Position numbers and translations under genes: made by a program
From: a virus
Strand: one strand, 5' to 3'
DNA length: 40,897 bases
IMG/VR virus record: IMGVR_UViG_3300025086_000076
Span: 1-40,897 of that record
Shown here: piece after piece, positions 1-40,897 of the stretch
How the letters are laid out: each line of letters begins with the position of its first letter
Numbering within the stretch: the stretch's first letter is position 1
The notes under the pieces: model-generated
The model's database searches: none
The model's input: only the letters and a program-made list of their open reading frames with translations
Told to the model about the DNA's origin: nothing

Positions 1-728
1 CCGTTATTCCATATCTGTCCACTTACTCCCGGATCTGACGTTGGTAAGTTAGACATCATTATAACGCCAGAAACAATGGTTGTTGTTGATCCAGTTCCAG
101 TTCCAATAGTCACGTCAACCTCTCCATCAGCGTTAGTATCACCGTCAAGTTTTAATCCAGTTTCAAGAACACCATCGTAAGCTGCTACTTTAAAATCCAT
201 AGACCCAGCTTCTTGCCCGTCTGTAGCGTCAGCAACTGAGGTATGAATTGACCCAAAAGTATGCTGGACTCCTCCGTGGGCATCATTATCACCCTTCCAA
301 TTTATAGTCCCTGGAATATCACCATTAGCCCCAACGGCCCCTTTATCTAATACAAAGGAAAAACTACCACCTTGCGTGTTATTACCAGTGTTTTTAATTT
401 CTACCGCAGGCCTTGCGGATGAGCTAGAAGTAAATTGAGAGTCGGCAGTAACAATTATTCCACTGCTAAAAGTCTTGTCACCACTAAACGTTTGTGTACC
501 CGATAAATGAGCAGTGTCAGCGTCTAAATTTGCACTTGGTAAAACACCTGTAACCTCACTTGTTAAGTCAACAGAACTTCCGACTTCTGCGGCTTTTACT
601 ATTTTGTTATTTGAATCTAAACCTAAATTACCGCCACTAGCTATAGTGCCAGTAGATATATCTTCCAAATAGACGTCGTTACGAAATTTAGATATTAAAT
701 CATATATATTTTGGCCTATCCACTTCAT
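1..728 (-). CDS. Tail-fibre-like protein, N-terminal part (runs off the window)
   Basis: An open frame from ATG 728 continues to the left edge without a stop, giving at least 242 residues. The N-terminus MKWIGQNIYDLISKFRNDVY followed by LEDISTGTIASGGNLGLDSN is an opening I recognise from marine phage tail-fibre-like proteins. The rest is Gly/Ser/Thr-rich and beta-type (HLSGTQTFSGDKTFSSGIIV), as expected for a fibre shaft. The C-terminal receptor-binding part is outside the window. Its position after a run of small appendage genes supports a host-recognition role. Confidence 0.8.
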   Translation of the reverse strand, partial: MKWIGQNIYDLISKFRNDVYLEDISTGTIASGGNLGLDSNNKIVKAAEVGSSVDLTSEVTGVLPSANLDADTAHLSGTQTFSGDKTFSSGIIVTADSQFTSSSSARPAVEIKNTGNNTQGGSFSFVLDKGAVGANGDIPGTINWKGDNDAHGGVQHTFGSIHTSVADATDGQEAGSMDFKVAAYDGVLETGLKLDGDTNADGEVDVTIGTGTGSTTTIVSGVIMMSNLPTSDPGVSGQIWNN

Positions 729-729
729 G

Positions 730-1251
730 TTAATTTATTATTACATCTACTAAAGCCGTTGGGTTACAATCCGGAGTAGTATCATTAGCTGTGTTTGTAG
801 TAGCAACGCTAACTGTTAACGAAGTATCCGAAGCTATTGCTGAAACAGTTCTTGTTTCTGAGCTAACTAAAATTTCATCTCCTATAGAAACCTCAGATAA
901 AAACAACGTGTTTACTCCAGTTACAGTTGTTGATGCGGTTGGATCTATCGAGCCAGTTAGCGTAAAAGTTTCGCCATCAGTTAGCTTAATATACAAACCA
1001 TAAGCTCCAGAAGCATTGTTAAACTTTATATCATCATATATTAAAGTAGCACCTATGGGAAGCTCTACTCCTTTTAGTAAGTAAAACTTTCCGTAGTCTT
1101 CACCAGCTACTCGATTTATATATAAATCAACCTTGCACTTACTAACTTTCTGAACATTTGTTAAAGATATCTTAGATACTTTAATGTTCTCTCCTGGAGC
1201 TAATAATTCTTGAGTTAATTCACCACTTATATTATGATGTAAAGTGGCCAT
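730..1251 (-). CDS. Beta-rich appendage protein upstream of the tail fibre (173 aa)
   Basis: An N-terminal module (about 1-100: ELTQELLAPGENIKVSKISL; SGAYGLYIKLTDGETF) is followed by TASTTVTGVNTLFLSEVSIG and DEILVSSETRTVSAIASDTS. The latter resembles a short beta domain often seen in phage fibres and adaptors (threshold Thr/Gly, then VGDEI and a SAI..DT.L strand). No signal peptide is present. Its stop is one base before the tail-fibre ATG (TAACATG), implying coupled translation and perhaps a physical partnership with the fibre. Confidence 0.68.
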   Translation of the reverse strand: MATLHHNISGELTQELLAPGENIKVSKISLTNVQKVSKCKVDLYINRVAGEDYGKFYLLKGVELPIGATLIYDDIKFNNASGAYGLYIKLTDGETFTLTGSIDPTASTTVTGVNTLFLSEVSIGDEILVSSETRTVSAIASDTSLTVSVATTNTANDTTPDCNPTALVDVIIN

Positions 1252-1254
1252 TTA

Positions 1255-1677
1255 CTATTCGTAAAATATTATGTATTCTAAATCTGTAGATGTAGCGTCA
1301 GATGGATCTAAGCCTATATCGTTTCCAGAAGACCCATCAAAAGGAAAGAAACAAAAGTCTCCTCCGTAAAGTCTACCTATCTCTACTGGACTTGCCGCGT
1401 CCATTTCTACGGTTACAAACTTAGTACCATCGCCTCGATCGTTTAAGTTTTTGATATAAATTTTACCTCTAGTAATTGTATTTAATCTAGTAGTTGCACC
1501 AGCGTCTATTAGTATAACCGGACTTGTACTAGCTAAAGTAACCCTAGTAAGACCTGTTGTTTTGGTCATACCAGTATCGTTACCAGCGTTTGTAAGTGTA
1601 GCCGTGTTAGATACTGAAAAATTATTATCAGCGATATCTGAACTAGCAATTGTTATTGCTGCTGTTGTTGTTGCCAT
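1255..1677 (-). CDS. Tandem paralogue 3: small beta-rich structural protein (140 aa)
   Basis: It begins MATTTAAITIASSDI and carries RLYGGDFCFFP and LEYIIF, matching the two preceding genes. The leader is a run of AAATAAATAAAT directly before ATG 1677, the clearest example of the A/T-only initiation context in this window. It ends 3 bases before the 173-aa gene. Probably a virion appendage protein; the family name is unknown to me. Confidence 0.7.
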   Translation of the reverse strand: MATTTAAITIASSDIADNNFSVSNTATLTNAGNDTGMTKTTGLTRVTLASTSPVILIDAGATTRLNTITRGKIYIKNLNDRGDGTKFVTVEMDAASPVEIGRLYGGDFCFFPFDGSSGNDIGLDPSDATSTDLEYIIFYE

Positions 1678-1706
1678 ATTTATTTATTTATTTATATTGT
1701 TAATTA

Positions 1707-2168
1707 CTATGATGCAGTGTGAGTTAATAACGTTTCGCCTACGTGGAATAACGCATACTCTATAGTGTTAGAAGCTATAAAAGCTTGTATTGCTATGTCT
1801 GTGTCAGCTCCAGAAGGATCATCCACGGCTGTTGTTTCTGAAACATCGTTAGACCAAGGAATAAACATAAAGTCTCCTGCATACAAACTACCTATTACCT
1901 CTGCGCCTATAGATATAGTAACGTAATGTGTTACATCTGTGTTTTTGTTTACAATATATATGTAATTTGAGTTGTCTTTTAACGCGTCGCTTTCTGATAC
2001 AAGAACAAAGTTAGTACCAATAGGTATTATTGCTCTATGATAGTTCATTTGTTCTAATCCTGTTGAGGTGGTGTCACCTTTGTATAAAGTCATTGATGAT
2101 GATAAAGAAATCGCTTGACTTAATAGATCAGGACTACTCAACGTGATTGATGCTGTTGTTGTTGCCAT
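1707..2168 (-). CDS. Tandem paralogue 2: small beta-rich structural protein (153 aa)
   Basis: It begins MATTTASITLSSPDL and carries SLYAGDFMFIP and IEYALF at the same relative places as its neighbours, so it is a paralogue of the genes on either side. The copy is slightly longer at the C-terminus (VGETLLTHTAS). It is beta-rich, with no signal peptide or catalytic motif. The 5' coding sequence and A/T leader are nearly the same as in the following gene, pointing to duplication of a whole expression unit. Confidence 0.7.
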   Translation of the reverse strand: MATTTASITLSSPDLLSQAISLSSSMTLYKGDTTSTGLEQMNYHRAIIPIGTNFVLVSESDALKDNSNYIYIVNKNTDVTHYVTISIGAEVIGSLYAGDFMFIPWSNDVSETTAVDDPSGADTDIAIQAFIASNTIEYALFHVGETLLTHTAS

Positions 2169-2205
2169 TTTTATTTTTATTTATTTGTTAGTTAGTTGTT
2201 TTATT

Positions 2206-2610
2206 TTATGCTTTAGTCCAGTAAGCGTATTCCATTTGAACGACGTCAGCACTATCTGAATGTTGTACATGTAGCTGAACACCTACATTTGCCTCCGCAT
2301 GGTGAACAGGCATAAACAAGAACTCTCCAGCGCTTAAACGAGAAATTGCCTCGTCAGTAGTAAATTCAACGTCTACTTGTCGCGTTGTAGCTGTTGAACC
2401 ATCTGTTGTTCCAGTATGCTTAACATAAAGATATGCAATAGCAGTGCTTGCTGGCACTATTACACTAGCGCTACCGGTAGCAGTTGCTATAATAGTAGCT
2501 AGATTTGAATTAGGAGCTTTTACCGTTAAAGAATCTATAACTGAAAAATTAAGTGTATCAGAAGTAGCGTCTGTACTAGTTAATGTTAAAGTTGGTATTA
2601 ATGTAGGCAT
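2206..2610 (-). CDS. Tandem paralogue 1: small beta-rich structural protein (134 aa)
   Basis: It is a Thr/Ser/Ala-rich, beta-type protein without signal peptide. It shares three landmarks with the next two genes: an N-terminal LTSTD-like strand, RLSAGEFLFMP in the second half and MEYAYW near the end. This shows a three-copy tandem family. Position next to a tail-fibre gene suggests a tail appendage, fibre adaptor or capsid decoration protein. The leader is AATAAAACT before the ATG, without Shine-Dalgarno. Confidence 0.7.
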   Translation of the reverse strand: MPTLIPTLTLTSTDATSDTLNFSVIDSLTVKAPNSNLATIIATATGSASVIVPASTAIAYLYVKHTGTTDGSTATTRQVDVEFTTDEAISRLSAGEFLFMPVHHAEANVGVQLHVQHSDSADVVQMEYAYWTKA

Positions 2611-2614
2611 AGTT

Positions 2615-4660
2615 TTATTTTTTTATTAATTTTCTTTGTACTGTACCATCGTTATAGATGTAAAGCAGTAATTTATTTTTATTTTCTTTTGTTGGTCGAC
2701 CTAATAAATCAGTAATCATTATTAGTTCTTTTTTATTCTGCATTCTACTTAACAATGGTCCTGACCAACTACCATCACAGTAATCATACGTTGATTGACA
2801 TATAGTATCCCAAGCGTTTTCGCAGCAGTAGTCATCCACTGAAATTACCCAAGCATAACACTCATCATTTAAGAAGAATGGGTTACCAGATCCATTTACA
2901 CACCAATCCGCCGCGTATAAACAACCTAAAGAATCATGCCCGTGATTTACGTTTGCAAGCGGATCATAATTAAAAGCGTTTAAATCCATACATCCAACTA
3001 TTATTTCTATACAAGAACCATTTTCAGTGTTTGCTAATGTATCATAGTTAAGAGCAGTACTATCAGTACAACCGTAAATATAAGGAATACAAGTAAAGTT
3101 TTCTGTGTTCGCCAAAGCGTTATAATTAAGCATAGAGGGATCCGTACAACCATAAATAAAAGGAACACAGCTACTATTGTCAACATTCGCAAGTGGGTTA
3201 TAATTAAACATTATTGAATCTGTACAACCATACAATATCTCTATACAGCTACCATCATTTGTATTACAAGTATCACAGTAATTAAACATTACTGGATTTA
3301 TACATCCATATATAGTTGGTATACAATTACCATCATCAGCATTAGCTAGTGGAGCGAAGTTAAACGCTAGAGTGTCCATACACCCATATATAACACCAAC
3401 ACAACTTCCATCATCTGTATTTGCTAATGAATCATAATTTAAAGCTATTGAACTCATACATCCATATATTACAGGTATACAAGTGTCAGGTGTGTTTGCT
3501 TGTGGGTTGTAGTTAAAAGCAATGCTAGACATACAACCCGTTACAACGGCTATACAACCACCGTTATCGATGTTAGCTAATGGATCATAATTAAATGCGT
3601 GGGTATTAGTACATCCCCAAACAGCGGGGGTATTACAACTACCGTCACTGGTATCAGCTACAAAACCTTGGGTATAATATTCTAAATAAGAAGAGTTAGT
3701 GCAACCCAAAACGTAGAAACAATCATGAGCTACGTTTGCTGAGTCATTATAATTTAAAGCTAAGCTGTCCATACAGCCAAATATCTTTTCAACACATAAA
3801 TCACCACAAAACGTAGGTGAAATGTATTTAAATAAAGGTTGAATAAAAGGTGGTAAAACCTCTTTCATAACAACCCCGTCAGGGTTAGTTAATCTAAAAC
3901 CACAATGAGCCGCTGTTAAAGAAGCTTGTTGAGTTACATAGAATTTGAACTCAACTGGATGTGGAGAATTTAAGTTTATTAATGTATCAGCAGAAAAACC
4001 ATCTGCTAAATAATAAGTGCTAACGTTTGTATCTTGTGTTACTTCTAAATAAGATCCAACCCAACCATCTCCAATTAAATCAAACATAGTTAGTGTAAAG
4101 TCACAGTTTGATATCAAAGACATTGTGTTAGCTAGTGGATCGTAATTGTACATAGTTGAATCAATACAACCATATACTTTTAAATCTGTGCATGAACCGT
4201 CATCTGTATCGGCTAGAGGATTAAACTCTACATACAGCGGATCCATACACCCAGGGACGGGAGGACAGCCATCAGATACAAAAACGTGTATTGAGTCATT
4301 TTGAAAATCAGGCACATCACCCCACACTAAGGTATCGTTACACTGTATTAAATAGTAAGATCCATTTAAACCACCCCAAAGAGCTCCAGCGAGACCATCT
4401 CCATACGTATCATATATAGTAAAAGTTAACGGCCCTTGCGGTAAGCATAGTAACTCTGTTATAACTGCGTAATCAGGTTGACCACCATAAGCACCACTAT
4501 TTACACTAGCAATTACATTGCCATTTGGCCCTTTGATATTCCAATATGTTTCGCTTTGGTATTGATCTAGGTTTATAACAAGAGTAGTAGGAACACAATT
4601 AAGTGGGCCTTGACTAAATACCGCAAATGGTAATAATAAAAGTAATAGTAATTTATTCAT
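2615..4660 (-). CDS. Phage-encoded T9SS cargo with Cys-rich repeats (681 aa)
   Basis: Domains in order: signal peptide 1-16 (MNKLLLLLLLPFAVFS, cleavage before Q17). Two GDG-type beta modules follow (DTYGDG at 84-89, DLIGDGW at 194-200). Thirteen GC(M/T/I)...NY...AN...C units span 137-580, with an exact 26-residue period from 400 to 556. Then comes a VDDYCCENAWDTICQ Cys/Trp module (607-621). Last is a T9SS type A C-terminal sorting domain at 643-681 (KKELIMITDLLGRP, then LLLYIYNDGTVQRKLI). Family knowledge: such proteins cross the inner membrane by Sec and the outer membrane by T9SS, and are then anchored or released. This is the architecture of a flavobacterial surface protein, yet it lies in a phage operon with matching base usage and junctions (2 and 4 bases). 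It is intact, with no frameshift. Confidence 0.88.
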   Translation of the reverse strand: MNKLLLLLLLPFAVFSQGPLNCVPTTLVINLDQYQSETYWNIKGPNGNVIASVNSGAYGGQPDYAVITELLCLPQGPLTFTIYDTYGDGLAGALWGGLNGSYYLIQCNDTLVWGDVPDFQNDSIHVFVSDGCPPVPGCMDPLYVEFNPLADTDDGSCTDLKVYGCIDSTMYNYDPLANTMSLISNCDFTLTMFDLIGDGWVGSYLEVTQDTNVSTYYLADGFSADTLINLNSPHPVEFKFYVTQQASLTAAHCGFRLTNPDGVVMKEVLPPFIQPLFKYISPTFCGDLCVEKIFGCMDSLALNYNDSANVAHDCFYVLGCTNSSYLEYYTQGFVADTSDGSCNTPAVWGCTNTHAFNYDPLANIDNGGCIAVVTGCMSSIAFNYNPQANTPDTCIPVIYGCMSSIALNYDSLANTDDGSCVGVIYGCMDTLAFNFAPLANADDGNCIPTIYGCINPVMFNYCDTCNTNDGSCIEILYGCTDSIMFNYNPLANVDNSSCVPFIYGCTDPSMLNYNALANTENFTCIPYIYGCTDSTALNYDTLANTENGSCIEIIVGCMDLNAFNYDPLANVNHGHDSLGCLYAADWCVNGSGNPFFLNDECYAWVISVDDYCCENAWDTICQSTYDYCDGSWSGPLLSRMQNKKELIMITDLLGRPTKENKNKLLLYIYNDGTVQRKLIKK
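2921..4252 (-). repeat. Tandem 78-bp (26-aa) Cys-rich repeats in the T9SS cargo
   Basis: Thirteen units start at residues 137, 164, 295, 319, 349, 375, 400, 426, 452, 478, 504, 530 and 556. From 400 on, the period is exactly 26 residues (78 bp). Units have diverged in sequence while keeping G-C, N-Y and the final C, which suggests selection on the fold rather than recent amplification. The second unit is interrupted by the second GDG module. Confidence 0.85.
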
Positions 4661-4662
4661 AA

Positions 4663-4866
4663 TTATTTTTTAACACAATTAGGTACTCTTCTACCTCCTT
4701 TTGTTTTGTAACCTACTTGTTTGTATGTTTTCCAACACTTTATTGGTGATTTCATTTTAAATGGACCTAATTTTCCTAACATAGATCTAACTGTTTTAGC
4801 TTGTTTAGCATGTGTTTTGCTAGCCTTTTCTAATCCTTCGGCTACTTTTTTTAATTTATTTTTCAC
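4663..4866 (-). CDS. Small basic protein with PFKMKSP motif (67 aa, GTG start)
   Basis: It starts at GTG 4866 inside the end of the previous gene. A helical Lys/Ala region (about 1-30) leads to GKLGPFKMKSPIKCWKTYKQ, and the protein ends with GGRRVPNCVKK. The PFKMK(G/S)P element is shared with the 66-aa protein at 7103-7303. The two cysteines (CW and NC) recur in similar short phage proteins as I remember them. The gene ends 2 bases before the T9SS cargo start. Function unknown; the GTG start is the least certain start in the cluster. Confidence 0.62.
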   Translation of the reverse strand: MKNKLKKVAEGLEKASKTHAKQAKTVRSMLGKLGPFKMKSPIKCWKTYKQVGYKTKGGRRVPNCVKK

Positions 4867-5131
4867 CGCATTTCTTTTTAGGATTGTTAACTTGTCTCCA
4901 GTCTTCTTTTTGAAACCAGTCTCTTAATGTAGAGCCTTTTTTACGAACACCTTTTACGTTTGTTTTAGAAGAACGTTTATATTTTCCAGCCTTGCCAGAC
5001 GCTTGTTTAGCAGCAACTAAGCGTGCTCTTTCTTTTTTGCTCATGCTGGCAATTTTAGAGGCAGGCAAACACGTTTTACGTGTGCCTCCTCCTTTTTGCT
5101 TTTTTATAGGATTGTTCTTCTGAACGTACAT
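4856..5131 (-). CDS. Small basic protein, TLRDWFQKEDW type (91 aa)
   Basis: The protein is Lys/Arg-rich with GGGTRKTCLPASKIASMSKK near the start, a KYKRSSKTNVKGVRKKG linker and a C-terminal TLRDWFQKEDWRQVNNPKKK motif. I recall this combination from small proteins of marine phages but cannot name a function. One cysteine lies near each end. No signal peptide is present. The start overlaps the preceding stop (TAATG), and the 3' end overlaps the next gene by 11 bases. Confidence 0.68.
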   Translation of the reverse strand: MYVQKNNPIKKQKGGGTRKTCLPASKIASMSKKERARLVAAKQASGKAGKYKRSSKTNVKGVRKKGSTLRDWFQKEDWRQVNNPKKKCGEK

Positions 5132-5364
5132 TACTTCTTTTTCTTCATTTTCATTTTCATAGCTGAAGCTTTCTTCATCTCCATAGCAGATTTTTTAAGC
5201 ATCATAGCTGATTCTTTTTTAAGTTTCATTGCAGCTTTTTTCATTTTCATTGCAGAACCTTCTTTTTTAGCTATTTCTTTAACTAAATTAGCTGGTAAAT
5301 TAGCTTTTTGCTTAGCAGTTACTTTCATTGGAGCTTTTTTCATTTTTGCAGGTGCTTTTTTCAT
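5131..5364 (-). CDS. Lys/Met/Ala repeat protein (77 aa)
   Basis: The protein is dominated by Lys, Met and Ala. The second half contains about five units of 7-8 residues following (S)AMxxKK, for example SAMKMKK, AAMKLKK and SAMEMKK, ending in KMKMKKKK. A short central part (QKANLPANLVKEIAKKEGSA) is less repetitive. Composition is like Lys-rich histone-H1-like tails, suggesting DNA or RNA condensation, though an amphipathic membrane-active helix is also possible. It lies between the PAP2 gene (1-base gap) and the next basic protein (TAATG overlap). It could be questioned as a gene because of low complexity, but the tight junctions support it. Confidence 0.62.
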   Translation of the reverse strand: MKKAPAKMKKAPMKVTAKQKANLPANLVKEIAKKEGSAMKMKKAAMKLKKESAMMLKKSAMEMKKASAMKMKMKKKK

Positions 5365-5365
5365 T

Positions 5366-5890
5366 TTAAGTTTTTTTAGTATGTTTGTATAATTGTTTTC
5401 CTAATTTTGTTCCGTTAACACTATCGCTCTTATAATGAGCACGCGCTACGTTTCTACTATCAGATATGTTTTTTGCCGTTTGCATAAACGCAGGACCCTT
5501 ACCATATTTGTCTTTTAACGCTGATGCTATCAATATTGCTTGAGCAGAGTGACCAGAAGGATACGAGGGAGTATTCATAGACTTCATTTTAACAGCTTTT
5601 AAATCTTTATCTAACTCGTATGGTCTTTTTCTATTATGATATTTCTTTAATTCTAATATTACAGGTGCTGATTCTTTTATAAGCTTAGCAGCAATGTTTT
5701 TATCATAATCTTTAATGTTATTTTTTTTAGCAGTTTCTTTAAACGAAGCTTCTATATCATCATACTTCTTAACAAACTCTTTGCGCAAAGGTATTTTTTT
5801 AAGAGCTTTAATCTCTTGATCTGTATCAAAACCATTATCACTAGGCGGTTTCATTTTTTTGAAACTTGATATGTCAAAATCCTTAAACAT
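5366..5890 (-). CDS. Soluble PAP2-superfamily phosphatase (174 aa)
   Basis: All three signature motifs of the PAP2 / class A acid phosphatase / haloperoxidase superfamily are present and correctly spaced. They are K82-x6-R89-P90 (KKYHNRKRP), P111-S-G-H114 (YPSGHSAQA) and S145-R146-x5-H152-x3-D156 (SRNVARAHYKSD). Family enzymes remove phosphate from lipids, nucleotides or other phosphoesters through a phospho-histidine intermediate. Unlike membrane PAP2 enzymes it has no transmembrane helices, and unlike class A acid phosphatases it has no signal peptide, so it is predicted to be cytoplasmic or virion-associated. The substrate is unknown. Confidence 0.85.
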   Translation of the reverse strand: MFKDFDISSFKKMKPPSDNGFDTDQEIKALKKIPLRKEFVKKYDDIEASFKETAKKNNIKDYDKNIAAKLIKESAPVILELKKYHNRKRPYELDKDLKAVKMKSMNTPSYPSGHSAQAILIASALKDKYGKGPAFMQTAKNISDSRNVARAHYKSDSVNGTKLGKQLYKHTKKT

Positions 5891-6111
5891 TATTTTTTCT
5901 TAAAATCACCTCTAGTACAACGTACACCCCAGCCAGAAGCATAAGCGCTAGGCCACACTTTAAATTTCTTTTTTGCTTGAGCTTTACAACTAGCAGATAT
6001 TTTAGCTAATGCTGGACTAATTTTTTTTAGCATTTTATTTGGATTACCTTTACCCCCATCAGCTTTACTAGCATGTACGGCTTTTCTTTGTGCATCGCTT
6101 ACGTATCCCAT
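5890..6111 (-). CDS. Small basic protein with WPSAYASG motif (73 aa)
   Basis: It is a Lys/Ala-rich protein whose C-terminal half (AQAKKKFKVWPSAYASGWGV) carries a motif I recognise from a family of small phage and bacterial proteins of unknown function (DUF5872-like). Two cysteines flank it (SCKAQ and VRCTRG). No signal peptide or membrane segment is present. Its TAA stop overlaps the ATG of the PAP2 phosphatase (TAATG), so the two are probably translationally coupled. Confidence 0.68.
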   Translation of the reverse strand: MGYVSDAQRKAVHASKADGGKGNPNKMLKKISPALAKISASCKAQAKKKFKVWPSAYASGWGVRCTRGDFKKK

Positions 6112-6122
6112 AATTTATTGTT

Positions 6123-6497
6123 TTAACATTTCCATCTACGTCTTGCTGCGCAGATTCTTTTTTTAGGTGTTTTACTACAATTAATATTGTGCATTTTCAT
6201 TTGCCCAGCAGATCTAGCGCAATATGATTTTTTACGCTTGCCACCACCTGGTTGTGGTGCTTTTAAATTACCACCAGTTTGTTTGTTATAAGCTTTTCTA
6301 CCAGCAGCTGTCATACCAGCACCCTCTTTAGCTGTTAGAAAATGTCTACCTTTACCTTTTGTAGTTTTACGTAGTTTAGTTAATGGTGAACCATCGTTTC
6401 TTCTACGACCACAACTGGTAACAGGAAAAGGATTACCTCCTTGAACGTATCCTTTTGTTTTCTTAAACATGCTATTTTGTTTTTCGCTTCCAGGCAT
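6123..6497 (-). CDS. Small basic Cys-containing phage protein (124 aa)
   Basis: The sequence is strongly basic (many Lys and Arg). The second half (RHFLTAKEGAGMTAAGRKAY, then GGGKRKKSYCARSAGQMKMH, ending CAARRRWKC) matches the character of a widespread family of small marine phage proteins with a Lys/Gly-rich linker, a SxCARxxG motif and a terminal RxxRRWxC. Cysteines at the N-terminal third (TSCGRRR) and in the C-terminal part could bind a metal or form disulfides. No signal peptide is present. Nucleic-acid binding is plausible from charge but unproven. Confidence 0.7.
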   Translation of the reverse strand: MPGSEKQNSMFKKTKGYVQGGNPFPVTSCGRRRNDGSPLTKLRKTTKGKGRHFLTAKEGAGMTAAGRKAYNKQTGGNLKAPQPGGGKRKKSYCARSAGQMKMHNINCSKTPKKRICAARRRWKC

Positions 6498-6499
6498 AA

Positions 6500-6829
6500 T
6501 TAAAAGTCGCTCATTAATTGATTACTAATTTCTTCTTGTACTTCTTCTTTTGTTGCTAGCATTTTAAAACTAAGATCAGCTTGAAACCTAGCAACTTCTT
6601 CGCCATCTTTAAATATTATAATTGTAGGTACTACAGCTATTTTGTGTTTTGCTTGAGCCTCTGTATCTTTAGCTATATCTATATAGCCAGAGGTTTTAAC
6701 GTCTTCAAGATCCATAACCCAAGGAACATCATTAGCGCTATTCCAACCAGCATTAAACTGCTCAACTTTTATTTGAGCGTTAACACTATTTGATATTAGT
6801 ATTAATAAAATAACTAATAGCTTTTTCAT
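6500..6829 (-). CDS. Exported thioredoxin-fold protein without active-site cysteines (109 aa)
   Basis: A signal peptide (MKKLLVILLILISNSVNA) with predicted cleavage before Q19 sends it to the periplasm. The mature part reads like a compact thioredoxin. FNAGWNSAN (25-33) lies where thioredoxins have FxAxWCGPC; both catalytic cysteines are replaced by Asn (N30, N33). AVVPTIIIFKDGEEVARF contains the cis-proline (P68) and the following strand-turn-strand. The protein has no cysteine at all. It can therefore keep the fold but not the disulfide chemistry, suggesting a binding role. The start overlaps the preceding stop (TAATG). Confidence 0.78.
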   Translation of the reverse strand: MKKLLVILLILISNSVNAQIKVEQFNAGWNSANDVPWVMDLEDVKTSGYIDIAKDTEAQAKHKIAVVPTIIIFKDGEEVARFQADLSFKMLATKEEVQEEISNQLMSDF

Positions 6830-7113
6830 TACCTGTTATATAATTTATCTTCTATTTTTTCAATAGATTTTTTAATTTCTTGTACGTCTTTTTGCGTATC
6901 CATAATAGTATTACGGATCATTTGATCTTTCATTTGAAATTCCATCCTAGTAACTTCATCTGGTGGAATTATAGGTAATTCCTTTGCCTCAGCTATATCA
7001 GCTTGTAACATAAAATACATACTTATCAAAGTTGCCATTGCAAAACCTATACCTATTAATGTCTTTATACTTAACTTAAAAGACGTATCTTCATTTAACT
7101 CTTTAGCGGCCAT
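6829..7113 (-). CDS. Single-TM coiled-coil protein, holin- or spanin-like candidate (94 aa)
   Basis: A short N-terminal tail (17 residues) is followed by one hydrophobic segment (about 18-37, IGIGFAMATLISMYFMLQAD region). A roughly 55-residue charged domain follows, with a predicted coiled coil at the end (DTQKDVQEIKKSIEKIEDKL). This shape fits an inner-membrane protein with a periplasmic coiled coil, such as an i-spanin or a class III holin-like protein. No partner outer-membrane lipoprotein (lipobox) and no endolysin are visible in the window, so a lysis role is unproven. Its stop overlaps the next start as TAATG. Confidence 0.65.
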   Translation of the reverse strand: MAAKELNEDTSFKLSIKTLIGIGFAMATLISMYFMLQADIAEAKELPIIPPDEVTRMEFQMKDQMIRNTIMDTQKDVQEIKKSIEKIEDKLYNR

Positions 7114-7303
7114 GTTTCTCCTCGTATTTTCTTAGCGCCTCTTTTTGTTTTGTTTTTTCCTCTTCAATCTGCTCTTTGGTAAGACCTAACCCTCGCTTAG
7201 CTTTTTCTAAAGAAGTTTCTTTTTTATTTTTTTTCTTATTTTTCTTATTTTTCATTGATGAGTTATATAAACTCGGTCCCTTCATTTTAAATGGTGTTCC
7301 CAT
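7103..7303 (-). CDS. Small basic protein with PFKMKGP motif (66 aa)
   Basis: It is Lys/Glu-rich, with a Lys/Asn tract (KNKKNKKKNKKE) followed by a charged helix (SLEKAKRGLGLTKEQIEEEK). The N-terminal GTPFKMKGPSLY shares PFKMK(G/S)P with the small protein at 4663-4866. No signal peptide is present. Its 3' end overlaps the next gene by 11 bases and contains that gene's Shine-Dalgarno-like sequence, so translation of the two is probably coupled. I do not know the function. Confidence 0.66.
   Translation of the reverse strand: MGTPFKMKGPSLYNSSMKNKKNKKKNKKETSLEKAKRGLGLTKEQIEEEKTKQKEALRKYEEKHGR
7118..7123 (-). promoter_or_regulatory. Shine-Dalgarno-like GAGGAG for the single-TM gene
   Basis: GAGGAG lies 4 bases before ATG 7113. 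It is a clear exception in a window where other starts have A/T-only leaders. It also encodes the Glu-Glu pair near the end of the preceding protein, so it may be coincidental. Confidence 0.45.
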
Positions 7304-7313
7304 AATTGTTTTT

Positions 7314-8396
7314 TTAAAATATTGTGTAATTCATTCCTATTTTGAAATCATACCATTCACGATTCCAATACTTATTGTATTTACCTTCTACAAAATAACC
7401 TAGTTGTTTGTTTACTTTTATTCCGTAAATTAATCCACCAGAATAATCGTACCACTGCTCGTCCTCTATATAATTATGATATGAAAACTCACTACCATCA
7501 TCGTAGTGCCAAGGCATTAAACTTCCCCAAACATGTAACCAAGTATTTTTGTTATATTTATAATAATCAAACCCCATAACTAAAGAGTGTTGAATTACTT
7601 TTGCTAATTTGTTTCTTTCTTTTTCAGTGTAGTCAGCTAGCACTTCAGGTATTACAACCGCCTCCCAAACCTCAGCGCTAGTTGCAACAACCTCTCCGCC
7701 AGGGTTTACGTAGGTGTTGCTATACACATCTACCTCGTAACCCTCCTGTAACGCTAAATAAGTATAATGTATATTACCATTGTCTAGCATCCATTTAGCC
7801 AAAGGATCGTATCCATAAGGTTCAGCAAGACGATGTGTTAGACCAATGTTCCAAGATAGATTTCTACCTTTACGCTGTCTATATCTCTCTGATGCTTCAA
7901 AATATTTAATATCTGCAAACCCATCTTCTAAGTATTCAACTTTCAAGGCAAAGAAGTTTACACATAGTTCATCTGGACAACCATCATCAGAACTAAATCT
8001 AATGAAATGGTGTTGATCCATATAGTCTACACCTTCTTGTCTTTTATAATCTACTTCAAATAAATATTCAACTCCTCTTACTTTACCTACAGTAGCCGCA
8101 TCACTGTAATTAGATTCTGTTCCATCGTAAAATGTTTGGGCTTTATTTTCGTAGCCAAATCTAGCAATTTTACGTAGACCTATAGTAAAGTTATAATCAT
8201 AAGGAGTTGAAATAGTCTTTGTAGATAAACCATTATCTACAGAGAAAATATCAACATCAGAAAGCGACGTACCACCGTTGACAGCAGCATAGAACGTTGA
8301 GTATTTCAACATCTTCTTAACATCCTCAATCCCATATGTTTGTGCTACTGTTATATTAGATATAAGTAGTAGTAATATTATTAGTCTTTTCACCAT
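7314..8396 (-). CDS. Exported outer-membrane beta-barrel protein
   Basis: The 360-aa protein starts with a clear signal peptide (MVKRLIILLLLISNITVA) with predicted cleavage A18|Q19, the Bacteroidota pattern. The mature part alternates aromatic and polar residues as in membrane beta-strands and ends YDFKIGMNYTIF, a typical C-terminal beta-signal with terminal Phe. A CPDELC pair near 138-143 may form a disulfide. It is therefore predicted to insert in the host outer membrane through the BAM machinery. It follows the giant ejection protein after 40 bases and starts the accessory module. Possible roles are superinfection exclusion, receptor occlusion or envelope permeabilisation; none is demonstrated. 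Confidence 0.75.
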   Translation of the reverse strand: MVKRLIILLLLISNITVAQTYGIEDVKKMLKYSTFYAAVNGGTSLSDVDIFSVDNGLSTKTISTPYDYNFTIGLRKIARFGYENKAQTFYDGTESNYSDAATVGKVRGVEYLFEVDYKRQEGVDYMDQHHFIRFSSDDGCPDELCVNFFALKVEYLEDGFADIKYFEASERYRQRKGRNLSWNIGLTHRLAEPYGYDPLAKWMLDNGNIHYTYLALQEGYEVDVYSNTYVNPGGEVVATSAEVWEAVVIPEVLADYTEKERNKLAKVIQHSLVMGFDYYKYNKNTWLHVWGSLMPWHYDDGSEFSYHNYIEDEQWYDYSGGLIYGIKVNKQLGYFVEGKYNKYWNREWYDFKIGMNYTIF

Positions 8397-8436
8397 CTTT
8401 ATATTATCACTTATTTTTTGAATTGTTTACTTTAAT

Positions 8437-11400
8437 TTAAAAAAGAAGTTCTTCCTGTTTAATACCAAATCCTTTTTTCTTTTTTGACTTCTTTTTCTTT
8501 TTACTTTTAATAGATTCCTTAATTTTTTCCATCTTTTTATTTTCAAGATCAAGGTTATATTGACTCCAACCTAAAAACATTAAAGATCTTTCCCACGCTG
8601 AGTGCTCGTTGTTTAAAGCTTGTCTAACGTTTTGTGTTTTATTGTATAATCTATTTAAAGGTACGTTTGTAAAAGCTTCTACGTAGTTTGTAGCGGCTGA
8701 CCACTGTGGATTGTCAATGTCAAAAGTTTCCATTTCTTTTATAACTTTTTTGTTATAATTAAGGGTTTTTTCAGCGTTAACAATTTTTCTAAATTTAATA
8801 CCTAGCACCGGTGATAAATTCAAAGCTTCTAATCCAACAGCGCTTTCGTCTGGGTTATACCTAACATCTCTTTGTCTAGCAAAAGCAATAGCTACATTTT
8901 TTAAAGTAGCTACCACACCGCCAATTAAGCCAGAGCCTCTTAATACAGAATCAATACTACCGTTTATTAACCTTTCTTTTTTCTTTAAAAACAAGTTGTT
9001 TACATCCTCTTCGTCATCGTCAAACATCATAGCAAACAAAGCCGTTTGTAACGTGTAGAATATAGCGTTTTGAACAGCAAAGTAATATGTTATTCTAGCA
9101 GCGTTAGATATATCACTCTGCATTTGAGTAGCATTAGGTTTTGTTATTCTTCTGTTATATATATCTTGAAAAGCTTTTTTACCTAGTCTATTAAACTGAG
9201 ATGTAACATTTTGGAAATTTAATATAACTTTACCAATAACAGATGCTTGTTGCTTGGAAACCATATCAGGTCTAGCTGACTGTTGAGTAGATTGCGTTAT
9301 GTCTTGGAAGTCAGTAAAAGCAGCTGCTTCAGCTTCTTTTTTACTCAAACCTTGTTTTATATATTTGTTTATTCTGTTTCTATAATAAGTTGCTCCTCCA
9401 GTAGCGATTGCAATATTATCACCGATTTGAGTAGGTAAAAATCCTAACTCTAACAATTTAGATATTAATTTTCTAGTTATATCTTTAGAGTTACGTAGAT
9501 TAGCGGCTAGTTCAGCGCCGTTAACGTCCGTTTGTATACCACCTCTTCTTTGCTTTAACATGTCAGAGTTAAATATAAACGCCCAATCAGCCCAATATTG
9601 TTCTTGATTAGCAAAAGCTTTGGCAGCGGCAAATATATTATTATCAGCAAAATTGATATAGTTCACAATAGACATTTGCTGTAATAAAGCAGACCGCATG
9701 TTAAAGAACATAACTGTACCAACAGAACCATTTAAATAGTTCATAAGTTTGTTAACTTGCTCGTTTTGTCCACTAGGTCTGTTTCTACCAGTTTTAATTC
9801 TGTAAAGCATATCCTCTAAAGCTGTTCTAACACCTTTACCGTATCCAGCTTCAATTTTATTTAAGTTTTCTTCAGAAAATATAACATTAGCGTTTTCAAT
9901 AAACTCAGCAAAAAACTGTTGTCTACCAATTCTACCAGTAGCGTCATCCAAATCCATTCTTATATCTCCAGAATTCCAACCCTCAGTTGGTGTTACATAA
10001 GTTTCTTGTTTAGATATTATATTTAATGTTTCAGCGTAAGCTTGTAGTTGTGGATCAGACATTACTAACTCTGATAAGTTAGTTTGATCTGTTTCACTTA
10101 AACCTGGAATTTTATAACCATGTTTATTCCACAAATATACTCTTATAGCATCTTGAAAAGTAAAATCACCATCTGGAGTTTTCTTTGTAAGCTTTTTTCT
10201 AATATCTGGAAACTGTTTGTTTAATTCTTTATAATCATTAGCAACGCTTTGTCTAGCTGTGTCATATTCTCTATTGGCTCTATTTAAAGGTCTAATTAAA
10301 GCTTGTTCAAAAAAGTCTCTATGAGCATCACCTTTTCTACCTTTACCTAAAAAGTTATATAACAAACCTACAAAATCCTCGTGTGATGGTGGTATAAAAA
10401 ATCTAAACTTGCCTTTGCTTTCACCACGTTTTCTACCTTTAATAGCTGAAAATCTTTTTTTAGCTTCAATACCAGTTACATCTTCTAGTATATCATTAAA
10501 CTGGTCGTTCATGTTTTTAGAAAACATTGTTCTAGCTTGTTGAACTTTAGACTTAACATCAAATTGATCTAACATGTTTTTAACAGCTTGTACGTTTTGT
10601 AAGGCATCATCAGCAAAGTAGAAGTCATTAAAACCTTCACCAACTCTATCAGCTATCCAAAGCGCTTTAGCTTCAGACGTAGAATTACCAAGACCAGTAA
10701 TGTTTTTCAAAGGTATGTTTAAGCCATTAGCTTTTAAGAAATCAAATATAGCTTTAGCAGCTTGTGGTGGTCTAGCTGTTAATACAAACATATTTTCAGG
10801 ACCAAACTTACCTTGTAACTTTAATGCTTTCTGAAATAATGGTGCTAACTTACCTTTTACAACTTTATTAAAATCTGAAAAGTCAAAAGTATAACCTTGA
10901 TCTTGTAAGTCTTCATACGTGCTAGCAAACTCCTCGGCGTTTAAAGTTCCAGTGGTTCCATCTGGTCTAGTAAACTTAACTAAAGATTCAGTTGTGGCTA
11001 GCGTATCATCAAAATCTAAAACTGTAATACCTCTAGCAGGCTTAGAAGACATTGTTCTATTTTTATTAATAGCTTTAGTTAATTTTTTGTGCTCTTTTAT
11101 TTGTGTTTTTAAATCAAGCTTGTTCATTGCTTTAGCAAAATCTAAAGTTACTTCTCCAGATAATTGTTTTATTATCAAATCATTTGCTCTAGATACTTCC
11201 ATACCTTCTACCCCAAAATACTCCGCTATAGTAACGCCTTCAGCAGCTAACTTGTACATGTTTAAATCTATCCCAGCCGCAGCAAGTCTAACTATAGAAG
11301 AATAACCATTAGGTAGTTTAAGTTCACCACTAAGAAGTCTTGGTACTATTTTTTCATAATAAACATCAGGCATTTCATTACTCAAACCAGCGTCATCAAT

Positions 11401-14400
11401 CATTTTGTCATGCGGATTTTCAACTGAATCAAGTATAGCTCCTTGCATGTAAGATTTACCTACGACTTTCCAAACATTATCTACATTATTAAACACAGCA
11501 CCAGCCAACAAAGCTTTACCAATTAAATTTTGAGGATCAGTATGTTCTTCTTTTATTTTTTGATCAAATATTGTTTTTCCATCTTTATTTACAGCGTAAA
11601 ACGCAAATGGAGCTAAAATTCTAGTTAAAACATTTTGTTGTTTACCAGTATCTAATAACATCTCTTCAAACATCCAAACATCATCTGGAAAATTTTGCAA
11701 ATGAGCTTCAACAGCTTTAAAGAAATCATATAATTGAACTAACCTAGCGTTGTTTTGGTTTTTAAATTCTTTAGTGTTTATTTTTTTATGGTAATTCTTA
11801 TTGTATAAAGCTCCTTTTTCTGAATATTTTTTTCTAGCAAGATATTCTTGTTTTGCATCAGTTTTATTGATTAAATTATTAAAGTTATCTTTAGTTTGAA
11901 AAAACCCACCTTCTAAACCACCGGTCATAGTTATTCTTATTAAATCTCTAAATTGTGGATGAGATTCTAAAAAAGTATTTATAACTCTAGATCCAGCATC
12001 TCTATATGTTTCTATTTCATTAAACATTGCGTCTAAATCTCTAGATCTATAAGGAACTCTTTTACCGGTTTTTGTACTTATTCTATAAAAAGTTTTTTTG
12101 ACAGACAAAGCAATATCATGTATCTTAGAAAGTGTACCTAAAGGGTGTACATATAAATCTTTAAAATTATCTTCAGTAACCTCAGATAAATTATAAGACT
12201 TTTTAGCGTACATAGTTCTAGACTTACCGTCTTTTATTTTGTCTACTCTTTCCTTCGATAAGTTTAAAGCATCTTGTTCTTGTTGTATTGCTTGTCTAGC
12301 TGCGTTAACAGCTGTTTGAATTATTTGAGATCGTATTGCTGGGTCAACAGAAGAATTATTAACTCTAGCTTTAGGAATTAAACCAAATATAGCTAAATAA
12401 TCGCTAGGTTCTATTCTTTGTTTTGCTTGCTCTTTTAAACCTTTACCAGTGCCAGTTGTTTTAAATCTCATTCGCCCACCAGCTTTAAAAAACGCTTTCC
12501 CTAAAGCGGTATTAGCAATACCAGTTGGATTACCAGCTTTTGTAGTGCCTTCTGGTATAGAAACTATATGCTCATCTCTTTTTGACAATATATAATCTTG
12601 AGCTTTTTTTCTTTGCGGACCATCTAAGTCTTGCTCTTTAATTAAACGTATTGGATCTTTTACACCATACAGTGCGGCAACTTTTTCTAATATAGAATAA
12701 AACTTACCAGTTGGTACACGTTTAGATTTTAATTCTTTTGGAGGTGGTAAATCTTTTTCTTTGTGTTTAGCTTTTAATTCTGGAGTTATTTCATCATCAC
12801 CTTTAGTAAATTTACGGTGTGATGTTATAGCTTTTTTAACATCTAAATATGTATTAATACCCTCAACACCAATATTTACAACATCTTTCCTTATTTCGTT
12901 TTGTAGTTCAGGTTCTTTAAAGGTTTCTAAAAGTACTTTTTCTTTTACAACTACAGATTCTTGCTTTTTGCTTGTTGGTTGACTCGGTGCTTTAATATCT
13001 TTTGCTTCAGATATATCTACACCCATTTGCTCCGTTCCTCCAATAGCCTTAGCTCTAGTAAATATTTCAGCTTGTCTATTTCTTAAAGTAGCATCTAAAA
13101 ACGTTGTTACTTCGTTTTCTTTATTATATGTATTAAATAAAGGTGTATTACGACTTATTTTTTTCCCGTCTGGTAATATGACTTGAGGAAATATACCTAG
13201 CATTTGCTCGTTAATAGCATCCTTTATCGCTTGCATAGGTATACTACCCTTTGGATCAAACTTTAAAGCTTTGCTAATTACAGGCCAGTTTTTTTCTATT
13301 ATAGCCTCAACCGCGCCAAACTTATCGTTTTGATTTGGTCGTGGAGATTGTGTTATATCAACCAAAGACTTATTATCTATTTCAAGCTCTAAAAATTCCT
13401 TCGCTCTTGGGTTGGCTGGTTTTGAAGCCATAGTGTCACCAACTTTAGGTCCTTTTGTAACATCTATATCTTTTAATAATTTACCCTGTATACCCTCACC
13501 AATAGCATCTAACATAGCGCTATTTATTTTTTTAGGATCTTTTACTGTTTTATTAAAATCTTTAATAAAATTCAAAACATCTTGATCAGTATCAAATTTT
13601 ATTTCTCTTTCTAAATATTTTTGACCAAATCTTCTCCACACATCTCTCAAATCCTGCATGAATCCTTCGTTGATTTCTATCTCATTATTAAGCATAGCGC
13701 TACTAACTAGTGTTAGTATTTCTTCTCCTTGACCTTCGTTTTCTTCATAAATAGCTATCCTTTCATTTAAATCACTACCTTTTCTTAACTTTGCGTTTTT
13801 AGATTTTAAAGCGCTAAGCAAAGCATTACCAAGAACCATTTGAGCTTCTATATTACCTTGTAATGTAGCAAATATTGCACCGTGAAAAAACTCATGAGCA
13901 GCTACATTTAAATCACCATTAGCTTTGTAAGCGGTTTCTTCATTTATAAACAAATCATAACTAGTAACGTTACCAGTATCATCCATAACTGGAGTCATAC
14001 TACCAAAACGCTGAGATTCACCTTTATTTAGTTTTTCTCTTCCTTGAACTCTTTTTAAGTGTTCTTCCATTTTAACACTATCACCAGACTCCACGTTAAA
14101 TACTTTACCGGTTTTTTTCTCTACATATGCCGCTAAATCTTTAATATCTTTTAATTGTTTTTTGCCTTGCTTAGCTAATTTCTTATTTAAATTATCTAAG
14201 AATATTTGAGTTCTAGCTTTACCAACTTCTTCTTTAATTCTTTTTCTTTCTTTAACTTCTGCTCTAGTATCTGGATCAAATTCAGCATATTGAAATTTAT
14301 CTAAAATACTTTCTATTTCTGCGTTGATATCATCTAAACGATCTTTGGCACCAACTTTTTTTCTTATACCAGTTCGCTCCGCATCTGCTTTTGCTTTTCT

Positions 14401-15915
14401 TCTGTCTTTTTCTAACTGTACTAATCTATCTTTTTCAGGACCATCCGGAACAGTAGGATCTATTTGCGAACGTATTATAGCATCTTCTTGAATATCAAAT
14501 AGTTCTCCAGCTAACATATCGTCACCTTCAATTTTAATATCTAGTCTAGTTAAAGCATCAGCATCTATACCATCTATTTTTTGTAAAAACTCTTTCTGGT
14601 CATATTTTACCGCCTTACCGTTTTGAGTTATAGTATATGTTGGTTTATCTTTAAATAATTGTTTTGTTGGACCAGTTACAATAGCACCCGGTGTTTCAGC
14701 AAAAGCTTCTAGTATTATATCCGCTGCATTGTATTCTTGTCCAGCGGCTTTTTGACCAAGAAATTCACCAACACCACCACTAACACCTTCAGCAACTGTA
14801 GCAACACCTACCCCACCCAGCGCCGCTTTTGTTGTTCCTGATTTTAATGTCTTTCCGCCAACTTTAACGGTTTTACCAAGAGCTCTTGCGGTTTTAATAC
14901 CTAAAGCACTAGCAATACCACCACCAATCATATCAACAGCCCCTATTGTTAAACCTCTGTTTAATGCTTTACTTCTTATTCTGTTATAATTATCTTTGTT
15001 TGATAAAAACTTTGTAGCAGTATCTTTATTATATTTTTCTCCACCAGCTTCTATTTCTTCTCTTAACAACTCAGTAAAAGTTAATCCATTTTCCAAAGCA
15101 GTAGATAAACCACCTAACGTACCAGTAATAGCACCAGTTCCTGCACCCACCAAGTTACCTAAACCAGGAACAACAGAACCAGCTGTACCCATAAGTAAAG
15201 CCCCAGAACCAGCACCAGCTGCCATCCAAGCTAAAGCATCTGGTGTTTTGCCTTGAACAACATCACCTAAAGAGTCAACTCCACCAGCTGCCATCATAGC
15301 CAAAGATTGTACAGCTACTTGCGAAGCTAATAATACTCCTCCATCATCTTGTTTTGCTAATTCAAGTAAACCGTTAAAAAAACCACCACCACTTTCTTCA
15401 ACGGCTTTAGCAAATTTAGTCATTCTATCATTTTGTGGTAAACTATTTAGTCTTTCTCCAGCTTTAATCATAGCTTCTATAGCTTCTGGCGAGTGATTAC
15501 CCTTAAATACTTCTAAGTTTTCTTCAAGAACCATACCAGTACTCCAACCAGTATATAGAGCGTCAGCATATTCACCACCTATATTAGCTATAGTAGAAAA
15601 GGTAGATTGATCAGGACCAACTAAAGTACCTTCAACAGCCTCTTCAGAAATTACACCAGCGTATCCACCTGGAGTAGTAAGCCTTGCGGTTTTACTTAGC
15701 GTATCAACTACATTTCTCCAATCCAAAGAACCACCTTCCGACCCTGAAACCATATTTGACTCCGCTGTCGGGTCCGCAATTGCAGAGTCGTTTTGCTTTT
15801 CCACCATACCAGCATTTTTCATATTCTGCATGTATTCGTCAAATGGAATATTATTATTTATAGCATGAGTTTTTAACTCATCTAAAGTAAGGGGTGTACC
15901 GTTTAATTCAAACAT
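8437..15915 (-). CDS. Giant multidomain internal virion protein with zincin and HAD domains (2492 aa)
   Basis: It is the last gene of the ejection block, equivalent in place to T7 gp16. Residues about 195-290 include a long Gly/Ala-rich hydrophobic stretch. Residues 674-678 are HEFFH, a HExxH zinc-peptidase motif, with a candidate third ligand in EEILTLVSSA (E731/E732). Residues 1634-1638 are DFDDT, T1713 lies in VLTARPP, and FADD is at 1767-1770: the motifs of a HAD-family phosphatase. The C-terminal third is helical with hydrophobic segments near 2275-2297 and a poly-Lys tail. A motif (R/D)TMx(S/A)K recurs near 830, 1236, 1623 and 1798 at module borders. I see no transglycosylase motif. It resembles the polyvalent proteins described in phages, which are co-injected and act early in infection. 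Confidence 0.85.
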   Translation of the reverse strand: MFELNGTPLTLDELKTHAINNNIPFDEYMQNMKNAGMVEKQNDSAIADPTAESNMVSGSEGGSLDWRNVVDTLSKTARLTTPGGYAGVISEEAVEGTLVGPDQSTFSTIANIGGEYADALYTGWSTGMVLEENLEVFKGNHSPEAIEAMIKAGERLNSLPQNDRMTKFAKAVEESGGGFFNGLLELAKQDDGGVLLASQVAVQSLAMMAAGGVDSLGDVVQGKTPDALAWMAAGAGSGALLMGTAGSVVPGLGNLVGAGTGAITGTLGGLSTALENGLTFTELLREEIEAGGEKYNKDTATKFLSNKDNYNRIRSKALNRGLTIGAVDMIGGGIASALGIKTARALGKTVKVGGKTLKSGTTKAALGGVGVATVAEGVSGGVGEFLGQKAAGQEYNAADIILEAFAETPGAIVTGPTKQLFKDKPTYTITQNGKAVKYDQKEFLQKIDGIDADALTRLDIKIEGDDMLAGELFDIQEDAIIRSQIDPTVPDGPEKDRLVQLEKDRRKAKADAERTGIRKKVGAKDRLDDINAEIESILDKFQYAEFDPDTRAEVKERKRIKEEVGKARTQIFLDNLNKKLAKQGKKQLKDIKDLAAYVEKKTGKVFNVESGDSVKMEEHLKRVQGREKLNKGESQRFGSMTPVMDDTGNVTSYDLFINEETAYKANGDLNVAAHEFFHGAIFATLQGNIEAQMVLGNALLSALKSKNAKLRKGSDLNERIAIYEENEGQGEEILTLVSSAMLNNEIEINEGFMQDLRDVWRRFGQKYLEREIKFDTDQDVLNFIKDFNKTVKDPKKINSAMLDAIGEGIQGKLLKDIDVTKGPKVGDTMASKPANPRAKEFLELEIDNKSLVDITQSPRPNQNDKFGAVEAIIEKNWPVISKALKFDPKGSIPMQAIKDAINEQMLGIFPQVILPDGKKISRNTPLFNTYNKENEVTTFLDATLRNRQAEIFTRAKAIGGTEQMGVDISEAKDIKAPSQPTSKKQESVVVKEKVLLETFKEPELQNEIRKDVVNIGVEGINTYLDVKKAITSHRKFTKGDDEITPELKAKHKEKDLPPPKELKSKRVPTGKFYSILEKVAALYGVKDPIRLIKEQDLDGPQRKKAQDYILSKRDEHIVSIPEGTTKAGNPTGIANTALGKAFFKAGGRMRFKTTGTGKGLKEQAKQRIEPSDYLAIFGLIPKARVNNSSVDPAIRSQIIQTAVNAARQAIQQEQDALNLSKERVDKIKDGKSRTMYAKKSYNLSEVTEDNFKDLYVHPLGTLSKIHDIALSVKKTFYRISTKTGKRVPYRSRDLDAMFNEIETYRDAGSRVINTFLESHPQFRDLIRITMTGGLEGGFFQTKDNFNNLINKTDAKQEYLARKKYSEKGALYNKNYHKKINTKEFKNQNNARLVQLYDFFKAVEAHLQNFPDDVWMFEEMLLDTGKQQNVLTRILAPFAFYAVNKDGKTIFDQKIKEEHTDPQNLIGKALLAGAVFNNVDNVWKVVGKSYMQGAILDSVENPHDKMIDDAGLSNEMPDVYYEKIVPRLLSGELKLPNGYSSIVRLAAAGIDLNMYKLAAEGVTIAEYFGVEGMEVSRANDLIIKQLSGEVTLDFAKAMNKLDLKTQIKEHKKLTKAINKNRTMSSKPARGITVLDFDDTLATTESLVKFTRPDGTTGTLNAEEFASTYEDLQDQGYTFDFSDFNKVVKGKLAPLFQKALKLQGKFGPENMFVLTARPPQAAKAIFDFLKANGLNIPLKNITGLGNSTSEAKALWIADRVGEGFNDFYFADDALQNVQAVKNMLDQFDVKSKVQQARTMFSKNMNDQFNDILEDVTGIEAKKRFSAIKGRKRGESKGKFRFFIPPSHEDFVGLLYNFLGKGRKGDAHRDFFEQALIRPLNRANREYDTARQSVANDYKELNKQFPDIRKKLTKKTPDGDFTFQDAIRVYLWNKHGYKIPGLSETDQTNLSELVMSDPQLQAYAETLNIISKQETYVTPTEGWNSGDIRMDLDDATGRIGRQQFFAEFIENANVIFSEENLNKIEAGYGKGVRTALEDMLYRIKTGRNRPSGQNEQVNKLMNYLNGSVGTVMFFNMRSALLQQMSIVNYINFADNNIFAAAKAFANQEQYWADWAFIFNSDMLKQRRGGIQTDVNGAELAANLRNSKDITRKLISKLLELGFLPTQIGDNIAIATGGATYYRNRINKYIKQGLSKKEAEAAAFTDFQDITQSTQQSARPDMVSKQQASVIGKVILNFQNVTSQFNRLGKKAFQDIYNRRITKPNATQMQSDISNAARITYYFAVQNAIFYTLQTALFAMMFDDDEEDVNNLFLKKKERLINGSIDSVLRGSGLIGGVVATLKNVAIAFARQRDVRYNPDESAVGLEALNLSPVLGIKFRKIVNAEKTLNYNKKVIKEMETFDIDNPQWSAATNYVEAFTNVPLNRLYNKTQNVRQALNNEHSAWERSLMFLGWSQYNLDLENKKMEKIKESIKSKKKKKSKKKKGFGIKQEELLF

Positions 15916-15924
15916 ATTTTATTT

Positions 15925-17424
15925 TTAAGTAAGTGGGGTTTTTGGAACTTGACTATCTATTCTCATTTCTTCAGGTATTGACTGATCTATTTCGTATATA
16001 CCTTTTATGTTAGGTGGAAGACCCACATTAAGGATATCTTCTTTGTTTTCTTCCTTTTTCTTTTTTACTACCGGTTCAACATACCCATATTCGCCAATTC
16101 TATATCCTTGCTGCCAAATACCCGAGCCCGCTAATATAGATTGATTACTAACAGGTGTCGCTGTAATCTTACCAGTTTCTGTATCTTTAGTTAATTTTTC
16201 GTAGGTATTTGTTTTTTCATTAAACCTATAGCTACCACCATTTGGAGGAAATATATTTTTAGCTTTACTTTTTATATCGTTAAGAAGCGTATTAGCGCTT
16301 TGGGTGGTTATATATCCACCACCATAAAGTACAGGTATAGTATCTCTACCTTCTTTACCACCACTTAATTTTTTTAACTGCTCATTTTTCTTAGCCCAGT
16401 GATTAGTGTGTTTATTTTTAATACCATTAAAAAGTTGATCTTCCATTATTTGTTTAGAATTTTCTAAATTAAAAAATTCATTATCTGGATTTGTTACAGC
16501 GTCTATAAAATTAGCCTTTTCACTTTTATCTAAAAATCCAGGTCTTCCTTTTGGATCAGTATCCCAAGCGCTAGGATCAACAGCGTTTATTATTTCTTGA
16601 TCTAAAGTTTCAGAGGTTCCAAGCATTTCTATTAAATTCTTACCGCTAACATCATCATACATAGCTGCTACAAAATCTCTTTCGTCGTTTGGTAAACTTT
16701 TCTTAATTTTTTGTCTTACCGTGTTGTCGTCAAATATTTCTGACTTTTTAGCCTCTATAAGATTTTTTTCTAAACTATCACCAATAGTATAGTTTTTTGG
16801 TAAAACCATATCGTTATATTGCTTAGAAGTTACTTCCATAGCTTCATATTTTACACTACCATCTTCGCTTTCGTAAGCAGGTATATGAAACACAACATCG
16901 TCATTTTCTGCTCTGCTGGTTTTTTTATATTTTTGACCCATTATATGGTCTATTATATGAGCTTCTTTTCTACCTTTTTCGCTATCTTTATAGTAAGAAG
17001 ATAATTCACCGTTTTTCTTAGCCTCTGCGTAATCTAAATTTGTTTGCTTGTGGTCTTGGACCCACGTCGAGTGACTTTGTAAACCTCTTAATGCTGACAT
17101 TCTTTTTGTATCATCTTTTTCGTTAACACCCTCAAGGTATAGTTCTTTTAATTTTTTTACGTCTTCAGTTGTAGAGTTGTATATAGTATCGCCTAAAGCC
17201 CCAGCGTTTAACAATACTTTATCAGCTGATTCGTTCCAAGATTTTTCAATAGCTTCTTTTTTAGCTTTTTCTTCTTCTGCTTTTTTAACCGCAGTTTCAT
17301 ACATTTCAGTACCAACCTCTATAACCTTATCTAATCCAGCGTACATACCACCAACATTATCTAGGTTTCTATATGCTTTTCCAGCTCCTCTTATTAAACT
17401 TGCGTCACTTGTGTATTTTGCCAT
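15925..17424 (-). CDS. Probable internal virion protein (499 aa)
   Basis: The protein is highly charged (Lys, Glu, Asp) and mostly helical, with a long helix at about 35-70 (EMYETAVKKAEEEKAKKEAI) and no signal peptide or membrane segment. It lies between the gp14-like protein and the giant 2492-aa protein, where T7-like phages encode the middle ejection protein (gp15). The C-terminal 60 residues are Lys/Glu/Pro-rich and look flexible. Sequence alone does not identify a domain; the assignment is by position, size and composition. Confidence 0.68.
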   Translation of the reverse strand: MAKYTSDASLIRGAGKAYRNLDNVGGMYAGLDKVIEVGTEMYETAVKKAEEEKAKKEAIEKSWNESADKVLLNAGALGDTIYNSTTEDVKKLKELYLEGVNEKDDTKRMSALRGLQSHSTWVQDHKQTNLDYAEAKKNGELSSYYKDSEKGRKEAHIIDHIMGQKYKKTSRAENDDVVFHIPAYESEDGSVKYEAMEVTSKQYNDMVLPKNYTIGDSLEKNLIEAKKSEIFDDNTVRQKIKKSLPNDERDFVAAMYDDVSGKNLIEMLGTSETLDQEIINAVDPSAWDTDPKGRPGFLDKSEKANFIDAVTNPDNEFFNLENSKQIMEDQLFNGIKNKHTNHWAKKNEQLKKLSGGKEGRDTIPVLYGGGYITTQSANTLLNDIKSKAKNIFPPNGGSYRFNEKTNTYEKLTKDTETGKITATPVSNQSILAGSGIWQQGYRIGEYGYVEPVVKKKKEENKEDILNVGLPPNIKGIYEIDQSIPEEMRIDSQVPKTPLT

Positions 17425-17441
17425 GTTTTATTTTTATAAAT

Positions 17442-18167
17442 TTACACTAAATCTTGTGCGGTTATAAGTCCATCATTTAAGGCTTTTTTCTGCCCAATTC
17501 CACCCGCTAATTGTGATGCACCGCTAGCAATATCACCAACAGCACTCATTTGTTGTGCTTTTGCATCTGCTCTAGCTTGGTTTGCAGCAGCCAACCTTTC
17601 TTGTGACATACCAAGTAAAGTTCCAGTTTTACTCCATTCTAAACCTCTAGCGGTTTCTGCTCCAGCTCTTCTTTGTTCGCTAGCATACACTTCACCTGCT
17701 CTTTCTTGAGATTGTAATCTACTAGCTTCACCAGCTTGTAATTGCTGTATTTTAGATTCTTGAGCCCCAATACTAGCGCTAGCTCTTTGTGTAGCTAATT
17801 GACCTTGCTGAGCCATTGCTTGTGCTAACCCAGCTATACCACTACCACCGGCAGCACCTTGTAAACCTTGCATAATATTTGCTCTTTGCTGCGCTCCTTG
17901 TTGGGCTTCAAATTGAGCTTGTTGTTGATTTACAGTAAGATCTTCATATGTGTTTTCCATATTACGATACTGATTCGTTACGTTGGCAGCAAGATTACTA
18001 GTATCTAGATTTTCGTAATCCTCCATACGTTCTTCCATTTGCGCTTTAGCTTGTCTTTGCTCTTCTATTCTTTTTTTACGCCCAGATAAAGACATACCAA
18101 GCTTTGCGAGTCCACCTGCTGCCGTTAAACTCCCACCAACAATTGCTGCTGTTGCTATAAATGTCAT
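17442..18167 (-). CDS. Internal virion (ejection) protein, T7 gp14-like
   Basis: This 241-aa protein starts with a Gly/Ala-rich hydrophobic helix (about residues 4-27) followed by a charged coiled coil (about 30-55). Next comes a Gln/Ala-rich helical region including DLTVNQQQAQFEAQQGAQQR and a Gly-rich hinge (GLQGAAGGSGIAGLAQAMAQ). This layout is characteristic of the small ejection protein that inserts in the outer membrane in T7-like phages. It heads a block with the 499-aa and 2492-aa proteins, in the same small-medium-giant order as T7 gp14, gp15 and gp16. The role is inferred from this layout and context. Confidence 0.82.
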   Translation of the reverse strand: MTFIATAAIVGGSLTAAGGLAKLGMSLSGRKKRIEEQRQAKAQMEERMEDYENLDTSNLAANVTNQYRNMENTYEDLTVNQQQAQFEAQQGAQQRANIMQGLQGAAGGSGIAGLAQAMAQQGQLATQRASASIGAQESKIQQLQAGEASRLQSQERAGEVYASEQRRAGAETARGLEWSKTGTLLGMSQERLAAANQARADAKAQQMSAVGDIASGASQLAGGIGQKKALNDGLITAQDLV

Positions 18168-18170
18168 ATC

Positions 18171-18641
18171 TTATTTATTTTTGTTAATGTATTCTTCATA
18201 TTCTTCGTAATTTAAAGCTACTATTTCTTTTTCTAACTCATCTAAGTCTCTAGTGTTAGAAGGATTTTTATGTATATTTACAAATATAGAATCTTCATTT
18301 GCAAGTATAACTCTTTTAACTCCTGGTGTTGAAACAACATAGCACGGAGCTATATAATCTTCTGTTACGTCTTCGGTTGCAATTGTAACATGTCCAGTTA
18401 ACAGAAACCAGACATGTAAGTGTTTGTGTATGGCACCAACAACAACAGTATCTTTTACCATATCCATTTGCCTAATGTATACTCCATCAGCAAACGCATG
18501 TTTTATTGGAGATATCTTACCATCTCTAACTATACTTTTACCATCGCCTTCAACGCTTACTCCGTCAGCAATGTTTATCATTGCGTTTTCAAGCTCTAGT
18601 ATTTTTTTCCTAGAATTAACTGATATTTCTTTTTTAGACAT
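18171..18641 (-). CDS. Cupin-like protein within the structural cluster
   Basis: This 156-aa protein contains a segment resembling cupin motif 1: GAIHKHLHVWFLLTGHVTI with H72, H74 and H76, then Gly83. The second half has STPGVKRVILANEDSIFVNIH, with PG at 106-107 and H124, which fits the second cupin motif. This suggests a single small beta-barrel with a possible metal site. Similar proteins occur among tail and ejection genes of other phages, where their role is not clear to me. It is 3 bases upstream of the gp14-like gene, so it is probably co-translated with the ejection module. An enzyme role (sugar or small-molecule modification) is possible but unsupported. Confidence 0.68.
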   Translation of the reverse strand: MSKKEISVNSRKKILELENAMINIADGVSVEGDGKSIVRDGKISPIKHAFADGVYIRQMDMVKDTVVVGAIHKHLHVWFLLTGHVTIATEDVTEDYIAPCYVVSTPGVKRVILANEDSIFVNIHKNPSNTRDLDELEKEIVALNYEEYEEYINKNK

Positions 18642-18692
18642 AATTTAATTTATAACTAATATAGTCACAGTTTTGCTACTTTTTTTACTTTA

Positions 18693-20816
18693 TTATGCTT
18701 CTACAGTTGGTGTTATAAACTTTTCTAAATCAAAATAAAACTTACCATCCCAATTAGGCAGCTCGTAGTTAGAACCAAATCCTTTACCTTGGCTGTTAAA
18801 AGCAATGTTACCAGATATTGTAATAGTTTTTCCAGCACCTAGAAAAGTAAGCGTTGCTCCGTTTTCTAATGTTTGTGCGCTATCAAATGTTATTGTTGCT
18901 GTATTTACTGATGTAGAATAACCCGCAATGTTAGTTACTTTAGGAGCACCAGTACCATCACCGGTTATACCAATACCACTTACAGTGCTAACATCGTCAG
19001 CAATACCATCTCCACTAGCAACGGTTACAGTGGTTAAATTTACCGTGGACTGAGTAGTAGTTGTAGTCGGCGCTGTAAGTTCAACTTTTAAATCAGTAAA
19101 CTCTAACTCCCAACCAGTTAATTCCTTTATTTTTTCAGGACCATATGCTAAAAATTTTATCGAACCACCTGCTAATGCAGCTGCTTGCTGTTTGTCAAAA
19201 ACAACATTACCAAGCTGTGTTGTTACTAAAACACCAGAAGTAGCATTACGTGCTATAGTAGGTGGAGATGTTTTAGTTAACCCTTCAATTCTAGCTGTAA
19301 CAAACTCATTAGCACAAGCTGTGTTTTCAAGCGATGTTACTATGTTTTCATAGTATTTTATTGCGCTATCAGCCGTAACATTTGTCCCTATTGGTATCAT
19401 GTCTTCGGTTAAACCATCTATATTATTAAGCGGCCAACTAAAATGAGTTGAACTACTAAGATCTTCTCCGTCAAGAAAAATAGGTGCTGAACCAATTGTT
19501 CTAGTCACTTCTACAAAAATATCTTCAGAGGTTGGTTGCCTTATAATTTGATATGCTTTAGTATTTCCAGATGTTACTGAAAATTCAAAAGCTGTTTTTA
19601 AATTTAACATGGTTGACTTCTTTTTCGATAAACCAGTAATACTAGCATGATCCGATAAGTGTGCTACGCTATTTGGGGATTTTGCAGTTAACTCATACGT
19701 TAAATTACGAGTGGCAGAAGAAATTCCACGCAATTGCTTGTGAAGTAATACAGAATCTGAGCCTTTAGAAGAATTTAAATCTATAGTGTTGTCTTCAAGT
19801 AAGACTTCTTGGTATTTTGAGTGCTTAGTACCGTTTTCAGCAATTAAAAATATATCATACGTTGTAGCATTATCTTGTGCAGGAAACTCCACAAAAAATT
19901 CGTAAGAACCATAAACAGTTACACTTTTTAAACTCGCGTGAGCACTAGTAAAAGATTTAGAATAAAAATTATAATATTTACCATCGCTTCCTCTTTTAAT
20001 TTCTAAACTAAATACAGATCCATTAGTTGCGCTAATTACAAACCTTTTAGTTTCAGCTCCAAGTATATCAGATTTATCAAAATCAATACCTGTTATTATT
20101 TTAGTTTCAAACGTTTTAACACCATCTATGTTATTTTGGTTATCACCACATTTTGGCAAACTTTCATACGCATGATGCTCGACATTAGCCATTAAACTGC
20201 CGTCTGGCATTTGATGAAAACCTGAAGGCACTACTTGCTGAGCTTCAATGCCAACAAAATTTTCATAAATAGATTTAGAAACTTCTAGTTCATTTTTTAA
20301 ACCAAAACATATTGATTCTTTTTGTTTTCTAAGTTTTAAATCAGTAATTTGTCTTAACTCTACCAAACATCCTTCGTATTTTTCATTTTTAACAACATAA
20401 TCGTTTACTAGCTCTTTTGCTTTTTGTTTTTTAACAGCAATTTCATTAGCTTTAATTTGTTCTTCAGAAAGCTCATAGGTTAAATTTTGCCTTTCCAAAT
20501 CAACCACCGTTTCAGTCGGACTTATTGGAGCGTTTATAGTTTCTTCTTCTAATATTTCTTCTAAACTTAATTCTGTAGTTCGAATAGTGCTAACAGTTTC
20601 AACGTCTACAATAACTTCTTCTGTTGAGGTTAACGAATCTGTTTCGCTTACATAGATTTCTTCATCTTCTACAAATATTTCTTTTGATGGTTCTTCTTTT
20701 TTTGTAACTTTTTTAGTATCACGCTCTTTTTTCTCTGCTAATGCTTTTTCTCTTTTTGCTTTAGCTATTGCTGCGTCTTTTTTCGCGGCATACTCTTTAC
20801 TAGAATAATATGACAT
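18693..20816 (-). CDS. Putative tail structural protein with disordered N-terminus (707 aa)
   Basis: Residues 1-60 are Lys/Ala/Glu-rich and helical (KKDAAIAKAKREKALAEKKE). About 60-130 is acidic and Thr/Ser-rich, probably a linker. About 130-190 is again helical with coiled-coil character. The rest is beta-rich, passing a GFHQMPDGSLMANVEHHAYE element and ending in a Thr/Gly-rich repetitive region (about 585-690). A coiled-coil stem followed by beta domains fits a fibre or tail appendage. There is no signal peptide. A 51-base gap with no structure I can see separates it from the cupin-like gene. Confidence 0.68.
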   Translation of the reverse strand: MSYYSSKEYAAKKDAAIAKAKREKALAEKKERDTKKVTKKEEPSKEIFVEDEEIYVSETDSLTSTEEVIVDVETVSTIRTTELSLEEILEEETINAPISPTETVVDLERQNLTYELSEEQIKANEIAVKKQKAKELVNDYVVKNEKYEGCLVELRQITDLKLRKQKESICFGLKNELEVSKSIYENFVGIEAQQVVPSGFHQMPDGSLMANVEHHAYESLPKCGDNQNNIDGVKTFETKIITGIDFDKSDILGAETKRFVISATNGSVFSLEIKRGSDGKYYNFYSKSFTSAHASLKSVTVYGSYEFFVEFPAQDNATTYDIFLIAENGTKHSKYQEVLLEDNTIDLNSSKGSDSVLLHKQLRGISSATRNLTYELTAKSPNSVAHLSDHASITGLSKKKSTMLNLKTAFEFSVTSGNTKAYQIIRQPTSEDIFVEVTRTIGSAPIFLDGEDLSSSTHFSWPLNNIDGLTEDMIPIGTNVTADSAIKYYENIVTSLENTACANEFVTARIEGLTKTSPPTIARNATSGVLVTTQLGNVVFDKQQAAALAGGSIKFLAYGPEKIKELTGWELEFTDLKVELTAPTTTTTQSTVNLTTVTVASGDGIADDVSTVSGIGITGDGTGAPKVTNIAGYSTSVNTATITFDSAQTLENGATLTFLGAGKTITISGNIAFNSQGKGFGSNYELPNWDGKFYFDLEKFITPTVEA

Positions 20817-20832
20817 ATTTTTATTTGTTTAT

Positions 20833-21258
20833 TTATTTACTACTCTCTGTAATTTCAGTTCCAACAGAAAACAATTCGGCGTGAACAGATGAATTATTTA
20901 CAAATTTAGCATGTAAGTAATATCCTTTTAATCCAGAAGTATTAATTTTTTTATCTTTCATAAACATTAAATAATCACCAGCTTCAGGCGCACACGGACC
21001 ATCTATAGAATTGTTAAATATAATAGTTATACCGTTTGAATTAATACTTTTAACTCTTCCAATTGAGACAGGAGGACTAAGCGTAAGATCTATATTATTC
21101 ATAGTATCATTTTGAGCTGCCGGCGATATAAGTATACGATCGTCAACTTGCAATGAAGCGTTAACAGTATCAAGTGGTATAAATATTTCATTTATCCCCG
21201 CGCTTAAAGCATAAGAAGTAGTACAAGAAAGGTTTTCCTCACCATTTGGTCCCGCCAT
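20833..21258 (-). CDS. Small virion-associated protein (141 aa), function unknown
   Basis: It follows the 1314-aa tail protein after 26 bases and precedes a 707-aa structural gene, so it is probably also in the virion. The sequence is beta-rich with short turns (QVDDRILISP; SIGRVKSINSNGITIIFNNS). It ends in a segment (GDYLMFMKDKKINTSGLKGY, then FVNNSSVHAELFSVG) of a type I associate with small structural proteins of marine phages. No signal peptide, membrane segment or enzyme motif is visible. The start at ATG 21258 has an AAATAAAT leader. It could be a tail or fibre adaptor. Confidence 0.68.
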   Translation of the reverse strand: MAGPNGEENLSCTTSYALSAGINEIFIPLDTVNASLQVDDRILISPAAQNDTMNNIDLTLSPPVSIGRVKSINSNGITIIFNNSIDGPCAPEAGDYLMFMKDKKINTSGLKGYYLHAKFVNNSSVHAELFSVGTEITESSK

Positions 21259-21284
21259 ATTTATTTGTTTTAGTTGTTAAAGTT

Positions 21285-24200
21285 TTATATAATTGGTCCT
21301 GGACCAGTCCATCCTTCTCTGTGCATGTTTTTGTAATTGTTGTTAAAGTAATCAACTAGTTCTTGTTGAGTTGCAAAAGCTAAACCACTACCATCATCCG
21401 CCGAGTATAAGGTTGGATTATTTATATCCGTGCCTTGAATAGCGGTAATATAAGTTTTAGTAACAAAAACAGCAGGACAATATGGTTCTAAATCTGCATT
21501 AAGCACTTCTTGTTTATAAGTTACCATCATGTTTGCAAATGTACCATTAAAACCAGGTTGATTACCAGCATCAACATGTGGAGGTTTGGTAGCGCCAGAT
21601 AATCTAAAATCAAAATTAGAAGATCCACCACTGTACCCATAACTTCTTACCCAACCGCCACTATACCACCAAGGTTGTACTCTGTCAAAGTTGGTTAATG
21701 GATATGTATTTGTTGTTGGAGTACCAACGTGAGTACTAGGACTTGTTAATTGTTTTGTATCATATACGGATGCGTAGGTGCTAGTCACTACTTCAGCAGC
21801 CTGAAAACCACTACCTCCTGAGCCGGTCCAGTTACCGTCGTATCTTCTTTGCGTGTAATAATCTTTAAAATCAGCTCCTGGTCCAGCAACAAAATTTGGA
21901 TTAGTTGATGAATAAGATCCAACTGCCTCTTGGTTTAATCTAGTTTTTGTAGGATCAAAATTAAGGAACTCATAAATTGGAGCATGGGTAGATGTTTGTC
22001 CAATCTTACCAAAGTCGTTAGAATGTAAACCGTCTAAAACTTCTTGTAAATCTGTGTCGCCAATCGGGAACTCTAGCATCTCTGGACTATAGCTAAAATG
22101 GTTTACTAGCAACGTACTGCTTGAATCATAATAACCACCAATACTTGTAGGAGCAAGACTTGATACGTATGTTGTCATTTTTATGTGACCACCATTCTTA
22201 TAATTAACGTCACCTGCCACATTTGTATTTGGCATTAAATAACGCTCACCACGCGCGCTTGGGACTGGTTGATTACTAATAGGATCCTTAATCATAGCCG
22301 TCATGTCAAACGTTACTTTTCGCATATAAAAGAAAGGATCCAAATTATTTGGAAAATTTACAAACGAAGGAATACCAAGCATAAAGTGACTTTGGTACAT
22401 ACCAAAAGCATATTCTTCATTTTGACTAAACACATGACCATCTTCTGGCATTCTTGGATCCCAACCTAATGTAACTGGCACTTTAAACGGTGGGTGTATT
22501 GCGGGGATTACTCTACCACAAGCTAGAGGTCCATAGGTACAACTACCATCATCAGTATTAGCATTCGGATCATAATTAGATGCTGTTGGGTCGGTACAAC
22601 CATTAACAGAACTAGGCTCACAATAGCTATAATCTACGTTGTGATCGGGGAAGTTTGCTTGTGGGTCATAAAACCCAGTTGCCGTAGGATCTGTACAACC
22701 ACGCCATACACAACAACTATTATTACCGTAAGTTCCTGCTGCAGGTAGATTACCGTTACAATCATGAGTATAAGTAAAGTTGTAATTTATAGCGGTTTCT
22801 CCGTTAGGCGCATTTATATTAGTAACTAACGCAGGATCCATACAACCTACTTGTTCAAACAGTACACAACTACCATCATCAATAGTTACACCATCTTGAC
22901 ATGGAGTGTACTGTCCTAAACCGACGGTTGGCAGATTACCACTCTCACAGTCAGAATTAAACATTAATGGGTTACTAGGACATCCAAATACGTCTGGAGT
23001 TGTGCATGGGTCCATTTGGATCTTACCAACGACTTGTTGCCAATCAGAAGTGCTTGAATGGTTGTTGTCTGGATTTAAACATTGTGTTTGTAGTGCAAAC
23101 ATATATTCTTGGCCACAATCAAGGGACAGTGTTGTGCTGCCATTGTAACCTGTAGAAGTACTTATTACGCCACCTTGTCTTGAACCTACAACGCTAGTAA
23201 TACCTGGTTTTAGCACAGTGCTTTTAAACGTAGACCGTTTAAGAGTACCGCTTATCATGCCGTGACTAGCATCAAAGCCTGAGCCAGGAGCCCCAAATGC
23301 TGAGGTAAAATCAACTACCTCATAGTCAGCGTCGGTCCAATGGCTACCACCAGGCGGTACAGTGTTAAGATGATAAACCCTAAATCTAAAACCTGGAGTG
23401 TTTAGCCAATTTGGCTTTCCACCAAGAGGAAAAGAATCTCCTAAATTTATAAGTACTTGATCATCAAATGATACTTCAAACCAAAATGAAACTTCACTAA
23501 GACTTAGAGATTGAATATCCATACTATTTGCATCAACTATTGGGCAACCAACACAGTTACCACTTTGAGTACTAGGCCCACACGTGTTACCGCTAAGAGT
23601 TAAACCACCGTCATAATTAAAATACTGTGACTCACCACAATACAAACAACTACCATCATCAATAGTATTTGTAATATCGTACGTGCAGCCAAGAGCATCA
23701 GTACAACCAAAAGGAGAGTAAGTACAGTTAGTTGTATCGTTAAAATCTGTTGGGCAAGGTTGTAAAGTAGTTATATTTAAATCAGGGCTAATAGCACTTA
23801 ACTGCGTAAAATAACTTTGGTAATCACTATTTGAAGCATCATCTTGCATGTTGTTTACGACACTCCAACAAGCTCTAGAGTGACATAGTGTTTCTTGTGA
23901 TTGCGTAGCGTTACAAGAGTTTATGTTAACAGGAAACCCATTATTATCTTTAGCCCAAGCGTTATTATTATTTAAATTCGACAGAAAATCTGGATCAAAT
24001 GGTATTGGAAATGGATACCTGAAATAGTCAGAATTAATATCTGAACAGTTACTATAAATACAACTACCATCATCATTAGTTGCATTAGCGTTATAATTAG
24101 TTAAAATAGTATTAGAAAAATCATAATTATTAGTATCTGTACAACCATCTTGCGTTACTTGACAATCACAATCAACTCCTAAACCTAAATCTATACATGA

Positions 24201-25229
24201 TGTTCCTAATAAACCACCTGTTCCGTCACAGTTAAAAGCAGAATCATAATTAAAGGCTCCACTATTTGTACAGCCATAATTACAATATACACAACAATCA
24301 TTATCTGTACCATTAAAAACGCCACAAGGTACATCAGCAAATTCGTTATAATTAGTGGCGTTAGGATCTGTACAGCCTGAAATAAAACAACCACCATTAT
24401 CTGTATTGGCAAGAGGGTTGTAATTATCTGCATCGGGGTCTGTACAACCATGGAAAACCTCCACACAACTACCATCATCTATTACAGCCGCATCATAATA
24501 ATTAAACGCGGCCACCGTACCATCCATAAAGTTGTATCCAAGATCTCCAGCTGACGTACAATCTACAACCTCACCATTACCGTTTTCATTGGAACCGTTA
24601 CAAGTACAACCTTGTACTATTTCATTAACCGGCGAAGTCATAACAGTACCTAAGCCTTGATTTGCAAAATTTCTAGGATCATAATCGCTAACTGTACTGT
24701 CGTCTGATACGTTTAAGTTTATGCCTTGAATATAATTAAACCATTTATCTTCTTTGTTAACAAATGGTAGTAAAGCACCTTTATCTTGTTCTGTATTTAA
24801 GCTTTGAACAAACCAACCTTTCTTCTCGTTTAGTTCAAAAATATTATTATAGTTATCTAAACTTACAGTATTCTCTACACCCTGTGATTTTAATTGCCTA
24901 ATAAGCTTTTGTTTAGACTCTACAAAAGCTTGGGTGCCCTCGTAGTTTATTGTTTCAAAAGATTTAATACTTCCTGAAGCTTGATTAAATATAAAATCAA
25001 CAGTAGATGCAATGGTTGTATTATAAAACGTATTCTGAGCAAGCACACCAGTTTCATCATGATGCCTATATAAACCACCTTGTTTAAATGTAAAGTAGTT
25101 ATTAGCGCATGCTATTCCATTTTCAGGAACAAATGATTTAAAACTAACCCAACCCTTAACGTTTTCTTGAAAAGAAACCGTAATTGGCGCTGCTTTTGCT
25201 GGAGTGGAAGGTTGTAGATCTTGTGCCAT
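21285..25229 (-). CDS. Tail structural protein carrying Cys-rich GCTDP...DDGSC repeats (1314 aa)
   Basis: There are three parts. Residues 1 to about 200 form a conserved phage module (VSFQENVKGWVSFKSFVPEN; YNNIFELNEKKGWFVQSLN). About 210-900 is an array of about nine irregular Cys-rich units of the type GCTDPTASNYDPNANTDDGSC, some expanded by insertions. About 900-1314 is a beta-rich module (WDPRMPEDGHVFSQNEEYAF; YTQRRYDGNWTG). There is no signal peptide, as expected for a virion protein made in the cytoplasm. The repeats resemble those of marine flavobacterial secreted proteins and of the T9SS cargo at 2615-4660. The first module suggests attachment to the tail, so the repeats are probably exposed. 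Paired cysteines and Asp/Asn-rich turns could carry disulfides or calcium; this is inference. Confidence 0.82.
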   Translation of the reverse strand: MAQDLQPSTPAKAAPITVSFQENVKGWVSFKSFVPENGIACANNYFTFKQGGLYRHHDETGVLAQNTFYNTTIASTVDFIFNQASGSIKSFETINYEGTQAFVESKQKLIRQLKSQGVENTVSLDNYNNIFELNEKKGWFVQSLNTEQDKGALLPFVNKEDKWFNYIQGINLNVSDDSTVSDYDPRNFANQGLGTVMTSPVNEIVQGCTCNGSNENGNGEVVDCTSAGDLGYNFMDGTVAAFNYYDAAVIDDGSCVEVFHGCTDPDADNYNPLANTDNGGCFISGCTDPNATNYNEFADVPCGVFNGTDNDCCVYCNYGCTNSGAFNYDSAFNCDGTGGLLGTSCIDLGLGVDCDCQVTQDGCTDTNNYDFSNTILTNYNANATNDDGSCIYSNCSDINSDYFRYPFPIPFDPDFLSNLNNNNAWAKDNNGFPVNINSCNATQSQETLCHSRACWSVVNNMQDDASNSDYQSYFTQLSAISPDLNITTLQPCPTDFNDTTNCTYSPFGCTDALGCTYDITNTIDDGSCLYCGESQYFNYDGGLTLSGNTCGPSTQSGNCVGCPIVDANSMDIQSLSLSEVSFWFEVSFDDQVLINLGDSFPLGGKPNWLNTPGFRFRVYHLNTVPPGGSHWTDADYEVVDFTSAFGAPGSGFDASHGMISGTLKRSTFKSTVLKPGITSVVGSRQGGVISTSTGYNGSTTLSLDCGQEYMFALQTQCLNPDNNHSSTSDWQQVVGKIQMDPCTTPDVFGCPSNPLMFNSDCESGNLPTVGLGQYTPCQDGVTIDDGSCVLFEQVGCMDPALVTNINAPNGETAINYNFTYTHDCNGNLPAAGTYGNNSCCVWRGCTDPTATGFYDPQANFPDHNVDYSYCEPSSVNGCTDPTASNYDPNANTDDGSCTYGPLACGRVIPAIHPPFKVPVTLGWDPRMPEDGHVFSQNEEYAFGMYQSHFMLGIPSFVNFPNNLDPFFYMRKVTFDMTAMIKDPISNQPVPSARGERYLMPNTNVAGDVNYKNGGHIKMTTYVSSLAPTSIGGYYDSSSTLLVNHFSYSPEMLEFPIGDTDLQEVLDGLHSNDFGKIGQTSTHAPIYEFLNFDPTKTRLNQEAVGSYSSTNPNFVAGPGADFKDYYTQRRYDGNWTGSGGSGFQAAEVVTSTYASVYDTKQLTSPSTHVGTPTTNTYPLTNFDRVQPWWYSGGWVRSYGYSGGSSNFDFRLSGATKPPHVDAGNQPGFNGTFANMMVTYKQEVLNADLEPYCPAVFVTKTYITAIQGTDINNPTLYSADDGSGLAFATQQELVDYFNNNYKNMHREGWTGPGPII
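22535..24625 (-). repeat. Cys-rich repeat array inside the 1314-aa tail protein
   Basis: Units follow the pattern GC(T/M)(D/N)...NY(D/N)..AN.DDG(S/G)C, for example GCTDPDADNYNPLANTDNGG near 24440 and GCTDPTASNYDPNANTDDGS near 22560. Spacing is irregular because several units contain insertions. The DNA encoding the unit ends is nearly identical at several places (plus-strand motif CAACTACCATCATC near 22540, 22870, 23650, 24060 and 24470). Such short direct repeats could allow gain or loss of units by recombination. Confidence 0.8.
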
Positions 25230-25238
25230 AATTATATT

Positions 25239-28200
25239 TTAGTGTTTCAATGTAATGTTATATTCGCCTTTTCTATCGTCGTAACTACCAACCAGCTTGT
25301 TGTATAACTTTAAATTATCTCTAAACCAATATTTCATACCGTAATCAGATATTACGGTTAAGCCATCTTTAGATAATCTCATTACGGTTCCTCTAACTTT
25401 ATCTGTAAAATAAGCTCTATAAGATTCAGAAGCAAATGATTCTGGATTTGTAGATATACCGTACTCGCCAGAGAAAGGAATTGTTTGTCCTAAAACTCTG
25501 TCTGTAGCCGTTAACTGAGGGTTTCCATCAGCATTAAATACAGCATCTTTATTTGCTAATATTTTTAAAATTTTATCCTCACAAAGTGTGACTAAGTCAG
25601 AGTTTCTAGAATGTAGTTTTTGAATGCTTCCATAAATAGGATTTATGTCTTTTGTTATTTTTTCTGCAGCTATAAATTGATTTAAATTATTAACTCCAGA
25701 GTTTGAGTTGTAAATACCAGAATAAATCAATCCGTATTTTCGATGTTCTTCCCCATAAGTCTCTTCTAGTGTTGTTGATGCTTTAGCACCGTTTGTAGTA
25801 AATGGCTTGTTAAATGTATCACCTATTCTATTTGACTCAACGCCGTTGTTAAAAGAAAAACAATTATACCAACCTAAACCAACGCTTGCGGTTGGCGTTA
25901 AACGAAGCACATTTACTTTTCCAGTTGGAGATCCGCTGTAAGCGCTTCCAGAAATAATATTAGCAGTAGTATAACTACCGTCATCTCTAACAAATTTAGC
26001 GCCATGAGTAATTAATTCAGAAACATCAGAACTAGTAATAGAGTCAGACAACACAATTTGATCGTTACCAAATTGATCGTTTTTCCAGCCTACTACAAAT
26101 ATTCCTTCGGTAAATTCCACAGGAGAACGATGATTATATTCAGGCTCTATAGTAGAGCCAATAGGAATAAACATATGTCTATTTTTAATGCTTAATGGTA
26201 GCGTAGGGATGTTACCACTAGCTTCATAATATAAATTTAAATCTAAATCTTCTTTTGGTTCTGTTTCAAATATAGCTGGAAGCAAAGATATTTTATTTTT
26301 TGTTTCAGTTGTAAACTCAGTTAAAAATAGCATGTCAATAGAGGTTTGCTCCGCGGCTGTGTTAAAGGTTGAATTGTTTCCAATTGGAAAATCTTGAGCA
26401 CCAGCAGGGCTTTGAGGATCTAATTCATATTTTATTCTATAAGTAAGTCTACGATTCCAAGATCTAGACATTGTTTTTGTTTGTTCAATATGAAGATCAC
26501 TCCAAAGCGGTTCTGTAACCAAAATATTAGAATCTTTAGGAGAGTGTGGCGTTCTTCTACCCATGTAATTGTACAATCTATATTTAGTTACACCTAATAT
26601 TCTATATACGGTCTCGTTTCCTTTAATTTTAAACTGTTGATTTGGAGCGAGTCTAGAAACAACTTCTGCTTGATCAGAAGTATTAGGTTCAGATGGATCC
26701 CCAACTTTCCAATTAAGATTGTAGTTAGTTACTCTACCACTAGGACCATGCGGTTCAAGTTGAGAATATGATAAATCAAGATATTGATCACCAGAATTTT
26801 CATGGTTTGCTTTCATGCGAAATATTCCTTTACTTAAGCCATTACCTTGATTAATCCAAACTGATGGGTTTGAAAGTTCTCCAAACCAAGTATCTATAAA
26901 GTGTTTATAAACAACCGCGCTAGTTCTATCACAAGAATCCGTCGTAATACCTGATCGCTGAAATTGCGTTTTTGAGTCAAGATAATTATCACTAGAAAGT
27001 GGTTGTTGACCTGCAAAAGGAGCTCCATCAATAAACCAATTATCTGTTACAGAATTAGTACCAAACTTTAACTTATTTTTCCAATCATTTTCTGTCATGT
27101 AAGTGTGAGATGGTGTTCCTGATGGGAATGTGTAAAAGGAATTGGTATTTAACGTACTTTGAGATGGTTGAAGTTTAAATATATCTACTGAAGATATTAT
27201 AGCAAAGTTATTAATTGTTTCTGTTGTTGATATTAAATTATCTAAAACTGTTTGGTCGCGATGTATTTTAACAAAAAATCTACCATCAAACTCTGGTTTG
27301 TTTTCTATAGTTTTTTTCCAAAAATGAACATGTATCTCATCTTCTTTAAGAGTACCATCGGTAAAATCACCATCTTGAGACAATATTGGGGAGGCTAACT
27401 TTATGTCATAAAACAACGAGCTATCCTCGTCTATAACATCTACGACGCGGTATTTAGTGGAAAATTCAGGTGATTGATTAGGTAGTTCTCTAGAAAAACC
27501 AACCCAAAGTTCATCTAAACCTCTTGGGTTTGCGTTAACTTCTTCAAGTATTTTACGTGGGTTTGTTAATCCCATTGCGTAGTTGCTCAAAGCAAAACTA
27601 CCCGCAACTACACCTGTTGCGTTATAATCACCTGACCAATGATTTTTTTTAATTGTAAAGTTTAATCTTCCCGGCGTAGGCGCGTTTGCACCGCCGTCAG
27701 GTAAATTACAATTTCCTGAAGGTAGTGATCCACCGAACAAAAGACAAGAATGACGAATTCTAGAATCATCAGTATTTGTTCTAAGTACTTTAGTGTATAC
27801 TGTTTTTATTTGATCTGGTGCTTCATTTTCTATAGCTACTATTTTATACCTAGCATCTTCAAGTATTAAACCAGCATTTTCTCCTTGACCTTTTTTTAAT
27901 ATTAAATAAGTGTCTTCATCAACTTTATTTCTGTCAACAGAAGGAAACGCTAACCAAACGTTCTTGTCCTCTCCGTCCTCGTAAACTCTACCTAAAGCTA
28001 AATTGTAATATTCGTTTGAAGTTTCTTTAATATAAAATTTATAATAATCCGCCCAATCAGGAGAATTTTTTAATTCTAACGCTATAAAATTACTTTGTTT
28101 AGCTCTTGATTTTGGAACACTTAAAGACCCAGAGCTTGGCGATATAACTGGTGTTTCTCTTCCATACTTATCCCCCCAAACAACTCCAACCTCATAATTT

Positions 28201-31115
28201 CTAAGAGATTTTATTGATTTTTTACCAAGAACTTGCTCTGATATAAACAAGCGACTCTCTCCTCTTGCTCGTAAACTAATATCAATTTGAGGGACAATAA
28301 CATCGTCACTTCCAGCGCTTGTAAGATTATAACCTTGAGTATAATTACCATATACAACTCTATTACCAGTTACTTCTTGTGCTAATGCTTTTCTTGGAAC
28401 GTTATCCCAAGATCGTAAAGATTGATTAGAAGGCAAAGTTGCAAAAATATTTTCTGTTTTAACTTTGTAAGAACCACTTGTTGCAAACCTGTAGTTTTCT
28501 AATATTTGATCAGACACACTAACAGTACCATTAGAATTCCAAGCGTTTTCTTCAATATATGAAAAATCTTTAGGAGTAATAGTATCTATTATGTATATGT
28601 TTGGATCTGTATCATTTTTATATAACAAATCAATTTGCTTAACATCTGCTGGCATGTCAGAGCTTACAAAATCTTTTAAAGTTATACTTTTAATATTATT
28701 TACCATCGCTTTATTGTATGCTTCTATAGGATGATATTGAAAACTTCCAGGATTAAATATTACATCTGTAAAAGGACCGATGGAAGAATATTCGTTGTCT
28801 AAATACTTGTATCTATAAGAAAACCTTGGAAGTTTTCTTTCAAATATTTTTTTATCGGTATTTTCTACAATAGAATACCAGGTTACATTGCTCGAAATTA
28901 AGTTTGCATTATTTTTAACATTTAGTATTTCTACACGATATATTTGGCCTGTAGCACCATCAGCCCAGGTATCGCTAGGCGTAATCATTCTTATATTTGT
29001 GACAGCTGCTCTTAACTCATACTCCCCGCTTGAAAGCTCGCTACTATCTGTAGAAAACCTTAAAATATCGTTTAATTGATAATCAACTGGATTTGAAATA
29101 CTAGACACAAAAACAATTTCTGTATTTTTACCGTTTTCTGAACCTTGAAATTCATTAGGTTGTGATCTGCCACTAAAAACAGTTGCTGCGACAGCACTGT
29201 CAATACCTTCACCTTCTTCTATTTCAACAACTATATTTTTGTTTGGAGATTTTTTAACAACAGTAACGTGTTCTTCTCTAGCAGGAACATATCCATCTAC
29301 AGTTTGAACAAAAGGGTTTACGATTTCAGTGTGAAAAGGTTGAGAACTATCTGTTCCTTGTTTACTTCTATTAATATTTATTTTTTTAGGCTCACTGTTA
29401 CCATCTGTCCAAAATAATAAATTATCAACAATGTTTGTTGCTGTAACTAACTTATCGATATTAAAATTTAAAACTCTATTAGGATTAAAGAACATTAACG
29501 CTAAGTCTTCACTGGAAAAAGGTGTGGTTGTAACTAGACTGTCTTCAACTTTAATTACAGTTTCTTGAACGTTTGCAAGGGAAATAGTTACATTATTGAA
29601 GCTACCATTAGGACCAGGTCTAGCGTATATAATATTTGAAGTACAAGTATTGTTAGCACTATCCCATTCAGAAATTATAATTTCACCTGGAATAGGAGGG
29701 TCGTATTGGGGTGGAAAAGTGCCAAAAACATAACCTCCGGGTTCTGCTAACGTTAACTCATGTATACACATAGGCACGGCGGACTGATGCTGGTCATCTT
29801 GAGCAGGAAAAGCGTAAGACCAATTAATTCTCTGTCCGGGATTTGCCGAAGCAAGTAAAAGATTTTGGGCAACACCAAAGTTATTTATACCAGACAAACT
29901 AGGTGATTGAGTAGTTTGTAATCTTTTAACCTCCAACGAATGGTTTGGAAAACTTGTTAATAACGTGGCGTTTGGACCGGGTAAATCAGAAATAGTTGCA
30001 TCATAAGGGTAAGTATTGAGATATGATTGGCTAGCATTTGGGCCAGGCGCTATGTTTTGTGTTGAAGAAAATCTATACCAATACTTAGTTCCAAATGCCG
30101 GATGTGATGTTGTTACAATTCCAGTTGGACCACTTATTTCGCTTGATTGTACAAGCTGAGTGCCATTAAAAAATCCAATTTGAGCATCTGCTTGATTAGT
30201 GTTGTTAATTGGAGTGTCCATTATATCGCCAGGATTACCTTGTGCTGGAAACGATTGATCAAACATGCTGTTAGTATTAATATAATACGTACCGTCTACT
30301 GGATCATAATCTAAAGGTAAAAAAATTTCTCCGGTATATTCCCAGTTTCCAGCGCCAAAAGTTTGCCGTCTTGTTCCAAAAGATACATTGTTGTAATAAG
30401 CATAAGGAGAATATCCTGTAGTAGAGTCCATTTCAGGACTAACACTAACGCTTGTATTGCTATATTCAACAATACTTTCAACCGTGTCAGTATCAATTAT
30501 ACTCCCAGAACTATCTAAAGAAGCTACCATCCATCCTGGTTGTAGTAAACTAGCTAAAGATTCACTTCTAACATTTAAATACTCTGAATTGCCACTACCA
30601 CCTTCACTCTGTATAACAAAACCCCATACGTCAGAAAAAACAGGTTTACATTCGGCTGTTGGTTTTGGGAGTTCTATTGAATCAGCTGAAGGTGAAGTTT
30701 GTCCAATTTTAGCCTCCATTACAAGGTCTCTAATAAGATAAGTTTTGCCTTGGTACACTCTAGCTTGCCAATTTCCTAAAATATCTACCATACTTTGAGC
30801 GGAGGTATTAGAAAAAGAAGAGCTGCTTAATCCAGAAATAAACCAATATAAACTATCATTTTTTTCATCAGAAATAGAACCAACAGTAGACGCCGTTGAG
30901 TTATCTATATAAGCAACTTGATTTTTTACACCTCCATTTTTGTCAGTACAACCAAAATTATTAGGTAATATATTTTGAATAGTACCAACGTCAGAACCTT
31001 CTGATGTCGATACCTGCACATTCATTGCGTCTCTATATTCTCCGTCTGGAATAAGTCTCTCGTCGAGATCCTTATTCATTTTACCACTGGTAAAATTATG
31101 CTTGATTTCTGGCAT
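25239..31115 (-). CDS. Very large tail tube / stabilisation protein (1958 aa)
   Basis: The N-terminus (HNFTSGKMNKDLDERLIPDG, then EYRDAMNVQVSTSEGSDVGT) is a distinctive opening of a large structural protein family in marine and Bacteroidota phages. These proteins sit where T7-like phages encode tail tubular protein B. The rest is overwhelmingly beta-type, rich in Ser, Asn, Thr and aromatics, with no signal peptide and no visible catalytic motif. The C-terminal part (KLHSRNSDLVTLCEDKILKI, then MRLSKDGLTVISDYGMKYWF) resembles beta-propeller blades, as in gp12-like proteins. At 1958 residues it is more than twice the length of T7 gp12. It overlaps no gene; gaps are 3 bases upstream and 9 downstream. 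Confidence 0.82.
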   Translation of the reverse strand: MPEIKHNFTSGKMNKDLDERLIPDGEYRDAMNVQVSTSEGSDVGTIQNILPNNFGCTDKNGGVKNQVAYIDNSTASTVGSISDEKNDSLYWFISGLSSSSFSNTSAQSMVDILGNWQARVYQGKTYLIRDLVMEAKIGQTSPSADSIELPKPTAECKPVFSDVWGFVIQSEGGSGNSEYLNVRSESLASLLQPGWMVASLDSSGSIIDTDTVESIVEYSNTSVSVSPEMDSTTGYSPYAYYNNVSFGTRRQTFGAGNWEYTGEIFLPLDYDPVDGTYYINTNSMFDQSFPAQGNPGDIMDTPINNTNQADAQIGFFNGTQLVQSSEISGPTGIVTTSHPAFGTKYWYRFSSTQNIAPGPNASQSYLNTYPYDATISDLPGPNATLLTSFPNHSLEVKRLQTTQSPSLSGINNFGVAQNLLLASANPGQRINWSYAFPAQDDQHQSAVPMCIHELTLAEPGGYVFGTFPPQYDPPIPGEIIISEWDSANNTCTSNIIYARPGPNGSFNNVTISLANVQETVIKVEDSLVTTTPFSSEDLALMFFNPNRVLNFNIDKLVTATNIVDNLLFWTDGNSEPKKININRSKQGTDSSQPFHTEIVNPFVQTVDGYVPAREEHVTVVKKSPNKNIVVEIEEGEGIDSAVAATVFSGRSQPNEFQGSENGKNTEIVFVSSISNPVDYQLNDILRFSTDSSELSSGEYELRAAVTNIRMITPSDTWADGATGQIYRVEILNVKNNANLISSNVTWYSIVENTDKKIFERKLPRFSYRYKYLDNEYSSIGPFTDVIFNPGSFQYHPIEAYNKAMVNNIKSITLKDFVSSDMPADVKQIDLLYKNDTDPNIYIIDTITPKDFSYIEENAWNSNGTVSVSDQILENYRFATSGSYKVKTENIFATLPSNQSLRSWDNVPRKALAQEVTGNRVVYGNYTQGYNLTSAGSDDVIVPQIDISLRARGESRLFISEQVLGKKSIKSLRNYEVGVVWGDKYGRETPVISPSSGSLSVPKSRAKQSNFIALELKNSPDWADYYKFYIKETSNEYYNLALGRVYEDGEDKNVWLAFPSVDRNKVDEDTYLILKKGQGENAGLILEDARYKIVAIENEAPDQIKTVYTKVLRTNTDDSRIRHSCLLFGGSLPSGNCNLPDGGANAPTPGRLNFTIKKNHWSGDYNATGVVAGSFALSNYAMGLTNPRKILEEVNANPRGLDELWVGFSRELPNQSPEFSTKYRVVDVIDEDSSLFYDIKLASPILSQDGDFTDGTLKEDEIHVHFWKKTIENKPEFDGRFFVKIHRDQTVLDNLISTTETINNFAIISSVDIFKLQPSQSTLNTNSFYTFPSGTPSHTYMTENDWKNKLKFGTNSVTDNWFIDGAPFAGQQPLSSDNYLDSKTQFQRSGITTDSCDRTSAVVYKHFIDTWFGELSNPSVWINQGNGLSKGIFRMKANHENSGDQYLDLSYSQLEPHGPSGRVTNYNLNWKVGDPSEPNTSDQAEVVSRLAPNQQFKIKGNETVYRILGVTKYRLYNYMGRRTPHSPKDSNILVTEPLWSDLHIEQTKTMSRSWNRRLTYRIKYELDPQSPAGAQDFPIGNNSTFNTAAEQTSIDMLFLTEFTTETKNKISLLPAIFETEPKEDLDLNLYYEASGNIPTLPLSIKNRHMFIPIGSTIEPEYNHRSPVEFTEGIFVVGWKNDQFGNDQIVLSDSITSSDVSELITHGAKFVRDDGSYTTANIISGSAYSGSPTGKVNVLRLTPTASVGLGWYNCFSFNNGVESNRIGDTFNKPFTTNGAKASTTLEETYGEEHRKYGLIYSGIYNSNSGVNNLNQFIAAEKITKDINPIYGSIQKLHSRNSDLVTLCEDKILKILANKDAVFNADGNPQLTATDRVLGQTIPFSGEYGISTNPESFASESYRAYFTDKVRGTVMRLSKDGLTVISDYGMKYWFRDNLKLYNKLVGSYDDRKGEYNITLKH

Positions 31116-31118
31116 GTA

Positions 31119-32504
31119 CTAGTGTTTTATTTGTTTCGATTTACCTCTTAAAATTTGAGTGATTTCTTCTAACTTAATATTTGACAACCGTAATTTAGCG
31201 GTTCTTATAGCGGCGAATCTTTCTTTTTTAAATCTATTGACTTGATATTCTGGAACATTAGACATACCAGCCAGTATAGCGTGAGAGATCCACTTATACA
31301 TTGCTTCTTCAGCAAACTTATGGACTTGCATCTCGTTGGTATTACCAAGGCTATCACTTATATAATCTAATATCACAGTTTTTCCACTAACATTAGAGCT
31401 AAAATGAATTTTTCCTAATACTTGGTCTATATAAAAAGAACCATTTACTTGAGCGTGTTGAGGATCTAATCCATATCTTTCACTGTGCATTGGCCAATAA
31501 GTATCGTCTTCATAATCATCATTATTATTTTCAGATGGAGTTGTAGACTTATAACTAGACCAAGCCGTAGAGTCTAATGGGTCTACAGAGATAAAAGTAA
31601 CCTCAGTCGCACTTACAGCCGATGTATTATCTGGGATTTTATCAACAATAATAGTTGTTCCAGAAACACTTAACACTTTAGTTCCGCTAGGAAAATTATC
31701 ATGAACAACTAGCATTCCTATTTCTATATCTGAATACGAAGCTGTACCCGTTATTTTGTAATCAAAAGTAGCAGCATCACCTATGCCCCAAGACAAGTTA
31801 TCAATTACATACGAAGATTCTTCAGAGTATACTACGCTATCTTGGAAATTTTTTGATAAAAGTAAACTTGTCGCCAAGTTACCTGTATCTTCAATAGTAC
31901 CATCTGGTCTAAGTATACCGGGTGTAAAAGCATTACCAAGTGAATCTATCATTGTTATTGTAGTTACACCGTTATCATTGCTTACTGATCCAACTCGAAC
32001 GATTCCTACAATATATGGACCGCTAATAATCATGCCAGTTTCAATATTTTTATACTCATCGTCTAAAGTTACGCTTGATGATTCGGAAACTAAGTCACCA
32101 ATAACAACAAAAGAGTTTGATATAATATCCCCATCAGCATCCTGTAACAAAGGTGTTGGGTTAGATGTTTTGCTTGTAGGGTACAACAAGTGCTTTACTC
32201 CAGCTGAATCTACCCAACTAATTTTAGTATAATTAACATAATCTGGAGGAAGCGTCATTTTAAGTGTAGCGGGAACCGTAATTTCCTGTGCTTTAAAAGA
32301 TTTAAATGTATCAAAGGATAATTCTGCCAAAGCTCTTTGGGCGTGAAAAGCAACATCTAATCTTTTTGCTTTTGGTATAATTTTATTTTCACCAACATAA
32401 ACAATCATAAATTGTTTTATTATATTGTCCAAAGAAACAAACTGATAGTTTCCGTGATCGTTTCCTGAGTAATAACCTGTTTGTAAATGATTTAAATATG
32501 CCAT
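31119..32504 (-). CDS. Tail-connector structural protein (461 aa)
   Basis: The opening residues (HLQTGYYSGNDHGNYQFVSL, then an LDNIIKQFMIVYVG stretch) resemble the start of structural proteins found beside connector genes in marine phages. Residues about 40-95 (KAKRLDVAFHAQRALAELSF) are helical, then a long beta-rich region with many Asp/Ser/Thr. A helical end (EEAMYKWISHAILAGM, with a basic tail) could contact the neighbouring ring. No signal peptide or enzyme motif is visible. The gene is separated by 3-4 bases from both neighbours. A gatekeeper or tail-tube adaptor role is likely but inferred. Confidence 0.72.
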   Translation of the reverse strand: MAYLNHLQTGYYSGNDHGNYQFVSLDNIIKQFMIVYVGENKIIPKAKRLDVAFHAQRALAELSFDTFKSFKAQEITVPATLKMTLPPDYVNYTKISWVDSAGVKHLLYPTSKTSNPTPLLQDADGDIISNSFVVIGDLVSESSSVTLDDEYKNIETGMIISGPYIVGIVRVGSVSNDNGVTTITMIDSLGNAFTPGILRPDGTIEDTGNLATSLLLSKNFQDSVVYSEESSYVIDNLSWGIGDAATFDYKITGTASYSDIEIGMLVVHDNFPSGTKVLSVSGTTIIVDKIPDNTSAVSATEVTFISVDPLDSTAWSSYKSTTPSENNNDDYEDDTYWPMHSERYGLDPQHAQVNGSFYIDQVLGKIHFSSNVSGKTVILDYISDSLGNTNEMQVHKFAEEAMYKWISHAILAGMSNVPEYQVNRFKKERFAAIRTAKLRLSNIKLEEITQILRGKSKQIKH

Positions 32505-32508
32505 TTAT

Positions 32509-33213
32509 TTATTGTTTTTCTTGTTGAATTTGTAGTGACTCTAAACCTTGACCTCCTTTTGCAACGTCATCTCTCTTCATTCCAAGTCCAGCAAACTTTA
32601 ATATTTTATAAACTAATTCAGTTTCTTCTGACGCGTGGAGCTCAAAATGCGTAGTTTTTGTGGGATCAGAATTGTATAAGGCTTTTTCTTTTAAAACAAA
32701 ATAACCCCAAGAAACTTTTGTTGGTATTCTAAAATAAAAAATAGCTGTAGGGGTAGATGATGGGCTAGAAGTAATTGCATTGCCACTAATATTTGCTATT
32801 GGTCTATTTATAGTGGGTTGAGTTAAAGGCCCGCCACTTAGAGCGTTTCTAAAATCTTGCGTTGATAAAATATCACAAGCAACGCCAGTTCCCATTTCTA
32901 TTCTAGAAACTCTATAAACATGATTTGGAAGAATTATAGCTGCGCCAGATGTTTCATAATCTGAGATGTCAGAAGCATTATCAAACGTTTCAAATATTTG
33001 TATTTTTTCTTCTAATATATCATCTATGTCTCCATGCGTAGTGTTATTACCTGCGTCTCTACGCGCTTGGTTTAAATCATAGAAATATTGTTCAAATATT
33101 TCCATTTGAGCTTGGTTGGCATATAGATTATATTCTTGAGGCGTTATATAACCTCTTTGCTCTTTGTTGGCTAAAATTAAAACTCTCTGATATACCGTAT
33201 CTATATTTACCAT
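32509..33213 (-). CDS. Head-tail connector (adaptor)-like protein
   Basis: This 234-aa protein lies in the slot where podovirus-like phages encode the ring joining portal and tail. The N-terminus (VNIDTVYQRVLILANKEQRG, then ITPQEYNLYANQAQMEIFEQ) is a helical segment of the type found at the start of connector proteins in marine and Bacteroidota phages. The middle is beta-rich with a loop (about 125-160) rich in Ser/Pro/Gly, and the C-terminus is helical (SEETELVYKILKFAGLGM). It ends 4 bases before the next start, so the two are probably co-translated. The role is inferred from position and general resemblance. Confidence 0.7.
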   Translation of the reverse strand: MVNIDTVYQRVLILANKEQRGYITPQEYNLYANQAQMEIFEQYFYDLNQARRDAGNNTTHGDIDDILEEKIQIFETFDNASDISDYETSGAAIILPNHVYRVSRIEMGTGVACDILSTQDFRNALSGGPLTQPTINRPIANISGNAITSSPSSTPTAIFYFRIPTKVSWGYFVLKEKALYNSDPTKTTHFELHASEETELVYKILKFAGLGMKRDDVAKGGQGLESLQIQQEKQ

Positions 33214-33222
33214 AATTTCTTT

Positions 33223-33387
33223 TTATTTATTATAAGGAAATAATCTATTTAAGCTTTCTTGTCTTTGACCACAATTGCAGGGTTTTTTAGTTACCTTACT
33301 TACTGTGTCTACAACTTTTTTTATTCCAGTTGCTTTTGTAATTTTAGCCACTGTGTCACCTAAACCTCTTGATTTTTTATTTTCCAT
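33223..33387 (-). CDS. Small basic CxC protein of the connector region
   Basis: This is a 54-aa protein. I choose ATG 33387 (MENKKSRGLGDTVAKITKAT) rather than an upstream in-frame ATG at 33435, because the upstream extension would run through a structured leader and the inner start has the A/T-rich leader seen elsewhere. Features are an N-terminal Gly/Lys helix (about 8-34), a CNC motif (C37, C39) and a C-terminal QRQESLNRLFPYNK segment. I recall similar short proteins (CxC followed by a basic helix and an LFPY-like end) near connector genes in Bacteroidota phages, unverified here. The two cysteines could bind metal or form a disulfide. Function is unknown. Confidence 0.7.
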   Translation of the reverse strand: MENKKSRGLGDTVAKITKATGIKKVVDTVSKVTKKPCNCGQRQESLNRLFPYNK

Positions 33388-33409
33388 ATAATTTAATTTT
33401 TTGTAGTTT

Positions 33410-33433
33410 GCAATCGCCCCGTAGAGCGACTGC
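33410..33433 (-). other. Hairpin in the leader of the 54-aa gene
   Basis: On the minus strand GCAGTCGC and GCGATTGC pair over 8 bp with one G-U, around an 8-base loop. It lies in the 59-base gap between the 278-aa gene and the 54-aa gene. What follows is A-rich rather than T-rich, so it does not look like an intrinsic terminator. It could be an mRNA processing or stability structure, or chance. Confidence 0.35.
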
Positions 33434-33446
33434 ATCTACAGTTAGA

Positions 33447-34283
33447 TTAATTTAATCTTTTTTCAATATTGGAGTAAATCTCCATACCTTCGTCAGTTTT
33501 AAACCAAGCGGCTAAAGCTGAATAAGGATGTTCGTCAAACGGAACGTTCATTAGTTTTCTATCATTAGAACCCCATGAAAAAGTTCTTTGATCAGAAGAT
33601 AATTTAATTATCCCCATTTCAGTTGCTTTAATACCAAAGTTTCTAAGCGAAACGTTATCATCGTTAACTAATTCTAAGAATAATTCAGGATTTCTCTTAG
33701 CGTACAATAGTAAATCTCTTTTAAGCTCCTTAGAACTCATGTTAGAAACACCAGATCCAACTTCAACACGCATAACAGCTTCCACCATGTCAATGTCTAG
33801 GTTTTGAGCCGCGTTCAATGCTTCGATTTCTAATTCTAGTATGTCTATTTCGCTAATAGCATTGTCTACTGGTTTCCACTCGTAATATATAGTGTTAGCT
33901 TCTGGGTGATATAAAGAAAGAAGTTTTTGTAATATTGTTTTTTCTTTTGGAACGTGTAATGCTCCATTTCTAAAAATAATGTGAGACAGTCTTTGATCAC
34001 CTTTCATTTCATCAACAAAACAAGTTTGTTGGTTTTCACAGTACTTTAATTCTCTTTCGTACCCTTTACTTTCATCAAACCAATATATATTAGCAGATCT
34101 AATCATTTGAGATAAAGGTTTTTTTCTTCCTTTGATATAGTAAACCCTATCTTTTATTTCCCAACCATCTTCTGCTTTTTTATAAGTTGGTTCTTTTCTT
34201 TTTGTTTGTTTTTCGATTGATGGAGCTTCAACTACTGAAGTTTCTACTACCATTTCTTTTTTTGTTTTTTGTTTTTTTGTCAT
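33447..34283 (-). CDS. Uncharacterised 278-aa head/connector-region protein
   Basis: I do not recognise a named domain. I place the start at ATG 34283 (MTKKQKTKKEM). The open frame continues upstream to a possible TTG at 34337, but that lies inside the terminator hairpin. The first 40 residues are Lys/Glu-rich and probably disordered. The body is mixed alpha/beta (DRVYYIKGRKKPLSQMIRSA; YELKYCENQQ-like Cys region) followed by a helical, acidic part (about 140-190). It lies between capsid and connector genes and has the A/T-only leader shared by its neighbours. Position suggests a head-completion or capsid-associated protein; this is inference only. Confidence 0.75.
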   Translation of the reverse strand: MTKKQKTKKEMVVETSVVEAPSIEKQTKRKEPTYKKAEDGWEIKDRVYYIKGRKKPLSQMIRSANIYWFDESKGYERELKYCENQQTCFVDEMKGDQRLSHIIFRNGALHVPKEKTILQKLLSLYHPEANTIYYEWKPVDNAISEIDILELEIEALNAAQNLDIDMVEAVMRVEVGSGVSNMSSKELKRDLLLYAKRNPELFLELVNDDNVSLRNFGIKATEMGIIKLSSDQRTFSWGSNDRKLMNVPFDEHPYSALAAWFKTDEGMEIYSNIEKRLN

Positions 34284-34313
34284 AATATAATATATAATAA
34301 AATTAATAAAATA

Positions 34314-34342
34314 AAGGGGTTGGGGAATTACCCCCAACCTCT
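34314..34342 (-). terminator. Intrinsic terminator after the major capsid gene
   Basis: The arms 34316-34325 and 34332-34341 form a 10-bp GC-rich stem with one G-U pair, extendable by an A-T pair (34315/34342). The loop is the 6 bases 34326-34331. On the minus strand the stem is followed by CCTTTATTTTATTAATTTT, a T-rich tract, which is the layout of a Rho-independent terminator. It is by far the most GC-rich short stretch in its surroundings and lies 17 bases after the capsid stop. Partial read-through would give more capsid message than connector and tail message. Confidence 0.88.
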
Positions 34343-34358
34343 CTAATATAAATAGTGC

Positions 34359-35846
34359 TTACTTCATTAACATAAAGTTATTAGCACCTTGAGTAATTAA
34401 ACATCTTTCAGATAAGAAATGCATTTGCATTGCATCTAAAGCAGATGTAGCAGCTCCAACAGAACCAGTAACCCAAGTTTTTAATCTTCTGTCATCAGTT
34501 TGAGAAGCTCTATATCTAACATGTAAGAAAGGACGTTTCATGTTCTTACCTAACATTTCATCATAAACTGAAGAAACACCAGCTGGAACAATAACTCCTC
34601 TAATAGCAGCGCTACCAGCAGCAGCGTTAATACCACCTCTTGTAGCTTTGTCATTTAAATATCTCATATCAGATTTGTAGAAATCGTAAGATCCACGTCT
34701 GAAACCAGAGAAACCTAAGTTTAACGCCATATCCTCTGAGTTGTCAAATACTCCGTAAGAAGTACCACCAGCTCCGTAAGAATTCATAGAAGCTAACATG
34801 TCATCCATTGCTAACGAAGTAGCTCTGTTTACAAACATCATGTTTTCTTCAATAGCACCTTGAGCGTCAAACTCAGCTAAGATAGCGTCAAATTCAGCTA
34901 AATCAGTAGCGGCGTTAACACCAGTAACACCTGAAGTAACATTACCTCTATCAGTAATAGCATCAAATAATCCTTGTGTACCAACGCCTGAATCAGCATC
35001 AGCCCCTAAACTAGCATCAACAACAGTTGAGTTAGAACCTTTAACACTTTCTAGCATAGCCATCTCTAAATAATCAGTAAAACGAGCTCTAGTATCAGCT
35101 TCAGCTTTTAAGTACCATAAGTAACCTCCAGCACCTTCTTCAGTAGAAACCTCTACCCATCCAATTCTAGACGCATCAGAACCTGATACTTCGTAGTAAT
35201 CTTTCATAATAATTGGTTTATTAGAAAAAGATTTAAAGCTTGGTTGGTTAGCTTCGTGTGAATCAGCAGATGTTAATGGATTTGCTGTATCAACCGCGCT
35301 ATATGATTTACCTTTTGCATATTCAGAACCTACAACTAATAAAGTTGAAGCCCCAGCTCCTGTAGCGTGACCAGTTAAATCAGCTTTGTCAAACGGTTCA
35401 ACTTGTATAACAGCCGTATCAACGTCAGTAGCTAAACACATTGTAGTTATACCAGCACTTGATATAAGTACTAAATCGTTAGCTCTAACACCGTGATTAG
35501 CTAAAGTAAAACCACTAGTATTACCATCTATATCAGCTGTAACCTCAAAAGTACCATTTGTAGATCCTGCTGTTGCTACTGTACCTTTTACTGAGATGTG
35601 TAATCTTGCTTGTTCAGACCAAACAACCTGATCGGATGTCATAGCCTCTTCAGCTCCTACTTGTGAAAGAAATCCTGAAATTGTTCTTTTACCGAAAACT
35701 TCAGCTTCTTTTTCCATAAGATCTGGTAAATATTGTTGAGCCCACGTTACATCTGTAGAGCCCGTAAAATCTAAATAATTTGTAGCTAGCGTTTGCTTTT
35801 GTGTAGTAGGCACGCTATTCAAATTAGTTCCTGCAGTAATTGCCAT
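34359..35846 (-). CDS. Major capsid protein
   Basis: This 495-aa protein is predicted to be the HK97-fold shell subunit. It follows the scaffold-like gene, has a suitable length and a balanced soluble composition without signal peptide, and begins with an Ala/Thr-rich arm (MAITAGTNLNSVPTTQKQTL). A Gly/Ala/Thr-rich beta segment at about residues 75-160 may be the extended loop or an inserted surface domain. The segment ending in LWYLKAEADTRARFTDYLEM resembles the spine helix region. A strong intrinsic terminator lies just downstream, consistent with a highly expressed gene closing its own transcript. Assignment rests on context and general resemblance to marine phage capsid proteins. Confidence 0.85.
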   Translation of the reverse strand: MAITAGTNLNSVPTTQKQTLATNYLDFTGSTDVTWAQQYLPDLMEKEAEVFGKRTISGFLSQVGAEEAMTSDQVVWSEQARLHISVKGTVATAGSTNGTFEVTADIDGNTSGFTLANHGVRANDLVLISSAGITTMCLATDVDTAVIQVEPFDKADLTGHATGAGASTLLVVGSEYAKGKSYSAVDTANPLTSADSHEANQPSFKSFSNKPIIMKDYYEVSGSDASRIGWVEVSTEEGAGGYLWYLKAEADTRARFTDYLEMAMLESVKGSNSTVVDASLGADADSGVGTQGLFDAITDRGNVTSGVTGVNAATDLAEFDAILAEFDAQGAIEENMMFVNRATSLAMDDMLASMNSYGAGGTSYGVFDNSEDMALNLGFSGFRRGSYDFYKSDMRYLNDKATRGGINAAAGSAAIRGVIVPAGVSSVYDEMLGKNMKRPFLHVRYRASQTDDRRLKTWVTGSVGAATSALDAMQMHFLSERCLITQGANNFMLMK

Positions 35847-35866
35847 TTTTTTATTGTTTTAAATTG

Positions 35867-37069
35867 TTATTTGTTTTTGTTTTTAATCTTAAACTTAAAA
35901 TCATTAGCATCTTCGCCTAACACTCTTACCTTAATGCCTCCTGCTTCAATTTTTCCATGACTTTGTCTTGGATTCATATTAACATTTTTGGCTTTAGCAA
36001 CACTATTTTTCATAGCGTCCGCTTTTCCTTGTTCATAAAAGTGTTTTGCAACAGCATCCGCATTCATTGCTGTGTATAGAGACTTATGATAACCCTTAGC
36101 GTCTGTTAAAGCAGAATTTTTATCCAAAAACTTTTTGGTGAAATTGCTTATATCGCTCTGAGTGTTTTTAACCTCTTCAGCATTGTTTACATTAAACCTG
36201 TATTTTTTATCACCGACGTTATATTCAAAACCTTTGAACTTGTCGTTGAAAACTTGTTCAGTTTTCTGCGTAAAAATGTCAGAGTTCTTTTTAACTGTTT
36301 TTTGAGTTGCTTCTGACTCCTTGTTGTATCTATTAAAGAAATCAACCGCTTTTTGTTGCTCATTAGTGAGTTTCGATCCAGCTTTGATTTCATTATAGTA
36401 TTTGGACTTTTGCCCGTCCAGATGGGCTCTAGCGCTGGCAACTTGCTCTTTTAGCGCTAATTTTTTTCTTCGTATATCTCTATCTTCGTCTATTTCTTCG
36501 TCGTAAGAGAATGAATCTTCCATAAGGAAGTTAATTTCTTCGTTGTTTAAATGAGGTTTTGTTTGTTTGTAGTATTCATATAATAGATTTTGATCGTCTA
36601 ATTTTGAATAATCTTGATTAAGCTTTACGTAGTCATTTAAATCTCCTCCAGTCTCTTCCATAAAGTCCATTAACTTTTGGATATTTTCTGGTAATGGTTT
36701 TCCAGTAGCTTCAGCTTCAGCCACAGCTTCTTCAATTTGTTCTTCTACTTCAGCAACTTCTTCAGCTTCTTCTTTAGTAATTTCTTCTAATACTGGAGCC
36801 TCTTGTGTTTCAGCTTCCGGTTGTACTTCTTCTTGTTCTTGTGGGGCGTCGGCATCTTCAGACTCTGCAACCACTCCGCTGTCGTCAGTTGAACTTGCTT
36901 CAACTTCTGTATTTTCTTTTGGTTCTTCATTTTCTTCCGGTGTTGGTGGTTTACTTAAATCTACCTTTATAACACTGTCGTCACCTGCAGATTCAAATTT
37001 ACTTTCATCAACTTGTTCAGTTGTTTCTTGTGTAGTCTCTTCGACTACTTGTTCATCTTTTTCTTCCAT
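35867..37069 (-). CDS. Acidic scaffold-like protein
   Basis: This 400-aa protein sits between portal and major capsid genes, where tailed phages usually encode the scaffolding protein that organises procapsid assembly. The first 120 or so residues are extremely rich in Glu, Gln, Thr and Ser and probably disordered. The middle (about 185-260) is charged and helical with coiled-coil character, and the end (about 350-400) is Lys-rich and basic (FKFKIKNKNK). An acidic N-terminus, helical middle and basic C-terminus is a common scaffold design, the basic tail contacting the capsid protein. I see no protease motif. The function is inferred from position and composition. Confidence 0.65.
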   Translation of the reverse strand: MEEKDEQVVEETTQETTEQVDESKFESAGDDSVIKVDLSKPPTPEENEEPKENTEVEASSTDDSGVVAESEDADAPQEQEEVQPEAETQEAPVLEEITKEEAEEVAEVEEQIEEAVAEAEATGKPLPENIQKLMDFMEETGGDLNDYVKLNQDYSKLDDQNLLYEYYKQTKPHLNNEEINFLMEDSFSYDEEIDEDRDIRRKKLALKEQVASARAHLDGQKSKYYNEIKAGSKLTNEQQKAVDFFNRYNKESEATQKTVKKNSDIFTQKTEQVFNDKFKGFEYNVGDKKYRFNVNNAEEVKNTQSDISNFTKKFLDKNSALTDAKGYHKSLYTAMNADAVAKHFYEQGKADAMKNSVAKAKNVNMNPRQSHGKIEAGGIKVRVLGEDANDFKFKIKNKNK

Positions 37070-37097
37070 AATATAATATAATAATAATTAATAAATT

Positions 37098-39518
37098 TTA
37101 ACTAGGGTCAAACGAACCTAAATCAAATCCTCCACCTAGTATATCATTACCTGCAGACTCAAAGTTTTTAGGTGGTTTTCCACTATTTCTTTGCTCAATC
37201 ATTTCTGATTGTTGTGTAGCTTGTATCTTTGTTCTTTCGTCTTTTCTATCTTCTTTTTCTTTTTCTCTTTCTTTCATTCCATCAACTTCAATTCCTTTTA
37301 GCTGCATGTTGTATTGGAACTCTAGAGCCATTAGCTCTTTCTTGTGCTGAACTTCTTGCATCATTTTTTGAGCATCCATTTGAGCCTCCATTTGCATTAA
37401 CTCAGCTTTACTAGCGTTTATCGCTTGATTTTTTTGTATGTCAGCTTGTGCAGCAGCTTGAGAAGATTGTTGGTTTAATTCAGCTTGTTGCTGCATGTTT
37501 TGTTGTTGGATAGCTTGGTCTTTGTCTTGCTTTTTCTTTCTACGTATTTTAAGTAGTTGATTAGCTAGTTTTATATTGCGTATTTCTCTAAGATCAATAG
37601 CATCTTCTAGCTCTATACTTTGCTGCTGTAAAGCCATTTGAATATTGTTCTCTAAAATAGCTTGCTCTTCTTCATCTGGTTTTAATTCTAAAAATATTCC
37701 AAAATCATAAAGATGTAGTTCTGACATTTCTTTTAGTGTAGCTACGTTATGAACTCCTATAGCTTGAATAAACGCATCTTTAGTTGGAGAATATTCTATA
37801 ATATCAGATATTCTTAGCGAAAGACACTCTGCCGTTTCGGCTGTTAAAAATAAACCAGCTTGTAATATATGTCTAGTCGCTGTGTTAGAATTTGCTGCCG
37901 CTAGTTTTTGAACGCCTACTAAAGCGTTTTTATCTGGCGTACTACCGTCTCTAGCTTCGTTAAGTCCGGTTACGTCTCTTATCATCTGTAAATAATAGTT
38001 ATACGTACCAATTAGCGCTTGCATTTTATTTCCACCAGAACCTGATGTGATTTCCTGAATAGGTACTTTACCTGGATTCATATCACCATCACTAGTAAAT
38101 GATCTACCAATAACACTACCAGTTTGGAAGAACATGTTTAAAGCTTCTTGTGGGTTGTAGTTAGTTCCATTACCTAAATCAATTTCAGCTAAACCATCAG
38201 CATCTAAATAAACTCCATCTGGTGTCATTCTAGACATTACTTGTTGTAGTTTCAAATGTGTAAGCTGTATCATATCAGCAAAACCAGTAATACGTTTTAC
38301 TAGTGAATCTATCTTACCATTGTACATACGTGGAGCAACAATAGCATAACTCATTTTAACCTTAGTAAAATCACTTTTTGGACGCATCATGTTTTTAGAC
38401 ATTTCCCATCTAAGTAATTTATCGGTACCAAGAATCATAGCACCATCATATAAGCACTCTATAGATCTTTGCATTTTACTAAAACCACCCTCCATGTTTT
38501 CTGGCGGGTTAAACGAATCATCTTTAGGTATAATTTTATCAGCACCAGTTCCAGTTTCTTTTATTTTATAAACCTCGTTCATATAAGTTTTATAGTTAAA
38601 ATATAAAACTTGAATAGTGTTATTGTCTTCTTTATCGTAGTTGTGTATTGAATTATAATTAGATCTATTATAAGATTTATTCTTCATTATATCTTCAAGA
38701 TCACTTTCTGATAAATGTGGAAACTCTTTAGCTAATTCGTTTACCGGTATAGTTTTTACTTCACCAACATAATATATATCTTCAAAATATGGAGAATCAG
38801 TATATGAATAAACTAAATTAGCAGGATCAACGTAATCAATAGTAACACCTTCAGAAGTATTAAATGATGTTTTAACAGCTCCAATACCAAGCACTGTTAA
38901 ATCATAATAAAACCTTTTCTTTGTTAACTCATAATTATTACCTTCAAACAAAACACTTAAAGCTTGTTCTTCTGCTAACTCTACAGCTTGTTTATACGAA
39001 AGTTGCATGTGTATTCCTAGTTCTTCTTCTGATTCTGGTAATGTTTTTTGATCAGTCTCGTATAGATTTACATTAAAGTTTTCCATTGCTGCTTGGTTAA
39101 ACTCTTTAGTTTGCATATCTCTTATTATAGACTCCATGTACTCTGTTCTTTTTTCAACACCATTTGGTGATTGTGAAAAAGCTTTTATGTCATAAGTTCG
39201 TTCAGCTATACCATTAACAACTATATCTACAAATTTAGAAATAATAGGAACAGGTGTCCAGTCTAAATTTAAATAGGACAAATCGCCATTAATTGACAAC
39301 TCATCCTTATATTTCTGTATAGATTGTTCGCCTCGCGCGTACAACCTTAAATTATGAAAATTATTATGATTAGATCTATATCTATTCATATTTCTATCAT
39401 CGTTGAACCACTCTTGTTCTATTGCTTTACCTACTCTTAAACCGTAATCATAACTTAGCTTTTCAGCATCGCTTACGGTTTGACTTGGAAAATAACTTTT
39501 AATGCCAGACTCTGCCAT
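37098..39518 (-). CDS. Portal protein
   Basis: This 806-aa protein is predicted to form the dodecameric portal ring at the packaging vertex. Support comes from its position directly after the terminase, its length, and a portal-like core (SKFVDIVVNGIAERTYDIKA near residue 100; the MIRDVTGLNEARDGSTPDKNALVG region in the second half, typical of large podovirus portals). Roughly the last 150 residues are Gln-, Met- and Glu-rich and look like a long coiled coil, ending in a Gly/Asp/Phe-rich tail. The start is ATG at 39518 with an A/T-only leader (AATAAAT just upstream). Family assignment rests on context plus recognised sequence character, not on a search. Confidence 0.88.
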   Translation of the reverse strand: MAESGIKSYFPSQTVSDAEKLSYDYGLRVGKAIEQEWFNDDRNMNRYRSNHNNFHNLRLYARGEQSIQKYKDELSINGDLSYLNLDWTPVPIISKFVDIVVNGIAERTYDIKAFSQSPNGVEKRTEYMESIIRDMQTKEFNQAAMENFNVNLYETDQKTLPESEEELGIHMQLSYKQAVELAEEQALSVLFEGNNYELTKKRFYYDLTVLGIGAVKTSFNTSEGVTIDYVDPANLVYSYTDSPYFEDIYYVGEVKTIPVNELAKEFPHLSESDLEDIMKNKSYNRSNYNSIHNYDKEDNNTIQVLYFNYKTYMNEVYKIKETGTGADKIIPKDDSFNPPENMEGGFSKMQRSIECLYDGAMILGTDKLLRWEMSKNMMRPKSDFTKVKMSYAIVAPRMYNGKIDSLVKRITGFADMIQLTHLKLQQVMSRMTPDGVYLDADGLAEIDLGNGTNYNPQEALNMFFQTGSVIGRSFTSDGDMNPGKVPIQEITSGSGGNKMQALIGTYNYYLQMIRDVTGLNEARDGSTPDKNALVGVQKLAAANSNTATRHILQAGLFLTAETAECLSLRISDIIEYSPTKDAFIQAIGVHNVATLKEMSELHLYDFGIFLELKPDEEEQAILENNIQMALQQQSIELEDAIDLREIRNIKLANQLLKIRRKKKQDKDQAIQQQNMQQQAELNQQSSQAAAQADIQKNQAINASKAELMQMEAQMDAQKMMQEVQHKKELMALEFQYNMQLKGIEVDGMKEREKEKEDRKDERTKIQATQQSEMIEQRNSGKPPKNFESAGNDILGGGFDLGSFDPS

Positions 39519-39523
39519 ATTTA

Positions 39524-40897
39524 TTATTTGATTATTTGTGAATTATTACCAGTATTACTATACTTGGAAATGTTTATATTTAGTTTAGGTTTTTCAACCT
39601 TTGCGTTCGGTGCATATAAATGTCTATTATTTGCCATAATAGCTAAACCAGAACTTATAGATGCATCAAACTTTGTTCTTTTATTTATATCGAATTTACT
39701 CCAATCGTTTAACAAAGCATTAAAGTAAAGATCTCCAAATGTTCCATCTTGCTTCATACCAACATGATCTTGTATGTACATTTCAATTGCAGCAGCATGA
39801 GCTTGTTTTATATCTTCGCTAGAGTTTGGTATACCACCTACTTCTTTTTCCGCTACAGATAATTTGTTCCATATTTTATCAGGTCTATTCATACTAAAAC
39901 CTCTGTATCCTCTTCTTCTTAAATAGTATAACAATCTAGGTTTATTGTTCTCTGCGAGTATTGGCATACCATAAAACACTAGTGCCATTAGAACATCTTC
40001 AAAGAATATTTCAGCTGTAGGTGGTCTTGATAAGTATTCTAAAAAAAAGCTATTCGCAGGAGCGTCCTCCATACTAAACCTGGTTAAGCCGTGTAATGCT
40101 CCTTTAGATCCTTCTCCATCTACAGTCCCTGATATATCATAAGAGTCACAACCAAATGCTCCCATGTGTTCATTACCAGGGTATTTTATACCGTTTTTAA
40201 GTATCACTCTATTCTGCAATTGCTGAGGTGGAACCCAGCTAACTTTAAATCTACCTTTTGGATCTGGGTAGAATATTACTTGTGAATCTTTTATTCCGTT
40301 AACCCATTGAAAATTACCTGTTGTAACCCCTAAGGTTCTAGACATCTCTTCGTTATAATCTATTTGCTCGTATATTTTTACTAGATTAAATATACTATTT
40401 TTTGTTTCATCTCTAAACGCGTGCTCTGTAGTTCTTGGAAACTGGCGGTAAAATTCGTTTAATCCATCTTGATCATCTTTTAAACCATCAACTTCGTTTT
40501 GCCAATTATCTATTACACCTACATCTATTAGTTCACCGTCTGGTGCGAGTCTATCGATATCAGGAGTAGTAAAGACTGGAATTCCATACTCGTCAATAAA
40601 TCCTTCGTAGTTCCATTCCATTGGGATAAAAAGAGAGTATAGTCCAGACTTTGTCTGACCATTTCTATTTCTTTTCGTGACATCTGACGAGTTGTATAGT
40701 TTTTTAAAGTTTTCTCCACCTTTGTCTAATGCATTTGAAGTTGAGCCCATCATACATTTACCTATAATTCTACTACCTAATCGTAAACATGTTTTTGTAA
40801 CCCTCCAGTTATTTAAAATATTATCAGGTCTTTCCCATTTACCACTTTCATCGTGTACTAGTAACGCTAATTTTTCACCATCATAGCTATTATCACC
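39524..40897 (-). CDS. terL: Terminase large subunit, C-terminal part (5' end beyond the window)
   Basis: This is the DNA-packaging motor: an ATPase that translocates DNA into the procapsid, followed by a nuclease that cuts it. The frame stays open to the right edge, so the ATG at 40753 is internal. Translating 40754-40897 gives 48 more residues, including LALLVHDESGKW, a Walker B strand with the acidic pair at 40847-40852. It is followed by MMGSTSNA (coupling motif, about 40730-40753). Downstream, FGCDSYDISG and FFEDVLMALVFYGMPILAENN fit the acidic motifs of the RNase H-like nuclease domain. The Walker A region lies outside the window. The gene ends 5 bases before the portal ATG, the usual terminase-portal order. 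Confidence 0.93.
   Translation of the reverse strand, partial: GDNSYDGEKLALLVHDESGKWERPDNILNNWRVTKTCLRLGSRIIGKCMMGSTSNALDKGGENFKKLYNSSDVTKRNRNGQTKSGLYSLFIPMEWNYEGFIDEYGIPVFTTPDIDRLAPDGELIDVGVIDNWQNEVDGLKDDQDGLNEFYRQFPRTTEHAFRDETKNSIFNLVKIYEQIDYNEEMSRTLGVTTGNFQWVNGIKDSQVIFYPDPKGRFKVSWVPPQQLQNRVILKNGIKYPGNEHMGAFGCDSYDISGTVDGEGSKGALHGLTRFSMEDAPANSFFLEYLSRPPTAEIFFEDVLMALVFYGMPILAENNKPRLLYYLRRRGYRGFSMNRPDKIWNKLSVAEKEVGGIPNSSEDIKQAHAAAIEMYIQDHVGMKQDGTFGDLYFNALLNDWSKFDINKRTKFDASISSGLAIMANNRHLYAPNAKVEKPKLNINISKYSNTGNNSQIIK

Follow-up and report, generated by a model that had tools for sequence, protein, structure and literature searches.

Genes whose products carry sorting signals of the type IX secretion system (T9SS) have been described in phages before. 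Cryophage encodes proteins with T9SS type A sorting domains, for which use of the host system was proposed and a role in superinfection exclusion suggested (Bellas et al. 2020, PMC7468147), and T9SS sorting-domain proteins have been noted in the gut BACON phages (de Jonge et al. 2019, PMC6949934). The concept of a phage-encoded T9SS cargo is not new, and the view of our first-pass annotation that such a protein is unusual and has no described function has to give way to these precedents. The nearest parallel for the role that we propose below is the Llp protein of phage T5, which blocks the receptor FhuA and whose gene adjoins that of the receptor-binding protein (PMC9586334).

The window that contains the locus described here, 40,897 bases long, is an entire virus record of IMG/VR. 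Virtually all of its long ORFs are on the minus strand, and the cargo gene lies within a long minus-strand run, with tail or ejection genes on one side and small decoration- or fibre-like genes on the other.

2615..4660, minus strand: cargo gene P0001, T9SS-type, 681 aa with an ATG start; relatives in at least 80 viral loci
39524..40753, minus strand: terminase large subunit (TerL), C-terminal part; phrog_6681, E = 5e-94; marks the phage origin

The cargo ORF runs unbroken through 681 codons from the ATG to the stop, with 4 bases between it and the frame at 2206-2610 and 2 bases between it and a GTG-start gene at 4663-4866, so the position, the single intact frame and the tight junctions are as first annotated. 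The search of viromes proposed at that stage was made as a scan of viral contigs and returned 88 stretches with relatives, of which 80 were retained, and full-length copies were obtained from dozens of contigs. TerL, the portal and one structural protein of the window match PHROGs (E = 2e-154 to 2e-94), their nearest annotated relatives being Caudoviricetes MW202828, Maribacter phage Panino, the Flavobacterium elemo phages (Elemovirus) and Cellulophaga phages. Structural genes are thus present and the gene order recurs, a phage-genome setting like that of Cryophage. Judged from the sequence, the cargo gene is real, intact and phage-borne. Two other origins were considered and rejected. A chance ORF is ruled out by the dN/dS of 0.06-0.22 between cargo relatives together with their number, and a chimera of host and phage DNA, which the first-pass annotation had named as an outcome that would tell against its reading, is ruled out because the gene order around the cargo is identical in six independent contigs (L001, L007, L010, L013, L023 and L027).

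The encoded protein can be divided into five parts.

4610..4660, minus strand: signal peptide, residues 1-17, MNKLLLLLLLPFAVFSQ, read from the sequence
4265..4597, minus strand: N-terminal beta-sandwich domain, residues ~22-132; AF2 pLDDT 77-91
2891..4252, minus strand: array of ~13 GCxD Cys-pair repeats, residues ~137-590; from sequence, AF2 and a repeat profile
2756..2881, minus strand: conserved Cys-rich C-terminal domain, residues ~594-635, CYAWVISVDDYCCENAWDTICQSTYDYC; near-invariant alignment columns
2618..2740, minus strand: short C-terminal sorting tail, residues 641-681; from tail swaps, host use and AF2

The N-terminus resembles a Sec signal peptide, as previously annotated, and when scored with a simple hydrophobicity rule a signal-like N-terminus is found in 109 of 120 cargo relatives versus 130 of 1207 background ORFs. 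Fold searching of the cargo gave weak C2-like matches only, with low TM-scores (AF2 pTM 0.29), and the MAM domain PF00629 is matched in 4 of 51 relatives. The repeat array, which is broken up by a second beta-rich domain (residues ~183-291), contains 13 GCxD repeats by profile and 10 by a stricter regular expression; with 41 Cys in the protein, the repeat modules and the Cys-richness reported earlier are borne out. A PDB sequence search with the cargo, and one with the beta-barrel protein described below, gave no match.

It is at the C-terminus that the first-pass annotation requires revision. It had placed a full T9SS type A sorting domain at residues 643-681 and had itself counted the lack of a match to TIGR04183 or PF18962 against the idea; neither model matches the window cargo, whether the whole protein or the tail alone is searched, and the tail is instead a short variant of ~40 aa that both models miss. 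The type A domain of these models spans ~72 positions from a YPNP start, whereas the window tail (~40 aa) starts near KKxLxxxTDxLGR and falls below both. The likeness lies in position: the type A domain takes the place of the short tail in near-identical proteins. The AF2 model gives the window tail three strands (pLDDT ~84), and the consensus of the short tails is xxxKxLIxITDLLGRPxKxxKNKxLFYIYxDGTVEKKxIKx. All intact cargo copies bear one of the two kinds of tail, 41 of the 68 intact tails (window included) being short and 27 canonical type A. The canonical tails open with YPNP or WPNP, and of the 51 aligned family members 17 have a match to each of the two models (best E 1.7e-12 for TIGR04183 and 1.4e-13 for PF18962).

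Three pairs of relatives (L019/L020, L078/L018 and L107/L114) are natural tail swaps, in which body identity is 86-90%, and mostly 85-95% when taken block by block, and the tails differ; the break is abrupt and falls at the same junction, near GP.PxR. On the tree of the barrel protein encoded in the same loci, tail type switches 10 times, with at least seven of the switches forced by well-supported branches. We therefore suggest that the short and canonical tails are functionally equivalent, which the swaps support. A profile-profile comparison of the two gave no significant support for common descent (probability 1.5%), so the assignment of the short segment as a sorting tail rests on the swaps and on its use by hosts. 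In each of 30 carrier records there is one sorting tail, which is short in 18 and canonical in 12 (one of the latter scoring below the curated cut-off), and no record has both, if a partial match of 11 residues to the short tail within a 1663-aa frame of one record is disregarded; the records were chosen for having the cargo and are possibly fragments, and the informative part is that no second tail is seen. The short tail alone had no match in annotated phage records, and a literature search for a short T9SS tail in streamlined marine Flavobacteria found nothing.

Host use of the tail was examined with the phage-derived tail profile (E <= 1e-4) in 148 genomes belonging to the same order as a Flavobacteriales MAG. 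Matches were found in 57 genomes, with as many as 49 in a single genome; of these 57, 56 are 0.8-2.0 Mb in size and one is 4.0 Mb. From one of them, G013, 21 different proteins were read, each with the short tail ending no more than 2 residues from the C-terminus, and a signal-like start was present in 13 of 18 complete frames versus 12 of 41 control ORFs. The loci L199-L215 of G013 are among these host examples. SprA (TIGR04189) was found in 124 of the 148 genomes, and more often in those with the tail (56 of 57 short-tail genomes versus 68 of 91 others, Fisher p=6e-5). The short-tail genomes carry canonical TIGR04183 tails too. Homologues of the cargo body occur in all 12 short-tail genomes tested versus none of 6 larger genomes, and this, together with the host use of the tail, indicates that the phage cargo was assembled from host-type surface modules. 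As the cargo carries the host lineage's own tail, small-genome marine Flavobacteriales are the likely hosts. We consider it very probable that the cargo is exported by the T9SS. Beyond the phages, an entire class of T9SS-type cargo in these Flavobacteriales escapes the standard T9SS models, and current annotation would undercount it by up to ~49 proteins per genome.

The original reading of the locus dealt with the cargo only. A phage-borne exported cargo stands, by homology and tail swap; what was missed is a multi-gene module that extends over many lineages. Gene-order comparison leads us to conclude that the cargo is one part of a conserved set of four genes, the other three being as follows.

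6500..6829, minus strand: thioredoxin-like protein without CxxC, 109 aa, predicted exported; TIGR01068 E=6e-5 and alignment
6829..7113, minus strand: TM94, 94 aa, one membrane helix and a coiled coil; from sequence, in 40/42 loci
7314..8396, minus strand: OMP360, 360 aa, outer-membrane beta-barrel with a signal peptide; AF2 and Foldseek

The order is barrel (7314-8396), TM94 (6829-7113), thioredoxin-like protein (6500-6829, overlapped by the TM94 gene by 1 base), a few variable small genes and the cargo. When loci with at least 5.5 kb downstream were selected by the barrel, the thioredoxin-like protein and the cargo were present in 42 of 42 and TM94 in 40 of 42; selected by the cargo, the testable loci had the barrel and the thioredoxin-like protein in 37 of 37 and TM94 in 35 of 37. 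Among the 30 carrier records, TerL is 81-95% identical to that of the window in ten, 23-27% identical in twelve and without a detectable match in eight, while barrel identity stays at 55-88%. We conclude that the module is shared across phage lineages, having either been exchanged or been kept under very strong constraint. None of the four proteins was found in 50,697 annotated phage records, and none matched the PADLOC library of anti-phage defence systems. Their predicted locations put one product in each layer of the envelope.

The AF2 model of OMP360 (mean pLDDT 74.6) has about a dozen long antiparallel strands, and its top Foldseek matches are the NanC, BamA and FapF barrels. The fold search argues against a phage version of the PorV/SprF shuttle (FadL type), as a FadL homologue appears only at rank 37. 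The family has at least 557 matches in viral contigs, and in bacterial and archaeal MAGs the gene was found on four contigs only (L084-L087). These include bins filed as Nitrosopelagicus and Maricaulis, and at least some look like mis-binned phage contigs; the 3.8-kb contig in the archaeal bin is a clear mis-bin, and we do not accept the barrel on MAG contigs as a host gene. In some barrel relatives (for example L027, L032 and L052) a lipoprotein-like leader (CAAPKKCCSQ) replaces the plain signal peptide, whereas the mature part stays as it is. The thioredoxin-like protein has FNAxWN..N in place of the CxxC site, and a CxxC occurs anywhere in only 10 of its 127 relatives; its C-terminus is strictly conserved.

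Several small genes lie between the module genes and the cargo. The frame at 5366-5890, in the virion-gene operon, encodes a PAP2-superfamily-like protein (PF01569, E=7e-5, below the cut-off) and recurs in a dozen related loci. Two small basic proteins at 5890-6497, with matches to DUF6321 (E=5e-14) and, more weakly, to DUF5872, recur beside the module in many related contigs, and a 77-aa low-complexity protein rich in Lys, Met and Ala at 5131-5364 has a histone-like make-up.

The GCxD repeat also occurs outside the cargo, in a virion protein of the same phage.

21285..25229, minus strand: tail (muzzle-like) virion protein, 1314 aa, with four GCxD repeats; PF25729 and repeat profile

This protein matches PF25729 (crAss_MUZ_C) with E=4e-5 and 24.4 bits, under the 27-bit cut-off, and has neither a signal peptide nor a sorting tail; its match points to a crAss-like tail in these podovirus relatives. 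In other carriers the repeat is present up to nine times in large proteins of the tail region, and the profile gave no match on 480 shuffled controls. One such protein of 1768 aa (L021:27-5333), with nine GCxD repeats and without a sorting tail, lies upstream of the module and is probably a tail protein sharing the cargo's repeat. A repeat of the GCxD type also occurs in the cyanophage Synechococcus phage S-CAM3, within a protein that carries a virion structural annotation (L230, record 36382-37932), and the repeat is therefore not limited to phages of Bacteroidota. A repeat shared by cargo and virion fits the expected look of a device for receptor occupancy. As host surface proteins carry the GCxD repeat too, we treat this as a clue, not proof.

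Taking these observations together, our best overall explanation, which we put forward tentatively and at somewhat less than even chances, is that the cargo is a T9SS-exported phage surface protein that, with its module, remodels the surface of the infected cell late in infection and masks receptors. The cargo would be made while the phage infects a marine Flavobacteriales host with a streamlined genome of about 1-2 Mb, would pass the inner membrane by means of its signal peptide and would be delivered outside the outer membrane by the host T9SS through its short, host-type tail. There it would work with TM94, predicted in the inner membrane, with the thioredoxin-like protein that has no redox site, predicted in the periplasm, and with the beta-barrel, predicted in the outer membrane. 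The adhesin-like Cys-repeat body, with repeats as in the phage's own tail protein, would occupy or hide receptor sites and so keep further phages and released progeny off the doomed cell. Masking as the main role of the cargo is possible, if doubtful. We prefer it because in this phylum phages may use T9SS-exported adhesins (SprB/RemA) as receptors and changes in GldM confer phage resistance (PMC13288928), because other phages have exported exclusion proteins, and because of the shared repeats. The evidence does not single masking out: the cargo's repeats occur in many host proteins, and its anatomy may equally fit adhesin, progeny-clustering or nutrient-related roles. Early expression is common among superinfection exclusion genes, whereas the cargo gene sits among virion genes. 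A bolder extension, which we regard as somewhat unlikely, is that the four proteins form a trans-envelope apparatus with one protein per layer that tags the infected cell as taken, a unit exchanged between phage families and serving self-recognition or receptor occupancy across uncultured marine flavophages.

We ranked the other explanations by likelihood as an adhesin or clumping factor, an aid to lysis and release, a virion component and a decoy cargo. As an adhesin, the cargo would cause infected cells or their debris to aggregate, or to attach to particles or to neighbouring cells that are uninfected, and so spread progeny; the MAM domain of some relatives, the C2-like sandwich and the Cys repeats common to host surface proteins and the cargo are consistent with this. 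Nothing separates it from masking except that the repeats shared with the virion tail slightly favour receptor occupancy, and we judge it unlikely. TM94 is organized like an inner-membrane spanin (an N-terminal membrane helix and a periplasmic coiled coil), and with one module protein per envelope layer it could be imagined that TM94, the thioredoxin-like protein and the barrel disrupt the envelope while at lysis the cargo loosens the contacts of cells with each other or with the matrix. However, domain searches gave no lysin or spanin match, the barrel is long, conserved and closed, unlike the small o-spanin, and the cargo has no enzyme domain; such a release function seems distinctly improbable. 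Were the cargo a tail or head fibre, its signal peptide and tail would serve assembly at the surface, where leaving virions would collect it. Its place between tail/ejection and decoration- or fibre-like genes and the GCxD repeats in the muzzle-like protein and the S-CAM3 structural protein agree with this. However, the repeat-bearing virion proteins lack the signal peptide and sorting tail that the cargo relatives keep (the tail in every intact copy), and Sec-exported proteins do not re-enter the cytoplasm, where phage heads and tails are built; we think a virion component equally hard to credit. A decoy cargo, abundant enough to saturate the T9SS and keep off the surface the host adhesins that other flavophages use as receptors, would fit a tail type that is the host's own, the proposed receptor role of SprB/RemA and the resistance of GldM mutants (PMC13288928), but is very unlikely, as it would not need a conserved body, yet the low dN/dS, invariant Cys and domains are kept, and it leaves the barrel, TM94 and thioredoxin-like partners unexplained.

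Our preferred reading, remodelling of the cell surface with receptor masking, has wider consequences. Phages of marine Bacteroidota are abundant, and few that infect streamlined lineages have been cultured. If the reading is true, a module present in hundreds of viral contigs would alter what an infected flavobacterial cell shows to other phages, predators and particles; the comparisons suggest that many uncultured marine viruses of small-genome Flavobacteria remodel the cell surface of their hosts during infection. Phage use of the T9SS is also made directly testable in laboratory Flavobacterium.

Set against the known systems, the locus differs from each. Cryophage has three variable accessory genes (endoglucanase, GH39 and PA14) in one cryoconite-hole phage, whereas here each phage has a single conserved gene, which belongs to a fixed module found in many lineages and encodes a different body with mostly a short tail. 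The gut BACON phages are alike in having T9SS tails on Bacteroidetes phage proteins encoded near head genes; their proteins have BACON domains rather than GCxD repeats and a full sorting domain as annotated, and no link to a barrel, TM94 or thioredoxin-like protein is described for them. T5 Llp is likewise a phage-encoded exported envelope protein and masks a receptor, as is proposed for the cargo; it is, however, a small periplasmic lipoprotein that binds an outer-membrane transporter from inside, whereas the cargo would be a large T9SS-exported protein of the cell surface. What is new is the fixed four-gene module, its spread over unrelated phages, the single tail per phage, the short tail itself and the natural tail swaps.
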